Assembly: GCF_004323735.1 (NCBI RefSeq) | Contig: NZ_CP036455.1 | Coordinates: 2,785,101-2,849,100 of the forward strand | Direction of reading: 5' to 3' | DNA length: 64,000 bases | Origin: Streptomonospora litoralis | GTDB taxonomy: Bacteria > Actinomycetota > Actinomycetes > Streptosporangiales > Streptosporangiaceae | Shown: positions 1 through 64,000 of the stretch, one piece after another | How positions within the stretch are numbered: the first letter of the stretch is position 1 | Layout of the letters: the number at the start of each line of letters is the position of its first letter | Program-made: the position numbers and the translations under genes | The notes under the pieces: model-generated | Told to the model about the DNA's origin: nothing | Seen by the model: only the letters and a program-made list of their open reading frames with translations | Databases searched by the model: none

Positions 1-825
1 GGCCAGCACATCGCGCAGGCAGATGACGCCCACGATGTCGTCGACGCCGTCGCCCAGCACCGGGAAGCGGGAGTGGCCCGAGGCCATCAGCTCGACCACC
101 CGGCTCACCGGTTCACCGACCTCCACGGTCGAGACCTGCGGCCGCGGGATCATGGCGTGCTCGGCGGTGCGGTCGTGGAAGTCCAGCGTGCGGTCCAGCA
201 GGGTGGACAGCTCCGCCGGCAGGTCGCCGCTCTCGCGCGACTCCTCCACGATGTACTCCAGGTCGCGCGGTGTGGCGGCGTGCTGCACGTCCTCGACCGG
301 CTGGATGCGCACCGCGCGCAGCAGGACGATCGCGGCCTGGTCGAACAGCCAGATCAGCCACCCGAACAGGCGCAGGTAGATACCCGTGGACAGGGCCAGC
401 CAGCGGGCCACGGGCTCGGGGCGGGCGATGGCCAGGTTCTTGGGGAACAGCTCGCCGAAGACCATCTGCACCACGGTGGAGAACAGCAGGGTGAAGACGG
501 TTCCGATCGCGACGCCGGTCGCCAGCGGCACTCCGCTCCAGCTCAGCAGCTCGCCGATCCCTCCGCCGACCATCGGCTCGGCGACGTAGCCCACCAGCAG
601 GCCGGTGACGGTGATGCCGAGCTGGGCGCCGGAGAGCATGAACGAGGTCCGGCCGGTGACGTTCAGCGCGCGCCTGGCACCGGAGTCGCCCCGGGCGGCG
701 CGGGCTTTCAGGCGGGAGCGGTCGACCGCCATGAAGCCGAACTCCTGGGCGACGAAGTAGCCGTTCGCCGCGATCAGGACCAGGATGACCAGCGCTCCGA
801 GGAGGATGCTCACAACGACGCTCAT
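1..825 (-). CDS. DUF21/CBS (CorC/HlyC-type) membrane protein, C-terminus off window
   Basis: The first 275 codons of a hemolysin-C/CorC-like transporter family protein; the rest lies beyond base 1. The N-terminus begins with a hydrophobic helix (residues 5-20), and the DUF21 transmembrane domain runs to about residue 175 with the family hallmark GELFPKN near residue 124. A first CBS segment starts near residue 222 (MIPRPQVSTVEV, then FPVLGDGVDDIVGVI). Family members are linked to Mg/Co efflux or resistance, but the substrate cannot be read from sequence. The ATG at 825 starts directly into a membrane helix, as is normal for the family. The next gene on this strand is about 290 bases upstream, and nothing else recognisable lies between. 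Confidence 0.88.
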   Translation of the reverse strand, partial: MSVVVSILLGALVILVLIAANGYFVAQEFGFMAVDRSRLKARAARGDSGARRALNVTGRTSFMLSGAQLGITVTGLLVGYVAEPMVGGGIGELLSWSGVPLATGVAIGTVFTLLFSTVVQMVFGELFPKNLAIARPEPVARWLALSTGIYLRLFGWLIWLFDQAAIVLLRAVRIQPVEDVQHAATPRDLEYIVEESRESGDLPAELSTLLDRTLDFHDRTAEHAMIPRPQVSTVEVGEPVSRVVELMASGHSRFPVLGDGVDDIVGVICLRDVLA

Positions 826-1119
826 TTCGCACGCACCGCCTCGGAGCGGAGGTCTCCGGTGCGCGCGCTACCTGGTGAAGGCGGCTCGTCGGATTCGGGG
901 GCACAGCGTCCGTTGCGGACGCTGCCGGTACTTCGGGACGGGTCCACGTGTCCTCTCTCGTCTCGTTTCGTGGATGGATACGAATGCGGAGCTGGAAAAA
1001 TTCCCCCGGCGCCCCGCCTCGGCCCGCGGTCGGCGGCATGCTCGGCAGCCTCCCGCGACGGCGGTCGGGCCAACCTACCGTCTGGGCGCGGCCGCGTCAC
1101 CGGTGCCCCGGCGCTGCCC

Positions 1120-1698
1120 TCACCGGATGCGGGCGGCCTCGGCGGCATCGGCGTCCTCGGCGGTCGCGGGCAGGTCGCGCCATTCGCGCTGCCGGGTCTC
1201 GGCGATCGCGACGGCGGCGGCGACGGCCACGTTCAGCGAGCCGACGCGCCCGATCTGCGGGATGTAGGCCAGCGTGTCGGCCTTCGACAGCAGTGCGGGT
1301 GAGCAGCCGTGGTCCTCGGCGCCCACGGCCAGGCACACGTCGCCCTCCAGCGGCGCTTCGTGCAGCGGTACGGCGCCGCGGGCCAGCTCGATCGCCGCGA
1401 CGCGGAACCCGCCGGCATGCGCGGCGGCGACGGCCTCCGCGGCTTGGGGCACCTTCTCCCAGTGGAGCTTGTGCTCGGTGCCCAGCGCGGTCTTGCCCAC
1501 CTGCGGATGGGTGGGGTCTGCGGAGTTCCCGGCCAGCCAGACGGTCTCCACACCGAACGTGGCGCAGGTGCGCAGGATGGAGCCCAGGTTGAAGGGCTGG
1601 GTCACGGATTCGACGATGAGGGCGATCCGGCCCTCGGTGCGCCGGCGCCAGTGGCGGTTCAGGCGCTTGACGTCGGTGGGGCGCAGCTGCGTGCTCAC
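1120..1698 (-). CDS. TrmH/SpoU-family RNA 2'-O-methyltransferase
   Basis: A 192-residue SPOUT methyltransferase that would 2'-O-methylate tRNA or rRNA ribose using SAM. All three SpoU motifs are visible: motif 1 NLGSILRTCATFG (residues 37-49), motif 2 VGAEDHGCS, and motif 3 IPQIGRVGSLNVAVA near the C-terminus, which form the deep-knot SAM site. The frame is open further upstream, but the GTG at 1698 is chosen because a GAGGA ribosome site lies about 10 bases before it and the family domain begins just after. The size suits the short TrmH group (tRNA Gm18 type). The exact RNA target is not determinable here. Confidence 0.85.
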   Translation of the reverse strand: MSTQLRPTDVKRLNRHWRRRTEGRIALIVESVTQPFNLGSILRTCATFGVETVWLAGNSADPTHPQVGKTALGTEHKLHWEKVPQAAEAVAAAHAGGFRVAAIELARGAVPLHEAPLEGDVCLAVGAEDHGCSPALLSKADTLAYIPQIGRVGSLNVAVAAAVAIAETRQREWRDLPATAEDADAAEAARIR

Positions 1699-1872
1699 CT
1701 GCGGTGCGTTCCTCGTATACGAATCGGTGGGGCGTCTTCGAACGGTCCGCTCACCACGATAGCGGTATCCGTGCCCGCCGTGGAGGGGGTGGTGGCGCGC
1801 CGCGCAGCGGCCGAGCACCCCGGCGGGCGGGTGCCGCGGTAGAGCGGGGCGCAATACCGCCTGCAGCGAGGC

Positions 1873-2586
1873 TCAGGCAGGGGTCTGTACGCGCAGGATG
1901 CGGTACCCGGCCCGGGACGAGGCGCGCTCGGCCGCCAGGCCGGCCTCCTGCTCCAGCCAGCGGTGCAGCGAGTCCGCGCCGAGATTGCGCTGGACGACCA
2001 GGTGCGCCTGACCGCCGGGGGCGAGCCGGGCCAGCCAGGTGCGCAGCAGCGCGTGCAGCGCCGGCTTGCCGATGCGGATGGGCGGGTTGCTCCACAGGGC
2101 GTCGAAGGGGCCGGTCAGCGCCGGGCCGGCGGGGGGCTGCGCGGCGGGTGCGGCAGGCGAGCCGTCCGGATCCGCCAGTTGAAAATCTACGTTGTAAAGG
2201 TAGTTCTTCGCGGCATTGCGCCGCGCCAGTTCCAATGCACGGGCGTTGACGTCCACCCCGAGAACCGCGGCCCGCGGTGCGCGCGCCGCCATGGCCAGCG
2301 CGATCGGGCCGTAGCCGCAGCCGAGGTCGAGCAGGCGGCCGTCCGGCGGCGGGGCGGGCACCGACTCCAGCAGCACGCGCGTGCCCAGGTCGACGCGGTC
2401 GGCGGAGAAGACGCCGCGGTCGGTCGCGAGGCGCAGGTGCACGTCCGGCAGGACCAGTTCGACCGACGCCGGGCGGCTGGCGGCGGCGGGATCGGCGGCG
2501 AAGTAGTGCTGCGGGCGCCCGTGTCCGTGTCCGCCGCCGGGACCGCCGGTGCCGTCGTCCTGCTCGTACCGGTCGCGCCAGTCCAT
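1873..2586 (-). CDS. RsmC/RlmG-like class I SAM methyltransferase
   Basis: A 237-residue protein with a Rossmann methyltransferase core: LLDLGCGYGPIAL (SAM motif I, around residues 105-117), an acidic VLGVDVNARAL motif, and SNPPIR (the N-P-P-[IYF] motif IV typical of base-N-methyltransferases). This architecture matches the 'methyltransferase small' family that includes 16S rRNA G1207 methylase RsmC, here in a single-domain actinobacterial version. The start at MDWRDRYEQDD (2586) is preferred over longer Arg/Pro-rich extensions with no domain content. It is divergent from the SDR gene downstream of 2909. Confidence 0.82.
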   Translation of the reverse strand: MDWRDRYEQDDGTGGPGGGHGHGRPQHYFAADPAAASRPASVELVLPDVHLRLATDRGVFSADRVDLGTRVLLESVPAPPPDGRLLDLGCGYGPIALAMAARAPRAAVLGVDVNARALELARRNAAKNYLYNVDFQLADPDGSPAAPAAQPPAGPALTGPFDALWSNPPIRIGKPALHALLRTWLARLAPGGQAHLVVQRNLGADSLHRWLEQEAGLAAERASSRAGYRILRVQTPA

Positions 2587-2908
2587 GGGTCGCCTCCCAT
2601 CGCCATGCGCCCCGCCGGGAGCTGCCATCCGGATCCGCGCCGCGCCGGGAGCGCCCGGATCGGGCCTGCGTGCGGCGCGGCCGCGGGTGCCGCGTGGTGC
2701 CCGGGCGCGGCCGGTGGCGGCGGAGCCCCCGGCCACGGGCGAACGCTACCAGGCGGGGCCGTTCGAGCCGCCGCTCCCGGCGTCCGAGGGCCGGCGCCCG
2801 GGTGCGCACGCGGCGGGCAGGGCGTGTGCGGACCGAGGCGGTCTGCGTCACAATCCGACTGGTCGGTAGTGTTGTTCCGCCAAGTCACGGACGAAAGGAC
2901 GCAGGCTC
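2587..2908. other. divergent intergenic region without gene
   Basis: About 320 bases between the RsmC-like gene (minus) and the SDR (plus). It should hold the promoters of both. No convincing gene, hairpin or operator is seen apart from the SDR ribosome site GAAAGGA near 2893. Confidence 0.5.
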
Positions 2909-3664
2909 GTGCACCGTTTTTCGGGGAAGGTCGCCATCATCACCGGAGCCAGCCGCGGCATCGGGTTGGCCACCGCGCAGCGCATCGTCGACGAAGGCGG
3001 CAGGGTCGTCATCACCGGGCGCAACGCCGAGGCGCTGGAGAAGGCGGTCGGCGACCTGGGCGGCGCGGAGAAGGCGCTGGGCGTCGCCGGCAAGGCGCAC
3101 GACGCCGCGCACCGCGACGCGGTCATCGAGCGCACGCTCGCCGAGTTCGGCCGGATCGACGTGCTGGTGAACAACACCGGCACCAACCCGGTCTTCGACG
3201 CCATCGTCAACGTCGACCCCGCCGCCATGGCCAAGATCTTCGAGATCAACGTCATCGCGGCCGCCGCCTGGGTCGGCGCGGTCCACCACGCCTGGATGGC
3301 CGAACACGGCGGCGCGGTCGTCAACGTCGCCTCGCTGGCCGGGCAGCACCCCTCGCCGGGCATCGGCATCTACGGCGCCAGCAAGGCCGCCCTGATCAAT
3401 CTGACCGAGCAGCTCGCCTACGAGCTTGCCAACGTGGGCATCCGCGTCAACGCGGTCGCCCCGGCGGTGGTCAAGACGAAGTTCGCCGAGGCCCTGTTCG
3501 AGGACGAGGAGAAGACGGCGTCGAGCTACCCGCTGGGCCGCCTCGGCGCCCCCGAGGACATCGCCGCCGCTATCGCCTATCTCGCCTCCGACGAGGCCTC
3601 CTGGGTGACCGGGCAGACCCACACGCTCGACGGCGGCCGCACCCTCAGCGCCGGCGTGGAGTAG
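2909..3664 (+). CDS. SDR-family oxidoreductase
   Basis: A 251-residue classical short-chain dehydrogenase/reductase. The cofactor motif TGASRGIG lies at residues 13-20, an NNTG (instead of the usual NNAG) at about 91, and the catalytic set is a Ser in VNVASLAGQ followed by YGASK (Tyr-x3-Lys). The C-terminus ends in the family-typical TGQTHTLDGGRTL. The substrate is unknown; the closest generic classes are 3-ketoacyl-ACP reductase or glucose dehydrogenase-like enzymes. The GTG at 2909 follows a GAAAGGA ribosome site and places the cofactor motif at the normal distance from the N-terminus. It stands alone between a divergent methyltransferase and a small DUF1918 gene. Confidence 0.88.
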   Translation: MHRFSGKVAIITGASRGIGLATAQRIVDEGGRVVITGRNAEALEKAVGDLGGAEKALGVAGKAHDAAHRDAVIERTLAEFGRIDVLVNNTGTNPVFDAIVNVDPAAMAKIFEINVIAAAAWVGAVHHAWMAEHGGAVVNVASLAGQHPSPGIGIYGASKAALINLTEQLAYELANVGIRVNAVAPAVVKTKFAEALFEDEEKTASSYPLGRLGAPEDIAAAIAYLASDEASWVTGQTHTLDGGRTLSAGVE

Positions 3665-3825
3665 CCGCGCCGCTTAGACCGGGGCCGTGCCGTGCACCCG
3701 CTCCCACCTGCGAGGCGACCGCGTACCCGGGCGGAACCGGGCATTGAAATCGGTGGTGACCAGGCGGAGGATGGGGGTAGTCCCCAGGTGAGGATGCTCG
3801 CACGGCCCCGTGTCGAGGAGGAGCG

Positions 3826-4029
3826 ATGAAAGCTCGGATCGGAGACCGCATCGTCGTCGAGCGCCCCCGTGACGACCTCCACCGCCGCACCGGAGTCGTC
3901 ACGGAGGTCCGCGGCAGCCAGGGCGCACCGCCCTATCAGGTCCGGTGGATCGACGAGGACGCCGGAACCGAGTCGCTGGTCTATCCCGGACCGGACGCCC
4001 ACATCGAGGAAAACCCGGACGGGCGGTGA
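3826..4029 (+). CDS. DUF1918 small protein
   Basis: A 67-residue protein matching the actinobacterial DUF1918 family: GDRIVVERPRDD near the N-terminus, then an SH3-like stretch ending VRWIDEDAGTESLVYPGPDAHI. Function is unknown; such proteins are common in actinobacteria next to stress-type genes. A very strong GAGGAGGAG ribosome site precedes the ATG at 3826. It is followed 34 bases later by another tiny DUF protein, so the two probably form an operon. Confidence 0.85.
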   Translation: MKARIGDRIVVERPRDDLHRRTGVVTEVRGSQGAPPYQVRWIDEDAGTESLVYPGPDAHIEENPDGR

Positions 4030-4063
4030 CCCGGCCGGCGGTACACGCTGGAGGTGGGTGACG

Positions 4064-4339
4064 ATGCACACCACGAAGCGGTGGAACATCGACATCCTGC
4101 TGTCAGAGGAAACCGAGGGCGACGCCGCCCGCACCTGGTGCGAGGCGGGGATCGACTCGGCGGACGGTTCGGGTCTGCGCGGCCACGGCATGGCGCGCAA
4201 GCACCCCGCCGACTCCGACGTTCCCGAGATCGGCGACGAGCTCGCGGTCTCGCGGGCGCTGGCCGATCTGTCCCGCCAACTCCGCCAGGTGGCGGCCGAG
4301 GACATCGGCGACCAGACCGGCACGCCCTGGCGGCCGTAG
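4064..4339 (+). CDS. DUF1876 (dsRBD-fold-like) small protein
   Basis: A 91-residue protein resembling the DUF1876 family (mycobacterial Rv2632c type), beginning MHTTKRWNIDILLSEE and carrying the characteristic GHGMARKHPAD and EIGDELAVSRALADLSRQL stretches. The family has a small alpha/beta fold and no assigned biochemical role. GGAGG lies 9 bases before the ATG at 4064; an in-frame GTG two codons earlier is possible. It follows the DUF1918 gene, and a clear stem-loop begins 4 bases after its stop. Confidence 0.82.
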   Translation: MHTTKRWNIDILLSEETEGDAARTWCEAGIDSADGSGLRGHGMARKHPADSDVPEIGDELAVSRALADLSRQLRQVAAEDIGDQTGTPWRP

Positions 4340-4342
4340 CCC

Positions 4343-4372
4343 CGGCTGCGGATGCGCCCGGATCCGCAGCCG
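4343..4372 (+). terminator. stem-loop terminator after DUF1876 gene
   Basis: Eleven-base-pair perfect stem (CGGCTGCGGAT and its complement ATCCGCAGCCG) with an 8-base loop, starting 4 bases after the stop at 4339. There is no T-tract, as is common for actinobacterial terminators. Confidence 0.7.
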
Positions 4373-4942
4373 CCGCACGGCGGAGCTTGGGCGGAGTGCG
4401 GTGCCCAAGGCAGCGGTCGTCCCGTGCCCGAAGCCGCAGGCGATGTCGAGGCGCCCGGGCCCGCAGTGGGGTGACCACTTCGACCTGCATCGGAGTTCTG
4501 CGGTCTGGCCGCGGGCCGCGGAGGAACCCCTCGGGACCTTCGCGGGCGGGTCGCGCAGAGGTGGCGGCAATGGGGTCGAGTGCGCTTCGCGGTTCATGCC
4601 CCGTTGCCGCAATGTGCTGTTTCGGCGGCGTCGCGCGTGGTCCGGCGGGAATCCGGGCACCTTCGCCGTATCGGCGGGTGCTCCGACACCTCCTATTACC
4701 GATCGTCCGCGGCGATAGCCTCTTGCCGTGACGTTGCGCTCATCGGAGCGGGTGAACGCAGCAGGCGCCGGGCCGCCACCGGGCCGAGGGCCCGCCGCCC
4801 GACACGCCCGTGTCGGCGAGGCCGCCGGGCGGTGCGGCGACCCAACGTCTCCGCCTCCCTACGGCCTGCGGCCGGATGTGGTCGCGCGGCACGGAGCGAA
4901 AGTTCACTGAGGCGTGATCATGCTGGGGCAGACTCTGCGATT
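4373..4942. other. long non-coding gap before permease
   Basis: About 570 bases between the DUF1876 terminator and the permease start. Short open frames exist on both strands, but none has a recognisable domain, a good ribosome site or sensible composition. No RNA gene was recognised. Confidence 0.45.
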
Positions 4943-6214
4943 ATGACCACCTCTTCTGGACCACAGGCCAGACCCTCGCGGGTGCTGGGCACCGCCGACG
5001 CGGTCACCGTCGGTGCGGCGGCCATGATCGGTGCCGGGGTGTTCGCCGTTTTCGCGCCGGCGGCCGAGGAGGCCGGCTCGTGGCTGTGGGTGGCGCTGGT
5101 CATCGCCGCCGCGGTGGCCTACTGCAACGCCACCTCCTCGGCACGCCTGGCGGCGCGGCACCCCGAGTCCGGAGGCACATACGTCTACGGCCGCGAACGC
5201 CTCGGCGAGCTGTGGGGCTACGTGGCCGGCTGGTCGTTCACCGTGGGCAAGGTGGCCTCCTGCGCGGTGATGGCGCTGACGTTCGGCACCTACGCCGCGC
5301 CCGAGTGGAGCCGCCCGCTGGCGGTGGCCGCGGTCGTCGGGCTGACCGCGGTGAACTACCTCGGCCTGCGGAAGTCGACCGGGCTGGCGCGGCTGCTGCT
5401 GGCCGCGGTGCTGGCGGTGCTGGCCGCCGTGGTCGCCGTGGGGCTGGGCGGCAGCGAGGCCAACCCGGCCCAGTTGGCCGTCTCTGGACGCTGGCCCGGA
5501 TCCTTCGGGCTGCTCAGCGCGGCCGGGATGCTCTTCTTCGCCTTCGCGGGCTATGCGCGCATCGCCACGCTCGGCGGCGAGGTGCGCGAGCCCGAAACCA
5601 CCATTCCGCGGGCGATCGGCATCGCCCTTGCCGGCGTCTTCGTCGTGTACCTGCTGGTGGCGGCCGCGGCGCTGACGGTACTGGGACGCGAGGGACTCGC
5701 CGACAGCAGCGCACCGCTGGCCGAGACCGTCGTGGCGGCAGGCTGGCCGCAGCTGGTGCCGGTGGTGGTGGCCGGCGCCGCGCTGGCCAGCCTTGGCGCG
5801 CTGCTGGCCCTCATCCTGGGCGTGTCGCGCACTGTGGCGGCGATGGCCGCCGACGGCCACCTGCCGCGCTACTTCGCCGCCGTCCACGAGCGCTTCGGCG
5901 GCCCCCACCGGGCCGAGGTCGCCGTGGGCGCGCTGGTCTGCCTGGTGGTACTGGCCGTCGACCTGCGCGGCGCCATCGGCTTCTCCGCCTTCGGCGTGCT
6001 GGCCTACTACACCATCACCAACGCCTCGGCGCTGCGGCTGGGTCCCCAGGAGAACCGCCCGCCGCTGCTCGTCCCCGTATTCGGCCTGGCGGGGTGCGTG
6101 GTGCTGGCCTTCAGCCTGCCCCTGATCTCGGTGGTCGCCGGCGCCGCCGTCATCGCGGCGGGCGCCGGGATCTGGGCACTGCGCAGAGCGCTGGAACGGC
6201 GCGGCTCCGCCTAA
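4943..6214 (+). CDS. APC-family amino-acid permease
   Basis: A 423-residue integral membrane transporter of the amino acid-polyamine-organocation superfamily. Near the N-terminus is the family's unwound-helix signature VGAAAMIGAGVFAVF (helix 1), followed by about a dozen hydrophobic helices. GGEVREPETTIPRAI is the conserved loop between helices 6 and 7. The open frame extends far upstream, but the ATG at 4943 (MTTSSGPQARPSRVLG) is the sensible start because helix 1 follows 18 residues later and the upstream extension is Arg/Pro junk. The substrate is an amino acid or related cation, not identifiable here. It converges on the Nudix gene. Confidence 0.85.
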   Translation: MTTSSGPQARPSRVLGTADAVTVGAAAMIGAGVFAVFAPAAEEAGSWLWVALVIAAAVAYCNATSSARLAARHPESGGTYVYGRERLGELWGYVAGWSFTVGKVASCAVMALTFGTYAAPEWSRPLAVAAVVGLTAVNYLGLRKSTGLARLLLAAVLAVLAAVVAVGLGGSEANPAQLAVSGRWPGSFGLLSAAGMLFFAFAGYARIATLGGEVREPETTIPRAIGIALAGVFVVYLLVAAAALTVLGREGLADSSAPLAETVVAAGWPQLVPVVVAGAALASLGALLALILGVSRTVAAMAADGHLPRYFAAVHERFGGPHRAEVAVGALVCLVVLAVDLRGAIGFSAFGVLAYYTITNASALRLGPQENRPPLLVPVFGLAGCVVLAFSLPLISVVAGAAVIAAGAGIWALRRALERRGSA

Positions 6215-6226
6215 GCCGTGTCGAAG

Positions 6227-6400
6227 GACGCCGGTCTGCTGTGCGGCCTTGTTGGGCAGCCCGGTGACGGGCGGACTCGACTGGAAAGCAGCGACGACGC
6301 CGGCGGGGCCGGGCCCGCGCTCATCGGGCAGGGGGCCCGCCGGTGGCGCGCCCGACGGGGCCGCGAGGCAGCAACGGGGCCGGGCCCGCGCGTCCACCGC
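6227..6400 (+). repeat. left arm of a diverged inverted repeat
   Basis: This segment, read on the minus strand, aligns with 6590-6760 read on the plus strand. The best-conserved piece is AAGGCCGCnCAGCAnACC (here at 6233-6250, minus strand). Other shared blocks are CTGCCTCGC, GCCACCGGCGG, GATGAnCGCGGGCCC and CCGCCCGnCACC. The arms are imperfect but co-linear over roughly 150 bases. They lie between two convergent genes. Confidence 0.65.
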
Positions 6401-6589
6401 ACCGGGTGCTCGCCCGTGGCGGGCCGGCGGGCTCACCGAGCGCGCGGTTTTCGTCAGAGAACGGCCCGGATCCGGTGATTTCCGCGCGTTGGACGACCGC
6501 AGTCGCACCGAGGGTGTCTGTGGAGTCGGATTCGGCGCCGAATCCAGCTGTGAGGCCCGGGCCGCCACCGGCCCGACGGGCGTGACCTC

Positions 6590-6760
6590 GTAGGAGCCTG
6601 GCCCGAAGGCCCCGCGCCGCTGCCTCGCCGCCCTCGTCGGGAGGGCCACCGGCGGACACCCGCTGCGATGACCGCGGGCCCCCGTTGCCGCCGCTTCTCC
6701 TCCAGGCCGCCCGGCACCCGGCAGACCAGCAAGGCCGCCCAGCAAACCCGCCCCGCCTCG
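6590..6760 (-). repeat. right arm of the diverged inverted repeat
   Basis: Partner of the arm at 6227-6400, with its conserved core at 6731-6748 on the plus strand. The remaining gap between 6214 and 6887 has no credible gene: open frames across it are Arg/Pro-rich and differ between the two arms. Together the arms could fold a transcript into a very long hairpin between the permease and Nudix genes. They could also be two copies of a dispersed intergenic repeat. Confidence 0.62.
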
Positions 6761-6886
6761 CCCGCCACCACCACCGGCGAGCACCCGGCCCGGCGACCGC
6801 AGGCCCCACCGCCGCCCTCGCCGCCGGTGTGCCCGACCGCGCCGATCGGTCGAATCCCTGTCCGGCCGCGACGCGTTCCGCCGCCG

Positions 6887-7711
6887 TCACCGCGTCGGGG
6901 CGCCGATCCGCGACAGTTCGGTGAAGGCCCGCCGGGCCGTCGTCGAGAGCGGGATATGGGCCAGGTCCGCGGCGCCGAACCAGTTGCAGTCCTCGGTGGA
7001 GCCGTCCACCTCCACCACCCGCAGCGGACCCGGATCCGCCACGTGGGCGTGGAAGAACGCCCACACCGCGTAGATGTCGGTCTCCGTGCTCTCCGGGCCC
7101 GGCTCGCGCGTGCGCCGGTGGTGGGTGAGCGCGATGAGGTCGCCGACGCCGCAGCGCTGGCCGGTCTCCTCGTGGACCTCCCGCCGCAGCGCCGCCTGCG
7201 GCGTCTCGCCGTGGTCGACCCCGCCGCCCGGAAGGTGCCAGGTGCCGGCGCCGGGGAACCCCGGTGCGATCCGGGAGAGCAGAATACGCCCCGCCGGGTC
7301 GGTGACCACCCCGTAGCTGGAGAACCGGCGCAGCGAGGGGCCGGGGCGCTCGGGCTCCTCCTCGGCGAGCTCGGCCGCCGCCGGCCGGGCGGGCAGCGCC
7401 AGCGCCGCCCGCACCGGAACGCGGCGTCCCCGCGGCGCGGGGTCCGCCCCCGCCAGGGGAGCGGTGTAGTAGAGCCGGTCGATGTGCACGTCGACCAGGC
7501 CGCCCGCGGCCTCGGCCACGGCGGCCTCGGCACGGACGTCGCAGGGCACCGGCGCCACCTGCGCGGGCAGCCCCGCGGCGGCCCGGGCCACCTCGGCGGG
7601 GTCGTCGCCGAAGCCGACCCGGGCGCCGGGCAGGCTCTCGTCGCCCGGCTCCTCACCGGCGGGCAGCACCGCGCGCCCGTCGCCGTCCAGCAGGGCGACG
7701 TGCGCGCTCAT
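6887..7711 (-). CDS. Nudix hydrolase with N-terminal extension
   Basis: A 274-residue protein whose C-terminal half is a Nudix domain. The box reads GGGVDHGETPQAALRREVHE followed by ETG, matching G-x5-E-x7-REUxEExGU, so a Mg-dependent nucleoside-diphosphate-linked pyrophosphohydrolase is expected. It is preceded by FSSYGVVTDPAGRILLSRI, the first strand of the fold. The first 115 or so residues (MSAHVALLDGDGRAVLPAGEE...) are not recognised and may be a separate small domain. The ATG at 7711 is chosen; the frame stays open into the next gene upstream but with no domain content. The HAD gene ends 90 bases upstream on the same strand, so the two may be co-transcribed. Confidence 0.83.
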   Translation of the reverse strand: MSAHVALLDGDGRAVLPAGEEPGDESLPGARVGFGDDPAEVARAAAGLPAQVAPVPCDVRAEAAVAEAAGGLVDVHIDRLYYTAPLAGADPAPRGRRVPVRAALALPARPAAAELAEEEPERPGPSLRRFSSYGVVTDPAGRILLSRIAPGFPGAGTWHLPGGGVDHGETPQAALRREVHEETGQRCGVGDLIALTHHRRTREPGPESTETDIYAVWAFFHAHVADPGPLRVVEVDGSTEDCNWFGAADLAHIPLSTTARRAFTELSRIGAPTR

Positions 7712-7800
7712 CCGGCGCGCTCGCCGCGCCCCGCTCCCGCTTCGGCCGCCGGTGCCGGCGTCCTCGCCCGGCTCGCCGCCCCGGGCGGCGCCCGCCGCGC

Positions 7801-8598
7801 TCACAGCCCCGCGTCGGCGGTTCGGCCGCCCTGCGGCGGCGACGCCTGCGGTCCCGGCGCGTGCGGCGCGGGAGAGGCGGGCGTGCGCGCGGCGTGCACC
7901 ATCCGCAGCAGCTCCTCCAGGCCGGTGATGGTCGCGACGTCCTGGCCGGCGCCCTCGTCGCGCTCGTGCCGGTCGATCAGCACGGGGTGCAGCCCGCCTG
8001 CGACGGCGCCGAGCGCGTCCGCGCGCAGCTGGTCGCCGACGTGCCAGGCGCGCTCGGGCGGCACGCCCATGAGCCGGCACGCGGTCTGGAAGATGCGGGC
8101 GTCGGGCTTGCCGGCACCGGCGGAGTCGGCGCAGACCACCGTCGGGAAGAAGCCGGCGACGTCGAGCACGGCGAGCTTGTCGCGCTGGAGCTGCTCGATG
8201 CCGTTGGTGATCACGCCCAGCCGCAGCCCGGCGCGGGACAGCTCACCCAGCACGGGCACCACGTCGCCGAAGGGTGCCCACGCCGACCGGTGGGACGACA
8301 GGTACAGGCCGTAGAGCTCGTCGCAGTGGTCGTCGGAGATCTGGGCGTGCCCGGCCTGGACGGCCAGTGCGCGCACGCGCTCGCGGCGCTGCTCCTCCAG
8401 GGTGAGGCGGCCGGCGATGTAGGCGCCGAAGGAGATGTCGGTCTGGACGTCCCACAACCGCCGGGCGGCGGAGAAGTCCGGGTGCCCGAGGCGTTCCATG
8501 ACTGTGCGGAGCCCCGCCGAGCTTGCGGAGCGGTCGTCGAGCAGTGTGTCGTCGAGGTCGAAGAAGATCGCCTCGGGCGCGGGTGCTGTTGGGGGCAT
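7801..8598 (-). CDS. HAD-superfamily hydrolase
   Basis: A 265-residue phosphatase-like protein with all four HAD motifs: FFDLDDTLLDD (nucleophile and general-acid Asp, residues 11-21), VITNG (motif II), GKPDARIF (motif III Lys) and WHVGDQLRADALGA (motif IV Asp). The cap region between motifs I and II is helical, as in subclass I (pyrimidine nucleotidase or haloacid dehalogenase-like). The tail is Pro/Ala-rich and probably disordered. The start ATG at 8598 has AAAGGA just upstream. The likely substrate is a small phosphorylated metabolite. It sits upstream of the Nudix gene, a possible 'house-cleaning' pair. Confidence 0.87.
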   Translation of the reverse strand: MPPTAPAPEAIFFDLDDTLLDDRSASSAGLRTVMERLGHPDFSAARRLWDVQTDISFGAYIAGRLTLEEQRRERVRALAVQAGHAQISDDHCDELYGLYLSSHRSAWAPFGDVVPVLGELSRAGLRLGVITNGIEQLQRDKLAVLDVAGFFPTVVCADSAGAGKPDARIFQTACRLMGVPPERAWHVGDQLRADALGAVAGGLHPVLIDRHERDEGAGQDVATITGLEELLRMVHAARTPASPAPHAPGPQASPPQGGRTADAGL

Positions 8599-8787
8599 CG
8601 TTCCTTTTCCGTCGTCCCTGGATGGGCCAGCCGCAAATACTCCCACGATACCGGGCGAACTGCGCAAACGCGGTATCGGCCGGGTGCTTGGCGGCGTCGG
8701 CGCCCGTCGGCACCGCCTCTCGATCAGACCGGGCGCGGCGTTCGGAGCGGCTCCCTTTCGGCCGGATGCGGCCAGCGGGCCGGCGAC

Positions 8788-9735
8788 TCAGGGCACCCGC
8801 TGGGCCCACAGCATGGACGCGGCGAAGCCCGCGACGCACAGGACCAGCGCCGCCAGCACGAAGCGGGTGACGATCTCGCGGTCGACGGTCTCGCTGCCCA
8901 GCGAGGAGCCGATGTCGTCGTAGACGTCGCTCAGTTCCGACTCCGACTGGGCTTCGTAGAAGTGGCCGGAGGTGTCGGCGGCCAGGCGCTCCAAGGCGCC
9001 CTTGTCGATGTCGGCCTCCACCGGCTCCCCGTTGATCTCGATGATCGCGGCGCCGGTGCCGAAGGCGATCGTCGAGACGGGCACCCCGATGTCGGCGGCG
9101 GCCCGGCCGGCCGCGGTGATGGGGCGCCCGCTGGTGTTCTCACCGTCGGAGAGCAGCACGACGGCCGACGGCGGCGGGTTCTCCCCGGCCTCCTCGTCGA
9201 AGGACCTGATCGACTCCAGGGAGGTGAACACGCCCTCGCCGATGGCGGTTCCCGGCGACATCTGCAGGGTCTCGATGGAGTCGGCCACCGCCCGGTGGTC
9301 CTGGGTGGGCGAGGAGACCACGCTCGCGGTCGAGGAGAACGCCACCAGCCCGACGTTGAAGCGGTCGGGCAGCGAGTCGACGAACCCGCGCGCGGACTCC
9401 TTGGCGGCGGTGAGTCGGCTGGGGTCGACGTCGTTGGCGGCCATGGAGGGTGAGACGTCGATGGCGACCATGATCGTCGCGCGCTCCCGCGGCACCTCCA
9501 CGGGCATCGCCGGCCGCGCCATCGCCCCGACCAGCACCGCGACGGCGCAGAAGAACAGCGCCGCCCCGATGTGGCGCGGCCATCCGGCGCGCCGCGGCGC
9601 CACCCGGTCCAGCAGGGCGAGGTTGGTGAAGCGGAGCGTGTGCCGGCGGCGCTGCAGCTGCAGCACGACGTAGACGGCGACGAGCGCGGCCGGGGCGATC
9701 AGCAGCCACAGCCATCCTGGCGATAGGAAACTCAC
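8788..9735 (-). CDS. VWA-domain membrane protein (BatA-like)
   Basis: A 315-residue protein with two N-terminal hydrophobic helices (about 8-26 and 57-75), a von Willebrand A domain and a C-terminal helix near 292-310. The MIDAS motif DVSPS is at 93-97, with the supporting SPGTAIGEG and VVLLSDGEN segments, so divalent-metal ligand binding is expected. It is the last gene of moxR - DUF58 - VWA, the arrangement of mycobacterial moxR1-Rv1480-Rv1481. Such modules are thought to act in chaperone-like metal insertion or envelope stress. Start GTG 9735 has AAAGGA upstream. A gap of 103 bases separates it from the DUF58 gene. Confidence 0.87.
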   Translation of the reverse strand: MSFLSPGWLWLLIAPAALVAVYVVLQLQRRRHTLRFTNLALLDRVAPRRAGWPRHIGAALFFCAVAVLVGAMARPAMPVEVPRERATIMVAIDVSPSMAANDVDPSRLTAAKESARGFVDSLPDRFNVGLVAFSSTASVVSSPTQDHRAVADSIETLQMSPGTAIGEGVFTSLESIRSFDEEAGENPPPSAVVLLSDGENTSGRPITAAGRAAADIGVPVSTIAFGTGAAIIEINGEPVEADIDKGALERLAADTSGHFYEAQSESELSDVYDDIGSSLGSETVDREIVTRFVLAALVLCVAGFAASMLWAQRVP

Positions 9736-9838
9736 CCGGTCGTCCTTTCTTCGTGCCTGGCCGCGCGCCGCACGGCGCGCTCTGGCGGTGGCCGGTGCGC
9801 CCGCGCCCCCTCGCGTTCGCGCACCCGACGAAGGGGCA

Positions 9839-10819
9839 TCAGCGTGGAATGGCCGGTGTGTGCCGGGAAAGCCGGTGTGCGGTGCGGCGCTGCTCGACCA
9901 CGAACCGCGCGATGTCCACCACCCAGTCGCGGTCGGTGCGCAGCCTCAGGTGCGGAACCCCGCAGCGCCGCAGCGCCGCCTGCACGGCGGAGCGCTGCCG
10001 GCGGGCGGCCTGCTCGTAATCCCGCCGGACGCGCGGTGTCAGGCGCACCTCGCGGGTGCGCCCGGATTCGGGATCCTGCATCGTGACCAATCCTATGTCG
10101 GGAAGGTCGAGTTCGCGGGGGTCCACCACCTCCACCGCCAGCACCTGGTGGCGGGTCGCCAGGCTGCGCATGGCCCGCTCCCACGGCGCCGGCGACTCGG
10201 CCGAATCGGCCTCGGGCGGGGTGTCCAGGAAGTCGGAGACCACCACGCGCAGTCCGCGGCGAGTGCGTGTGCGGGCCAGATCGTCCAGCGCGTCGGCGAG
10301 GGAGGCGCCTCGGGCGTCGGCGGTACCGCCTTCGGGGGCGGCCGCCACCGTCGACAGCAGCGACACCAGCGCGGCCTTGCCCGAGCGCGCCGGCCAGCGC
10401 CGGATCCGCCCGCGGTGCAGGAAGTGGGCGCCGAAGCGGTCGCCCACCCGCTGGGTCAGCACGGTGACGGCGGCCATCGCGCCGACGGCGACCTCGCGCT
10501 TGTGCTCGCCGAAAGTGCCGAAGTCCATGCTGGCCGAGAGGTCCAGCAGGGTCCAGCTCTCCAGTTCGCGGTCGGCGACCAGGTCGCGCACGTGGGGCTC
10601 GGTGGTGCGCGCGGTGACCGACCAGTCCATCAGCCGCACGTCGTCCTCGCCGGGCTGGTAGGGCCGCGCTTCGGCGGGTTCGCTGCCCGGGCCGACCCGC
10701 AGCCCGAGGTGTTCGCCGTGCAGCAGGCCCTCCAACCGGCGGACGATGCGCAGGTCCAGCCGGTGCAGGGCCTCGTGCATCCGCGGGTCGAATGCCGGTG
10801 CGATGGGGCGCTGGGCCAT
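9839..10819 (-). CDS. DUF58 domain protein
   Basis: A 326-residue soluble protein of the DUF58 family. Its signature YQPGEDDVRLMDWSVTART sits at residues 54-72, followed by LLDLSASMDFG near 92, a VWA-like metal-site motif. DUF58 proteins are nearly always encoded next to a MoxR ATPase, and here the ATG at 10819 lies 8 bases past the MoxR stop. It is probably an adaptor or target of the ATPase. No membrane helices are seen, unlike longer DUF58 proteins, so this is the short MoxR-linked class. Confidence 0.88.
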   Translation of the reverse strand: MAQRPIAPAFDPRMHEALHRLDLRIVRRLEGLLHGEHLGLRVGPGSEPAEARPYQPGEDDVRLMDWSVTARTTEPHVRDLVADRELESWTLLDLSASMDFGTFGEHKREVAVGAMAAVTVLTQRVGDRFGAHFLHRGRIRRWPARSGKAALVSLLSTVAAAPEGGTADARGASLADALDDLARTRTRRGLRVVVSDFLDTPPEADSAESPAPWERAMRSLATRHQVLAVEVVDPRELDLPDIGLVTMQDPESGRTREVRLTPRVRRDYEQAARRQRSAVQAALRRCGVPHLRLRTDRDWVVDIARFVVEQRRTAHRLSRHTPAIPR

Positions 10820-10827
10820 GGCCGTGC

Positions 10828-11904
10828 CTACCGCGCGGCCACGGCGGCGTGGTCGCCGCTGGGCGGGTCGTCCCAGATGACGCGCGGCGGCGGCACGGTG
10901 GCCAGCACGCGGTCGATGATCTGGGTGGTGGTGACGCCGTCGGCCAGCGCGTCGAAGGTGAGCACCAGCCGGTGGGCCATGACGTCGCGGGCCAGCATGC
11001 GGACGTCCTCGGGCAGCACGTAGTCGCGCCCGCGGATGAGGGCCAGCGCGCGGGCGGCCGCGACCAGCCCGAGGCTGGCCCGCGGGCTGGCGCCCACCTC
11101 CAGCACCCGGCCCAGCTCGGCCACGCCGTAGTTCTCCGGTTCGCGGGTGGCCATCACCAGGCGCACCACGTAGTCGGCGATGAGCTGGTGGACGTGCACG
11201 CGCTCGGCGTCGCGCTGCAGCTCCTGCAGGGTGAGCGGGTCGAGCACCTGGTGGGCCTCGGGCGGGCGGGCGCTCATCCGCCGCAGGATCTCCATCTCCT
11301 CGTGGGCGCGCGGGTGGGGCACCGTGACCTTCATCAGGAAGCGGTCGCGCTGGGCCTCGGGCAGCGGGTAGACGCCCTCGGACTCCACCGGATTCTGGGT
11401 GGCGATGACGATGAAGGGATCCGGCAGCGGGTAGGTGGTGCCGCCCAGCGAGACCTGCTTCTCGGCCATGACCTCCAGCAGCGAGGACTGCACCTTGGCG
11501 GGCGCCCGGTTGATCTCGTCGGCCAGCACGAAGTTGGCGAAGACCGGGCCCAGTTCGACGTCGAACTGCTCGGTGGAGGGATGGTAGATGCGGGTGCCCA
11601 CGATGTCGGAGGGCACCAGGTCGGGGGTGAACTGGACGCGGGAGAACGATCCGCCGGTGACCTTGGCCAGGGTGGACACCGCCAGCGTCTTGGCGATCCC
11701 GGGTACGCCTTCCAGCAGGCAGTGCCCGCGGGCGATGAGCGCCACCATGCCGCGCTCGACCATCTGGTCCTGGCCGACGATGACGGTCGAGACCTCCTGC
11801 AGGGCGGCGCGCAGCAGGCGCGTGGGCTCGCCGGTGGACTCGCCGCCGCCGGGGCGCGGCCCGGTGTCCTCCCCGTGCCCGCCCGAAAGTTCGGATTCGG
11901 CCAT
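10828..11904 (-). CDS. moxR: MoxR-family AAA+ ATPase
   Basis: A 358-residue AAA+ ATPase. Walker A is GVPGIAKT (residues 66-73); Walker B is FVLADEINRA, followed by sensor 1 in VIATQNP and the MoxR-typical GVYPLPEAQRDRF. The C-terminal lid contains ASPRASLGLVAAARALALI. The ATG at 11904 has GGAAGGG at a good distance, so the longer open frame is rejected; the first 30 residues are Gly/Glu-rich and probably disordered. It leads the moxR-DUF58-VWA operon and is divergent from the pseudokinase-like gene, with about 165 bases between the starts. Its role is probably ATP-driven remodelling or metal-cofactor loading of client proteins. Confidence 0.93.
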   Translation of the reverse strand: MAESELSGGHGEDTGPRPGGGESTGEPTRLLRAALQEVSTVIVGQDQMVERGMVALIARGHCLLEGVPGIAKTLAVSTLAKVTGGSFSRVQFTPDLVPSDIVGTRIYHPSTEQFDVELGPVFANFVLADEINRAPAKVQSSLLEVMAEKQVSLGGTTYPLPDPFIVIATQNPVESEGVYPLPEAQRDRFLMKVTVPHPRAHEEMEILRRMSARPPEAHQVLDPLTLQELQRDAERVHVHQLIADYVVRLVMATREPENYGVAELGRVLEVGASPRASLGLVAAARALALIRGRDYVLPEDVRMLARDVMAHRLVLTFDALADGVTTTQIIDRVLATVPPPRVIWDDPPSGDHAAVAAR

Positions 11905-12070
11905 GTCGCCAACCCTTCCAGGGGCGGCGGGGGCACCACGGCCCCGCCGCCGGGTACGTTGATGGTCACGCACCGGCGATGCTACCCGCTTGGACCGTGA
12001 GGAACCGGTCGTCGTGGGGCATCGGTGCCGATGTGTGCACTCTCGCACCGAGGGGGAGAGGAGGCCCGGG

Positions 12071-12850
12071 GTGTCCCTGCACGAGGCGGACCCGCGCCAA
12101 CTCGGGCCGTTCCGGCTGAGCGACCGGGTCGGCGCCGGCGCCGACGGCGTCGTCTATCTCGCCCGCGACTCCCGCGGGCGCAAGGTCAGTGTGGCCATGC
12201 TCAGCGCGGGCGCCGCCGCCGACCCCGCCGCGCGCGACCGCTTCGCGGCGGCGGTGCGCAGCGGCAAGGGCGTCGAGAACCCGCCCGAGGTGCTGGCGTC
12301 CAGCCTCTCCAGCCCCGCCGCCTCCTGGGTAGCCGTGCGCCACGGCGGCCCGCGCGGCGCCGAGGCGTTCCTGCAGGCGGTGACCGCCGCGGACGCCGGG
12401 GCCGGCGGCACCTCGGGGGCTCCCTCCTATGCCCCGTACTGGTCGGCCGGGCGGGGGGGAGCGGCGCCGGCGTCGGCGGCCTGGTCGTGGGCATCGGTGG
12501 GCATCCGGCGGGGCGCGGGCGCCCCGGCGGGCGCCAGTTGGCCGGTGGTGGTGGCGCTGGTGGTGGCGCTGCTGCTGTTCGCGGTGCTGGTGGTGATGCT
12601 GTTCCTGCTGCTGCAGAACTACTCGGTGCAGGCGAGCCGTCCGCCCGAGCCCCCGCCTCCGTCGGAGGAGGGGTCGTCTCCGGCGAGCCCCTCGCAGGAC
12701 CCGCAGCCCAGCGAGCAGCCGGGGCAGCAGACCCCGAGCCCGCAGCCCACCTCGGAGTCCTCGCCGAGCGAGGACGTGCCGACCGTCGAGCTGGACGAGG
12801 ACGACTACCCGCCGGGCGGCGTTCCGCTGGCCCCCGACGACCAGGCCTGA
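12071..12850 (+). CDS. membrane-anchored protein with degenerate protein-kinase N-lobe
   Basis: A 259-residue protein starting with a kinase-like N-lobe: LGPFRLSDRVGAGADGVVYL resembles the Gly-rich loop of PknB-type Ser/Thr kinases. The strand that should hold the catalytic Lys reads VSVAMLSAG with no Lys. No HRD, DFG or C-lobe follows, so phosphotransfer is not expected. After a Gly/Ala-rich linker comes one strong transmembrane helix (about residues 155-183) and a Pro/Ser/Glu-rich extracellular tail. The GTG at 12071 follows GAGGAGG; the open frame begins further upstream. It may act as a scaffold or sensor. A classic intrinsic terminator follows. Confidence 0.75.
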   Translation: MSLHEADPRQLGPFRLSDRVGAGADGVVYLARDSRGRKVSVAMLSAGAAADPAARDRFAAAVRSGKGVENPPEVLASSLSSPAASWVAVRHGGPRGAEAFLQAVTAADAGAGGTSGAPSYAPYWSAGRGGAAPASAAWSWASVGIRRGAGAPAGASWPVVVALVVALLLFAVLVVMLFLLLQNYSVQASRPPEPPPPSEEGSSPASPSQDPQPSEQPGQQTPSPQPTSESSPSEDVPTVELDEDDYPPGGVPLAPDDQA

Positions 12851-12853
12851 AAC

Positions 12854-12878
12854 GCCCCCGCAGAGCGGCGGCCTTTTT
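12854..12878 (+). terminator. intrinsic terminator with T-tract
   Basis: GCCCCCGC, AGA loop, GCGGCGGC (7 of 8 pairs) followed by CTTTTT, 3 bases after the stop at 12850. It is one of the few terminators in this window with a real T-tract. Confidence 0.85.
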
Positions 12879-13014
12879 GGGTGCTCTCGGCACCCGTAGG
12901 AAATCTACAACGTAAAGGCGGAGATTCGATCCCGACCTGCATGGTTGGCCCTGCCGCCGGCGCGGTAGGACCCTCACCGCAAACCCACGACCGCCTACGC
13001 CAAGGAGTTGACCG

Positions 13015-13326
13015 ATGGCGCTACTCACCGACGAGCAGATCACCGAGGGCCTGGAGCGGCTCGACGGCTGGGAGCGCGAGGACGGGTCCACGATCCGGCG
13101 CACCGTGAAGATGCCCGACTTCATGAGCGGGATCCACCTGGTCACCTCGGTGGCCCACGCCGCGGAGGAGGCCGGCCACCACCCCGACGTCGACATCCGC
13201 TACAACCGGATCACCTTCCACCAGTCCACGCACGCGCTGGGCGGCCTCACCGAAGCCGACATGGAACTGGCCGCGCGTATCGACGAACTCGTGGCCGACG
13301 CGCTCGCCAAGGACGAGACCGGCTGA
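13015..13326 (+). CDS. 4a-hydroxytetrahydrobiopterin dehydratase (PCD)
   Basis: A 103-residue pterin-4a-carbinolamine dehydratase, which would recycle the hydroxylated pterin cofactor of aromatic amino-acid hydroxylases or act in molybdopterin or folate side reactions. The family core is visible: HAAEEAGHHPDVDIRYNRIT (active-site His-His-Pro), then FHQSTHALGGLTEADMELAARID. The length is exactly that of bacterial members. The ATG at 13015 follows AAGGAG. No aromatic hydroxylase is nearby. It converges on the acyl-CoA synthetase with a shared hairpin between. Confidence 0.9.
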   Translation: MALLTDEQITEGLERLDGWEREDGSTIRRTVKMPDFMSGIHLVTSVAHAAEEAGHHPDVDIRYNRITFHQSTHALGGLTEADMELAARIDELVADALAKDETG

Positions 13327-13338
13327 TCGGACCCGGTG

Positions 13339-13373
13339 GGGGCAGCGCCCCGCCGACGGCCGGGCGCTGCCCC
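13339..13373. terminator. bidirectional hairpin between convergent genes
   Basis: Perfect 12-base-pair stem (GGGGCAGCGCCC / GGGCGCTGCCCC) with an 11-base loop, centred between the PCD stop (13326) and the acyl-CoA synthetase stop (13399, minus strand). Confidence 0.75.
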
Positions 13374-13398
13374 GGCGCCCGGCGCAGGCGGCCGCGTC

Positions 13399-15024
13399 TC
13401 AGGCCCGCGGCGGCCCCAGCCGCGAGCGCCGGATCTTGCCCGAGGGGCTCCGCGGCAGCTGGTCGGCGAAGCTGATGCGCCGCGGGTAGGCGTGGGTGGC
13501 GAACCGGTTGCGCACGATCTCGCGCAGGCTTTCGGCCAGCTCGTCGTCGCCGACCGTGCCTTCGCGGAGCACCACGGTGGCGGCGACCAGCTGCCCGTGC
13601 AGGTCGTCGGGAACGCCGTAGACGGCCGCCTCCTCCACCTCGGGGTGCTCCAGCAGCGCCGACTCCACGTCGAAGGGGCCGATCCGGTAGCCCGACGTCA
13701 GGATGGCGTCGTCGTCGCGTGAGGAGAAGTACAGGCTGCCCTCGCGGTCGCGGGTACCGGTGTCGCCCGTCAGGTACCAGCGGCCGTCGGGCGTGAAGCG
13801 CGCCGCGGTGGAGGTGGGCGCGTTGTCGTAGCCGGTGAACCACATCAGCGGGCTGGCTTTGGCGTCCACGGCGATGCGCCCGAAGGCCCCGGGCGGCGCC
13901 TCCTCGTCGGCCACGGGCTCCAGCACGGTGGCCCGCCATCCGGGCAGCGCCGTGCCCAGCGAGTCGGTGCGGGGCTCGGCCGCCAGGTCGGGGTGTCCCG
14001 GATGGCCCGCGCACATCCCCAGTTCCGGCTGGCCGTAGTGGTCGCGCACCGGGACGCCGAACACGTCGCGCGCCCATTCCAGCATGTCGGTGCCCAGCGG
14101 CTCGCCCGCGCTGGAGAGGTTGCGCACCGCGATCTCCGGCGGCAGGGTCTTCAGCGTCGCGCGCAGCGAGCGGTAGACGGTGGGCGAGGCGGCGAGGTTG
14201 GTCACCTCGTGGATGGCCAGCACGTCCAGCAACAGCTCGGGGTCGAAGCCGGCGTTCAGGTGCAGGGTGCGCTGTCCGGCCAGCAGCGGCGAGATCAGTC
14301 CGTGGTAGAGGCCGTAGGCGCCGCTGCGGTCGGCCGTGTTCCAGTAGACGTCGTCGTCGGCGACGTCGAGCCCGTAGTGGTGGTAGGCGTGGAAGGCCGC
14401 CAGCGCCCGCACCGGGATCGGGATCCCCTTGGCGGGTCCGGCGCTGCCGGCCGTGTGCATGAGCACGAACGGGGAGTCGCCGCCGACGGCGACCGCGGCC
14501 GCCGGGGCGACCGCGCCCGCCTCCATGAGCCCGGCGAGGGTGTGGTCGCCGTCGCGCAGCGGCGCCGTACCGGTGGTCGCCACCGGCCAGCCCGCCTCGG
14601 CGGGCAGGTCGGGCCCGGCGTCGAGCTTGGCGCGCTGGTCGTCGTCGCAGATGAACAGCTTGGTGGCCGGGCTGGTGAGGCGGTGGGCGATCGCCGAAGG
14701 CGCGAACGCGGTCAGCAGCGGGACGAGTACCGCTCCGAGGCGCCACACCGCCAGTGCGCACACGGCGGCGTCGGTGCCCCGGCCGACCATGGTCGCCACG
14801 TGGTCGCCCCGGCCCACCCCCAGCTCGGCCATGCCCGCCGCCAGTGCGGCGGAGCGGTCGGCGAGCTCGCCGAAGGTCGTGTCGCGTGCTGCGAGGTCGG
14901 TGCCGATCTCGGTGAGGGCGACGTGGTCGCGAGGGTGGCGGTCGCAGAGGAGGTCTGCCACGGAAGCCGATGGGGCGTCGTATGTGGCCAGCCAGTCGCG
15001 TACCTGCTGCGCCGGGTCGGGCAT
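13399..15024 (-). CDS. acyl-CoA synthetase-like AMP-forming enzyme (ANL superfamily)
   Basis: A 541-residue adenylate-forming enzyme. The P-loop equivalent reads HTAGSAGPAKG, a variant of the usual [S/T]SGT[T/S]G-x-PKG. Also visible are DHYGQPELGM (A5), YLTGDTGTRDREG (A7/A8), YRIGPFDVESAL (hinge) and SPSGKIRRSRL with the C-terminal catalytic Lys. It should activate a carboxylic acid to acyl-AMP and then acyl-CoA, closest in pattern to acetyl- or medium-chain acyl-CoA synthetases. The ATG at 15024 has AAGGGGA upstream; the longer frame is rejected. The atypical P-loop makes substrate guesses unsafe. Confidence 0.85.
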   Translation of the reverse strand: MPDPAQQVRDWLATYDAPSASVADLLCDRHPRDHVALTEIGTDLAARDTTFGELADRSAALAAGMAELGVGRGDHVATMVGRGTDAAVCALAVWRLGAVLVPLLTAFAPSAIAHRLTSPATKLFICDDDQRAKLDAGPDLPAEAGWPVATTGTAPLRDGDHTLAGLMEAGAVAPAAAVAVGGDSPFVLMHTAGSAGPAKGIPIPVRALAAFHAYHHYGLDVADDDVYWNTADRSGAYGLYHGLISPLLAGQRTLHLNAGFDPELLLDVLAIHEVTNLAASPTVYRSLRATLKTLPPEIAVRNLSSAGEPLGTDMLEWARDVFGVPVRDHYGQPELGMCAGHPGHPDLAAEPRTDSLGTALPGWRATVLEPVADEEAPPGAFGRIAVDAKASPLMWFTGYDNAPTSTAARFTPDGRWYLTGDTGTRDREGSLYFSSRDDDAILTSGYRIGPFDVESALLEHPEVEEAAVYGVPDDLHGQLVAATVVLREGTVGDDELAESLREIVRNRFATHAYPRRISFADQLPRSPSGKIRRSRLGPPRA

Positions 15025-15206
15025 CGGAGGTCGTCCCCTTGTCCGGTGGTGGGTCGAGTCGGACGGATTCTCGTACCAGATTACGTCCCCTGCTGTGACG
15101 TGACTCCCAACCATGGCCACGGCATCCGCTTCGGGCGCCCCGCGCCCCGCTCCTTCGCCGGGGCCCTCGGGTGGTGCCGCCGCAGTTCCGCGGAGACGAT
15201 GGGTGC

Positions 15207-16217
15207 ATGGACGCAGACGAGGTGACCCGGCGCCTGGGACTCGGGGAGGACGCGCGGACGTGGCTCGCGCAGGCCGCCGAACTGCCGTCGGCGGGCGGTC
15301 CCGTTCTCCCGCCGCCGTCGGGCGCGCGGCGGGCGCTGGCGCCGCTGGGGCTGGAGGCGGCCGACGAGGACGAGCTGGTGGCTCTGTGGCCGGACGGTTC
15401 CTGGCCCGCGGAGCTGATGTGGGTGGTCGAGCGGATGTATGCGCGCCTGGCCGCCGATCTGGCCGACGACCTCGCCGAGTGGCGCGAGTGGCCGGTGCTC
15501 GTGCATGCCGAGGACGCCCGGGTGCGGTGCGCCATGCCGGTGGCCCTGGCGGCCGCGGTGCCGCTGGTGCTGGCCCACCACGCGCGGCGGGGCGTGCCCG
15601 CCTCGGTCAGCGCGGCGACGCTGGCCGACACCGGGCGCCACATGGCCCAGACCCGCGCCATGTTCGGCCGGATCGGCCTGGAGACCGCGACCTGGACGGC
15701 GCTGCACTTCCGCGGCGGCCTCTACGAGCTGGGGCGGTTGCAGTACGAGCCCGACCGCATCCGCGACGTGGACGAGATGCGCTGGTACGGGCGCGAGCAG
15801 GCCGCGGCCATGGGCGCGGAGTTCGCGTGGGGCGCTCCGGCGCTGTGCCTGCACATCCCGGCCGACGGCCCGCTGGAGCCCGCGCGGGTTCAGCGGTCCC
15901 TGGCGCGGGCCCGGGGCTTCTTCGCCGCGTGCTTCGGTGCGGACTACCCGGTGGCCGTGTGCTCGTCGTGGCTGCTGGACCCGCAGCTGGCCGAGTACCT
16001 TCCCGAGACCTCCAACATCCTCGCCTTCCAGCGGCGGTTCACCCTGGTGGAAGGGGACGCGCCGGGAGACGCCGACGTCTTCCGGTTCGTGTTCGGGCTC
16101 CCCGACGTCGACCTCGACCGGGCGCCGCGGCGTACCCGGTTGGAGAAGGCGGCGGTGGAGCACCTGCGTGCCGGACACCACTGGCAGGTGCGCACGGGAT
16201 GGCTGCGGCTGCCCTAG
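15207..16217 (+). CDS. acyltransferase-domain protein (NAT_N/GNAT_C type)
   Basis: A 336-residue protein of the actinobacterial family in which an N-terminal all-helical domain (about residues 1-140) precedes a GNAT-like C-terminal domain (about 150-336). Recognisable segments are WTALHFRGGLYELGRLQYEP and LCLHIPADGPLEPARVQRSL, then SWLLDPQLAEYLPETSNILAFQ and a final RTRLEKAAVEHLRAGHHWQV. The catalytic activity is unproven in the family; acyl transfer is inferred from fold. The ATG at 15207 has GGAG 11 bases upstream. It is divergent from the acyl-CoA synthetase, about 180 bases between starts, which may be functionally meaningful. Confidence 0.78.
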   Translation: MDADEVTRRLGLGEDARTWLAQAAELPSAGGPVLPPPSGARRALAPLGLEAADEDELVALWPDGSWPAELMWVVERMYARLAADLADDLAEWREWPVLVHAEDARVRCAMPVALAAAVPLVLAHHARRGVPASVSAATLADTGRHMAQTRAMFGRIGLETATWTALHFRGGLYELGRLQYEPDRIRDVDEMRWYGREQAAAMGAEFAWGAPALCLHIPADGPLEPARVQRSLARARGFFAACFGADYPVAVCSSWLLDPQLAEYLPETSNILAFQRRFTLVEGDAPGDADVFRFVFGLPDVDLDRAPRRTRLEKAAVEHLRAGHHWQVRTGWLRLP

Positions 16218-16227
16218 GCAAGCGGCG

Positions 16228-16425
16228 CTAACCCCCCGACGGCGGGGAGTCGTCGGGGTCGGCCCCGGTACTCCACCCGGCGGTGCGGACGCGGCCCGCC
16301 CCGGCGCATTCGCGGCACCGGCGGGGCACCACCATCTCGCCGGTGATGTCGCTGCCGGAGTAGCCGACGACCGATACGCGCAGTCCGCTGCCCTGGCACG
16401 CCTGGCACACGATCATGAGGTCCAT
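16228..16425 (-). CDS. small DnaJ-type zinc-ribbon protein
   Basis: A 65-residue protein beginning MDLMIVCQACQGSGLRV, with two CxxCxGxG motifs (CQACQGSG and CRECAGAG) like those of the DnaJ central zinc-binding domain. It probably folds around one Zn ion. No J-domain or other domain is present, so a role in protein or RNA contacts is only a guess. Its 3' end lies 10 bases from the stop of the acyltransferase gene on the other strand, and the arginase-like gene is 35 bases upstream on the same strand, so co-transcription with that gene is likely. Confidence 0.68.
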   Translation of the reverse strand: MDLMIVCQACQGSGLRVSVVGYSGSDITGEMVVPRRCRECAGAGRVRTAGWSTGADPDDSPPSGG

Positions 16426-16460
16426 CCCCGCAGGATAGGCGCCCCGGCCGCCGGCGGGCG

Positions 16461-17297
16461 TCAGGCAGGCGCCCGCTCCAGCAGGTCCAGGCCGTCGAGC
16501 AGGGCGGCCACGCGGTCCTCGTCGTGCTCGATCACGGGTGCGTACTCGGTCACGGCGACGCCCACGACCTCGTGGTAGGCCGAAACGGCGGCCAGGGCGC
16601 GGGCCACAGCCGCGACACCGGGGCCGCCGCGGGTGGGCAGGGAGACCGCGGGCATCTCCAGCGGGTCGCACACGTCGACGTCGAGGTGCACATAGGCTGG
16701 CGAGCCCGCGCGGCGGCCGGAGGTGACCTGTTCGGGCCGGGTGGCGAGGTGGTCGGGGCCCAGCGCGGCCACGTCGTTGGCGGCGATGTAGGCCCGCTCG
16801 GGCGGGTCGAGGTCGCGCACGCCGGCCAGCACGACCTGGTGCGGCGCGATCGCCGAGCCCGCCGGCCCGACGAGGTCGGGATGGCCCTCGCCCAGCAGGA
16901 TCCGCAGCGCCATGCCGTGAGCCAGGCCGCTGGGTGACTGGGCGGGGACGTTGAGGTCGCCGTGGGCGTCGATCCAGTAGACGGTCATGTCGGGGTGGCG
17001 GGCGGCCAGGTGCTGAGCCGCGGCGATGTCGCAGGTGCAGTCGCCACCGAGGGTGAGGATGCGTGCGGGGTCGCGGCGAGCCAGGCGATCGCGCATGCGC
17101 CGGGTGGTCTCGGCGACGGTGTCGAGGTTGCGGATGCCGTCGCGGGCGGCGCGGGGCCCTTCGGAGACGGCGATGTGCAGCCGTCCCGCGTGGGTGGGCG
17201 CCAGCCGGGCGAGCTGCCCTGCACCTGCGGCGACGCGCACGTCGTCGCCCCCCTGCCAGAGGGGGACCACCAGATCGACCTCTCGCTGCCAGACCAT
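16461..17297 (-). CDS. arginase/agmatinase-family protein with Cys at the first metal position
   Basis: A 278-residue ureohydrolase-fold protein. The metal-site motifs are GGDCT (residues 84-88), WIDAHGDLN (108-116) and HLDVDVCDP (204-212). Two of the three motifs are canonical for a binuclear Mn centre. The first normally reads GGDH and here has Cys instead of the ligand His, as in a distinct arginase-like subgroup. The reaction is probably hydrolysis of a guanidino or formimino compound, but the substrate is uncertain. The small zinc-ribbon gene follows 35 bases downstream. The ATG at 17297 is the first in frame. Confidence 0.78.
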   Translation of the reverse strand: MVWQREVDLVVPLWQGGDDVRVAAGAGQLARLAPTHAGRLHIAVSEGPRAARDGIRNLDTVAETTRRMRDRLARRDPARILTLGGDCTCDIAAAQHLAARHPDMTVYWIDAHGDLNVPAQSPSGLAHGMALRILLGEGHPDLVGPAGSAIAPHQVVLAGVRDLDPPERAYIAANDVAALGPDHLATRPEQVTSGRRAGSPAYVHLDVDVCDPLEMPAVSLPTRGGPGVAAVARALAAVSAYHEVVGVAVTEYAPVIEHDEDRVAALLDGLDLLERAPA

Positions 17298-17609
17298 GGC
17301 ACCACCTTAGGCCCGCGCGGCGGCGGCCGCAGCGCGAACGCCGCGACGGCCACGACCGGCAGCGGCCACGTCGCCGGGTAAACCGGCGGGCTCCAAGGTG
17401 GAGGAGGCGGCGGTCGGGGGGCCGAGACGCGGGGGAGCGGCGCGGCGGACGGTTTTGCGTCCGGGAGCCGCGCGAGGGCCGCGGGGTGCGTGCGGGTCGG
17501 CAGCGGATACGGCGGTTGCGAGAGGGCGCGCACCGCCTGCGGTGCGGGGCCGCGGCCTCGTGGGACCGCGACCGCGGCGGAGCCGGTTCAGTCGATTCTA
17601 GCGAGGAGC
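17298..17609. other. non-coding gap between arginase-like gene and TnpB element
   Basis: About 310 bases of GC-rich sequence with no supported gene. It includes the arginase-like promoter side and whatever flanked the TnpB element. The true left end of the element cannot be fixed from this one copy. Confidence 0.45.
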
Positions 17610-17629
17610 CCCGGCTCTGCAGAGCCGGG
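17610..17629. repeat. 20-base perfect palindrome at left end of TnpB element
   Basis: CCCGGCTCTGCAGAGCCGGG reads identically on both strands and can fold into an 8-pair stem with a 4-base loop. Subterminal hairpins of this kind are what Y1 transposases recognise at IS200/IS605 left ends. It sits about 100 bases before tnpB. Confidence 0.7.
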
Positions 17630-17730
17630 AGGAATCGCTTCTCATCACGGCCCCGCCCCGAATACGAGCACGCCTGCGGATATCGGCGTTCGCCCCCCGC
17701 CGGGGCGGCGGTGATCGTAGGATCGCCGCT

Positions 17731-18888
17731 GTGCAGCTCGTCGTGCAGGCCAAACTGGTGCCCGATGCCGCACAGGCGTCCGCGCTGTCAGCGACCCTGC
17801 GCACTCTCAACGAGGCCGCGAACCGGGTCTCGGCGGTGGCCTTCGAGCTCGGTGTGCCGCGCGAGTACGAGCTGCGCAAGCACACCTACGCCGACCTGCG
17901 CTCGCAAGGTCTGGGCGCCCAGGCGGCCCAGCACACCATCAAGAAGGTCCGCGACGCCTACACGACGCTGGCGGCCGATATCCGGGCCGGCCACCTCGGC
18001 ACACCCGGTTCGAAGCGCTGCCGAAAGGCCGAGTCCGCGCCGGTCGCCTTCCGGCCCGAGGCCGCCCACCCCTTCGACGACCGGTGTTCGAGCCGGCGCT
18101 ACGACCAGCGGACCGTCTCCGTCTGGACCACCGCGGGCCGGTTGAAGAACGTGGGCTTCGCCTGCGCACCGGAGGCGCTCAAGATGTTGGTAGAGCACCG
18201 GCAGGGCGAATCGGATCTGGTCGAACGCGGCGGCGTGTTCTACCTGATGGCCACCTGCGAAGTGGCCGAGGCCGAGCAGTATGCGCCGGACGGGTTCATC
18301 GGTGTGGATCTGGGCATCGCCAGCATCGCGACCACCTCCACCGGTTACCGGGCGGCCGGGCGGGGCTTGAACCGCCACCGCAGGCGCCAGGCCGCCCTGC
18401 GGGCCGAACTCCAGGCCAAGAAGACGACATCGGCGAAACGCCGGCTGAAGAAGCGGCGGCGCAGGGAAGCGCGCCACGCCGCGAACACCAACCACACCAT
18501 CGCCAAGCAGATCGTGACCGAGGCTGAACGCACCTCATCCGGTATCGCCCTGGAAGACCTCACGGGCATCCGGCAGAGGGTACGGCTCCGCACGCCCCAA
18601 CGGGTCGCGCTGCACTCCTGGGCCTTCGCCCGGCTCGCCGCCTTCATCGCCTACAAGGCCAAGCGGGCCGGGGTGCCGCTGGTCTCGGTGGATCCGGCCT
18701 ACACCAGCCGGGAATGCGCCGAATGCCATCACATCGACACGAGGAACCGCCTGGATCGGGCCCGGTTCGTGTGCCGGTCGTGCGGGGTCGTTGCCCACGC
18801 CGACCGCAACGCTTCCCGCAACCTCGCCCGCCGGGGCGAGGCTGCGTGGAACGCGGGGCGTGCGTCACGCGTCCCTGCCGCCCCGTAG
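17731..18888 (+). CDS. tnpB: TnpB RNA-guided endonuclease-like protein
   Basis: A 385-residue TnpB/OrfB protein, the family ancestral to Cas12 effectors. The RuvC triad looks intact: D193 in IGVDLGIASIA, E275 in IALEDLTGI, and D358 in AHADRNASRNL. The TnpB zinc ribbon has C329/C332 (CAEC) and C348/C351 (CRSC). The Arg/Lys-rich stretch at 214-250 fits nucleic-acid binding. The length is normal, with no frameshift. The GTG at 17731 is taken as the start (MQLVVQAKLVPDAAQ), where the family N-terminus begins. It would cleave DNA guided by an RNA made from the element's right end, promoting element retention. Confidence 0.93.
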   Translation: MQLVVQAKLVPDAAQASALSATLRTLNEAANRVSAVAFELGVPREYELRKHTYADLRSQGLGAQAAQHTIKKVRDAYTTLAADIRAGHLGTPGSKRCRKAESAPVAFRPEAAHPFDDRCSSRRYDQRTVSVWTTAGRLKNVGFACAPEALKMLVEHRQGESDLVERGGVFYLMATCEVAEAEQYAPDGFIGVDLGIASIATTSTGYRAAGRGLNRHRRRQAALRAELQAKKTTSAKRRLKKRRRREARHAANTNHTIAKQIVTEAERTSSGIALEDLTGIRQRVRLRTPQRVALHSWAFARLAAFIAYKAKRAGVPLVSVDPAYTSRECAECHHIDTRNRLDRARFVCRSCGVVAHADRNASRNLARRGEAAWNAGRASRVPAAP

Positions 18889-18980
18889 CGGGGGTGTCTG
18901 GACGGAGGAGCCCACCCGCCGGCCGGTCGGGCGGCTACCTCCAAGCCCGGCCCTTCAGGGCCCTTCAGGGCCCGGGTCAA
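18860..18980 (+). ncRNA. candidate omega-RNA (reRNA) 3' scaffold at the element right end
   Basis: The region from the end of tnpB to 18980 is strongly structured. A nested stem pairs GGAGG (18904-18908) with CCTCC (18938-18942), with CCGCC/GGCGG inside. A terminal stem pairs CCCGG (18946-18950) with CCGGG (18972-18976) around two tandem CCCTTCAGGG units. It ends GGGTCAA, similar to known reRNA scaffolds that finish just before the guide. The guide would then be the flanking bases from 18981. The 5' end of the RNA probably lies inside tnpB and is not defined here. Confidence 0.5.
18951..18970 (+). repeat. tandem 10-mer in the right end
   Basis: Two perfect head-to-tail copies of CCCTTCAGGG, each itself a small inverted repeat, forming part of the terminal hairpin of the element. 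Confidence 0.85.
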
Positions 18981-19756
18981 GTTGACTCGGCCCGCCGCCG
19001 GTCACCCGCGGGCTTGAGGGCCGTGACGCGCAGCCGGCGGTAGTCGGCCCACCAGCTGCCGCTGTGGTGCAGCACCGGGCGCAGGCGGCCGGTGAGCCGC
19101 TCCACGAACCCGTCGGGGTCGGGGGCGTCGGCCAGCAGCGGCGAGCCGAACATTCGCAGCCAGGCGGCCAGGCCTTCCTCGCCATCGAGGCGGGTGGGGC
19201 GGTCGAACAGCCAGGCGCCGGTGACCTCCAGGCCGGCGTCGGCCAGCACCGCCGAGTATTCGTCGACGCCGGGGAAGTACCACTCCTGGGCGGCCTCGGG
19301 CAGTCCGAGCTCGGCGCGCAGCGCGCGGGCGCCGTCGAGGATGGCGGAGATGTTGCCGGAGCCGCCGAACTCGGCCACCAGTCGCCCGCCGGGACGCAGC
19401 GTTCGGGCCAGAGCGCGGGCGGCCGCCGTCGCATCGGGGACCCAGTGCAGGACGGCGTTGCTCAGCACGGCGTCGTAGCCGGAGTCGGGCTCCAGGGTGA
19501 GCAGGTCGGCGACGCGCAGGTCGAGGTGGGGGAAGCGTTCGCGGGCGCGGTCGATCATCTCCGCGCTGGAGTCGACGCCGACGACCTCGGCCCCGGCTTC
19601 GGCCAGAGCCGCGGCCAGGTCGCCGGTACCGCATCCGGCGTCGAGGATGCGCTCGCCCGCTTCGGGGCGGAGTTCGTCGATCAGGTCGCCGCCGTATCGG
19701 GCGACGAAAGAGTGCCGGTCGTCGTAGAGGCGGGGGTTCCACTGCTGTACTGGCAT
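18977..19756 (-). CDS. SAM-dependent methyltransferase, trans-aconitate 2-methyltransferase-like
   Basis: A 259-residue class I methyltransferase. It begins MPVQQWNPRLYDDRHSFVARYGG, with ILDAGCGTGDLAAAL (SAM motif I, about residues 36-50), VVGVDSSAEMIDRAR (acidic loop) and YDAVLSNAVLHWV (motif IV), plus a helical cap. The pattern is close to the Tam family, which methylates trans-aconitate, or to a small-acid methylase. The body is complete, but its stop codon lies inside the last bases of the TnpB element's right end, so the final few residues may be encoded by transposon sequence. The ATG at 19756 is used. Confidence 0.8.
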   Translation of the reverse strand: MPVQQWNPRLYDDRHSFVARYGGDLIDELRPEAGERILDAGCGTGDLAAALAEAGAEVVGVDSSAEMIDRARERFPHLDLRVADLLTLEPDSGYDAVLSNAVLHWVPDATAAARALARTLRPGGRLVAEFGGSGNISAILDGARALRAELGLPEAAQEWYFPGVDEYSAVLADAGLEVTGAWLFDRPTRLDGEEGLAAWLRMFGSPLLADAPDPDGFVERLTGRLRPVLHHSGSWWADYRRLRVTALKPAGDRRRAEST

Positions 19757-20254
19757 GTCGGCAACATACCGGGTCGTCTCATAATCCGATATACAAATCT
19801 CATTATGCGAGACCGCGTTCAGAGGTGCGGGCGCTCCCGCCCGATGCGCGCTCCGGTGCCGTTCCAAGGTGCCCGCAGTGGGTCACGCGGCGCGGCGGGG
19901 GATGCGTCTCGCGCTCGCCGCGCCGACGGCGCACGGTAGCGCGCACCGCGGCCCGGAGGCCATGGGGTCTTCCGGCGAGCCGGGCGGCCGGTGCGGAGGC
20001 GCCGCCGGGCCGGGTGCGGCGGCCGAAACGCCGACGGGAACCGCGGTGCCGTCGCGCGGGCCGGCGGCGGAAGCGGACCGTCTCCCCGCTGGTCGGCAAG
20101 AGTGATCATCCCCACTGCGCGTCGGGGGCCTCCCAGGGGCGGGTCTCGTCGGGCAGCGCCTGTTTCGGGTCTGGCCTGCGAGGAAGCGGACCGCTTGAAG
20201 CCGTGGCGGCGCCGCCTTATGTGTTCGCCTTGCTTCGTTTCGTGCTTGGAGGAT
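19757..20254. other. non-coding gap before acyltransferase
   Basis: About 500 bases with Arg-rich open frames and no supported gene. The last part, after about 20200, becomes clearly less GC-rich and probably holds the promoter and leader of the acyltransferase gene. Confidence 0.45.
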
Positions 20255-20291
20255 AAGCATGTCTATGCTTTCCTGAGAGGATTCTCAGAAA
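20255..20291 (+). promoter_or_regulatory. paired inverted repeats in acyltransferase leader
   Basis: Two adjacent inverted repeats: AAGCAT-GTCT-ATGCTT (20255-20270) and CTGAGA-GGAT-TCTCAG (20273-20288, with further T/A pairing outside). They lie in an AT-richer stretch. A strong ribosome site GGAGG (20248-20252) precedes an ATG at 20259 that opens a five-codon frame ending at 20276. The region could be an operator pair or an attenuator-like leader. Confidence 0.5.
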
Positions 20292-20417
20292 TGTCGTCCA
20301 GGCATCTTGTTTGTAACGAGGATGTCACGGCACGATGAGTGGTACCGGCGCTCCTCCCTCGGAGGGCCGGGTGCCCGCCCCCTTTCGGCCCTGTACTCCC
20401 GTCACGAAACGCATACC

Positions 20418-22511
20418 GTGGCAATTCGAACACTCACCGCGCCCAAAAGCCCCCCGGTCGTGACAACCGGCACCGCGTCCGGCGCGTCCCGCCGCTTTCT
20501 GCCCGAGGTGCAGGGGCTGCGTGCTGTAGCGGTCGGGCTCGTGCTCGTCTACCACGTCGACCACGACCTGCTGCCGGGTGGCTATGTCGGCGTCGACGTC
20601 TTCTTCGTGATCTCCGGCTTCCTGATCACCTCGCTGCTGCTGCGCGAGGCGCGCGAGACCGGGCGGGTGTCGCTGGCCGCCTTCTACATCCGCCGGATCC
20701 GCCGCATCCTGCCGGCGGCGGGGCTGGTGCTGGCGGTGACGGGCGCGGCGGCGTTCTGGCTGCTGCCGGCGCCGCGCCTGGCCGAGACCGCGCGCGAGCT
20801 GGCCGCCAGTGCGTTCTATGTGGAGAACCTGTTCCTGGCGGCCGAGTCGGTGGACTACCTGGCCGCCGAGGCGGCGGCCAGTCCGGTGCAGCACTTCTGG
20901 TCGCTGGCGGTGGAGGAGCAGTTCTATCTGCTGTGGCCGCTGCTGTTCGCCGGATGGGCGGTGATGGGGGCGCGGGCGCGCCGCCTGCGGGTGGTCTTCG
21001 CGGCCACCGCGGCGGTGCTGGCGATCTCCTTCGTCTGCTCCGTCGTTCTGACCGCGTCCGATCCGCAGCCGGCCTACTTCCTGCCCCAGACCCGCATGTG
21101 GGAGCCGGCGGCGGGCGGCGTGCTGGCCGTGGCGCTGAGCCGCTACGGCGGCGCCCTCGGGCCGCGCGTGCGCTGGTGGCTGGGCTGGGCCGGGCTGGCC
21201 GCGGTGGGCTGGGCCGCCTGGTCCTACAGCGACGCCACTCCCTTTCCCGGAGCCGCGGCGGCGGTGCCGGTGCTGGGCGCGGCCGCGGTGATCGCGGCCG
21301 GGCACAACGGCGAGCGGTGGTCGTCCTATGGGCTGCTGGCCAGTGCGCTGGCGCGTTTCGGCGGCGACGTCTCCTATGCGCTGTACCTGTGGCACTGGCC
21401 GGTGATCGTGTTCCTGCTGGCCGCCACCGCCTCCGAGGAGCTGTCTGCGCTGGCCGGCGGGCTGGCGGTGGTGGTCTCGGTGCTGCTGGCCTGGTTCACC
21501 AAGGTGGCGGTGGAGGATCCGGTGCGCCGGTTCGGGTGGCTGCGCGCCGGGCGGCCGGCGGGGGTCTTCGCCCTGGCCTCGGCTCTGGTGGTGGGGCTGA
21601 TCGCCGCGGGCCAGTACGCCCGCTACGAGTGGCTGCGCAGTGTGGAGTTCGACTCGCGGGTGCATGTGGGTCCCCAGGCGCTGGGCACCTCCGACCCCGA
21701 GGGGTCGCCCGAGGAGCCCGTCTATCCCTCGCCGGTGGCCGCCGGCGAGGACCTGCCGTCGCCCTACCGGGACGGCTGCCAGGCATCCCAGCACAGCACC
21801 AGGCTCGATCCCTGCGTCTACGGTCCCGAGGACGCCGATACGACCGTCGCCGTGGTGGGCGACTCCCACGCCGCCCACTGGGTTCCGGCGCTGCAGCGCA
21901 TCGCAGAGGAGCGCGGGTGGCGGCTGAAGACCTACACCAAGTCCTCCTGCGGGTTCACCGCGGCCACACTGGCGATGCCGCACGAGGGGCGCGCCTTCAC
22001 CGAGTGCGCGGAGTACAACCGAGCGCTCCTGGAGGAGTTGACCACCGACCTGCGGCCCGACGTCGTTTTCACCAGTTCCAGTGTGCTGGCCACCAAGGAC
22101 GGCGCGTCCTCCGAGGCACAGGACCGCGCGGAGATCGCCGCGGGCATGGCGCAGCTGTGGGAGTCCTTGGACGAGGCGGGCAGCGATGTAGTGGCCATCC
22201 GCGACACGCCCCAGACCCGTCCGCGGCTGCCCGAGTGCGTCTCGCGGCACAGCGACGAGCCCGGCACGTGTGCCCACGGCCGCGGCGAGGCCTTCGCCGA
22301 CACCGACCCGCAGGTGATCGCCGCCCGCGAGACCGACGCCGATGCCGGCCTGGTCGACCTGAGCGACGAGTTCTGCACCGGCGACACCTGCCCTCCGGTG
22401 ATCGGCAACGTGCTGGTCTACCGCGACAGCCACCATCTCACCGCCACCTACTCCCGGCTCTTGGCGCCGGAACTGGAGGAGGCGGCGGCACCGGTCCTCG
22501 ACGGCCGGTGA
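20418..22511 (+). CDS. OafA/YrhL-type acyltransferase with C-terminal SGNH domain
   Basis: About 697 residues. The N-terminal acyltransferase-3 domain has about ten membrane helices, with the catalytic-type His in LVYHVDHD, then GGYVGVDVFFVISGFLIT and SLAVEEQFYLLWPL. The C-terminal extracytoplasmic SGNH domain starts near residue 460 with GDSHAAHW (block I Ser) and ends with DSHHLT (block V Asp-His). Such proteins O-acetylate surface polysaccharide or peptidoglycan. The start is uncertain: the GTG at 20418 is used, but GTG 20460 is equally plausible and neither has a good ribosome site. A small hairpin lies about 40 bases after the stop. Confidence 0.87.
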   Translation: MAIRTLTAPKSPPVVTTGTASGASRRFLPEVQGLRAVAVGLVLVYHVDHDLLPGGYVGVDVFFVISGFLITSLLLREARETGRVSLAAFYIRRIRRILPAAGLVLAVTGAAAFWLLPAPRLAETARELAASAFYVENLFLAAESVDYLAAEAAASPVQHFWSLAVEEQFYLLWPLLFAGWAVMGARARRLRVVFAATAAVLAISFVCSVVLTASDPQPAYFLPQTRMWEPAAGGVLAVALSRYGGALGPRVRWWLGWAGLAAVGWAAWSYSDATPFPGAAAAVPVLGAAAVIAAGHNGERWSSYGLLASALARFGGDVSYALYLWHWPVIVFLLAATASEELSALAGGLAVVVSVLLAWFTKVAVEDPVRRFGWLRAGRPAGVFALASALVVGLIAAGQYARYEWLRSVEFDSRVHVGPQALGTSDPEGSPEEPVYPSPVAAGEDLPSPYRDGCQASQHSTRLDPCVYGPEDADTTVAVVGDSHAAHWVPALQRIAEERGWRLKTYTKSSCGFTAATLAMPHEGRAFTECAEYNRALLEELTTDLRPDVVFTSSSVLATKDGASSEAQDRAEIAAGMAQLWESLDEAGSDVVAIRDTPQTRPRLPECVSRHSDEPGTCAHGRGEAFADTDPQVIAARETDADAGLVDLSDEFCTGDTCPPVIGNVLVYRDSHHLTATYSRLLAPELEEAAAPVLDGR

Positions 22512-22549
22512 GCGGGCGCTCCGCCCCCGCCTGGGAGGTTCGGGCGGGA

Positions 22550-22566
22550 GCGGGGCCTCGCCCCGC
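22550..22566 (+). terminator. hairpin after acyltransferase gene
   Basis: Seven-base-pair perfect stem GCGGGGC-CTC-GCCCCGC about 38 bases after the stop at 22511. No T-tract. Confidence 0.5.
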
Positions 22567-22658
22567 GCTCGCGGACCTCCCTCGGGCCGCGCGCGGATCG
22601 CACGTCCGCACAGGCACATCCGAACCGCAGCGGGCGCGGCGCGGCGGTCTGAGTAACT

Positions 22659-22672
22659 GAGTACCCGTACTC
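22659..22672. promoter_or_regulatory. GAGTAC-CC-GTACTC palindrome upstream of YiaAB-like gene
   Basis: A perfect 6-base-arm palindrome with a 2-base spacer, with an additional GAGTA immediately upstream at 22651. It lies 37 bases before the ATG at 22709. The symmetry suggests a dimeric regulator site; the regulator is not identified. Confidence 0.5.
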
Positions 22673-22708
22673 GGGCGTCTCCGCTGCCGCGGCGGCCACC
22701 ATGGCGGC

Positions 22709-23002
22709 ATGAGCACTTCACAGGTACGTCCGACTACCACCTCGGCCTTCTTCGTACAGTCGGCGCTGTCCTTCGGGGTCTCGGCGGTCGCCGTGGCCAC
22801 GGGCATCGCCTTCCTGCCCGTGGACGCCTGGATGCGCGCGTTCCTCTCCCTGGGACTGCTCTACGTGGTCACCTCGGCGTTCACCCTGGCGAAATGCATC
22901 CGCGACCGCCATGAGGAGAGCACCGTCTCGGGCCGCGTCGACCAGGCCCGGCTGGACAAGCTGCTGGCCGAGCACGACCCCTTCAAGACGGAGAACGTCT
23001 GA
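22709..23002 (+). CDS. YiaA/YiaB-type two-helix membrane protein
   Basis: A 97-residue protein with two hydrophobic helices (about residues 14-34 and 42-62) and a charged C-terminal tail ending LLAEHDPFKTENV. The spacing and the WMRAFLSLGLLYVVTSAFTLAK segment match the YiaAB domain, whose function is unknown (inner membrane, often stress-linked). No clear ribosome site precedes the ATG at 22709. A palindromic candidate operator lies just upstream and a strong hairpin follows the stop. Confidence 0.8.
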   Translation: MSTSQVRPTTTSAFFVQSALSFGVSAVAVATGIAFLPVDAWMRAFLSLGLLYVVTSAFTLAKCIRDRHEESTVSGRVDQARLDKLLAEHDPFKTENV

Positions 23003-23017
23003 GGAGCAGCCGACCGC

Positions 23018-23043
23018 GGAGGCGGCGGGGGTACGCCGCCTCC
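23018..23043. terminator. bidirectional hairpin between convergent genes
   Basis: GGAGGCGGCG and CGCCGCCTCC form a perfect 10-base-pair stem around a 6-base loop, 16 bases past the YiaAB-like stop and facing the GNAT gene that ends at 23117. Confidence 0.78.
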
Positions 23044-23116
23044 TTACGGTGCCGTTTTCGACCGCCCTGCCAGGGCGCCGTGCCCCACGGGCACCGCGCG
23101 CATCCGGGTGCGCGGC

Positions 23117-23599
23117 TCAGGCGTCGGCGGGTGCGGGCTCGCGTCGCAGAGAGCGCTCGAAGCACACGCTGGCGGCGCAGCCGACGTAGGGCCCGTACAA
23201 CGGGATCCGGTGGTATCCGCAGCGCTCGTAGAGCCGCATGGCCTCGGGCTGCTCCCAGCCGGTCTCCAGGCGCATCCGGACGGCGCCGCGGTCGCGGCCG
23301 GCCTCCTCCAGCGCGTGCAGCAGCGTCTGCCCGATCCGGTGCCCCCGCCAGGCCGGCACCACGTACATCCGCTTCAGCTCGAAGGTGTCCCCGTCGAGCC
23401 GGCGCAGCCCGCCGCAGCCCACGACCTCCCCGCTCGCGGCCTCGGTGGCCAGCAGGAAGACGGCGGTGGTCGCCGCCGAGGGCTTCTCACCCTGCTCCAG
23501 GTCGCCGCCGTAGCGCTCGACCGTCTCCCGCTCCTGGTCGCGGCGCAGCCGCACACCGACGGGGTCCTCCCAGGGTGCTTCGCTGATCTCGATGCGCAC
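23117..23599 (-). CDS. GNAT N-acetyltransferase
   Basis: A 160-residue GNAT-fold protein. The acetyl-CoA-binding segment is FELKRMYVVPAWRGHRIGQT (R-x-x-G-x-G/A type), followed by a motif-B helix and MRLYERCGYHRI, which are standard for the fold. VVGCGGLRRL is the preceding strand. The acceptor substrate is unknown. The start is uncertain: the GTG at 23599 (VRIEISEAPW) gives the normal family length but has only a weak ribosome site. A second GNAT gene lies 71 bases upstream on the same strand. Confidence 0.82.
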   Translation of the reverse strand: MRIEISEAPWEDPVGVRLRRDQERETVERYGGDLEQGEKPSAATTAVFLLATEAASGEVVGCGGLRRLDGDTFELKRMYVVPAWRGHRIGQTLLHALEEAGRDRGAVRMRLETGWEQPEAMRLYERCGYHRIPLYGPYVGCAASVCFERSLRREPAPADA

Positions 23600-23670
23600 G
23601 GCGCCCAACGTAGCCGCCGTGCCGGCGCCGGTGGCGGCCGCGGTCGCGTCGTGCTCGTCACACGCCCGCC

Positions 23671-24222
23671 TCACACGTCGTCGGCGGCCAGCCGGTAGAG
23701 GACGTGCGGAGCCAGGGGGTGCCCCTCGGGCAGGTCGGGGTGGTCGAAGTCGTCGGCGCTGTCGTAGCGCATGCCCAGCCGCCGCATCACCGCTCGGGAG
23801 CGGGTGTTGGTGCGTGAGGTGAAGGAGACGATCTCGGCCAGGTGGCACCGGTCGAAGGCGTAGGCGGCGGCGGTGCGCGCGGCCTCGGTGGCGTAGCCGT
23901 GGCCCCAGGCGTGGCGGGCCAGCCGCCAGCCGATCTCGACGGCCGGGGTGAAGTGGGCGTCGAAGCGGGGCCGGGAGAGTCCGGCGAACCCGATGAAGGT
24001 GCCGGTTTCGACGACCTCGACCGCCCAGAACCCGAATCCGTTCTCGGCCAGGCGGGCCTGGATGCCCTCGGCCGCGGCGTCGGACTGTTCGCGGCTGAGC
24101 ACCGCCGGGAAGTGCTCCATCACGGCGGGGTCGGCGTTGAGTTCGGCGAAGAGGGCCCGGTCGGAGGCCCGCCAGGGGCGCAGCAGCAGCCGGGACGTGC
24201 GCAGGCTCACTCCGTCCTCCAT
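23671..24222 (-). CDS. RimJ/RimL-type GNAT acetyltransferase
   Basis: A 183-residue GNAT of the RimJ/RimL group, whose members acetylate N-termini of proteins or small amines. It begins with the typical LRTSRLLLRPWRASDRALF. It then shows FIGFAGLSRPRF, VEIGWRLARHAWGHGYATEA (CoA pyrophosphate loop) and TNTRSRAVMRRLGMRY. The complete C-terminus ends APHVLYRLAADDV. The ATG at 24222 fits the family start. The two GNAT genes are co-directional and may share a transcript. Confidence 0.87.
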   Translation of the reverse strand: MEDGVSLRTSRLLLRPWRASDRALFAELNADPAVMEHFPAVLSREQSDAAAEGIQARLAENGFGFWAVEVVETGTFIGFAGLSRPRFDAHFTPAVEIGWRLARHAWGHGYATEAARTAAAYAFDRCHLAEIVSFTSRTNTRSRAVMRRLGMRYDSADDFDHPDLPEGHPLAPHVLYRLAADDV

Positions 24223-24378
24223 GCCGCGCAGCCTACCCGCACCCCCCGGCCGGATACGGCACCGGCGCGGCCGGGCCGCCGGCTCTTTCCGGCCGCTCCT
24301 GGCCGCGGCCGCCTCCGGCCGGGCTCCCGGTGCGCGTTCCTCCTTTCGGCGCGGGGCGGACCGCGGTGGATGCCGCGC

Positions 24379-25458
24379 TCAGGCGTTCGGCGGCAGAGTG
24401 GTGCCCGCGCCGCGGCGGCGGGTGCGCACCAGGTCCAGGCGGTGGGCGGGCAGACTCGGCTCCTGGGCTCCCTGCACGCGGAATCCGGCGTCACGCACCA
24501 TCTCCAGGTCGGCGGCACCGGCCCGGCCCTCGCTGGTCAGATAGTCGCCCAGGAAGATCGAGTTGGCCAGGTGCAGCGCGAGCGGCTGCAGGCTGCGCAG
24601 GTGGATCTCGCGGCCGCCGGCCAGCCGGACCTCCGCATCGGGGAACATCAGCCGCGCCGCGGCGAGGATGCGCAGGCAGCGTTGCGGGGTCAGCTCCCAG
24701 TGCCCGGCCAGCGGGGTGCCCTCGAAGGGGATGAGGAAGTTCACCGGCACCGAGTCGGGGTCGAGGCCGCGCAGCTCCTCCAGCGCATCGGCGAGGTCGC
24801 CGTCGCTCTCGCCCATGCCCGCGATCAGGCCCGAGCAGGGCGAGAGCCCCGCCTCCTCGGCCCTGCCCACGGTCTCGACGCGGTCGGCGAAGGTGTGCGT
24901 GCTGCAGATGTCGGCGTAGCGCTCACCCGAGGTGTTGAGGTTGTGGTTGTAGGCGTCGACGCCGGCGTCGCGCAGCTGCTCCGCCTGGCCGGGGGAGAGC
25001 AGTCCCAGGCACGCGCACACCTCGACGGCGGGGTACTGCTGCTTGATCCGGTCGATGGCGGGGCGGATGCGGGCCACGTCGCGGTCGGTGGGGCCGCGGC
25101 CGCTGGCCACCAGGCACACCCGCGCCGCGCCGGCCGCGATGCCGCAGGCGGCCGCGTCGCGGGCCTGCTCGGGCCTCAGCCAGGTGTAGGTGAGAATGTC
25201 GGCCGCAGAGCCCAGGCGCTGCGAGCAGTAGGTGCAGTCCTCGGGGCACAGCCCGCTCTTGAGGTTCACCAGGTAGTTGAGTTTGACGCGGTCGCCGAAG
25301 AAGTGCCGCCGGACGCCTCCGACGGCGGCCACCAGCTCCAGCAGCCGGTCGTCGGGCCAGGCGAGCACGGTCAGCAGGTCGTCGCGGGAGGGGCGCTCGC
25401 GGCGCAGGGCCGCGTCGGCGAGATCGGCCGCATGCGGCCGGTGTTCGGATCGGGCCAT
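24379..25458 (-). CDS. bioB: biotin synthase
   Basis: A 359-residue radical-SAM enzyme that inserts sulfur into dethiobiotin. The radical-SAM cluster motif [10 protein letters not shown] (C71, C75, C78) is present. Also visible are [19 protein letters not shown] (characteristic of BioB), [13 protein letters not shown] and [14 protein letters not shown] near the C-terminus. The start at the ATG 25458 gives the usual length; a longer Arg-rich frame upstream is rejected. No bioA, bioD or bioF is in the window, so bioB is separated from the rest of the pathway here. No biotin-repressor site was recognised. Confidence 0.93.
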
Positions 25459-25824
25459 GGCCCCGATCCTGCGGCAGGGCGGGGCCCGCGGGCAGCCGGG
25501 GAATCGGCCAAATCTCGGGCGGCGGGTTTGTACCGCCCGCCCTCCGACGGCTGTCCGGCTGCGCGGTGCCCGCCGCGGCGTGGTGCGGCGGTCCGCGGCC
25601 GGGTCCGGCGATATGGACGGTGCGCGTTGGGCAGTGGGTGCCGGGGAGACGGCCGGGGGCACGTGTCGCCTTCGGAGGCGGCGGGCTGTGAACGGAGGTG
25701 AGTCGGTGTGGACGGGCCAGACGGCCCCACCAGGGGTACCCGCAGGCGACCGGATCGCGGCGGTCGTGCGGGGCGTTGCGGCGCGGCCGCCGCGCCGTGC
25801 GCCGTGGCGCACTGCGGCCTCGTC
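25459..25824. other. non-coding gap upstream of bioB
   Basis: About 365 bases holding the bioB promoter side and no supported gene. It adjoins the long terminator hairpin of the upstream gene. Confidence 0.45.
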
Positions 25825-25884
25825 CGGCCTGGCGCGCCGGTGCGGCCCGTGCTCGCTGTGGACGCGCACCGGCGCGCCAGGCCG
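25825..25884 (-). terminator. long perfect hairpin terminator
   Basis: A perfect 20-base-pair stem: CGGCCTGGCGCGCCGGTGCG at 25825-25844 and its exact complement at 25865-25884, with a 20-base loop. It starts 6 bases after the stop of the TIGR03086-like gene on the minus strand. Confidence 0.8.
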
Positions 25885-25890
25885 CAGACC

Positions 25891-26451
25891 TCAGGCGCGG
25901 CGCCCGGTCAGGCCCAGCAGCCGGGTCTGGGCGTCGGCGCCCTCCGCTACCGCGACCGGCGGGTCGAACAGCGCGCCCACTCCGGGCGCCTCGCCGCCGA
26001 GCCAGTCCAGCAGTGCCTCGACCAGGCCGGGTTCGAGCTTCTCGTCGGCGCCGATGGCGCGGGCGAGGTCCCAGGCGTGCACGCCCAGGTCGAAGGTCAT
26101 CTGCCACAGGTAGGTCTCGCCCGCGGCCTCGCCGAACGACAGGTGCACGGTGCGCTCCAGGGCGCCCGGCTGCAGCCAGGCCGACCGGGACTCGCGGGAG
26201 GCGACCTCCCAGGTCGCCACCGGTTCCTCGCCGAGGACATCGCCCTCGTAGCGGTCGCCCGCCTCTTCGATGCCGCCGCCCGAGAGCAGGAACGGCACCC
26301 ACAGCTGCTCACCGGTGAGGTGGTTCACCAGGTCGTGGACGTCCCAATCGGTACAGGGCGTGGTGTCGGCCCACTGCGTGACCTGGATGGCGCGGACTCT
26401 GCGGTCGAACTCCGCCATGGCCTGGCCGTGCAACTCCAGCAGATCGGTCAT
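25891..26451 (-). CDS. TIGR03086-like / maleylpyruvate isomerase-N fold protein
   Basis: A 186-residue DinB-like four-helix protein. TPCTDWDVHDLVNHLTGEQ near residue 31 and a later TFDLGVHAWDLARAIG carry the His/Asp residues that bind a divalent metal in mycothiol-dependent maleylpyruvate isomerase-type proteins (TIGR03086 group). The cellular role is unknown; many actinobacterial paralogues use mycothiol or act in detoxification. The ATG at 26451 (MTDLLELHGQAMAEFD) gives the family length. It is divergent from the sugar transporter. Confidence 0.82.
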   Translation of the reverse strand: MTDLLELHGQAMAEFDRRVRAIQVTQWADTTPCTDWDVHDLVNHLTGEQLWVPFLLSGGGIEEAGDRYEGDVLGEEPVATWEVASRESRSAWLQPGALERTVHLSFGEAAGETYLWQMTFDLGVHAWDLARAIGADEKLEPGLVEALLDWLGGEAPGVGALFDPPVAVAEGADAQTRLLGLTGRRA

Positions 26452-26719
26452 CGCGCTCCCCCTCGGTCGGTGGCATGGGTGGCATGGGCGGTGGAGGTGC
26501 CTACCCGCCCGAAGGGCCCGGCAATCACCTGCGCAGCGGCCGGTGCCGGCGAACGGGTCGCCTCCGCCGCGCCGGAGGCTGCGGGGAGCGTGTGCGGGAG
26601 GGGGCCGCCCGTGCCGTAGCCGCGATCGGCCGGCCGGCGCGCCGGCATGGCAAGCGTTTCCCGTCTGCAGGCGTCGAGGGCGGCTCCGCGGTCCGCGGGC
26701 CGCCCGACGAGGAGGCAGT

Positions 26720-28156
26720 GTGACGAATCCGGACCCCGATGCGGCGAAGTCCGCCGGAGAGGTCAACATCGTCCATGTGACGCTGATCGCCGCCGCGGCG
26801 GCGATGGGCGGTTTCCTGTTCGGTTACGACAGCTCGGTCATCAACGGTGCCGTCCCGGCGATCGAGGAGGCGTTCGGCGTCGGTTCCGCCGTCACCGGGT
26901 TCACCGTGGCGGCGGCCCTGCTGGGGTCGGCCGTGGGTGCCATGATCGCCGGCGGGCTGGCCGACCGGTTCGGCCGCATCCGCGTTATGCAGGTGGCCGC
27001 CGTGCTGTTCGCGATCAGCGCCATCGGCTCGGCCGTGCCCTTCGCCGTGTGGGACCTGGCTTTCTGGCGCGTGATCGGCGGCGTGGCGATCGGTATCGCC
27101 TCGGTCATCGCGCCCACCTACATCGCCGAGGTCTCGCCGCCCGCCTACCGCGGTCGCCTGGCCTCGCTGCAGCAGCTGGCCATCGTGCTGGGGATCGCGA
27201 TCTCCCAGCTGGTCAACTTCGTACTGGCGGCAGCGGCCGGGGGGAGCGCGAGCAACCAGCTCGGGTTCCTGCAGGCCTGGCAGTGGATGCTGGGCGTGGA
27301 ACTGGTGCCGGCGCTGCTCTACCTGGTGCTGAGCGTGGTGATCCCCGAGTCGCCGCGCTACCTGGTGCGCACCGGCCGGGAGTCCCGGGCGCGCGCGGTG
27401 CTCGCCGAAGTCGAGGGCGGCGACGTGGAGTACCGCATCCGCGAGATCCACAACGCGCTGGGCCGCGAGACCCGGCCGCGGCTGCGCGACGTCACCGGGA
27501 AGTTCGGGCTGTTGCCGATCGTGTGGATCGGCATGGCGCTGTCGGCGTTCCAGCAGCTCGTCGGCATCAACGTGATCTTCTACTACTCGGCGTCGCTGTG
27601 GCAGTCGGTGGGCGTGCAGGAGAGCAACTCGCTGCTGCTGAGCCTGTTCACGTCGATCGTCAACATCATCGGCACCTTCATCGCCATCGGTCTGGTCGAC
27701 AAGATCGGCCGCAAGCCGCTGCTGCTCATCGGATCGGCCGGTATGGCGGTCGCGCTGGGCACGACCTCCTACGCCTTCAGCCACGCCACCGTCAGCGGCG
27801 GCGGTGGCCAGGCCGATCTGTCGTTCGCCTGGGGCGCGGTGGCGCTGGCCTCGGCGAGCACGTTCGTGCTGTTCTTCGCCCTGTCGTGGGGCGTGGTCGT
27901 GTGGGTGCTGCTGGGGGAGATGTTCCCGCTGCGGGTGCGCGCGGCCGCCATGGCCGTGGCCACCGCCACCCAGTGGGTGGCCAACTGGCTGGTCACCGTC
28001 ACCTTCCCCAGCCTGCGCGACTGGAGCCTGCCGGGCACGTACATGATCTACACCGCGTTCGCGGTCATCTCGTTCGTGTTCGTGTGGCGGTTCGTCGCCG
28101 AGACCAAGGGCAAGACGCTGGAGTCCATGGGGCGCGACGAGCGCACATCGGCGTGA
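26720..28156 (+). CDS. MFS sugar:proton symporter
   Basis: A 478-residue twelve-helix sugar porter. Family signatures are present: GGFLFGYDSSVINGA (helix 1), RFGRIRVM (loop 2-3), PESPRYL (PESPR, end of helix 6), IGRKPLLLIG (loop 8-9) and ETKGKTLESM (PETKG-like at the C-terminus). QQLVGINVIFYY in helix 7 is typical of glucose/xylose transporters. It would import a hexose or pentose with H+. The GTG at 26720 follows GAGGAGG. It is not adjacent to the Entner-Doudoroff operon (3.4 kb away), but could feed it. Confidence 0.92.
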   Translation: MTNPDPDAAKSAGEVNIVHVTLIAAAAAMGGFLFGYDSSVINGAVPAIEEAFGVGSAVTGFTVAAALLGSAVGAMIAGGLADRFGRIRVMQVAAVLFAISAIGSAVPFAVWDLAFWRVIGGVAIGIASVIAPTYIAEVSPPAYRGRLASLQQLAIVLGIAISQLVNFVLAAAAGGSASNQLGFLQAWQWMLGVELVPALLYLVLSVVIPESPRYLVRTGRESRARAVLAEVEGGDVEYRIREIHNALGRETRPRLRDVTGKFGLLPIVWIGMALSAFQQLVGINVIFYYSASLWQSVGVQESNSLLLSLFTSIVNIIGTFIAIGLVDKIGRKPLLLIGSAGMAVALGTTSYAFSHATVSGGGGQADLSFAWGAVALASASTFVLFFALSWGVVVWVLLGEMFPLRVRAAAMAVATATQWVANWLVTVTFPSLRDWSLPGTYMIYTAFAVISFVFVWRFVAETKGKTLESMGRDERTSA

Positions 28157-28165
28157 GCGCGGGTC

Positions 28166-28206
28166 GGCGGCCGGCCGGCACCGGGGCGCGGTGCCGGCCG
28201 GCCGCC
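28166..28206. terminator. perfect 17-bp hairpin between convergent genes
   Basis: GGCGGCCGGCCGGCACC pairs perfectly with GGTGCCGGCCGGCCGCC around a 7-base loop. It fills almost exactly the space between the transporter stop (28156) and the next gene's stop (28207, minus). Confidence 0.85.
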
Positions 28207-28461
28207 TCAGGCCACCAGGTCCAGACCCTCGTGGCCCAGTTCGGCGGCGATGCGCGCCGCGACCTCCTGCAGCGCCGCCGGCGTGGGGACCACGCCTTCG
28301 GCCAGCAGCAGGTCGCGGGAGTAAGCCGCGCACTCGGCCGCGCCGACCTCGCCGCGCGGGCAGACGCGCATGCTCCCCTCGGGCGACACGGCGACGACCG
28401 CATCCGTGCAGGCGTGCATCAGGGCCACCAGGTGGCCGTAGAGGCGGGAGGGGGTGTGCAT
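28207..28461 (-). CDS. hypothetical 84-aa protein
   Basis: An 84-residue protein beginning MHTPSRLYGHLVALMHACTD, with GGAAGGA just before the ATG at 28461 and a terminator hairpin directly after the stop. These two features are the main reasons to call it a gene. It is mostly helical by composition, contains three Cys (CTD, VCPRG, ECAAY) and ends with an amphipathic segment (AALQEVAARIAAELGHEGL). No family is recognised and no function is proposed. It is divergent from the PabAB gene. Confidence 0.6.
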   Translation of the reverse strand: MHTPSRLYGHLVALMHACTDAVVAVSPEGSMRVCPRGEVGAAECAAYSRDLLLAEGVVPTPAALQEVAARIAAELGHEGLDLVA

Positions 28462-28690
28462 AGGTCCTTCCGGGGTATGCGGGAATGGGACCAGTGTCGC
28501 AGCACCCCGCCGAAACCGTGGTATCGGATACGACAGATGCCGGGTCGGCGGCCGGACCGAAACCGGTCCCCTCCGTGGCCGCGCCCGCGGCTGCGCACCC
28601 GGGCGAGGGTGTGGGGCGCCCCTCTCCCCTTGGTGCGGGCAGGCGGGCCCTAAGCTGGAACATCCCCTCCTTCCGAGCGTTGAGAGCAGC

Positions 28691-30760
28691 ATGCGCCCCC
28701 TGCTCGTGGACAACCACGACTCCTACACCTACAACCTGTTCCAGCTGATCGCCGAGGTCGCCGGAACCGAACCCGACGTATGGAGCAACGACGACCCGCG
28801 CCTGGCGCGACGGGGACTGTCCGCTCGGCCCTGGATCGTGGTCTCGCCCGGTCCGGGGCACCCCGCGCGGGCGCGCGATCTCGGGCTGCTCACCGACGCG
28901 CTGCGCCGCGCCCCCGACGTGCCCGTCCTGGGCGTGTGCCTGGGCCACCAGGCCCTCGTCCACCTCGCCGGCGGCGACGTCGGAGCCGCACCGCGCCCCC
29001 GCCACGGCTACCTCAGCCGCATCCGCCACCGCGCCCGCGGGCTGTTCGCGGGCATTCCGCAGGACTTCACAGCCGTGCGCTACCACTCGCTGGCCGCCCG
29101 CCGTCCGCTGCCGGCCGAGCTGGCCGCGACCGCCTTCGCCGAGGACGGCGTCGTCATGGCCGCCGAGCACACCGAGCTGCCGCGGTGGGGTGTGCAGTTC
29201 CACCCCGAATCGGTGGCGGGCGAGTACGGGCGCGACCTCCTCGCCAACTTCCGGCACCTCGCCGGCGCGGTCCCGCGGCGCCGCCACGGCGCGGCCCCCG
29301 GCGCCGGCGGGTCGGCCGCCGCCCGGTCCTGCTCAACCGGCGGCGGCCAAGCGCGCCCGGCGACCGCGCCGCGCCCGCCACCGCCGCACGTGCGCACCCT
29401 GGAGCGCGCCGTGGACACCGAAGCCGCCTTCGCGCGGCTGCACGCCGCGAGCCCGTATGCGTTCTGGCTGGACAGCAGCCGCACCGGCGGCACCGGCCGG
29501 TTCTCCTTCCTCGGCGACGCCGGCGGAGACGACGGCGAGGTGCTGACCTACCGCGTCGGTGAGGGCGCCGTCGACGTCGCGCCGCCCGCCGGCGCCCCGA
29601 TCCGGCGCGAACCCGGCACGATCTTCGACGCCCTGCGGCGGCGCACCCCCGCCCGCCCCGCCGCACCCACCGGACTGCCCTTCGACTTCACCGGCGGTTA
29701 CGTGGGCTACCTCGGCTACGAGCTCAAGGCCGACTGCGGCGGCGCCGCGGCCCACCGCTCGCCCCTGCCCGACGCCGTCTGGCTGCGCTGCGACCGGGTG
29801 GTGGCGGTCGACCACGCGAACGACCGCACCTACCTCGTCGCCCGCGGCGCCGGCGCCCGGTCCTGGGCCGAGGAGACCGCCCGCACCCTGGCCGCGCTCG
29901 ATCCGGCGCCTGCTCCCTCCGCCGCGGCGGCCCCCGGCGGCGACCTGGAAACGCTGCTGGAACGCAACCGGGAGGGCTATCTCACCGACGTCAAGGAGTG
30001 CCTGGCCCGCCTGGAGGAAGGCGAGAGCTACGAGATCTGCCTGACCGACCGGCTGCGCGTACCCGCCCCCGCCGACGGCCTGGCCTACTACCGGCGACTG
30101 CGCCGCGCCGCCCCCGCCCCCTACGCCGCGCTGCTGCAACTGGGCGGCACCGCGGTCTACAGCGCCTCGCCCGAGCGGTTCCTGCGCATCGGCGCCGACG
30201 GCACCGCGGAAAGCCGGCCCATCAAGGGCACGGCGCCGCGCGCCGCCGATCGGGCCGAGGACGCCCGCCGCGCAGAGGAGCTGCGCACCGGCGCGAAGAC
30301 CCGCGCCGAGAACCTGATGATCGTGGATCTGCTGCGCAACGACCTCGGCCGCGTGTGCGAGGTCGGCAGCGTGGAGGTGCCGCGGTTCATGTACACCGAG
30401 TCCTACAGCACCGTCCACCAGCTCGTCTCCACCGTGCGCGGCCGCCTGCGCGCCGGGGCGCACCCCGTCGACGCCGTGCGGGCCTGCTTCCCCGGCGGGT
30501 CCATGACCGGCGCTCCCAAGCTGCGCACCATGGAGATCATCGACCGGCTGGAGAACTCCGCCCGCGGCGTCTACTCCGGCGCCCTGGGCTACCTCTCCCA
30601 CGAGGGCACCGCCGACCTGAGCGTCGTCATCCGCACGGCCGTCGCGCACGACGGCACCTTGACGGTGGGCGCGGGCGGCGCCGTCGTGCTCGACTCCGAT
30701 CCGCAGGAGGAGTACGCCGAGATGCTCCTCAAGGCCGCCGTCGCGCTCAGCGGCCGCTGA
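28691..30760 (+). CDS. pabAB: aminodeoxychorismate synthase, PabA-PabB fusion
   Basis: A 689-residue bifunctional enzyme that makes 4-amino-4-deoxychorismate from chorismate and glutamine, for folate or for a p-aminobenzoate-derived product. Residues 1-195 are the glutaminase: MRPLLVDNHDSYTYNLFQLI, nucleophile C83 in GVCLGHQ, and GVQFHPES. A Gly/Pro/Ala-rich linker (about 200-235) joins the synthase half, with PIKGT (the Lys typical of PabB), RAENLMIVDLLRNDLGRV and GGSMTGAPKLRTMEIIDRLE. The ATG at 28691 begins the glutaminase exactly. No pabC lies beside it. Confidence 0.93.
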   Translation: MRPLLVDNHDSYTYNLFQLIAEVAGTEPDVWSNDDPRLARRGLSARPWIVVSPGPGHPARARDLGLLTDALRRAPDVPVLGVCLGHQALVHLAGGDVGAAPRPRHGYLSRIRHRARGLFAGIPQDFTAVRYHSLAARRPLPAELAATAFAEDGVVMAAEHTELPRWGVQFHPESVAGEYGRDLLANFRHLAGAVPRRRHGAAPGAGGSAAARSCSTGGGQARPATAPRPPPPHVRTLERAVDTEAAFARLHAASPYAFWLDSSRTGGTGRFSFLGDAGGDDGEVLTYRVGEGAVDVAPPAGAPIRREPGTIFDALRRRTPARPAAPTGLPFDFTGGYVGYLGYELKADCGGAAAHRSPLPDAVWLRCDRVVAVDHANDRTYLVARGAGARSWAEETARTLAALDPAPAPSAAAAPGGDLETLLERNREGYLTDVKECLARLEEGESYEICLTDRLRVPAPADGLAYYRRLRRAAPAPYAALLQLGGTAVYSASPERFLRIGADGTAESRPIKGTAPRAADRAEDARRAEELRTGAKTRAENLMIVDLLRNDLGRVCEVGSVEVPRFMYTESYSTVHQLVSTVRGRLRAGAHPVDAVRACFPGGSMTGAPKLRTMEIIDRLENSARGVYSGALGYLSHEGTADLSVVIRTAVAHDGTLTVGAGGAVVLDSDPQEEYAEMLLKAAVALSGR

Positions 30761-30835
30761 CCCGCGCGGTGCCCGTCCGCGAGGCGGATGGCACAATACT
30801 GTTCGCTTTCCAACGGACACGTACTAGGACGACCG

Positions 30836-31366
30836 ATGCCCGAACCCGAGGACCCCCGGCACCCCGGCGGCGGCCCGTACCCTCCGCCCTCCGCCCCCGA
30901 CGCGCCCCGATCGCGCCCGGCCGATCCGGGACGGCGCATGCTCGCCTTCGCCGTGGACCTGGTCCTGACGCTGGTGCTGTTCTACGTGCTGTTCCTGCTG
31001 GGCATGGCCGCCTCCTACGGCGTCGTGACCGGGCTGGGGCTGCCCGACAACCTGGTGTCGGTCAGTGTGTCGGCGACCGTCGTGGTCGCCGCCGACGCGG
31101 CCGCGCTCGTCTGCTACCACTGGCTGCCGCTGGCCCGCCGCGGCCAGACGCTGGGCAAACGGCTCTTCGGCATGCGCGTGGTCGCGGCCGACACCGGCCA
31201 CCTGGCGACCACGGGCCGCGCGGCCGCCCGCGCGGCCCTGCACCTGCTGCTGCTGGTGCCGTGCCTGCTCGGTCAGGTCGCCAGCGGTATCCTGCTGCTC
31301 ACCGACGAGCCCGTTCGCCGGTCCGCGCTGGACCGGATGACCAAAACGCGCGTCGTGGAGGTCTGA
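30836..31366 (+). CDS. RDD-family membrane protein
   Basis: A 176-residue protein with a Pro-rich cytoplasmic N-terminus (about 35 residues) and an RDD domain: RMLAFAVDLVLTLVLFYVLF begins helix 1, a second hydrophobic segment follows near residues 75-95, then GQTLGKRLFGMRVVAAD (the conserved loop) and helix 3. RDD proteins are small membrane proteins, some linked to Na+/H+ transport; the role here is unknown. The ATG at 30836 has AGGA close upstream. It follows PabAB by 75 bases and may be co-transcribed. Confidence 0.82.
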   Translation: MPEPEDPRHPGGGPYPPPSAPDAPRSRPADPGRRMLAFAVDLVLTLVLFYVLFLLGMAASYGVVTGLGLPDNLVSVSVSATVVVAADAAALVCYHWLPLARRGQTLGKRLFGMRVVAADTGHLATTGRAAARAALHLLLLVPCLLGQVASGILLLTDEPVRRSALDRMTKTRVVEV

Positions 31367-31459
31367 CCCGGTTCGTCGGCCGTGTCTTCGGGCGCGCGAC
31401 CGGTGTTTCGGATACCGAAGAGCCCGGGCGGCCGGGTTCCGGGCCGATGCCGGGCATCC

Positions 31460-31503
31460 CGGCGGGCAGACCCGCGCCGCCGGCGGCGCGGGTCTGCCCG
31501 CCG
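31460..31503. terminator. 44-base perfect palindrome terminator
   Basis: Positions 31460-31481 are exactly complementary to 31482-31503 (arms begin CGGCGGGCAGACCCGCGC). It lies between the RDD gene (ends 31366) and eda (ends 31541, minus strand), so it can terminate both. There is no T-tract. Confidence 0.85.
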
Positions 31504-31540
31504 CGGCCATGCGGCGGGCGGCGGGCCGCTGCCTACCGTT

Positions 31541-32179
31541 TCATCCGGCGGGACGCAGCGCGGCCGCCGCGCGTGCCAGGGACTCCACACGGTCCCAGTC
31601 GCCCGCCGAGACCGCGTCGGCCGGGGTGAGCCAGGTGCCGCCCACGCAGCCGACGTTGGGCAGCGCCAGATAGTCGGCCGCGGATTCGGCGGTGACGCCG
31701 CCGGTGGGGCAGAACCGCACCTGCGGCAGCGGGCCCGACAGCGACTTCAGATACGGGCGCCCGCCCGCCGCCTCGGCGGGGAAGAACTTCATCGCCGTGA
31801 CCCCGAGCTCCAGCAGCGCCAGCGCCTCCGAGGCCGTGGCCACGCCCGGCAGCGCGGGCAGCCCGGTCCGGCTCATCGCCTCGTACAGGCCGGGGGTGCA
31901 GCCCGGCGAGACCAGAAACGCGGCCCCGGCCTCGGCGGCGGCGTCGGCCTGCTCGGCCGAGGTCACCGTGCCCGCGCCCACTACGGCCTCGGGGACCTCG
32001 GCGGCGATGCGCGCGACGGCCTCCAGCGCGGCCTCGGTGCGCAGGGTCACCTCCACGGCCGGCAGGCCGCCGGCGACCAGCGCGCGGGCCAGCGGAACGG
32101 CGGTCTGCGCCTCGGAGAGCACCACCACCGGGATCACCGGCGCCAGCGCGAAGAGGTCGTCACTGCTGCGCGGGTTCAT
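31541..32179 (-). CDS. eda: 2-keto-3-deoxy-6-phosphogluconate (KDPG) aldolase
   Basis: A 212-residue class I aldolase that cleaves KDPG to pyruvate and glyceraldehyde-3-phosphate, the last step of the Entner-Doudoroff pathway. Active-site motifs are VEVTLRT (catalytic Glu), [18 protein letters not shown] and [11 protein letters not shown] with the Schiff-base Lys. [14 protein letters not shown] forms the phosphate site. The ATG at 32179 overlaps the 3' end of glk by 20 bases, so translation is probably coupled. It is the last gene of edd-glk-eda, followed by the 44-base palindrome. Confidence 0.95.
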
Positions 32180-33173
32180 GGGCTTCTCCTTGCACGGGTT
32201 CGAGACGCTGGTCGAGGCGGGCGGCCGCGCCCAGCAGGGCCGGGTCCCGGGCCACGATCAGCGTAGTGGCGATGCCTTCGAGGTAGTCGGCCATGCGGTG
32301 CTTGTCCTCGAAGCGGCGCCGGAATCCGCTGGACTGCACGATGGGGATGATACGCGGCAGAATCCCCCCGCCCAGGAACACGCCTCCCGTGGCCCCCAGG
32401 GTCAGTGCGACGTTGCCCGCGAAGCCGCCCAGCAGGCAGCAGAAGACGTCCAGCGCCTCGGCACACAGCCGGTCGCCGGAGGCGGCGGCGCAGATCTCGG
32501 CTGCCGACAGGCTCGCGGCCGCCTCGCCGCGTACTTCGGCGAGTGCGCTGTGCAGGCGGCTCAGGCCGGGCCCGCACAGCAGGCATTCCGCGGTGACCGG
32601 CCCCTGCCGGGCGCGCAGCACGCGCACCGCATCCAGTTCGCGCTCCTCCACGGCGGGGGCGTCCACATGCCCGCCCTCTCCCGCCACCGGCACCCAGCCG
32701 GCGCCGGTCGGCACCAGCCCGGCCACACCCAGCCCGGTGCCCGGGCCCAGCACCGCCATCGGGCGGCCGGGCACCGGAGTCGGCCCGCCCAGCGGCAGCA
32801 GGTCGTCCTCGCCCAGCCGCGGCAGCGACAGGGCCAGGGCGGCGAAGTCGTTGACGACCTCCAGGTGGTCCAGGCCCAGCCGCTCGCGCGTGGCGGTCAC
32901 CGAGAAGTCCCAGTGGGAGTTGGTCAGCCGGACGCGGTCGCTGTCGATCGGCCCGGCCACGGCCACGCACGCCGCGCCGGGGTCGGACGCGCCGACCTGC
33001 TCCAGGTAGGCGACGGCCGCCGCGCCGAGGTCGGCGTGTTCGGCGCCCTCCAGCCGGCGCACGGCGACCGGCCGCGTGCCGGGTCCCGCGACGAGGCCGA
33101 ACCTGGCGTTGGTGCCTCCGATGTCGCCGACCAGCCAGGGGCGCCCGGCCGAGGGCGGCTGCGGGCGGCTCAT
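32160..33173 (-). CDS. glk: glucokinase, Glk (PF02685) type
   Basis: A 337-residue hexokinase-fold kinase that phosphorylates glucose with ATP. It begins with [15 protein letters not shown] (phosphate 1) and contains [29 protein letters not shown] and [14 protein letters not shown] (adenosine/phosphate 2). [12 protein letters not shown] is near the end. This is the Glk type familiar from proteobacteria rather than the ROK-type glucokinase usual in actinomycetes. Its ATG (33173) overlaps the edd stop in ATGA, and its 3' end overlaps eda, so the three genes are translated as one tight operon. Confidence 0.92.
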
Positions 33174-34990
33174 TGCAGCGCCCCGAACACGCCGGCGCCG
33201 CGCTCGGCCGGCCCGACCGCATCGCGGAAGGCGGCGAAGAGTTCGCGGCCGGTGCCGGCGGAGGAGTCCACGCTCAACTCGGCGGCCCGGCGCGACTCCA
33301 ACTCGCTGGCCGAAACCTGCAGGACACCCGCCGCGGCGTCCAGCCGGACCGTGTCGCCGTCGCGCACCCGCGACAGCGGGCCGCCGGCCGCGGCCTCGGG
33401 GGAGACGTGGATGGCGGCGGGCACCTTGCCCGAGGCCCCCGACATGCGGCCGTCGGTGACCAGGGCGACCCGGTACCCGCGGTCCTGCAGCACGCCCAGC
33501 GGCGGGGTGAGTTTGTGCAGCTCGGGCATGCCGTTGGCGCGCGGTCCCTGGAAGCGCACGACGGCCACCACGTCGCAGTCGAGCTCGCCGGCGGCGAACG
33601 CCTCCTGCAGCTGCGCCTGGCTGTCGAAGACCCGCGCGGGCGCCTCGACGACGTGGCGGTCGGGTGCCACCGCCGAGACCTTGACGACGGCGCGGCCGAG
33701 GTTGCCGCGCACCATGCGCAGTCCGCCGTCGGCGCTGAAGGGGTCGTCGGTGCCGCGCAGCACGCTCGTGTCGGCGCTCTCCTCGGGCTCCTCGCCCCAG
33801 GTCAGGCCCTGCGGGCCGAGAGCGGGGCGCAGGCGGTACGCGGCCAGACCGCGGCCCGCAACGGTGGCGACGTCCTCGTGCAGCAGTCCGGCGTCCAGCA
33901 GTCGGCCGATGAGGAACGCCATGCCGCCGGCGGCGTGGAACTGGTTCACGTCTGCGGCGCCGTTGGGGTACATCCGGGTCAGCAGCGGCACGACCTCCGA
34001 CAGGGCCGCGAAGTCGTCCCAGGTCAGCTCGATTCCGGCGGCCTGGGCCACCGCCACCAGGTGCAGTGTGTGGTTGGTCGAGCCGCCGGTGGCCAGCAGC
34101 GCCACCACCGCGTTGACGATCGCGCGCTCGTCGACGACCTCGCCGATGGGCGTGTAGTGCTCGCCCAGCGCGGTCAGGCCGGTGACCGTGCGCCCGGCCT
34201 CGGCGGTCAGTGCGGTGCGCAGCTCGCTGCCCGGCGGCTCGAAGCTGGCGCCGGGCAGGTGCAGGCCCATGACCTCCATCAGCATCTGGTTGGAGTTGGC
34301 GGTGCCGTAGAACGTGCAGGTGCCGGGGGCGTGGTACGCCTGGGACTCCGCCTGCAGCAGTTCGGCGCGGTCGGCCTTGCCTTCGGCGAAGCGCTGGCGG
34401 ACCTGGGCCTTCTCGTTGTTGGGCAGGCCCGAGGGCATGGGCCCGGCGGGCACGAACGCCACCGGCAGGTGGCCGAAGGACAGCGCGCCGATCAGCAGGC
34501 CGGGCACGATCTTGTCGCACACGCCCAGCATCAGCGCGCCGTCGAACATGTCGTGCGACAGCGCGACGGCGGTGGCCATGGCGATGATGTCGCGGCTGAA
34601 CAGCGACAGCTCCATGCCGGGCCGGCCCTGGGTGATGCCGTCGCACATCGCCGGAACGCCGCCGGCGAACTGGGCGACGCCGCCGGCCGCCGCGACGGCC
34701 TCCTTCAGCTGCGCCGGGTAGTCGGCGAGCGGCTGGTGGGCCGAGAGCATGTCGTTGTAGGCGGAGACGATGGCGATGTCGGGCTTGTTCGAGCGGCCCA
34801 GGGACAGCTTGTCGGCCGGTGAGCAGGCCGCGAAGCCGTGGGCGAGGTTGGTGCAGCCCAACCCGGCGCGGGCGGGGCCCTCGGCGGCGGCCGCGCGCAT
34901 CCGCTCCAGGTAGGCGCTGCGGGTGGCGGCGCTGCGCTCGGCGATCTGTCGGGTGACCTCGGCTATGCGGGGGTGCGGGGACGGGGACAT
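33170..34990 (-). CDS. edd: 6-phosphogluconate dehydratase
   Basis: A 606-residue IlvD/Edd-family dehydratase that converts 6-phosphogluconate to KDPG. The Fe-S-ligating Cys regions are GCTNLAH (near residue 44), [10 protein letters not shown], and [32 protein letters not shown], read here as [20 protein letters not shown], is the conserved C-terminal active-site block. The length and N-terminal helix favour Edd over dihydroxy-acid dehydratase, and the eda neighbour settles it. It is the first gene of the operon, divergent from the ROK regulator. Confidence 0.94.
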
Positions 34991-35178
34991 GGCGCGGACT
35001 CCACTTCAGGGCGGGTGGCGGGGGAAGGCGGATGGCGGGGCCGGGGCCGGTGTGCGGGTGGGGCAGGCCCGCTGGCGGCTCGGGCGAGAGGGGAGCGGGG
35101 GGTGCGGTCCGGGCCGCCGGGCTCGCCTGCGAGACCTCTGGAAACATAGCGGCAACTTCTGTCGCCCGACAAGCCCCT

Positions 35179-35202
35179 CTTTTGAATATTTAATTACAAA
35201 AG
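35179..35202. promoter_or_regulatory. candidate ROK operator in the edd/ROK intergenic region
   Basis: A 24-base element with perfect outer arms CTTTTG and CAAAAG around an A/T-only centre. This is striking in such GC-rich DNA. It lies 47 bases before the regulator ATG and about 190 bases before edd. ROK repressors typically bind AT-rich inverted repeats, and autoregulation plus control of edd-glk-eda is the natural reading. Confidence 0.65.
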
Positions 35203-35249
35203 TCTCCCGGTTCGGCTGATGGAAGTGCGAAAGCGTGTTTGAATGAGGC

Positions 35250-36440
35250 ATGCCCCGTAGCAAGGCCGCATCCGCCGCTCCCTCCAGCGGACACGTGTTG
35301 GAGCTGATCCGCACCGGCGAGACCGTCACCCGCACCGAGATCGGGCGCGTCACCGGCCTGTCCCGCCCGGCCGTCGCGCTGCGGGTCACCGATCTGCTCG
35401 ACCACGGCCTGATCACCGAAGGCGCCGCCGCACCCTCCAGCGGCGGACGGCCGCCCGGCACCCTGGAGTTCAACGCCGCCGGAGGCGTCGTGCTCTCCGC
35501 GGCGCTGGGCGTATCCGCGAGCCAGGCGGCCGTCTACGACCTGGGCGGCAGGCTGCTCGCCCAGGACAGCGGATCACCCGAGGTCGAACAGGGCCCCGAC
35601 GCCGCACTGCCCTGGCTGCTGGAGACCTGGCAGCGGCTGCTGTCGTCCTGCGGACGCGGCGCCGGCGACGTGTCGGGCAGCGGAATCGGCGTCCCCGGCA
35701 CCGTGGAGTTCGCCGCCGGCCGCTCCCAGAGCCCGCCGGTGCTGGCGAGCTGGGCCGGCATCGAGATCGCCCCTCTGGTGGCCGAGCGCTTCGCCGCGCC
35801 GGTCCTGCTGGACAACGACGTCAACGTCATGGCGCTGGGTGAGCACCGCGCCGTGCACCCCGACGTCGGCGACCTGGTCTTCGTCAAGGTCTCCACCGGC
35901 ATCGGAGCCGGCGTCGTGGCCGGAGGCGCCCTGCTGCGCGGCTCGCTGGGAGCCGCCGGCGAGATCGGGCACATCCCCGTACGCGACGGCGGCGGAATCC
36001 CCTGCCGCTGCGGCAACACCGACTGCCTGGAGACCGTGGCCGCAGGTCCGGCGCTGGTGGCGCGCATGGCCGAACTGGGGCGCAGTGTTCCGGGCGTGGC
36101 CCGACTGGCCGCCTTGGCCCGCAAGGGCGATCCCGACGCCGTGCGGCTGGTGCGCCAGGCGGGCCGGCGCCTGGGCGAGGTGCTCGCCGGTGCGGTGAAC
36201 CTGCTCAACCCCGAGGTCGTCGTCCTGGGCGGGCTGCTCGGCGACGCCCACGACCACCTGGTGGCCGGGGTGCGCGAGGTGGTCTTCCAGCGCTCCACCG
36301 CCCTGGCCACCCGCCGGCTGCGCGTCGTGCCCAACCGCAGCGGAGACGAGGCGGGACTGCGCGGCGGCGCCGCGATGGTGCTCGACACGGTCCTGGCGCC
36401 CGAGGCGGTCAACGCCCGCATCGCCGCCGGCGGACGCTGA
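35250..36440 (+). CDS. ROK-family transcriptional regulator
   Basis: A 396-residue repressor with an N-terminal winged helix-turn-helix (about residues 12-65: LELIRTGETVTRTEIGRVTG, then LSRPAVALRVTDLL) fused to a ROK sugar-kinase-like domain. The zinc-site motif CRCGNTDCLE and its preceding GHIPVRDGG His are present, as are the GIGVPGTVE and LDNDVNVMALGE blocks. Such regulators sense a sugar or sugar phosphate. The gene is divergent from edd-glk-eda with a 24-base AT-rich candidate operator in between, so it probably represses the Entner-Doudoroff operon and itself. Confidence 0.93.
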   Translation: MPRSKAASAAPSSGHVLELIRTGETVTRTEIGRVTGLSRPAVALRVTDLLDHGLITEGAAAPSSGGRPPGTLEFNAAGGVVLSAALGVSASQAAVYDLGGRLLAQDSGSPEVEQGPDAALPWLLETWQRLLSSCGRGAGDVSGSGIGVPGTVEFAAGRSQSPPVLASWAGIEIAPLVAERFAAPVLLDNDVNVMALGEHRAVHPDVGDLVFVKVSTGIGAGVVAGGALLRGSLGAAGEIGHIPVRDGGGIPCRCGNTDCLETVAAGPALVARMAELGRSVPGVARLAALARKGDPDAVRLVRQAGRRLGEVLAGAVNLLNPEVVVLGGLLGDAHDHLVAGVREVVFQRSTALATRRLRVVPNRSGDEAGLRGGAAMVLDTVLAPEAVNARIAAGGR

Positions 36441-36554
36441 GCCCGTGGCGGTGCCCATGCGGGGATGTCCTACGGCGCGCCGCCGAAGCCCGCCATAGCG
36501 CCACGATCATCCCGCGGTCCCGCGGCACGACGGCCACACGGGCTTGCGCGGAAC

Positions 36555-37331
36555 TCACGTCCTCCCGGCCGGGGCGGTGCGGAAGTGCGTGGTCATCCGC
36601 CCCTCGTCGTCGAGGATGTGGAACGCCAGCGCCGGTGGGTGGGCCGCGTAGACCTGTTCGGCGTCCTCCCAGGGCAGCGGCGCGACCGAGACCGTCCCCG
36701 GTGCCACCAGCAGCGGCCGCTGCGCGAAGGCGGTGGCCGCCGCCGTGTGCGCGTGCCCGCACAGCAGGCCGGCCACCTGCGGGTGGCGCGCCAGCAGCAC
36801 CGACAGCCGGTCGGCGCCCTGCATGGCGATGTGGTCGACGTAGGGGGTGTGCAGCTTCACCGGGTGGTGGTGGAAGCCCAGCACCACCGGCGTCTGGCGC
36901 AGGTCGGCGAGGGTGTCCTCCAGCCAGTCCAGCGTCTCCTCGGAGAGCAGGCCGCCATCCTCGGAGGGCACCGTGGAGTCGCACAGCACGACGGCGCCGC
37001 CGTCGGCCCGGTGGACCGCGTTGACGGGCGCCTCCCCCGGGTCCCCCTTCTCGCCGCCCTCCGAGCCCAGCATCACCCGGCGGAAGGGCGCCCGGCCCTC
37101 GACCACGTCGTGGTTGCCCGGGCAGATCACCGCCGGCAGCCGCCCCGACAGCAGGGCGCGGGCCTCCTCCAGTTCGCCGACCGTGCCGTTCTCGGTGAGG
37201 TCGCCCGTCACCACGAGCGCGTCGACGGAGTCGGCGACCGCGTCGAGGTAGGCCATCACCTGCTCGACCCGCTCCCGGGCGCGGGATCCGCCGTCGACGT
37301 GCAGGTCGCTGATGTGTGCCAGGGTGATCAC
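36555..37331 (-). CDS. calcineurin-like metallophosphoesterase (CpdA-like)
   Basis: A 258-residue metallophosphoesterase. All family metal motifs are present in order: ISDLHVDGG, VVTGDLTENG, CPGNHD, GFHHHPV and LLCGHAHTA. The order and size match the class III phosphodiesterase/CpdA group (cyclic nucleotide or related diesters), but the substrate is not certain. The GTG at 37331 (VITLAHISDLH) puts the first motif at the usual residue 8; the longer frame is rejected. It lies downstream of the dnaE2-like gene on the same strand, but a terminator-like stem separates them. Confidence 0.88.
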   Translation of the reverse strand: MITLAHISDLHVDGGSRARERVEQVMAYLDAVADSVDALVVTGDLTENGTVGELEEARALLSGRLPAVICPGNHDVVEGRAPFRRVMLGSEGGEKGDPGEAPVNAVHRADGGAVVLCDSTVPSEDGGLLSEETLDWLEDTLADLRQTPVVLGFHHHPVKLHTPYVDHIAMQGADRLSVLLARHPQVAGLLCGHAHTAAATAFAQRPLLVAPGTVSVAPLPWEDAEQVYAAHPPALAFHILDDEGRMTTHFRTAPAGRT

Positions 37332-37440
37332 GGGATCCGTCCTCCGCGCGTCTGGGGCATGGGCGGTACCGGGCGCGCTGCCCGCCCGGTTGTGCACTCT
37401 AGCCCGTCGCCGCGGCGCTTACCCCGCGGCCGCCCGACGG

Positions 37441-37471
37441 GCCCGGGGCGAGTCGGTGACCCGCCCCGGGC
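37441..37471 (-). terminator. hairpin after dnaE2-like gene
   Basis: Perfect 10-base-pair stem GCCCGGGGCG / CGCCCCGGGC with an 11-base loop, starting 8 bases past the polymerase stop at 37480 on the minus strand. Confidence 0.65.
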
Positions 37472-37479
37472 GGCCGTCC

Positions 37480-40400
37480 TCAGCGGCCCGCGCTGCCCGG
37501 GCTGGCGTGCCAGAGCTTGCGGGGTGCCCCCGCGGACCCCGCCGGGGCGATATCGGCGTAGGTGGAAAGCTCGTATCCGTTCGCGTAGCGGATCCGCTGC
37601 CCGCCGACCCCGCTGACCGGCACGTGCCGGCTCTGCCGGCCCAGCCGTTCGCGCAAGCCCGCCGCGGCCTCCTCGCCGCCCTCCTGCCAGATCCGCGCCA
37701 GCTCCTCCAGGTCCCAGACGCGGGCGGCGTTGACCGTCGCCATACCCGAGCCGACCCGGCGCACCTTCCCGCGCACCGCCAGCAGCCAGGAACCGAAGAC
37801 GGTGGCGGCGCAGCGCTCCTGCACCGACTCGAAGAACGTCAGGTCCACCAGCCCGGTGGAGTCGTCCAGCGTGGTGAAGATGATGCGCTGGCCCGAACGC
37901 ACCGCCGGGGTCTGGGTGGCCACCTTCACCCCCAGCACCAGCACCTCCGCCCCGGCCGGAACCGCGGTCAGATCGCGCGCGCTCACCGCGCCGCAGAGCG
38001 CGCCCAGCGCGGCGATCGGCTCGGCGTAGCAGTCCAGCAGGTGCCGGGAGGCGTCGTAGCCCAGCACCTCCAGTTCGGCCTGCACCTCCTCCGCAGGCGC
38101 CATCGGCGGCAGACCCGGGTCGCGGGGCTCCTCGGCGGCCGCCTCCAGCGCGATCGGCAGTTGTCCTCCGCCCAGCGAGCGGCGGGTGGTGCGCTCCAGC
38201 GCGCTCGCCCGCAGCAGCAGGTCGCGCCGCGTGAGGCCGTCGGCGCGTCCGGAACCGATGCCGTAGAGGGAGTCGAAGGCACCCACCCGCACCAGTCCCT
38301 CCAGCACGTCGCGGGAGGGGCGGGCGCGGTTGGCGACGTCGTTCAGCGAGGCGTAGGGGCGCCCGGCCACCAGCGCGTCGGCCTCGGCCTCGGTGATGCC
38401 CTTGACGTCGGCCAGTGCGGCGCGGATGCCCGCCCTGCCCTCGGCGGTGCGCTCCACCCGCCACTCGCGCCCGGAGCGGTTGACATCGACGCCCAGCACC
38501 GGCACGCCGAAGCGGCGGGCGTCGTCGATGACGGCGCGGCGCGGGTACATGCCCGGGTCGTGGGTGAGGACACCGGCGTAGAAGGCCGCCGGATGGTGCC
38601 GCTTCAGCCACGCCGACTGGTAGGTGGGCAGCGCGAACGCCGCCGCGTGGGCCTTGCAGAACCCGAACGCGCCGAAGGCGGAGAGGATCCGCCAGACCTC
38701 CTCGATCACCCGGTCGCTGTGGCCGCACTCGCCGGCCAGGGCCGTGAAGCGTTCGCGCACCTCCTCCTTGCCGGCGTCGGTGCCCAGGCGGCGGCGCATC
38801 GCCTCGGCCTGGTCCAGCCCGCAGCCGGTCATGGCGTGCAGTACGGCGATGACCTGCTCGTGGAAGACGACCACCCCGCCGGTGGCGGCCAGCACGTCCG
38901 ACAGCACGGGGGTGGGGGCCTCAGGGGTGCGCTCGCCGTCGCGGGCCGCGATGAAGGGGGTGATCATGTCGCTGTTGACCGGCCCGGGGCGGAACAGCGA
39001 GATGTCGGCGATGAGGTCGTCCATGCCGGCCGGGCGCAGCCGGCTGACGAGTTCGCGCTGGCCGGGCGACTCGATCTGGAAGCAGCCCAGAGTGGCCGAG
39101 GCGCGGATCATCGCATAGGTCGCGGAGTCGTCGGCGGGCAGCGTGTCCACGTCGACGCGCCGGCCCTCGGTGCGCTCGACCTCGCCCAGCGCGTGGGTCA
39201 TGGCCGACTGCATCCGCACCCCGATGACGTCGAGTTTGATCAGTCCCATCTCCTCGACGTCGTCCTTGTCGTACTGGACCATGTCGTAGCCGATCCGGCT
39301 GGGCTCCAGCGGCGCGCGGTCGCGCAGCGAGGCGTCGGAGACGACGATCCCGCAGGGGTGCAGGGCGATGTGGCGCGGCAGCCCGTCCAGCCGCTCGGCC
39401 AGCCGGAACAGCGTCTCCACCGGGTAGTCGGCCAGCCCGCCGGAGCGCAGTTCGGGAAGGTCGGCGCAGGCCGAACGGATCTGGCGGGCGCGGATGTGGG
39501 GGAAGGCCTTGGCCAGCACGTCGATCTCGTGCGGGGGGATCCCCATCACCGAGCCGACGTCGCGGATGGCGCTGCGCGCGCGGTAGGTCTCCATCATCGA
39601 CACGCAGGCGGCGTCGGGGTAGGCGTCCAGGATCACCTGGTAGGCGTCCAGCCGGCGGGCCGACTCCACGTCCAGGTCGATGTCGGGCAGGCCGGTGCGG
39701 CTGTCGGTGAGGAAGCGCTCCATCAGCAGCCCGTGGGCCAGCGGGTCCACCGCCGAGATCCCGATGAGGTGGTTGACCAGGCTGCCGGCGCCCGAACCGC
39801 GGATGGAGCAGCGGATGCCCTGCTCGCGGATCCGGTGGGCGATGTCGGCGACGGTCAGGAAGTAGGCGGAGAACCCCTTGCGCTCGATGATCTCCAGCTC
39901 GTGGGCGAGCCGGGAGCGGGCGCGTCCGTCGTTCTCCAGGCCGAGCCGGGCCATGCCCTCCCGGCAGGTCAGCCACAGCCGGTCGCGGGCGCTGGGGATC
40001 TCGGGCAGGTGGTGGCGGTCCATGCCCAGATCGGTGCCGGGCTCCAGGCAGCAGGAGGCGGCCAGGGCGCGGGTGTGGGCCAGCAGCCGGCGCACGGCGG
40101 TGCGGTCGGGGCCGCAGATCCGCTCGGCCACGGCGGTCATCTCCGCGGTGCTCTTCAGGTAGGCCTCGGAGCCGCTGGGAGCGGGCGGCGGGCCGCCGCC
40201 GGGCAGCCAGCGCCGCGCCTCGTCCAGGACGCGGGCGACCTCGGCGCCGGAGCGGCGGGGGTAGCGCACGGCGTTGCCCAGTACCGCCAGGGTGCGGGTC
40301 TCCTCGGCCAGCCGCAGCATCGCGGTGGCCCGGCGGTGCTGGCCGGGTCCGTAGTGGTCGACCAGTTCCACGGCGGTCTCGGCGGATGCGCGCCAGCGGG

Positions 40401-40845
40401 CCAGGCACCGGCGGGCGCGCTCCATGTGGTGCTCGGCCGCGGCCTGGCCGACGTCGGAGCCGGGCCCGACGAGCACGACCAGTCCTTCGGCGTGCTCGGC
40501 CAGCATCGCGTGGGACACGGCGGGCACCCCGCGCTCCCCGGCGGCGTGGGCGGCGCTGACCAGCCGGCACAGCGAGGCCCAGCCGCGCCGGCCGCGGGCC
40601 AGCACGACCACCCGCCCGCCCTCGGGCGCGGCCACGGCCAGATCGGCGCCCAGGACGGGGCGGACGCCGGCCTCCTGGCAGGCGCGCACGTGCTTGACGG
40701 CGCCGTAGAGGCCGTCGCGGTCGGTCAGCGCGAGCATGTCCATGCCCAGCTCGGCCGCGCGTTCCACCAGCTCGTGCGGACCAGCGGTGCCGTGGCGCAT
40801 CGACGCCGAGGAGGCGGTGTCGAGATGGGCGAATGCGTCGGTCAT
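37480..40845 (-). CDS. dnaE2: error-prone DNA polymerase III alpha-like (DnaE2/ImuC group)
   Basis: A 1121-residue C-family polymerase. IRGSGAGSLVNHLIGI and LPDIDLDVESARR (residues 386-398) carry the two palm aspartates, and GLIKLDVIGVRMQS the third. CFQIESPGQRELV and FGFCKAHAAAFALPTYQSAW are fingers/helix-hairpin regions, and an OB-fold (EVLVLGVKVATQTPAV) lies near the end. The N-terminal PHP domain is degenerate: ALTDRDGLYG where active PHP domains have TDHD. The length is below replicative DnaE, fitting the mutagenic class. The ATG at 40845 has GGGAGG upstream and overlaps a mini-ORF stop. A LexA box upstream indicates SOS control. No imuA/imuB lies nearby. Confidence 0.88.
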   Translation of the reverse strand: MTDAFAHLDTASSASMRHGTAGPHELVERAAELGMDMLALTDRDGLYGAVKHVRACQEAGVRPVLGADLAVAAPEGGRVVVLARGRRGWASLCRLVSAAHAAGERGVPAVSHAMLAEHAEGLVVLVGPGSDVGQAAAEHHMERARRCLARWRASAETAVELVDHYGPGQHRRATAMLRLAEETRTLAVLGNAVRYPRRSGAEVARVLDEARRWLPGGGPPPAPSGSEAYLKSTAEMTAVAERICGPDRTAVRRLLAHTRALAASCCLEPGTDLGMDRHHLPEIPSARDRLWLTCREGMARLGLENDGRARSRLAHELEIIERKGFSAYFLTVADIAHRIREQGIRCSIRGSGAGSLVNHLIGISAVDPLAHGLLMERFLTDSRTGLPDIDLDVESARRLDAYQVILDAYPDAACVSMMETYRARSAIRDVGSVMGIPPHEIDVLAKAFPHIRARQIRSACADLPELRSGGLADYPVETLFRLAERLDGLPRHIALHPCGIVVSDASLRDRAPLEPSRIGYDMVQYDKDDVEEMGLIKLDVIGVRMQSAMTHALGEVERTEGRRVDVDTLPADDSATYAMIRASATLGCFQIESPGQRELVSRLRPAGMDDLIADISLFRPGPVNSDMITPFIAARDGERTPEAPTPVLSDVLAATGGVVVFHEQVIAVLHAMTGCGLDQAEAMRRRLGTDAGKEEVRERFTALAGECGHSDRVIEEVWRILSAFGAFGFCKAHAAAFALPTYQSAWLKRHHPAAFYAGVLTHDPGMYPRRAVIDDARRFGVPVLGVDVNRSGREWRVERTAEGRAGIRAALADVKGITEAEADALVAGRPYASLNDVANRARPSRDVLEGLVRVGAFDSLYGIGSGRADGLTRRDLLLRASALERTTRRSLGGGQLPIALEAAAEEPRDPGLPPMAPAEEVQAELEVLGYDASRHLLDCYAEPIAALGALCGAVSARDLTAVPAGAEVLVLGVKVATQTPAVRSGQRIIFTTLDDSTGLVDLTFFESVQERCAATVFGSWLLAVRGKVRRVGSGMATVNAARVWDLEELARIWQEGGEEAAAGLRERLGRQSRHVPVSGVGGQRIRYANGYELSTYADIAPAGSAGAPRKLWHASPGSAGR

Positions 40846-40895
40846 CAGCGGCGGCCTCCCGGGCGCGCCGCGGTTGCGACGAGCGTTGCGGCCAT
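40845..40895 (-). CDS. possible 16-codon leader ORF overlapping dnaE2 start
   Basis: A tiny frame encoding MAATLVATAARPGGRR, with a strong GGGGGGAAG-type ribosome site before its ATG (40895). Its stop overlaps the polymerase start codon as TGATG. This layout is typical of translational coupling. It could equally be accidental, since short frames are frequent in this DNA. Confidence 0.4.
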   Translation of the reverse strand: MAATLVATAARPGGRR

Positions 40896-40964
40896 TGGCT
40901 TCCCCCCGTTGCCGCGGCCAGGGCGAAGGCGGCGGTCGCCGCGCCCGGGGAAGACAGGCCGAAA

Positions 40965-40980
40965 TCGAACTTCTGTACGA
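40965..40980 (-). promoter_or_regulatory. LexA-binding SOS box upstream of dnaE2
   Basis: TCGAACTTCTGTACGA matches the actinobacterial SOS consensus TCGAAC-N4-GTTCGA at 11 of 12 defined positions. It lies about 120 bases upstream of the polymerase start codon, in the only part of this intergenic region that is not extremely GC-rich. It supports DNA-damage induction of the polymerase. Confidence 0.82.
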
Positions 40981-41145
40981 AGTCTATCGCATAGATGATC
41001 ATGGTTGGAACCATGACCTGCGTAAAAGAGTCGCAGTGGTTTTCCGCCTGCCGCTAGTCGGCGCTGCGGCGGCCGGGGTTTCGGGCGGCGGCGGGCGACG
41101 CGGCCGAAGCGCCGCAGACGGTCCGGACGCGATACCGTGGCGAGC
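40981..41145. other. divergent intergenic region, dnaE2 / MntR-like
   Basis: Remainder of the 300-base divergent region. It should hold the promoters of both genes. An open frame across it on the minus strand is not supported apart from the mini-ORF at its end. Confidence 0.45.
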
Positions 41146-41895
41146 ATGGAGAGCGCATCGGAGCGGCCGTCCACCTCGGTCGAGGACTACGTGAAGGTCA
41201 TCTACGACCTGCAGGAGCGCGGTTCCGGCCCGGTGACCATCTCGGCGATGGCCGAGCGGCTCTCGGTGTCCAACTCCTCGGTGTCGGGGATGCTGCGCAA
41301 ACTGGGCGAGTTGGGGCTGGTGGCCCACCGCCGCTACGGCGACGTCCGGCTCACCGAGACCGGCGACAAGGCGGCGCTGTCCGTGCTGCGCCGCCACCGG
41401 CTGCTGGAGACCTACCTGGTCGAGGCGCTGGACTACTCCTGGGACGAGGTCCACGACGAGGCCGAGATCCTCGAACACGTGGTCTCCGACCGCTTCGTCG
41501 ACCGCATCGCCGCCCATCTGGGTGATCCGGTCGCCGACCCGCACGGCGACCCCATCCCCACCCGCGACGGCCGCGTCCCCGAGCGCGACACGCAGCTGCT
41601 CTCCGCGGCCGAGGAGGGCACGACCGGCGTCATCGTGCGCGTCAACGACTCCGACCCCGACCTGCTGCGCCATCTCGCCGAAGAGGACATCGGCATCGGC
41701 ATGCGCATCGAGCTGGTGGAGCGACGGCCTTTCGGCGGTCCGCTGGTGGTGCGCATCGGCTCTGCCGGCGAGCGGCGGGAGCAGGCGCTGGGCCTGGTCG
41801 CCGCCGAAGCACTGTGGGTCGCCCCGGGCCACGAGCACGAGCGGGCGCCGGGCACGGGCGCGGACCGGGCGGATGCGCCGCCCAAGCCGGAGTAG
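41146..41895 (+). CDS. DtxR-family Mn-type metalloregulator (MntR-like)
   Basis: A 249-residue regulator: winged HTH (residues 12-70), dimerisation/metal domain (75-145) and an SH3/FeoA-like C-terminal domain (about 155-230). The metal residues that separate Mn-sensing MntR from Fe-sensing IdeR/DtxR are of MntR type: D14 in VEDYV (IdeR has Met) and E107 in DEAEILEH (IdeR has Cys), with H84, E110 and H111 retained. So Mn(II) is the likely co-repressor. The ATG at 41146 is used; a GTG three codons earlier is possible. A Mn-type ABC transporter 5 kb downstream is a plausible target. Confidence 0.87.
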   Translation: MESASERPSTSVEDYVKVIYDLQERGSGPVTISAMAERLSVSNSSVSGMLRKLGELGLVAHRRYGDVRLTETGDKAALSVLRRHRLLETYLVEALDYSWDEVHDEAEILEHVVSDRFVDRIAAHLGDPVADPHGDPIPTRDGRVPERDTQLLSAAEEGTTGVIVRVNDSDPDLLRHLAEEDIGIGMRIELVERRPFGGPLVVRIGSAGERREQALGLVAAEALWVAPGHEHERAPGTGADRADAPPKPE

Positions 41896-42086
41896 GGCCG
41901 CACCTTCGCCGGATGTCCGGCGCCGCCCCGCCGCGCGTCGGCCCGCGGGAAACTGCGAACACCGCGTGAACGAGCGCGTGCCGCACCTCCGAACGCTTTG
42001 CGTCGGGCCGTGCGGCTGGTTCGATGGGCGCGGACGAGATCCACATTCGCCCCCGCACCCGCGGGTGCGTCGACGAGGAGGCCCTG

Positions 42087-42959
42087 ATGCGCATCGGAAT
42101 CCAGATCCCCCGCTTCACGGGTGCCGGCGGCCCCGAGCACATCGGCCCGGCCTTCGCCCGCACCGCGCGCGAGGCCGACCAGGCCGGGCTGTCCAGCCTG
42201 TGGGTCATGGACCACTTCTTCCAGATCGAGTATGTGGGCGCGCCCGAGGAGCCCATGCTGGAGGGCTACTCGGCGCTGTCCTACGCCGCCGCCGTGACCG
42301 AGCGCATCAGCCTGGGCACGCTTGTCACCGGTGTCGTCTACCGCCATCCCGGCGCGCTGCTCAAGACCGTCACCACGCTGGACGTGCTCTCCGGCGGCCG
42401 CGCCTGGCTGGGCATCGGCGCCGCCTGGTTCGAGGGCGAGGCCCGGGGGCTGGGCCTGCCGTTCCCGCCCACGGCCGAGCGCTTCGAGCGGCTGGAGGAG
42501 ACGCTGCAGATCGCCCACCGGATGTGGTCGGACGACGAGAGCCCCTACGAGGGCGGCCACTACCGGCTGGAGCGCCCCCTCAACTCGCCCGCCGCGGTGA
42601 GCCGCCCGCACCCGCCGATCCTCATCGGCGGGGGAGGCGAGAAGAAGACGCTGCGCTTCGTCGCCAAGTACGCCGACGCCTGCAACCTCTTCGCCGGCCC
42701 CGAGTTGGCGCACAAGCTCGACGTGCTGCGCGGGCACTGCGCAGACGAGGGACGGCCCTACGAGGACATCGAGAAGACTGCCATCGTCATGGTCGACCGC
42801 GAGAGCAGCGTCGACCAGGTGGTCGACAACCTGGGTCGGCTCGCCGAACTGGGCGTCGACCACGCCATCTGCACCGGCGCCACTGACGAGGAGGGTGCGC
42901 CCGCCTTCCTCGGCCGGGTCGCCGAGCAGGCCGCGCCGATCGTCCCGGCGGGCCGCTGA
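42087..42959 (+). CDS. LLM-class F420-dependent oxidoreductase
   Basis: A 290-residue luciferase-like monooxygenase-fold protein of the actinobacterial F420-dependent group. It begins MRIGIQIPRFTGAGGPEHI and contains SLWVMDHFFQ, RISLGTLVTGVVYRHP, GRAWLGIGAAWFEGE and HPPILIGGGGEKKTLRFVAK, the usual order for F420-linked TIM-barrel enzymes. The substrate is unknown. GAGGAGG precedes the ATG at 42087, which rules out a longer reading frame. It is flanked by the MntR-like gene and a DUF2795 gene, both in the same direction. Confidence 0.9.
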   Translation: MRIGIQIPRFTGAGGPEHIGPAFARTAREADQAGLSSLWVMDHFFQIEYVGAPEEPMLEGYSALSYAAAVTERISLGTLVTGVVYRHPGALLKTVTTLDVLSGGRAWLGIGAAWFEGEARGLGLPFPPTAERFERLEETLQIAHRMWSDDESPYEGGHYRLERPLNSPAAVSRPHPPILIGGGGEKKTLRFVAKYADACNLFAGPELAHKLDVLRGHCADEGRPYEDIEKTAIVMVDRESSVDQVVDNLGRLAELGVDHAICTGATDEEGAPAFLGRVAEQAAPIVPAGR

Positions 42960-43130
42960 GCCCCGGCCGCGCGGGCGCGGTTCGGTGGGCGCCGCGATTG
43001 GACCGGCGGCGGCCCGGGTAGTCGGCGGGTGCACGCCCGGCGCCGCTGAGCTGGGCGGACTCGCGGCCCAGGCGCCGCGGGCCGCCTCGCCGCGGCGCCG
43101 GGGAACGCGAAGAAGTGAGAGGAGCGCCCG

Positions 43131-43466
43131 ATGGCGGTGCTGCACGACATCGAGGGCCTCAAGCAGATCCTGTCCGGGCTGGACTTCCCCGTGGGCAAGG
43201 ACCGCATCGTGGAGTACGCCCAGGAGCAGGGCGCCGACCGCTACCTGCTCAGCGCCCTGCAGGCGATGCCCCCCGCCGACTACTACCAGCCCGACGAGGT
43301 GCTGCGGGCCGTGCCCACGGACGAGCTGGGCGGACAGCAGCGCGACGAGTCCGACCGCGCGCAGCAGCGCCGGCACCACACCAAGTCCGGCGTGTCCGAG
43401 CGCGCCAAGGACACCGGTCCGGTCAACCCCATCGAGGACGAGCTGGGGGAGAACCGGGGCTCCTGA
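43131..43466 (+). CDS. DUF2795 protein
   Basis: A 111-residue protein with a DUF2795 domain in its first 65 residues (DIEGLKQILSGLDFPVGKDR, then LLSALQAMPPADYYQPDEVL), a helical family common in actinobacteria and sometimes found near stress genes. The remaining 45 residues are charged and probably disordered. A GAGAGGAG ribosome site precedes the ATG at 43131. The function is unknown. Its stop lies inside a strong hairpin that faces the convergent fhuF-like gene. Confidence 0.85.
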   Translation: MAVLHDIEGLKQILSGLDFPVGKDRIVEYAQEQGADRYLLSALQAMPPADYYQPDEVLRAVPTDELGGQQRDESDRAQQRRHHTKSGVSERAKDTGPVNPIEDELGENRGS

Positions 43467-43473
43467 GCCCCGG
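43454..43473. terminator. bidirectional hairpin overlapping DUF2795 stop
   Basis: CCGGGGCTC-CT-GAGCCCCGG is a perfect 9-base-arm palindrome containing the DUF2795 stop codon. A second CGGCCG stem follows directly. It lies between convergent genes. Confidence 0.7.
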
Positions 43474-43493
43474 CCGCCTCTTCGGCCGCGCCG

Positions 43494-44267
43494 TCACGCG
43501 CGCTGTGTGCGGGCGGCGATCACGCAGTCGCCGCACATGGCCTGGCCGGGGACGCGGTAGTACAGGCAGCAGGTGGTGCGAGTGAACGCGGCGGCGGCCG
43601 CGGTTTCGGGCGTCGGCGCGGCGGCGAAGGCGCCCAGCCCGCGCAGGGGCGCCCGCTCCAGCAGCAGCTGCGCCAGCGACCAGGCGTCGGCGGCGTGCGC
43701 GGGGCGCGCCGCCGCCAGCGCCTGGACGGCCCCGGCCAGCGAGGAGGCGGCGTTTCCGTACAGCAGGCGCGGCGCCAGGCGCGCCTGCCGGCGCATGGCG
43801 CGGGCGAGGGGGGCGAGCGCGCCGTCGAGGACGTGTTCGGCCACCGCATCGGCGGCCGCTTCGGTCCTGGGGCCCTCGGCGGCCACCGCGGCGCCGGCGC
43901 CGGCGCCCGCACCCAGCGCCGGGCGCAGCCGGCCCTGGACCACCCGCCACCGCAGCGCCCGCACGGGAGCGACGACACCGTGGCACAGGGCCGCGGCCAC
44001 CGCGGGCGAGAGCAGTCGCGACGCCAGCCCCTGGTAGCAGACGGAGGCCGCGACCCGCTGCTCGACGTCGGCGACCGGGCGCCCGGCCACCGCGGCCAGG
44101 CGGGCGCGGACGGCCGCGACCTCGCCCGCCAGCAGGTCGCCGCGGCGCCACAACTCCTCCAGCGGGAGTCCGCCGCCGTCGGCCGCGGACTCGACGGCGA
44201 AGAAGGCGTTGACGGAGCCGACGTCGGCGAGTGCGGTGCGCAGTGCGGGGTCCGGTACCGCTGCGAT
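43494..44267 (-). CDS. FhuF-like (2Fe-2S) ferric-siderophore reductase
   Basis: About 257 residues. The C-terminus carries the FhuF iron-sulfur motif TTCCLYYR...CGDC (CC-x10-C-x2-C spacing type), expected to bind [2Fe-2S] and reduce ferric siderophores in the cytoplasm. The upstream body is Ala-rich and helical. No ATG, GTG or TTG exists in frame between the family N-terminus and well inside the MHYT gene. The best-placed initiator is ATC at 44267, 8 bases after a perfect GGAGG; a CTG at 44273 is too close to it. The GGAGG sits inside the last codons of the MHYT gene, so translation is coupled. Confidence 0.78.
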   Translation of the reverse strand: MAAVPDPALRTALADVGSVNAFFAVESAADGGGLPLEELWRRGDLLAGEVAAVRARLAAVAGRPVADVEQRVAASVCYQGLASRLLSPAVAAALCHGVVAPVRALRWRVVQGRLRPALGAGAGAGAAVAAEGPRTEAAADAVAEHVLDGALAPLARAMRRQARLAPRLLYGNAASSLAGAVQALAAARPAHAADAWSLAQLLLERAPLRGLGAFAAAPTPETAAAAAFTRTTCCLYYRVPGQAMCGDCVIAARTQRA

Positions 44268-44269
44268 GG

Positions 44270-45067
44270 TCAGTGCCTCCTGGTGAATACCGAGTCCTGC
44301 GGCTTCGGCGCGGGGGAGTCGGCCGCTCGGCCTCCCCGCTGATCGTCCTCGACGGGCGAGAGCATGAGTATCAGAGACAGAATCATCAGCAGGAGCCCCA
44401 GACCCACGAACATCGGCATGAAGAAGTCCATCATGGTGGCGCCGGTGGCGGGCTCGTCGAAGGGGGTCTCGGGCAGGGCGCGCACGTGCATGCCGAACAT
44501 CGCGGTGTAGTGCATCGCCGAGACGGCGGCCGCCATGACCGCTGAGGCCCCGAGGGTGGCCGCCAGACCGCGCAGCCGGACCGCGAAGACCAGCGCGACG
44601 GTGGAGGCGACCAGGGCGATCACGACGGCGGCGACCATGTAGCGGTGGTCGTGGTGCATCTCGGCCTGCATCCGCATCGAGGCCATGCCCATGTAGTGCA
44701 TCGACACCACGCCGACGCCCATGATGGCACCGCCGCCCAGCACGGAGGCCCAACCGGGCGAGAGGGTGGTCCAGTACAGGCCGATGCCGACGACGGCGAT
44801 GGCGAGCAGCCCGCTGAGTACCGTCAGAAGGACGTCGTAACGGATCGTGGTCGACTGCACCGAGAAGCCCATCATCCCGATGAAGTGCATCGCCCAGATG
44901 GCGGCGGCGCCGAGGGTGAACGCCGCGAGCAGGAGCCACCCGGTCCGGGTGGCCCCCGAGCTGTGCCGTGCACGCCTCGCCACCTGCAGTCCGATGAGTG
45001 AGCCGAGGAACGAGACGACGTAGGCGATGACGGGTGTCGTCCATCCGTAGGCGAAGTGGTCGATCAT
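44270..45067 (-). CDS. MHYT-domain integral membrane sensor protein
   Basis: A 265-residue seven-helix membrane protein with three MHYT motifs: AMHFIGM, SMHYMGM and AMHYTAM, whose His/Met residues are proposed to bind copper or haem-linked gases (O2, CO, NO). MHYT domains are usually the sensor part of cyclase or phosphodiesterase proteins, but here no signalling domain follows, only a short charged tail. AGGA lies before the ATG at 45067. The stop overlaps the ribosome-binding region of the fhuF-like gene, so the two are an operon. Confidence 0.88.
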   Translation of the reverse strand: MIDHFAYGWTTPVIAYVVSFLGSLIGLQVARRARHSSGATRTGWLLLAAFTLGAAAIWAMHFIGMMGFSVQSTTIRYDVLLTVLSGLLAIAVVGIGLYWTTLSPGWASVLGGGAIMGVGVVSMHYMGMASMRMQAEMHHDHRYMVAAVVIALVASTVALVFAVRLRGLAATLGASAVMAAAVSAMHYTAMFGMHVRALPETPFDEPATGATMMDFFMPMFVGLGLLLMILSLILMLSPVEDDQRGGRAADSPAPKPQDSVFTRRH

Positions 45068-45362
45068 ATGGGGCGTCCTGACAGGGGAGATTTGTCCCTT
45101 TCGGGACTAATGAAATCTGAGTAAAGGTAACCATAGCCCGGTTGCCGAGCGTGACCTAGGGGCGTGCGCTGTCCGTTTTCGGCCATGCCTGCGGTGGTCG
45201 GGCGCGTCGCGGTGCATCCGGTGCCGCGGGTGGTCGCGGTGTGCGGCGGGTGCCGCCGCCCGGTGACCCTTCGGGTGTCGCCGGCTTCACCTCGGCGGCG
45301 ATCCGGCAGGTCGCGCGGGTGTGCCTTCGGCGCCCGGGGTGACAAACCGGCTGAAACGTGAG
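45068..45362. other. divergent region upstream of MHYT operon and iron lipoprotein
   Basis: About 295 bases without a gene. A small hairpin (GTCCC-TTTC-GGGAC, 45094-45107) lies close to the MHYT start, in an AT-richer stretch that probably holds that promoter. No other structure was recognised before the iron box. Confidence 0.45.
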
Positions 45363-45381
45363 TTAGGCTAGCCTCACCTAG
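45363..45381 (+). promoter_or_regulatory. iron box (IdeR/DmdR-type)
   Basis: TTAGGCTAGCCTCACCTAG matches the actinobacterial iron-box consensus TTAGGTTAGGCTCACCTAA at 16 of 19 positions. It lies 48 bases before the start of the siderophore-binding lipoprotein gene, the usual place for Fe-dependent repression. Confidence 0.85.
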
Positions 45382-45428
45382 GTGTGCATGTCCGGTTGTT
45401 TCCACCCCGACCTGAGAAAGGCCCATCC

Positions 45429-46487
45429 ATGCCTTCGCTTACGAGGGCCTCGGCCCCCCTTGCCCGTATCGCCCTCATCGCGGCCGCCGGCCTGGTCGCC
45501 GCCGGCTGCGGAGCCCCCGAATCCGGCTCCGGGCCCGAGGGCGGCGGCGCCTCCGGCGGCGACTGGTCCCCGGTGACCATCGAGCACGCCTACGGCTCGA
45601 CCGAGATCGAGCAGAAGCCCGAGCGCATCGTCACCGTCGGCTGGTCCGACGAGGCGACGCTGCTCGAACTGGGCATCGTCCCGGTGGGCATGGCCGCCTC
45701 CACCTACGCCGGCGACGAGGAGGGCTACCTCCCCTGGGACCTGGAGAAGATCGAGGAGCTGGGCGCCGAGAAGCCCGAGCTGATCAACACCGACGACGGC
45801 ATCCCGGTCGAGAAGATCGCCAGCCTCGCGCCGGACCTGGTCCTGGGTGTGCAGTCGGGGATGGAGGAGGCCCAATACGAGCAGCTCTCCGAGGTCGCCC
45901 CCACCATCCCCTACCTGGACCAGCCCTGGATGACCGAGTGGCAGAAGCAGACGGTCACCATCGGCAGGGCCGTGGGCATGGAGGAGGAGGCGCAGCGGAT
46001 CGCCGACGACACCATGGCCTACATCGAGGGGCTGGCCGAGGACCACTCCGAATTCGAGGGCACCGACTACGCCGTGGGCACCGTTATGCCCTCCACCGGC
46101 GAGTTCGGCTTCTACGTCGGCCAAGACGCGCGCCCGGTGCTCATGGAGCAGCTCGGCTTCACGCCGGCCGGCTTCGTCGACGACCTCTCCGTCGCCGACG
46201 GGCAGTTCTACGGGACGCTGAGCCTGGAGAACGCCGACAAGATCGACGCCGAAGTGCTCGTGATGTGGTTCAACTCGGCCGAGGAGCGCAAGCGGCTGGC
46301 CGACAACACCGTTTTCCAGCAGGTCGACGCGGTGCAGAACGGCGGCTACATCGCCTACGAGGACCCCGAGCAGTCGATGGCCATCTCCACGCCCAACCCG
46401 CTGACCATCCCGTGGGTGATGGACGGCTTCTCCCAGCGCCTGGCCGCCGCCGCCAAGGGCGAGGCCGATCCCGCCCCCCAGGCCTAG
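45429..46487 (+). CDS. iron-siderophore ABC transporter substrate-binding lipoprotein
   Basis: A 352-residue FecB/FepB-type class III binding protein. The signal peptide and lipobox LVAAGC place the lipidated Cys at residue 27. The mature part begins with a Ser/Gly linker, then ERIVTVGWSDEATLLELGIV and SLAPDLVLG, the usual periplasmic-binding fold with a long connecting helix. The ATG at 45429 is preferred over the upstream frame because the signal peptide starts there and GAAAGG precedes it. An iron box lies upstream. No permease or ATPase partner is adjacent, so it must work with transporter parts encoded elsewhere. Confidence 0.92.
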   Translation: MPSLTRASAPLARIALIAAAGLVAAGCGAPESGSGPEGGGASGGDWSPVTIEHAYGSTEIEQKPERIVTVGWSDEATLLELGIVPVGMAASTYAGDEEGYLPWDLEKIEELGAEKPELINTDDGIPVEKIASLAPDLVLGVQSGMEEAQYEQLSEVAPTIPYLDQPWMTEWQKQTVTIGRAVGMEEEAQRIADDTMAYIEGLAEDHSEFEGTDYAVGTVMPSTGEFGFYVGQDARPVLMEQLGFTPAGFVDDLSVADGQFYGTLSLENADKIDAEVLVMWFNSAEERKRLADNTVFQQVDAVQNGGYIAYEDPEQSMAISTPNPLTIPWVMDGFSQRLAAAAKGEADPAPQA

Positions 46488-46543
46488 GACCGTCCGACCG
46501 CATCAGCCGGGCGTCCCGCTCCACCCGGGCGCTCCACAGGTCC

Positions 46544-46604
46544 CATCGGGCGCCCCCGCCGCGGCCGCACCCTCGGTGCGCGCTCCGGCCGGGGGCGCCC
46601 GATG
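46544..46604 (+). terminator. long-stem terminator after iron lipoprotein gene
   Basis: A 14-base-pair stem (CATCGGGCGCCCCC at 46544-46557 and its complement at 46591-46604) with a structured GC-rich loop, followed by CTTTTC. It starts 57 bases after the stop. Confidence 0.7.
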
Positions 46605-46658
46605 CTTTTCGGACGCGCCTCGATGCGTGGATCGGCGCGGCTGTGGTAGTAGTTAGGC

Positions 46659-47600
46659 GTGCCGAACACTGGAGATCGCCTTTCTTCAACCCGCAGCTCG
46701 GGCGTAATCGCGGCCGCGGCGCTGCTGGCGGCGACCGCCGCCTGCTCCGCATCGGGCGCGGCCACAGACAGCGGCCGGCCCACCGTCGTGACTACCTTCA
46801 CCGTGCTGGCGGACATGGTCGAAAACGTCGCCGGCGACCGGGTCGAGGTCTCCTCGATCACCCGCGCCGGCGCCGAGATCCACACCTACGAGCCCGCTCC
46901 CGAGGACCTCGTGCGCGGCGAGGGCGCCGATCTGATCATGGCCAACGGACTCGGCCTCGAAGCCTGGTTCACCCAGTTCACCGACAACATCGACGCCCCC
47001 ACCGCCACTCTCTCCGACGGCGTCGAGACCATCCCGATCTCCTCGGGGGGCTACCGGGGCGAGCCCAACCCCCACGCCTGGATGTCTCCGGACAACGCGC
47101 AGGTCTACGTCGACAACATCGCCGAGGAACTCGGCGAGCTCGACCCCGCCAACACCGAGTACTACGCCGCCGAGGCCCAGCAGTACAAGCAGCGCATCGC
47201 GCGCATCGGCGCAGACCTCGAAGCCGAGCTGAGCGGCCTGCCCGACTCCCGCCGCGCCCTGGTCACCTGCGAGGGCGCCTTCTCCTACCTGGCCCGCGAC
47301 GCCGGGCTGACCGAGCGCTACCTGTGGGCCGTCAACGCCGAAACCCAGGCCACGCCCAAGCAGATCGCCTCGGTGGTGGAGTTCGTCCGTGCCAACGACG
47401 TCCCCACCGTCTTCTGCGAAACCACGGTCAACGACGGATCCCAGCGCCAGGTGGCCGCCGAGAGCGGCGCCGAGCTGGGCAGGAGCCTCTACGTCGACTC
47501 CCTGTCGAAGGCGGGCGGCCCCGTCCCCACCTACCTGGACCTGCTCCGCTACGACACCGAGGCCATCTCCGAGGGACTCACCCGAGAGGAGGACGCGTGA
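46659..47600 (+). CDS. Mn/Fe-type metal ABC transporter substrate-binding lipoprotein
   Basis: A 313-residue cluster A-I metal-binding protein. The ligand set reads H75 (GAEIHTYEP), H139 (NPHAW), E205 (CEGAFSY) and D280 (YVDSLSK). The His-His-Glu-Asp set is that of Mn/Fe binders such as PsaA/MntC; Zn binders have a third His instead of the Glu. A signal peptide ends near C29 (a weak lipobox, ATAAC). The GTG at 46659 has no ribosome site and may be leaderless. An inverted repeat TTAGGC-GT-GCCGAA (46653-46666) spans the start codon and could be a regulator site. It is first in a three-gene operon. Confidence 0.9.
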   Translation: MPNTGDRLSSTRSSGVIAAAALLAATAACSASGAATDSGRPTVVTTFTVLADMVENVAGDRVEVSSITRAGAEIHTYEPAPEDLVRGEGADLIMANGLGLEAWFTQFTDNIDAPTATLSDGVETIPISSGGYRGEPNPHAWMSPDNAQVYVDNIAEELGELDPANTEYYAAEAQQYKQRIARIGADLEAELSGLPDSRRALVTCEGAFSYLARDAGLTERYLWAVNAETQATPKQIASVVEFVRANDVPTVFCETTVNDGSQRQVAAESGAELGRSLYVDSLSKAGGPVPTYLDLLRYDTEAISEGLTREEDA

Positions 47601-48379
47601 GCGCGACCGAGACACCGCCGCAGCCGCGCGAGGAGACCGCGGTCCCCGCCGTCGAGGTCGAGGGGGTCACCGTGCGCTACGGCGACGTCGTCGCCCTGGA
47701 GGACGTCGGCCTGCGGGTGCGCCAGGGCCGGATCTGCGGCCTGGTGGGCACCAACGGCTCGGGCAAGTCCACCCTGTTCACCGCCGTCATGGGCCTCACA
47801 CCCGTCCAGAGCGGCAGCGTGCGCATCCTGGGCCTGGGCCCCGACGCCGCCCGCGGGCGCGGACTCCTCGGCTACGTCCCCCAGTCCGAGCAGGTCGACT
47901 GGGCCTTCCCCCTGCGCGTGAGCGACGTGGTGATGATGGGCCGCTACGGGCACATGGGCCCGGCGCGCCGGCCGCGCCGCGCCGACCGCGCGGCCGTGGC
48001 CGAGGCCCTGGAGCGCACCGGGCTCATCGAACTCGCCCACCGCCAGATCGGGGCGCTCTCGGGCGGGCAGCGCAAACGCGCGTTCGTCGCCCGCGGCATC
48101 GCCCAGGGCGCGCGGGTCTTCCTGCTCGACGAGCCCTTCGCCGGCGTGGACAAGCGCTCCGAGGCCGCCATCGTCGAGGTGCTGTCGGCCATGCGCGACG
48201 AGGGGCACACCCTGGTCCTCTCCACCCACGACCTGGCGGGCGTGCCCCGGCTGTGCGACGAGGCGGTGCTGCTGCAGCGCCGCCTCCTCGCCCAGGGCGC
48301 ACCCGAGGACGTGCTCTCGCCCGAGCTGCTCGCGCAGGCCTTCGGTATCGCGCCGCGCCCCGAGGGCAGGGCGGCGTGA
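47597..48379 (+). CDS. metal ABC transporter ATPase
   Basis: A 260-residue ABC ATPase of the Mn/Zn uptake family, energising import of the metal delivered by the upstream lipoprotein. Walker A GTNGSGKST, Q-loop YVPQSEQVDW, signature LSGGQRKR, Walker B VFLLDEP and the H-loop STHD are all intact. YVPQ followed by VDWAFPLRVSDVV is typical of the Mn/Zn subfamily. The GTG at 47597 overlaps the stop of the binding-protein gene (GTGA), and its own stop overlaps the permease start the same way. Confidence 0.94.
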   Translation: MSATETPPQPREETAVPAVEVEGVTVRYGDVVALEDVGLRVRQGRICGLVGTNGSGKSTLFTAVMGLTPVQSGSVRILGLGPDAARGRGLLGYVPQSEQVDWAFPLRVSDVVMMGRYGHMGPARRPRRADRAAVAEALERTGLIELAHRQIGALSGGQRKRAFVARGIAQGARVFLLDEPFAGVDKRSEAAIVEVLSAMRDEGHTLVLSTHDLAGVPRLCDEAVLLQRRLLAQGAPEDVLSPELLAQAFGIAPRPEGRAA

Positions 48380-49239
48380 CCGCGGTCGTCGAGTGGTTCG
48401 TCCTGCCGCTGCAGTTCGACTTCATGCAGCGCGCACTGCTGGTCGGCGTCGTGGCCGGGGTCGTCTGCGCACTGCTGTCGTGCTGGATGACACTGACCGG
48501 CTGGTCGCTGCTGGGCGACGCCGTCTCCCACGCGGTGCTGCCCGGCGTCGTGCTGTCCTACCTGCTGGGCCTGCCCTTCGCGCTGGGCGCGCTGGTTTTC
48601 GGCGCCGGCTCGGTCGCCCTCATCGGGGTGGTGCACCGCACCTCCCGCGTCAAGGAGGACGCGGCAATCGGCATCGTGTTCACCGCGATGTTCGGCATCG
48701 GCGTGGTGCTGATCTCCCGGGTGCCCTCCCAGACCGACCTGATGCACATCCTCTTCGGCAACGTGCTGGGCGTATCCGACTCCGAGATCATCCAGGTGCT
48801 GGCCATGGCGGCGCTGACGATCGGCATCGTGCTGCTCAAGCACCGCGACCTCACGCTGTACGCGTTCGACCCCGTCCACGCCCACGCCATCGGCCTGCGG
48901 CCGCGCCGCCTGGAGGCGCTGCTGCTGGCCCTGCTGTCGGTGACGGTGGTCATCGCGCTGCAGGCGGTGGGCATCATCCTGGTCGTGGCCATGGTCGTCA
49001 TCCCCGGAGCGACGGCCTACCTGCTCACCGACCGCTTCGAGCGCATGCTCGTCATCGCCGCCACCGTCTCGGCGGGCGCCTCGGTGCTGGGCACCTATGC
49101 CAGCTTCCACGCCGACATCGCCACCGGCGGCGCCATCGTCGTCGCCCAGGCCGCCGGTTTCGCACTCGCCTACCTCTTCTCGCCCAAGCAGGGCGTGCTC
49201 ACTCGGCGCCTGCGCCGGTCCGCGACGCGAGCCGCCTGA
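48376..49239 (+). CDS. metal ABC transporter permease
   Basis: A 287-residue ABC-3 family permease with about eight to nine membrane helices. WSLLGDAVSHAVLPGVVLSY contains the family metal-path His/Asp region. The later PGATAYLLTDRFERML segment and a final helix that ends before an Arg-rich tail are typical. It pairs with the ATPase (GTGA overlap at 48376) and the Mn-type binding protein, so the operon is a complete manganese (or Mn/Fe) importer. The MntR-like regulator 7 kb upstream is the likely repressor. Confidence 0.93.
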   Translation: MTAVVEWFVLPLQFDFMQRALLVGVVAGVVCALLSCWMTLTGWSLLGDAVSHAVLPGVVLSYLLGLPFALGALVFGAGSVALIGVVHRTSRVKEDAAIGIVFTAMFGIGVVLISRVPSQTDLMHILFGNVLGVSDSEIIQVLAMAALTIGIVLLKHRDLTLYAFDPVHAHAIGLRPRRLEALLLALLSVTVVIALQAVGIILVVAMVVIPGATAYLLTDRFERMLVIAATVSAGASVLGTYASFHADIATGGAIVVAQAAGFALAYLFSPKQGVLTRRLRRSATRAA

Positions 49240-49258
49240 GCCCGACCCCGGCCGCCGA

Positions 49259-49275
49259 CCCCCGCGCCGCGGGGG
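49259..49275 (+). terminator. hairpin after metal ABC operon
   Basis: CCCCCGC-GCC-GCGGGGG, a perfect 7-base-pair stem 19 bases after the permease stop; no T-tract. Confidence 0.55.
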
Positions 49276-49422
49276 CTTCGCCGCGCGATCTCACCGCGCC
49301 CGCCCGCGCCGGGTGAGGGCTCCGTTTCCCGGGTGTTACGGCCAGACACGCCCAGGCAACTCCGGCTGCCTACCGTCGATCGCGTTGCGTGAACCCCGAC
49401 GCCGATCGAGGAAGGCCAGGCC

Positions 49423-50837
49423 GTGACCGCACAGAGCACCACGCCGCCCCGCACCCGCGGGCGCTGGATCGACCGCTGGGACCCCGAGGACACCGGGTTC
49501 TGGAACGCCTCGGGGCGGCGGATCGCCAACCGCAACCTGTGGGCCTCCATCTTCGCCGAGCACATCGGGTTCTCGGTGTGGAGCCTGTGGTCGGTGCTGA
49601 CCCTGTTCATGACGCCCGAGACCGGTTTCGACTTCACGCCCGCGCAGAAGTTCCTGCTGGTCTCGGTCGTGTCCCTGGTCGGCGCCGTGCTGCGGGTGCC
49701 CTACACCCTGGCCGTGCCGAAGCTCGGCGGCCGCAACTGGACGCTGATCTCGGCCACCGCGCTGCTGGTGCCCACCGCGCTGGCGGCGGTGCTCATCCAG
49801 CGCCCCGACACCCCCTTCTGGCTGTTCGTGCTGCTGGCGGCCACCGCGGGACTGGGCGGGGGCAACTTCTCCTCGTCCATGGCCAACATCAACTCCTTCT
49901 TCCCCGAGCGCAGCAAGGGCTGGGCGCTGGGGCTCAACGCCGGGGGCGGAAACATCGGTGTGGCCACCGTCCAACTCGCCGGGCTGGGCGTCATCGCCGC
50001 CTTCGGCGCGGCCCAGGGCTATCTGCTGGCCGTGCTCTACATCCCCCTGCTGCTGCTGGCCGCCGCCGTGGCCTACGCGCGCATGGACAACCTGAGCGGC
50101 GCCCGCGCCGACGCGGGGGCCCAGATCGCCGCTGCGCGGGATGGCCACTTCTGGATCATGTCCTTCCTCTACATCGGCACCTTCGGCTCGTTCATCGGGT
50201 TCTCCTTCGCCTTCGGGCTGCTGCTGCAGAACCAGTTCGACCGCACGCCGCTGGAGGCCGCCGCGGTGACCTTCCTCGGTCCGCTGCTCGGCTCGCTGAT
50301 CCGCCCGCTCGGCGGGCGGCTGGCCGACCGCTTCGGCGGCGCCCGGGTGACGCTGTGGAACTTCGCCGCCATGGCGGCCGGCACCGGAGTGATCGTGGCG
50401 GCCTCGCTGATGGGGTCGCTGACGCTGTTCACCACCGGGTTCATCGCGCTGTTCCTGCTCACCGGTATCGGCAACGGCTCCACCTACAAGATGATCCCGG
50501 CCATCTACGCCGCCGAAGCCGAGAACCGGATCGCCGCCGGCGTGCCCGCCGAGCAGGCCCGTGCGGAGAACAAGCGCATCAGCGGCGCGGTGCTGGGCCT
50601 GGTGGGCGCGGCCGGCGCGCTGGGCGGGGTCGCCATCAACCTGGTGTTCCGCCAGTCGTTCATCAGCTTCGGCGACGCGATCCCCGGATACGTCGCCTTC
50701 CTCGTCTTCTACCTGGCCTGTGCGGCGGTGGTCTACCGGGTCTACCTGCGCCGCCCACCGGGCGCCGCCGACCGCGCCGGCGCGGCCGAGGCCGCCCCGG
50801 CGGGAGAGCGCGCCGAAACCGGCAGGGTGGCCACGCC

Positions 50838-50841
<4 letters not shown>
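49423..50841 (+). CDS. narK: nitrate/nitrite transporter (NarK/NasA-type MFS)
   Basis: A 472-residue NNP-family MFS transporter with twelve helices. The nitrate signature is GLGGGNFSSSMANINSFFP, and a second Gly-rich block reads GLNAGGGNIGVATVQL. It would import nitrate (and/or exchange nitrite) for the reductase encoded next. The GTG at 49423 follows GAGGAAGG; its stop overlaps the nitrate-reductase start as GTGA. It opens a long co-directional nitrogen-assimilation block. Confidence 0.93.
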
Positions 50842-52931
<2,090 letters not shown>

Positions 52932-53103
52932 CGGCGTGCGCCGGTCCCGAAGCCGCCGACACGCACCCGCCGCCGCCCGCACCACCTACTCCAGAGCCGC
53001 CGCGAAAGACGAGCCGCACCATCCACCCGGCAGCACGCCCCAGGTCGACGAAGGGAGGCCGGTGCCGCCCGGCGCGCCCAGCGCCCTCCGGCACCGATAC
53101 GAC

Positions 53104-54543
53104 ATGCCCACACACTCCACACACCCCGCCCGCCGCATCGCGGTGATCGGCAACGGCATGACCGGCTCCCGCTTCGCCGAGGAGGTCGCCCGCCGCGACC
53201 CCGCCGGCGAACGCGTCCGGGTGAGCCTCGTGGGAGCCGAGGACGAACCCGCCTACAACCGCGTCCTGCTGCCCGGTGTCCTCGCCGGCCGCTACTCGCC
53301 CGCCGACATCCGCCTGCCCGTGCCCGAAACCCCCGCGGTGGCGGTGCGCACCGGCACCGCCGCCCGCTCCCTCGACACCGCCCGCCGCCGGGTCGAACTC
53401 GACGACGGCACCGGCCTGGACTACGACGAACTCGTCCTGGCCACCGGCGCCCGCGCCGCCTTCCCACCCATCCCCGGCCTGGCCGCGGCCGACGGCGCCC
53501 CCGAGGACGGCGTCACGGCCCTGCGCGACGCGGCCGACTGCCGCCGGCTGTCCGCCCTGGCCCGCCCCGGCGGCCCCGTCGTCGTCCTCGGCGGCGGCGT
53601 GCTGGGCCTGGAGGCCGCCCGCGCCCTGGCCGAACGCGGCATGCGGGTCTCCCTGGTGGAATCCTCCCCCTGGATCATGCGCCGCCAGATCGACCGCCCG
53701 GCCGCGGGCATCCTCGCCGAGCTCTACTCCCGCCTGGGCGTGGCCGTCCACTCCTGGCGGGTGGCCGCCCGCTGGATCCCCGGCACCGGACTGGAGCTCG
53801 ACGACGGGCGGGTGCTGCCCGGCGACGCCCTGGTCGTCACCGCCGGGGTGCGCGCCGACACCGAACTGGCCGCCGCCGCCGGAATCGACGTCGACCACGG
53901 CGTCCGCGTCGACGACACCCTGGCCACCAGCGCCCCCCGCGTGCACGCCATCGGCGACTGCGCCCAGCACCCCGGCGGCGGATCCGGGCTGGTCCAACCC
54001 GGCTGGGAGCAGGCCGCCGTCCTGGCCGACCTGCTCACCGGAACCCGCCCCGCCTCCCGCTACACCGGCGCCCGCCCCGTCACCCGCCTCAAAGCCGAAG
54101 GCATCGAGCTGACCGCGATGGGCGAAACCGAGGCCGACGACACCGCCGAGACCGTCACCATCGCCGACCCCCACGGCGGCCGCTACGCCAAACTGTCGGT
54201 GCGCGACGAACGCATCGCCGGCGCCGTCCTACTCGGATTCCCCGACCCGGCCGCGGCCGTCGCCCAGATGTTCGACAGCCGCGCCCCGGTACCCGCCGAC
54301 CGGCTCGCGCTGCTCACCGGCCGCCCGACACCCGCCCCCGAGCAGGCGGGCCCCGCGCCGCTGGTGTGCCGCTGCAACGCCGTCAGCCGCGACGACCTGG
54401 AGACCGCCTGGCTCGACGGCGCCCGCACCCGCGAGGACATCGCCCGCACCACCCGCGCCACCACCGGGTGCGGCGGCTGCACCCGCGACGTCGACGCCCT
54501 GCTGTCCGGCTGGAACGACGCCCGGCCCGTACCCGCGCCCTGA
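53104..54543 (+). CDS. FAD/NAD(P)-dependent reductase with C-terminal BFD-like [2Fe-2S] domain
   Basis: A 479-residue protein resembling the N-terminal half of NirB. It has an FAD site (IAVIGNGMTGSRFAEE), an NAD site (VVVLGGGVLGLEAARALAER) and a BFD-type [2Fe-2S] domain at the end (CRCNAVSRDDLETAW...CGGC). It would pass electrons from NAD(P)H to the nitrate reductase. The start is uncertain: ATG 53104 begins the flavin fold but lacks a ribosome site. GTG 53062 in the same frame follows AAGGGAGG and would add 14 residues. It is separated from the nitrate reductase by 172 bases. Confidence 0.86.
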   Translation: MPTHSTHPARRIAVIGNGMTGSRFAEEVARRDPAGERVRVSLVGAEDEPAYNRVLLPGVLAGRYSPADIRLPVPETPAVAVRTGTAARSLDTARRRVELDDGTGLDYDELVLATGARAAFPPIPGLAAADGAPEDGVTALRDAADCRRLSALARPGGPVVVLGGGVLGLEAARALAERGMRVSLVESSPWIMRRQIDRPAAGILAELYSRLGVAVHSWRVAARWIPGTGLELDDGRVLPGDALVVTAGVRADTELAAAAGIDVDHGVRVDDTLATSAPRVHAIGDCAQHPGGGSGLVQPGWEQAAVLADLLTGTRPASRYTGARPVTRLKAEGIELTAMGETEADDTAETVTIADPHGGRYAKLSVRDERIAGAVLLGFPDPAAAVAQMFDSRAPVPADRLALLTGRPTPAPEQAGPAPLVCRCNAVSRDDLETAWLDGARTREDIARTTRATTGCGGCTRDVDALLSGWNDARPVPAP

Positions 54544-54657
54544 GCCCACCGCTCCCGCCGCCGCACCGGGGCCGGCGCGCACCGCGCGTGTTTACCCCGC
54601 TCCGCCGAGGTCAGCGGGGCGGCATAGCCCGGCTGCCGCGCGAACGGCGAGGAGCAC

Positions 54658-55221
54658 ATGGAAGCCGACATCACTCTCACCGTCGACGGGCGCGACTGCG
54701 CCCTGCGCGTCGACACCCGCACCACACTGCTGGACGCCCTGCGCGAACACCTGCGCAACACCGCCCCGAAGAAAGGGTGCGACCACGGCCAGTGCGGCTC
54801 GTGCACCGTGCTGCTCGCCGGCCGGCGCGTGGTCAGCTGCCTCGTCCTGGCCGCCGCGGCCGACGGCGCCGAGGTCACCACCTCCGCCGGACTCGGCGAC
54901 GCCGAGCACCCCCACCCCCTCCAGCAGGCGTTCCTCGACCACGACGGCCTGCAGTGCGGCTACTGCACACCCGGCCAGATCTGCTCCGCGGCGGGCATGC
55001 TGGACGAGGCCGCCGCCGGCTGGCCCAGCGCCGCCACACCGCCCGACGAGGGCGCCGACGCGGCTCCCGCGCTCACCGCCGCCGAGATCCGCGAGCGCAT
55101 GAGCGGCAACCTCTGCCGCTGCGGCGCCTACGCCGGCATCGTCGCCGCCGTCGAGCAGGCGGCCGCCTCCGGCGCCGGCGGCGTGCACAGCGGCGCCGCC
55201 CCGCAGAAAGGTGCGCGATGA
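54658..55221 (+). CDS. xanthine-dehydrogenase-family (2Fe-2S) subunit, PaoA/YagT-like
   Basis: A 187-residue electron-transfer subunit of a molybdenum hydroxylase. The plant-type cluster uses C41, C46, C49 and C61 (CDHGQCGSC), and the second cluster C100, C103, C153 and C155 (CGYC and CRCG). It lacks the Tat signal of E. coli PaoA, so the complex should be cytoplasmic. The insert WPSAATPPDEGADAAPALTA before the last Cys pair is typical of the YagT-like class. GAGGAG precedes the ATG, and its stop overlaps the FAD-subunit start (ATGA). Confidence 0.92.
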   Translation: MEADITLTVDGRDCALRVDTRTTLLDALREHLRNTAPKKGCDHGQCGSCTVLLAGRRVVSCLVLAAAADGAEVTTSAGLGDAEHPHPLQQAFLDHDGLQCGYCTPGQICSAAGMLDEAAAGWPSAATPPDEGADAAPALTAAEIRERMSGNLCRCGAYAGIVAAVEQAAASGAGGVHSGAAPQKGAR

Positions 55222-56249
55222 AACCCTTCGACTACCGCCGCGCCGACGACGCCGCACACGCCGCCGCCCTGGTCGCCGACCACCCCCGAGCCGCGTTCCT
55301 CGGCGGCGGCACCAACCTCGTCGACCACATGAAACTGGGGGTGGCCGCCCCCGACCTGCTCGTCGACATAACCCACCTGCCGATGGAGGGCATCGAGCCG
55401 CTGCCCGGCGGCGGGATCAGCATCGGCGCCAACGTACGCAACAGCGACGCCGCCGCCCACCCGTTCATCCGCCGGCGCTACCCCGTGCTCTCCCAGGCGC
55501 TGCTGTCGGGCGCGTCCGGCCAGCTGCGCAACGCCGCCACCACCGGCGGCAACCTGCTGCAACGCACCCGCTGCGTCTACTTCCAGGACACCACCACGCC
55601 CTGCAACAAACGCGAACCCGGGTCGGGCTGCTCGGCGCTGGAGGGCTACCAGCGCTACCACGCCGTCTTCGGCGCCTCACCCGACTGCGTGGCGACCCAC
55701 CCCTCCGACATGGCGGTGGCGATGACCGCGCTCGACGCCGACGTGGTGGTCCAAGACGCCGCCGCCGAGCGCCGCATCCCGCTGTCCCGGCTGCACCGGC
55801 TGCCCGGCGAGGCGCCCGAGCACGACACCGTGCTCTCCCACGGCGACCTCATCACCGCCGTCGAGCTGCCCAAGATGCCCATGGCCCTCCACTCCCGCTA
55901 CCGCAAAATCCGCGACCGCTCCTCCTTCGCCTTCGCGCTGGTCTCGGCCGCGGTGGCCGCCGAACTCGCCGACGACGGCACCGTCGCCGACGTGCGCATC
56001 GCACTGGGCGGCGTGGCGCACAAACCGTGGCGGGCCCTGCTGGCCGAGGAGGCGCTGCGCGGCGCGGCCGCCACCGAGCAGAACTTCGCCGCGGCCGCCG
56101 AGGCCGAACTCTCCGAAGCCCGCCCGCTGCCCGGCAACATGTTCAAGGTCCCGCTGGTGCGCTCGGCCGTCACCGCCACCCTCCGCGACGTCTGCACCGG
56201 ACTGCGCGGCCGCTCCGACGGCCACGACCCGCGAGAGGGGGAGCGGTGA
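55218..56249 (+). CDS. xanthine-dehydrogenase-family FAD subunit with 4Fe-4S insert, PaoB/YagS-like
   Basis: A 343-residue FAD-binding subunit. FLGGGTNLVDHMKLG and TTGGNLLQRTRC are the FAD pyrophosphate segments. The insert RCVYFQDTTTPCNKREPGSG followed by Cys supplies the extra [4Fe-4S] ligands that distinguish PaoB-type subunits from ordinary xanthine-dehydrogenase medium subunits. The C-terminal CO-dehydrogenase flavoprotein domain (IALGGVAHKPWRAL) is complete. The start and stop overlap both neighbours by four bases, so a stoichiometric three-subunit complex is expected. Confidence 0.92.
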   Translation: MKPFDYRRADDAAHAAALVADHPRAAFLGGGTNLVDHMKLGVAAPDLLVDITHLPMEGIEPLPGGGISIGANVRNSDAAAHPFIRRRYPVLSQALLSGASGQLRNAATTGGNLLQRTRCVYFQDTTTPCNKREPGSGCSALEGYQRYHAVFGASPDCVATHPSDMAVAMTALDADVVVQDAAAERRIPLSRLHRLPGEAPEHDTVLSHGDLITAVELPKMPMALHSRYRKIRDRSSFAFALVSAAVAAELADDGTVADVRIALGGVAHKPWRALLAEEALRGAAATEQNFAAAAEAELSEARPLPGNMFKVPLVRSAVTATLRDVCTGLRGRSDGHDPREGER

Positions 56250-58336
56250 CAACCGTCAACCACACCGCGACCGCCGTCGGCGCGGCGGCACCCCGTTCCG
56301 ACGGCCCCGAGAAGGCCGCCGGCACCGCCCGCTACGCCTACGAGTACGAGGTCGCCGACGCCGCCTACATCGCACCCGTGCAGGCCACCGTGGCCCGCGG
56401 CCGCGTGCTGGAGGTCGACACCGCCGACGCCGAGGCCGTCGACGGGGTGCTGACCGTCCTGTGGCACGGCAACGCGCCCCGCCTGGACACCGACGCCGAA
56501 CTCGACCCGCTGCAGAAACCGGCCGAACTGGCCGTGCTGCAGTCGGCCGAGGTCGCCTACCGCGGCCAGCTCGTCGGCGCCGTCGTCGCCGAGACGTTCG
56601 AGGCCGCCCGCCGCGCCGCCGCACTGGTCACCGTGCGCTACGAGCAGATCCCGCACGACACCGACCTCTCCGACCAGCGCAGCGACCTCTTCGCGCCCGA
56701 GGAGGACCACCTCCAGGGCGACGTCGACACCGCCGAGCCCGCCGACGCCGTGGTGGAGCACACCTACACCACCGCGATGCAGCACAACAACCCGATGGAG
56801 CCGCACTCCACCATCGCCCACTGGGACGGCGCGGCGCTCACCCTGTACGAGTCGACCCAAGGCGCGCCCCTGGTCAGCAGCACCGTCGCCGCGCTGCTCG
56901 ACCTCGAACCCGCCGACGTCCGCGTCGTCGCGCCCTACGTCGGCGGCGGGTTCGGGTCCAAGGGGCCGCTGCACGCCCCCACCGTGCTCGCCGCGCTGGC
57001 CGCGCTCGCCCTGCCCGGCCGCTCGGTGAAACTGGCGCTGACCCGGCGGCAGATGTTCGCCCTGGTCGGCTACCGCAGCCCGACGATCCAGCGCGTGCGG
57101 CTCAGCGCCGCCGCCGACGGGCGCCTGTCGGGCATCGACATGGTCTCCACCTCCCAGAGCTCCCACATCGCCGACTTCGTCGAACAGGCGGCGCTGCCGG
57201 CCAAGTCCATGTACGCCGCGCCCAACCGGCGCATGGGCCACCGCGCCGTGCGCCTCGACGTCGCCGTGCCCACCTGGATGCGCGCCCCCGGCGAATGCCC
57301 GGGGATGTTCGGCCCCGAGGTCGCCATGGACGAACTCGCCTGGGCCTTGGGCCTCGACCCGATCGAGCTGCGGCTGCGCAACGAACCCGAGACCGACCCG
57401 CACACGCACAAGCCCTTCTCCAGCCGCAACCTCGCCGCCTGCCTGCGCGAGGGCGCCCGCCGGTTCGACTGGGCCGACCGGGCGCCCGCGCCCGCCGCCC
57501 GCACCGAGAACGGCTGGCGCGTGGGCCTGGGCGTGGCCGCCTCCGCCTACCCCGTCGTGCCGCCGCCCGCCCATTCGCGCGCCCGCATCCGCTACGAGGG
57601 TGAGGGGCGCTACCTCGTCGCCCTGGGCGCCGCCGACATCGGCACCGGCGCCGCGACCGCACTGGCCCAGATCGCCGCCGACGCGCTGCGGGTGCCGCTG
57701 GAGCGGGTGCGGGTGCGCCTGGGCGACAGCGCGCTGCCGCACGCGTCCGTGGCGGGCGGCTCCACCGGACTCATGTCCTGGGGCTCCACCGTCCACACCG
57801 CCGCCGGCGCCTTCCGCGGCCGCCACGGCGAGGCGCCCGAGCCCGGCGCCGAGGCCGAGTCCGACCTGCCGGAGAACCCCGCCGCCCAGGAGTACGCCAT
57901 GTACGCCTACGGCGCCCAGTTCGCCGAGGTGCGCACCCACGCCGAGACCGGAGAGGTCCGGGTGCCGCGGCTGCTCGGCGTCTTCGCCGCCGGACGCATC
58001 GTCAACGCCCGCACCGCCCGCTCCCAGTTCCTCGGCGGTATGACCATGGGGCTGTCGATGGCCCTGCACGAGGAGAGCGTGCTCGACCCGCGCTTCGGCC
58101 ACACCGTCAACGGCGACCTCGCCGAATACCACATCGCCGCCAACGCCGACGTGGAGGACATCCAGGCGCACTGGATCGACGAGGAGGACCCCCACGTCAA
58201 CCCCCTGGGCGCCAAGGGCATCGGCGAGATCGGGATCGTGGGCACCGCCGCGGCCGTGGCCAACGCCGCCTACCACGCCACCGGCGTGCGGGTACGCAGC
58301 CTGCCGGTGCGCCTGGACGACTTCATCGGCACCTGA
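56246..58336 (+). CDS. molybdopterin-binding aldehyde/xanthine dehydrogenase-type large subunit, PaoC-like
   Basis: A 696-residue molybdenum-cofactor subunit. Visible blocks are GGGFGSKGPLHAPTVLAALA, MRAPGECPGMFGPEVAMDEL, GAADIGTGAATALAQIAADA and AGGSTGLMSWGS. The catalytic Glu is in KGIGEIGIVG near residue 667. With the 2Fe-2S and FAD/4Fe-4S subunits it forms a PaoABC-like aldehyde oxidoreductase; an aromatic aldehyde or heterocycle is the likely substrate. The GTG at 56246 overlaps the previous stop (GTGA). It shares its cofactor need with the nitrate reductase 3 kb upstream. A strong hairpin follows. Confidence 0.93.
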   Translation: MTTVNHTATAVGAAAPRSDGPEKAAGTARYAYEYEVADAAYIAPVQATVARGRVLEVDTADAEAVDGVLTVLWHGNAPRLDTDAELDPLQKPAELAVLQSAEVAYRGQLVGAVVAETFEAARRAAALVTVRYEQIPHDTDLSDQRSDLFAPEEDHLQGDVDTAEPADAVVEHTYTTAMQHNNPMEPHSTIAHWDGAALTLYESTQGAPLVSSTVAALLDLEPADVRVVAPYVGGGFGSKGPLHAPTVLAALAALALPGRSVKLALTRRQMFALVGYRSPTIQRVRLSAAADGRLSGIDMVSTSQSSHIADFVEQAALPAKSMYAAPNRRMGHRAVRLDVAVPTWMRAPGECPGMFGPEVAMDELAWALGLDPIELRLRNEPETDPHTHKPFSSRNLAACLREGARRFDWADRAPAPAARTENGWRVGLGVAASAYPVVPPPAHSRARIRYEGEGRYLVALGAADIGTGAATALAQIAADALRVPLERVRVRLGDSALPHASVAGGSTGLMSWGSTVHTAAGAFRGRHGEAPEPGAEAESDLPENPAAQEYAMYAYGAQFAEVRTHAETGEVRVPRLLGVFAAGRIVNARTARSQFLGGMTMGLSMALHEESVLDPRFGHTVNGDLAEYHIAANADVEDIQAHWIDEEDPHVNPLGAKGIGEIGIVGTAAAVANAAYHATGVRVRSLPVRLDDFIGT

Positions 58337-58346
58337 AGCGCCGCCC

Positions 58347-58380
58347 GGCCCCGCCGCCCGCCTGCCCGGGCGGCGGGGCC
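58347..58380 (+). terminator. 14-bp hairpin after molybdenum hydroxylase genes
   Basis: GGCCCCGCCGCCCG pairs perfectly with CGGGCGGCGGGGCC around a 6-base loop, 11 bases past the stop at 58336. It separates the molybdenum-enzyme genes from nirB. Confidence 0.78.
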
Positions 58381-58604
58381 CGCGCGTGCCCGCCGGTGCG
58401 CAGAGCCCCGGCCCCTGCCCGGGCGCCCGTGAAACCCCGGGTCAGCGCACTCACCAGGCTCCCGCCTGCGGTGACAGGGAAACGAAACATCTCCTTCACG
58501 GACGGCTGACGGTCGCGAAACACGCTCCGGGTTGCCTGAAAGGCACAGAGCAGCGGCCGCCCGCGCTCGGCGCCCCGCCCACAAGCGAGGAGAAGAACCC
58601 GAAC

Positions 58605-61217
58605 ATGAGACAGCTCGTGGTCATCGGCAACGGCATGGTCGGACACCGCCTTGTGGAGGCCGTCCTCAGCCGCGACACCGGAACCGGCGCCGGCGCCGAC
58701 GCCGGCGCCGGCGCCGACACGAACACCGCCTGGCACATCACCGTCCTCGGCGAGGAACCGCGCCCCGCCTACGACCGGGTCGCGCTCTCCGCCTACTTCG
58801 ACGGAGCCGGCGAGGAGCAGCTGCGCCTGGCCGACCTCTCCCGGCGCCCCGGCGTCGAACTGCTGCTGGGCGAGCCCGCCACCGCCATCGACCGCACCGG
58901 GCGCACCGTCACCACCTCCACCGGCCGCGTACTCGGCTACGACGCGCTGGTGCTGGCCACCGGCTCATCGCCGTTCGTCCCCCCGGTGCCCGGACACGAC
59001 CTGCCCGGCTGCCACGTCTACCGCACCATCGACGACCTGGAGGACATCACCGCCACCGCCCGCAGCGCCGCCGCCCGCGGCGCCCAGGCCGGCGTGGTCA
59101 TCGGCGGCGGCCTGCTGGGCCTGGAGGCCGCCGACGCGCTGCGCCTGCTGGGGATGGAACCGCACGTGGTGGAGATGGCGCCGTGGCTGATGCCCCGCCA
59201 GGTCGACGAAGGCGGGGGAGCGGTCCTGGGCCGCCTCATCGCCGACACCGGCGTCACCTGCCACACCGCCGCCGGGCTCACCGGCATCGAAACCGCCCCC
59301 GACGGGCGCAACCTGCACGTGCTGCTGGGCGAGGACGGCCCCGAGCAGCGCCGCATCGACGCCGGCATCGTGGTGTTCTCCGTGGGCGTGCGCCCCCGCG
59401 ACGGACTCGCCCGCTCCGCCGGACTCGACATCGGTCCCCGCGGAGGCGTCGCCGTCGACTCCGCCTGCCGCACCAGCGACCCCCGCATCTACGCCGTGGG
59501 CGAATGCGCCAGCGCCGACGGCACCGTCTACGGGCTCATCGCCCCCGGCAACGCCATGGCCGAAGTCGCCGCCGACCGCATCGCCGGCGGCGAGGCCGCC
59601 TTCACCGGCGCCGACACCTCCACCAAACTCAAACTGCTGGGCGTGGACGTGGCCAGCTTCGGCGACGCCCTCGGCACCGCCGACGGCGCACTGGAGGTCG
59701 TACTCAACGACGCCCCCGGCCGCCGCTACGCCAAGCTCGTCGTCTCCGACGACGCCACCACCCTGCTCGGCGGCATCCTGGTCGGCGACGCATCGGCGTA
59801 TGCCGGGCTGCGCCCCCTGGTGGGCCGCGAACTGCCCGGCGACCCCCTCGACCTCATCGCCGGCGACCGCAGCGGCGCCGGCGGGGGAGCGGGCGTGGCC
59901 GCCCTTCCCGACGACGCCCAGGTCTGCTCCTGCAACGCCGTCACCAAGGGCGCCGTCCGCACCGCCATCGACGAGGGCAGCACCGACATCGGCGCCCTCA
60001 AGTCCTGCACCAAGGCCGGCACCAGCTGCGGCTCGTGCGTGCCCATGCTCAAGACCCTGCTCGCCGACTCCGGCATCGAGCAGTCCACGGCGCTGTGCGA
60101 GCACTTCGACCACTCCCGCGCCGAACTCGTCGAGATCATCACCGCCACCGGCACCACCGCCTTCTCCGAGCTCATCGAGCGGCACGGCACCGGGCGCGGC
60201 TGCGACATCTGCAAACCCGCCGTCGCCTCGATCCTCGCCTCCCTGGGCGGCGGCCACATCCTCGAAGGCGAACAGGCCGCGCTGCAGGACACCAACGACC
60301 ACTTCCTGGCCAACATCCAGCGCAACGGCACCTACTCGGTGGTGCCCCGGGTGCCCGGCGGCGAGATCACCCCCGAGCGGCTCATCGCCATCGGCCGGGT
60401 CGCCGAGGAGTTCGGCCTTTACACCAAGATCACCGGAGCCCAGCGCATCGACCTGCTCGGCGCCCGCGTCGAACAGCTGCCCGCCGTCTGGAGCCGCCTG
60501 GTCCAAGCCGGTTTCGAGTCCGGGCACGCCTACGGCAAGGCGCTGCGCACCGTGAAGTCCTGCGTGGGCGACACCTGGTGCCGCTACGGAGTCCAGGACT
60601 CGGTGGGCATGGCCATCCGACTGGAACTGCGCTACCGCGGCCTGCGATCCCCGCACAAACTCAAGTCCGCCGTCTCCGGCTGCGCCCGCGAATGCGCCGA
60701 GGCCCGCGGCAAGGACTTCGGCGTCATCGCCACCGAGCACGGCTGGAACCTCTACGTCGGCGGCAACGGCGGATTCACCCCCCGCCACGCCCAACTGCTG
60801 GCCGCCGACCTCGACGACGACACCCTCATCCGCTACATCGACCGGTTCCTGATGTTCTACATCCGCACCGCGGACCGCCTGCAGCGCACCGCCGCCTGGA
60901 TCGAGCAGCTCGACGGCGGCCTGGACCACCTGCGCGCCGTCGTCGTCGACGACAGCCTGGGTATCGCCGCGGAACTGGAGGAGGCCATGGCCCGCCACAC
61001 CGCCGGCTACTCCGACGAGTGGCGCGGCGTGCTGGAGGACCCCGAGAAGCTGGCCCGCTTCGTCTCCTTCGCCAACGCCCCCGAAGCGCCCGACCCCACC
61101 ATCGCCTTCGACACCGAACGCGACCAGCCCGTCCCGGCCGGCCCGGTGGCCCTGGGCATGCCGACCCGCCGCGGCGCCCCGGACCCGGCGCCCGAACCGG
61201 CCGGCTCACCGACCTGA
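58605..61217 (+). CDS. nirB: NAD(P)H nitrite reductase large subunit
   Basis: An 870-residue cytoplasmic nitrite reductase that makes ammonium. Domains: FAD/NAD oxidoreductase (1-400; VVIGNGMVGHRLVE and VVIGGGLLGLEAAD), BFD-type [2Fe-2S] (CSCNAVTKGAV...CGSC), a second Cys-pair segment (CDICKP), and the sulfite/nitrite reductase siroheme domain with CVGDTWC and SGCAREC supplying the [4Fe-4S]-siroheme Cys. An unusual Gly/Ala/Asp-rich insertion (GTGAGADAGAGADTNT) sits after the first helix. GAGGAG precedes the ATG at 58605. A tandem GAAACGAAAC lies about 125 bases upstream. Confidence 0.95.
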   Translation: MRQLVVIGNGMVGHRLVEAVLSRDTGTGAGADAGAGADTNTAWHITVLGEEPRPAYDRVALSAYFDGAGEEQLRLADLSRRPGVELLLGEPATAIDRTGRTVTTSTGRVLGYDALVLATGSSPFVPPVPGHDLPGCHVYRTIDDLEDITATARSAAARGAQAGVVIGGGLLGLEAADALRLLGMEPHVVEMAPWLMPRQVDEGGGAVLGRLIADTGVTCHTAAGLTGIETAPDGRNLHVLLGEDGPEQRRIDAGIVVFSVGVRPRDGLARSAGLDIGPRGGVAVDSACRTSDPRIYAVGECASADGTVYGLIAPGNAMAEVAADRIAGGEAAFTGADTSTKLKLLGVDVASFGDALGTADGALEVVLNDAPGRRYAKLVVSDDATTLLGGILVGDASAYAGLRPLVGRELPGDPLDLIAGDRSGAGGGAGVAALPDDAQVCSCNAVTKGAVRTAIDEGSTDIGALKSCTKAGTSCGSCVPMLKTLLADSGIEQSTALCEHFDHSRAELVEIITATGTTAFSELIERHGTGRGCDICKPAVASILASLGGGHILEGEQAALQDTNDHFLANIQRNGTYSVVPRVPGGEITPERLIAIGRVAEEFGLYTKITGAQRIDLLGARVEQLPAVWSRLVQAGFESGHAYGKALRTVKSCVGDTWCRYGVQDSVGMAIRLELRYRGLRSPHKLKSAVSGCARECAEARGKDFGVIATEHGWNLYVGGNGGFTPRHAQLLAADLDDDTLIRYIDRFLMFYIRTADRLQRTAAWIEQLDGGLDHLRAVVVDDSLGIAAELEEAMARHTAGYSDEWRGVLEDPEKLARFVSFANAPEAPDPTIAFDTERDQPVPAGPVALGMPTRRGAPDPAPEPAGSPT

Positions 61218-61269
61218 GCCCCCGACGCCCCGGGCCGCCACCGCCCCCGCCCACCTGGAGGTGCCGCAT

Positions 61270-61671
61270 ATGAGCACGCCGACGCCGACGCCGACGCCGA
61301 CACTGCCACTGCCCGCAAGCCCCGACCGGCTGTGGGTCGCCGCCTGCGACTCCGATAGGCTCACTCGTGAACGCGGCGTCGCCGTCCTGCTTCCCGACGG
61401 CTCCCAGGCCGCCGTCTTCCGCACGCACGACGACGTGCTCTACGCCGTGGGAAACATCGACCCCTTCAGCGGTGCGGCGGTGATCTCCCGCGGCATCGTG
61501 GGCGACCGGGCCGGCGAGCCCACCGTCGCCTCGCCCATGCTCAAGCAGGTGTTCTCCCTGCGCAGTGGACGGTGCCTGGACGAGCCGGACACGGGGCTCG
61601 CCACCTACGCCGTGCGGCTGCGCGAGGGCGTGATCGACGTCAGCACCCGACCGGACGAGGCAGCGACATGA
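61270..61671 (+). CDS. nirD: nitrite reductase small subunit
   Basis: A 133-residue Rieske-like fold protein without the Rieske Cys/His ligands, as in NirD. Recognisable segments are RGVAVLLPDGSQAAVFRTHD, YAVGNIDPFSGAAVISRGIV and ASPMLKQVFSLRSGRCLDEP. It would assemble with NirB. The N-terminus has a Thr-Pro repeat (TPTPTPTPT) probably acting as a flexible leader. The ATG at 61270 has GGAGG upstream; an in-frame GTG at 61261 lies too close to it. Its stop overlaps the next start as ATGA. Confidence 0.92.
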   Translation: MSTPTPTPTPTLPLPASPDRLWVAACDSDRLTRERGVAVLLPDGSQAAVFRTHDDVLYAVGNIDPFSGAAVISRGIVGDRAGEPTVASPMLKQVFSLRSGRCLDEPDTGLATYAVRLREGVIDVSTRPDEAAT

Positions 61672-62858
61672 CACCCACGCCACCGACCGTGCCCGCCGCC
61701 CGCGCCCACGACGACACCGACGCCCCGACCGACGCCACCGTGGCCCCGCTGGCCGGGTTCACCGTGGCCGTCACCGCCGCCCGCCGCGCCGACGAGCTGG
61801 CCGCGCTGCTGCGCCGCAAGGGCGCCGAGGTCCTCAGCGCCCCGGCGCTGCGCATCGTCCCGCTCAGCGACGACCAGCGCCTGGCCCACGCTTCGCAAGA
61901 GCTGACCCGCCGCCCCGCCGACGTGGTCGTGGCCACCACCGGCATCGGCTTCCGCGGCTGGGTCGAGGCGTGCGACACCTGGGGCAGCGCCGAGGCGCTG
62001 GTGTCCGCGATGGGCTCCTCCCGCCTGCTGGCCCGCGGCCCCAAGGCCAAGGGCGCCATCCGCGCCGCCGGGTTGAGAGAGGAGTGGTCCCCGCCCTCGG
62101 AGTCCTCCGCCGAGGTGCTGGACTACCTGCTGGAGAAGGGCGTGGCGGGGCTGCGCGTCGCCGTGCAGCTGCACGGCGAGCCGCTGCCCGACTTCTGCGC
62201 CGCGCTGCGCATGGCCGGCGCCGAGGTCGTCGAGGTGCCCGTCTACCGCTGGACCGAGCCGGAGGACACCGCCGGGCTGGACCGGCTCATCGAGGACGTC
62301 GCCGGCGGCGGCGTCGACGCCGTCACCTTCACCAGCGCACCCGCCGCCGCGGGCCTGCTCGACCGCGCCGGGCACCTGGGCCTGCACCGCGGCCTGGTCT
62401 CCCGCCTCTGCGGCGACACCATGGCCATGTGCGTGGGTCCCGTCACCGCCCGCCCCCTCATGGCCGAGGACATCCCCACCCCCTGGCCCGACCGCGCCCG
62501 CATCGGCGCCATGGTCAAACGCCTGGCCGAAGAGCTTCCCGAACGCTTCCCCAACCTGCCGGTGGCCGGACACCGGCTGCAACCGCGCGGGCACGCCGTG
62601 CTCGTCGACGGCGTGGTCTGCCCCCTTTCGCCCGCCCTGATGCGGGTGCTGCGCGAGCTGGCCCGCCGCCCCGGCGCCGTCCGCGACCGCGCCGACCTGC
62701 TCGCCTCGCTGGGCGGCGACGGCGACGCCCATGCGGTGGAGACCGCCGTGGCCCGGCTGCGCGGCGCGCTGGGCGATCCCCGCATCATCCAGACCGTGGT
62801 CAAGCGCGGCTACCGCCTCGCGCTGGACACCGGCGAATGCGCGACCAGAGGAGACTGA
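61668..62858 (+). CDS. nnaR: HemD-like/winged-helix nitrate-assimilation regulator (NnaR-type)
   Basis: A 396-residue fusion. Residues 15-260 resemble uroporphyrinogen-III synthase (LAGFTVAVTAARRADELAAL, then VVVATTGIGFRGWVEACDTW). Residues 300-390 are an OmpR/PhoB-type winged helix (CPLSPALMRVLRELARRPG ... ALGDPRIIQTVVKRGYRL). This architecture is that of NnaR, which activates nitrate/nitrite genes together with GlnR in streptomycetes. Its position right after nirBD supports that. Whether the HemD part is still catalytic is unknown. It is coupled to nirD by ATGA and to the next gene by TGATG. Confidence 0.9.
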   Translation: MTPTPPTVPAARAHDDTDAPTDATVAPLAGFTVAVTAARRADELAALLRRKGAEVLSAPALRIVPLSDDQRLAHASQELTRRPADVVVATTGIGFRGWVEACDTWGSAEALVSAMGSSRLLARGPKAKGAIRAAGLREEWSPPSESSAEVLDYLLEKGVAGLRVAVQLHGEPLPDFCAALRMAGAEVVEVPVYRWTEPEDTAGLDRLIEDVAGGGVDAVTFTSAPAAAGLLDRAGHLGLHRGLVSRLCGDTMAMCVGPVTARPLMAEDIPTPWPDRARIGAMVKRLAEELPERFPNLPVAGHRLQPRGHAVLVDGVVCPLSPALMRVLRELARRPGAVRDRADLLASLGGDGDAHAVETAVARLRGALGDPRIIQTVVKRGYRLALDTGECATRGD

Positions 62859-63550
62859 TGGCCCTCCCCACCCTCCTGCTGGCCGTGCACGGAACCCGCG
62901 AACCCCGCGGCAGCGCCGCCGCGCGGCGCCTGGCCGGCGCCGTCGCCGAGCTGACCGGCGCTCCGGTGCGACTGGGCTTCGCCGACGTCCTGGCCCCCGA
63001 CGTGGGCGAGGTCGCCGCCGGCATCGACGGCCCCGTCGTGGTGGTGCCCGCCTTCCTCGCGGCCGGCTACCACGTCCGCGTCGACATCCCCGCCCAGTTG
63101 CACCGCGCCGGCCGCGGCGACGCGGTGGTCACCGGCGCCCTGGGCGAAGACGACCGGCTGCTGCAGGCCGCCGTGCGCCGCCTGCGCCGCGCCGGATGGC
63201 GCACCGGCGAGGCCGTGGTGCTGGCCGCCGCCGGCTCCTCCGATCCCGACGCCCGCGCCCAGGTGGACCAGGCGGCACAGCGGCTGTCGCGGCGGCTGGG
63301 CGGCGCCGGCGTGGAGGTGGGCTACGTCGCCACCGCAGAACCCGCCGTCGCCGAGGCGGTGCGGCGGCTGCGCGCCCGCGGGCACCGCCGCGTCGCGCTG
63401 GCCTCCTGGCTGCTGGCGCCGGGACTGTTCCACCAGCGCCTGGCCGAGGCCGGAGCCGACTCCGTGGCCCGGCCGCTGCTGCCCGACGCCGGAGTGGCCG
63501 CCGCCGTCGCCGCGCGATACCAGGCCGCTGCGCTGCTCGCGGCGGTCTGA
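62858..63550 (+). CDS. sirohydrochlorin chelatase (CbiX/SirB-like)
   Basis: A 230-residue chelatase with two CbiX-type half-domains: LLLAVHGTREPRGSAAARRL (metal-binding His near residue 11) and the second half starting VVLAAAGSSDPDARAQVDQA. VVVPAFLAAGYHVRVDIP carries the second conserved His. It would insert Fe2+ into sirohydrochlorin to make siroheme for NirB, which explains its place in the operon. The start overlaps the regulator's stop (TGATG), and GAGGAG precedes it. A cobaltochelatase role cannot be excluded. Confidence 0.9.
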   Translation: MALPTLLLAVHGTREPRGSAAARRLAGAVAELTGAPVRLGFADVLAPDVGEVAAGIDGPVVVVPAFLAAGYHVRVDIPAQLHRAGRGDAVVTGALGEDDRLLQAAVRRLRRAGWRTGEAVVLAAAGSSDPDARAQVDQAAQRLSRRLGGAGVEVGYVATAEPAVAEAVRRLRARGHRRVALASWLLAPGLFHQRLAEAGADSVARPLLPDAGVAAAVAARYQAAALLAAV

Positions 63551-63700
63551 GCGGGCGCACCCGCCGCACGGGAGGCCGAGGCCGGTGGCCGCATGCGCCA
63601 AAGGTCCACTACGGTAGTCGGTCGCCGGGCATGATCGAAGCGGCTCCCGCCGATCGCGGCCGCCGGCGGTACCCCTCGACCCCGATCTGCTGGGAGAGCC

Positions 63701-64000
63701 ATGCCCTCCGACCTGTCCCCGGCCACACCCTCCGGCACGCCCGCCTCCGCCGCCAGCGGGCACGCGGCGCCGGGCGCCTGGCAGCGCGACGATCCGCGCC
63801 ACGACCGCGCGGCGGGCGCATGGGTGGGCGCGGCGGCCGCCGCATGCATGGTCGGCGCGCCCGCGGCCGTGGCCCGGGGACTGCTGGCGCCCTCGGGCGA
63901 GGCCGATGCGGTGCCCGCCCGACTGGCCCGCCTGCTTGAGTCGGCCCTGGCCGCCCTCGACGAGCCCGGCATCGAGAGCGCCCCCGGCTCGGCCCCCGAG
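63701..64000 (+). CDS. unidentified protein, C-terminus off window
   Basis: The first 100 codons of an open frame that continues past the right edge. A GGGAGAG ribosome site precedes the ATG at 63701. The N-terminal 30 residues are Ser/Ala/Pro/Thr-rich (MPSDLSPATPSGTPASAASG), followed by an Ala-rich helical stretch (AAGAWVGAAAAACMVGAPAA) and LARLLESALAALDEPGIESA. No family is recognised. It is co-directional with the nitrite operon but 150 bases downstream, so membership is uncertain. Confidence 0.5.
   Translation, partial: MPSDLSPATPSGTPASAASGHAAPGAWQRDDPRHDRAAGAWVGAAAAACMVGAPAAVARGLLAPSGEADAVPARLARLLESALAALDEPGIESAPGSAPE

What the first reader, a model, noticed from the sequence alone, without database searches (positions are those of the whole stretch)
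17601..18980. TnpB-only element with intact nuclease residues and a guide-RNA-like right end
TnpB keeps D193, E275, D358 and both zinc-ribbon Cys pairs with no frameshift, and the DNA after tnpB folds into nested stems ending GGGTCAA. No tnpA accompanies it. In such systems the 3' right end yields an omega-RNA whose guide is the flanking host DNA. The guide here would start at 18981 (GTTGACTCGGCCCGCC). An intact stand-alone TnpB in an actinomycete is a good candidate for an active RNA-guided nuclease.
Basis: partly seen in the sequence, partly recalled or inferred. Interest (0 to 1): 0.75.

Follow-up and report, generated by a model that had tools for sequence, protein, structure and literature searches.

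The report
TnpB element inserted at stop codons
This is a small selfish DNA element carrying an intact-looking RNA-guided DNA-cutting enzyme (TnpB), and in this actinomycete its copies sit unusually often exactly on the stop codons of host genes, where the element's own end supplies a replacement stop so the gene survives.

Summary
A 385-codon tnpB (17731-18888) with D193, E275, D358 and four Cys lies in a tnpB-only IS200/IS605-type element. Other copies in the genome place the element at 17592-18986, preceded by TTCAG and ending TTGAC. The predicted guide starts at 18987, not 18981: GTTGAC is element sequence. The right end has a conserved RNA-like fold (37 consensus pairs, 12 with compensatory changes). 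TnpB is under purifying selection (dN/dS 0.34-0.40 against five open relatives). One intact-looking tnpA lies elsewhere, in a related element.

New here: of 15 copies with both ends, 10 (12 of 19 right ends) sit exactly on a TGA stop codon of the gene to the right; TTCAG is the reverse complement of C-TGA-A. The right end completes the split codon and adds Ser-Thr or Ser-Ala and a stop. Congeners keep the native stop there, and a lone right end in one congener also lies on a stop codon. Only 4% of TTCAG sites, and 15-25% of those outside coding sequence, are such stops. In related elements of other genera the bias is not significant (9 of 38). Cleavage, guide use and the cause of the bias are untested.

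The parts
17587..17591 (+). TTCAG: target pentanucleotide on the host side, predicted TAM; reverse complement of C-TGA-A
   Evidence: TTCAG at 17 of 17 left ends of the family in this genome. Joined flanks of six other copies align across the junction to congeners' empty sites, with TCA retained at the join. TAM role is by analogy with ISDra2.
17592..18986 (+). tnpB-only IS200/IS605-type element, 1395 bp
   Evidence: Boundaries from other copies; lengths
17592..17645 (+). left end with subterminal hairpin (CCCCGGCTCTGCAGAGCCGGG)
   Evidence: Conserved among copies and in related elements of other genera
17731..18888 (+). tnpB, 385 aa, GTG start, TAG stop
   Evidence: families; solved relatives; fold matches
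18837..18986 (+). 3' end of tnpB plus right end; predicted omega-RNA (reRNA) scaffold
   Evidence: 24-sequence alignment A2; consensus structure with 12 of 37 pairs showing compensatory changes
18982..18986 (+). TTGAC, terminal motif of the right end; differs from TTCAG at two positions
   Evidence: 19 right ends: 14 TTGAC, 4 CTGAC, 1 TCGAC
18987..19002 (+). predicted 16-nt guide TCGGCCCGCCGCCGGT, antisense to the 3' end of the methyltransferase gene
   Evidence: Follows from the right-end position; 16-nt guide length recalled from passages on ISDra2
18977..19756 (-). host class I SAM methyltransferase gene whose stop codon was the insertion site; now ends Glu-Ser-Thr-stop, with the stop at 18977-18979 inside the element
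   Evidence: searches (empty-site reading ...RRRAD-stop; present ...RRRAEST-stop), Pfam Methyltransf_11

Best explanation
A non-autonomous IS200/IS605-type (tnpB-only) element. TnpA acting in trans would move it as single-stranded DNA to the 3' side of TTCAG. Its right end is transcribed with the tnpB 3' end into a guide RNA carrying about 16-20 nt of the flanking host DNA. TnpB with this RNA would cut the re-joined empty site (TTCAG plus right flank) but not the filled site (TTGAC plus right flank), so that repair restores the element. In this genome the copies are concentrated on TGA stop codons, because the target is the reverse complement of C-TGA-A. The right end restores the split codon and adds Ser-Thr/Ala-stop, so insertion leaves the host protein intact. 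The predicted guide is then the gene's last five or six codons. Shown by sequence: family, boundaries, target motif, conserved RNA structure, stop-codon placement. Inferred: trans-mobilisation, transcription, cutting, and the reason for the enrichment.
For: TnpB family and residues. Fixed ends over 17 left and 19 right ends. Empty sites in congeners for six insertions, 12 alignments across the junction. RNA covariation. dN/dS 0.34-0.40 against five open relatives. Stop placement in 10 of 15 two-ended copies (window copy included) against 16 of 377 TTCAG sites in 464 kb of the same genome; Fisher P 5e-5 against sites outside coding sequence, 0.003 against sites also 200 nt away from any gene start. 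All 12 present-day C-termini gain ST or SA and a stop. Congener proteins end at the same residue for L011 (4 of 4), L012 (5 of 5), L022 (2 of 2) and L018 (3 of 5, the other 2 one residue longer). 10 of 10 submitted host proteins have a Pfam family above cut-off (2 of the 12 not submitted). A lone right end in a congener lies in the same phase on a 465-codon histidine-kinase-like gene.
Against: No expression, RNA or cleavage data. Related elements in other genera show no significant stop bias: 9 of 38 right ends, 3 of 21 with a left-end motif (P 0.11 and 0.64 against 15.2%); 1 of 6 further pattern hits. Gene calls come from my own simple caller; L014's host is a weak 52-aa call, and four right ends were tested with TTCAG assumed. 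Without the window copy and L014 it is 8 of 14, P 0.0004 to 0.009 by null. The single-sequence RNA fold is not exceptional. The model has only moderate confidence (mean pLDDT 73.4, RuvC parts under 50). The only tnpA-bearing element has TTCAA, not TTCAG, at its left end.
Confidence: 0.78

Rival explanations
1. The stop-codon pattern is survivorship only: TnpA inserts at any TTCAG, insertions in genes or promoters are lost by selection, and those on stop codons remain because the right end happens to supply a stop. TnpB plays no part in it.
For: 0 of 15 two-ended copies lie inside a called coding sequence, although 268 of 377 TTCAG sites do. Copies without tnpB (L028, L029, 99-101 bp) also sit on stops. 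Removing promoter-proximal sites from the null shrinks the excess.
Against: Even against non-coding sites more than 200 nt from any gene start the excess remains (24.6% expected, 10 of 15 found, P 0.0007).
Confidence: 0.5
2. The element is a dead remnant: the TnpB is intact by chance and the family is decaying without a cognate transposase.
For: Of the eight 1.38-1.40 kb copies only two (window, L016) align in one frame over residues 1-385; L016 has C332R. The one tnpA-bearing element is only 75% identical in DNA and its own tnpB holds a TGA. Seven two-ended copies are internally deleted.
Against: dN/dS about 0.34 between the two open copies and 29 of 29 aligned relatives keeping the catalytic residues indicate selection until recently. 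TnpA of L065 has an open frame of about 158 codons with HVH and a Tyr motif.
Confidence: 0.35
3. TnpB has been recruited by the host for another role, such as RNA-guided regulation, as nuclease-dead TnpB-like repressors are (recalled).
For: Single stand-alone copies with preserved coding sequence are a usual sign of recruitment.
Against: The nuclease triad is intact; the gene sits in a bounded mobile element with near-identical copies; the guide matches no second TTCAR-flanked site above chance (12 hits against 11 for the reversed control).
Confidence: 0.05

Closest known systems
ISDra2 (Deinococcus radiodurans) TnpB and reRNA
   Same: TnpB cutting guided by right-end RNA whose last about 16 nt come from flanking DNA; TAM equals the TnpA target (TTGAT), as seen in passages of PMC8612924. 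Same D-E-D triad and CCCC zinc finger (PMC10097598, passages).
   Different: Target here is TTCAG; TnpB only distantly alike (profile E 9e-11); no tnpA in the element; copies concentrated on stop codons.
Sulfolobus islandicus IS605-type TnpB
   Same: Guide placed directly after the terminal right-end motif; TAM (TTTAA) differs from the right-end motif (TTCAC), which protects the filled site (PMC11043419, passages). Same logic as TTCAG against TTGAC here.
   Different: Different motifs, host and protein family branch.
IS1341-type elements and PATEs of Haloquadratum walsbyi
   Same: Diverse tnpB-only elements and very short terminal-only derivatives with missing or broken tnpA (PMC3119063, passages).
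   Different: The passages seen do not describe insertion on stop codons; host is an archaeon.
Tn7 at attTn7 beside glmS (recalled, not tested)
   Same: Recognition sequence in the conserved 3' end of a gene, insertion leaving the gene intact.
   Different: Protein-directed (TnsD) and single-site; here a pentanucleotide target and a predicted RNA guide, many genes.

Membership tests
RNA-guided endonuclease TnpB | Family profile match above curated cut-off | tested here: met
   NF040570 175 bits, cut-off 100; PF07282 73.7, cut-off 26.3; PF01385 26.5, below its cut-off 30.5
RNA-guided endonuclease TnpB | RuvC D-E-D triad and CCCC zinc ribbon | tested here: met
   D193, E275, D358, C329, C332, C348, C351
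RNA-guided endonuclease TnpB | Structured RNA from the tnpB 3' end and right end | tested here: met
   Covariation in 12 of 37 pairs; no RNA data, and no Rfam hit for the right end
RNA-guided endonuclease TnpB | RNA-guided cutting of TAM-flanked DNA | not testable with these tools
   Needs an assay
IS200/IS605 superfamily, tnpB-only (IS1341-like) | Subterminal hairpins, no target duplication, insertion 3' of a fixed tetra- or pentanucleotide | tested here: met
   TTCAG at 17 of 17 left ends; empty sites without duplication
IS200/IS605 superfamily, tnpB-only (IS1341-like) | No tnpA in the element; related full elements with tnpA | tested here: met
   1395 bp with tnpB only; related element with tnpA
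IS200/IS605 superfamily, tnpB-only (IS1341-like) | Mobilised by Y1 TnpA | not testable with these tools
   Multiple copies imply past mobility; the transposase responsible is not identified

The most novel reading that the evidence does not exclude
An RNA-guided homing element specialised for stop codons: a TAM that is the reverse complement of C-TGA-A, a right end encoding Ser-Thr/Ala-stop in the matching phase, and guides made from conserved gene ends, so TnpB re-cuts and refills the same harmless site in many housekeeping genes.
Probability: 0.25. Interest if true: 0.8.

Novelty: new variant of a known kind. Interest (0 to 1): 0.52.

Why it matters
IS200/IS605 elements are usually described by a short target motif alone. 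Here the motif coincides with the commonest stop codon of a GC-rich genome and the element's end acts as a replacement stop, which would explain how many copies persist at genes such as a peptidyl-tRNA hydrolase without breaking them. It makes a testable proposal for where TnpB guides point and why, and offers a defined new TAM and guide junction for a compact 385-aa nuclease.

Tried and rejected
Testing the bias in related elements: not significant. Looking for a second TAM-flanked target of the window guide: chance level. Empty site of the window copy itself: the two neighbouring genes are adjacent without the element in congeners G001-G005, but a stretch of about 200 bp (17387-17586) and a diverged gene end prevent base-level alignment, so its ancestral stop is inferred from the reading frame; congener proteins end several residues earlier. 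An earlier claim that no congener has the family was dropped after one search showed a right-end remnant in G004 (L073). Replication-strand orientation: GC skew of the 20 stretches was uninformative. Promoter scan: none found. Rfam: nothing relevant. Literature for stop-codon insertion: searches listed no paper whose title or abstract start reports it for IS605/TnpB; these are word searches of open-licence papers and most listed papers were not read.

Full report
What is there. The window is G000:C1:2785101-2849100 of a 5.81-Mb genome in two contigs. tnpB runs 17731-18888, 385 aa, matches NCBIfam guided_TnpB at 175 bits and PF07282 at 73.7 bits. PF01385 scores 26.5, under its cut-off 30.5. The best solved relatives by sequence are Cas12f-type nucleases; with a 29-sequence profile the ISDra2 TnpB chains are also found, E 9e-11. 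An AlphaFold model of moderate confidence (mean pLDDT 73.4, with 182-210 and 266-302 under 50) matches Cas12f and TnpB structures. D193, E275, D358, C329, C348 and C351 are invariant and C332 nearly so in the alignment.

Ends. A DNA search of the own genome gave 26 match rows, which I merge into 22 distinct places: 20 of the window's family, one related element with tnpA (L021) and one more distant fragment (L033). Fifteen have both ends, four a right end only (counting L021, whose left end lies beyond its tnpA), two a left end only. All 17 left ends of the family are preceded by TTCAG; the 19 right ends finish TTGAC (14), CTGAC (4) or TCGAC (1). The element is therefore 17592-18986 and the predicted guide begins at 18987. 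Joined flanks align across the junction to empty sites of congeners for six insertions (12 alignments), so TTCAG lies on the host side and there is no target duplication.

RNA. The last 150 nt of 24 elements align with 54 invariant columns (counted from its list). The consensus structure has 37 pairs, 12 with compensatory changes. Folded alone the window right end is not exceptional (z -1.16), and Rfam has no hit there.

Mobility and age. Only two of eight full-length copies align in one frame across residues 1-385: the window copy and L016, which has C332R. Their dN/dS is 0.34; against four open relatives from other genera it is 0.34-0.40, and 0.49 against one with a stop. One tnpA with an open frame of about 158 codons and an HVH motif sits in the related element, whose left flank is TTCAA. 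Short derivatives of 99-101 bp exist (L028, L029). In five congeners the DNA search found no copy, only short matches; one of these, in G004, proved to be a right-end remnant. In 394 genomes of the class a strict right-end pattern was found in this genome (10 hits) and in two others (one each).

Stop codons. On joined empty sites my gene caller puts the TCA of TTCAG on the stop codon of the right-hand, convergent gene in 10 of 15 two-ended copies (L009 = window, L011, L012, L013, L014, L018, L020, L022, L028, L029), and in two of four right-end-only places (L023, L030; TTCAG assumed). Not on stops: L010, L015, L016, L024, L025, and L019, L021. None of the 15 lies inside a called gene. The insertion splits the last sense codon two plus one; the right end supplies the third base and then Ser-Thr-stop or Ser-Ala-stop; all 12 present-day C-termini read so. 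In the window sequence this phase stops after two codons, the others after nine or not within 87 nt. Congener proteins end where the host protein ended before insertion for L011 (4 of 4 loci), L012 (5 of 5), L022 (2 of 2), L018 (3 of 5, two one residue longer); L020 and the window's methyltransferase have diverged ends. Ten host proteins were submitted to Pfam and all ten hit a family above cut-off, among them peptidyl-tRNA hydrolase, RsgA, a transketolase-like protein and PucR. The G004 remnant lies in the same phase at the end of a 465-codon frame with a histidine-kinase-like C-terminus.

Controls. In 464 kb of the same genome, with element copies masked, TTCAG occurs 377 times: 268 in coding sequence, 93 elsewhere, 16 on such stops. 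The expected share is 4.2% of all sites or 14.7% of sites outside genes; with sites near gene starts removed it rises to 24.6%. Ten of 15 gives P 5e-11, 7e-6 and 7e-4 respectively. Dropping the window copy and the weak L014 leaves 8 of 14, P 2e-8 to 0.009. Against the reading: in related elements of other genera 9 of 38 right ends (3 of 21 with a left-end motif) lie on stops, not more than expected outside genes, and 1 of 6 further pattern hits, one of which (L215) has the same right flank as L192. The left-end motif search there looked only for NTCAR, so its TTCAR yield (18 of 21) is not an independent test.

Interpretation. By analogy with ISDra2 (PMC8612924, passages) and Sulfolobus TnpB (PMC11043419, passages), TTCAG would be both target and TAM, and TTGAC would spare the filled site. 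The window guide would be antisense to the last codons of the methyltransferase gene; no second TTCAR-flanked match exceeds chance. Why stops are favoured is open: harmlessness explains the absence from genes, but not all of the excess over quiet intergenic sites. Homing through conserved gene-end guides is my bolder proposal (0.25). A TnpB gene-drive effect has been shown on plasmids (PMC11870625, passages).

Noticed in passing
L073 (G004:C1), right end finishing at locus position 1562: A congener holds a lone right-end remnant exactly at the stop codon of a histidine-kinase-like gene, in the same Ser-Thr-stop phase.
   Followed up: partly
L028 and L029 (G000:C1 about 3310500 and 1371650): Derivatives of 101 and 99 bp with both ends; L029 keeps the right-end scaffold without tnpB, so it might supply a guide in trans. 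Both sit on stop codons.
   Followed up: partly
left ends of L163, L181, L021 against L158, L166, L168: TTCAA-flanked elements tend to carry TCTAGCCAGGA and TTCAG-flanked ones TCTAGCGAGGA, as if TnpA's guide bases co-vary with the target; exceptions exist.
   Followed up: no
window 18942-18980 and L013, L016: The terminal right-end hairpin carries tandem 11-12-nt duplications differing in number between copies.
   Followed up: no
window 17387-17586: About 200 bp of GC-rich sequence between the arginase-like gene and the element has no counterpart between the same two genes in congeners G001-G005.
   Followed up: no
G000:C1:3068630 and 2582713 (L062, L063); 3879245 (L001): Other, longer TnpB families in the same genome (open frames of 499 and 510 codons), and one TnpB beside a truncated TnpA.
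   Followed up: no
window 17718-17723: TAGGAT 7 nt before the GTG start suggests a leaderless tnpB transcript; the sigma-70 scan found no promoter.
   Followed up: no
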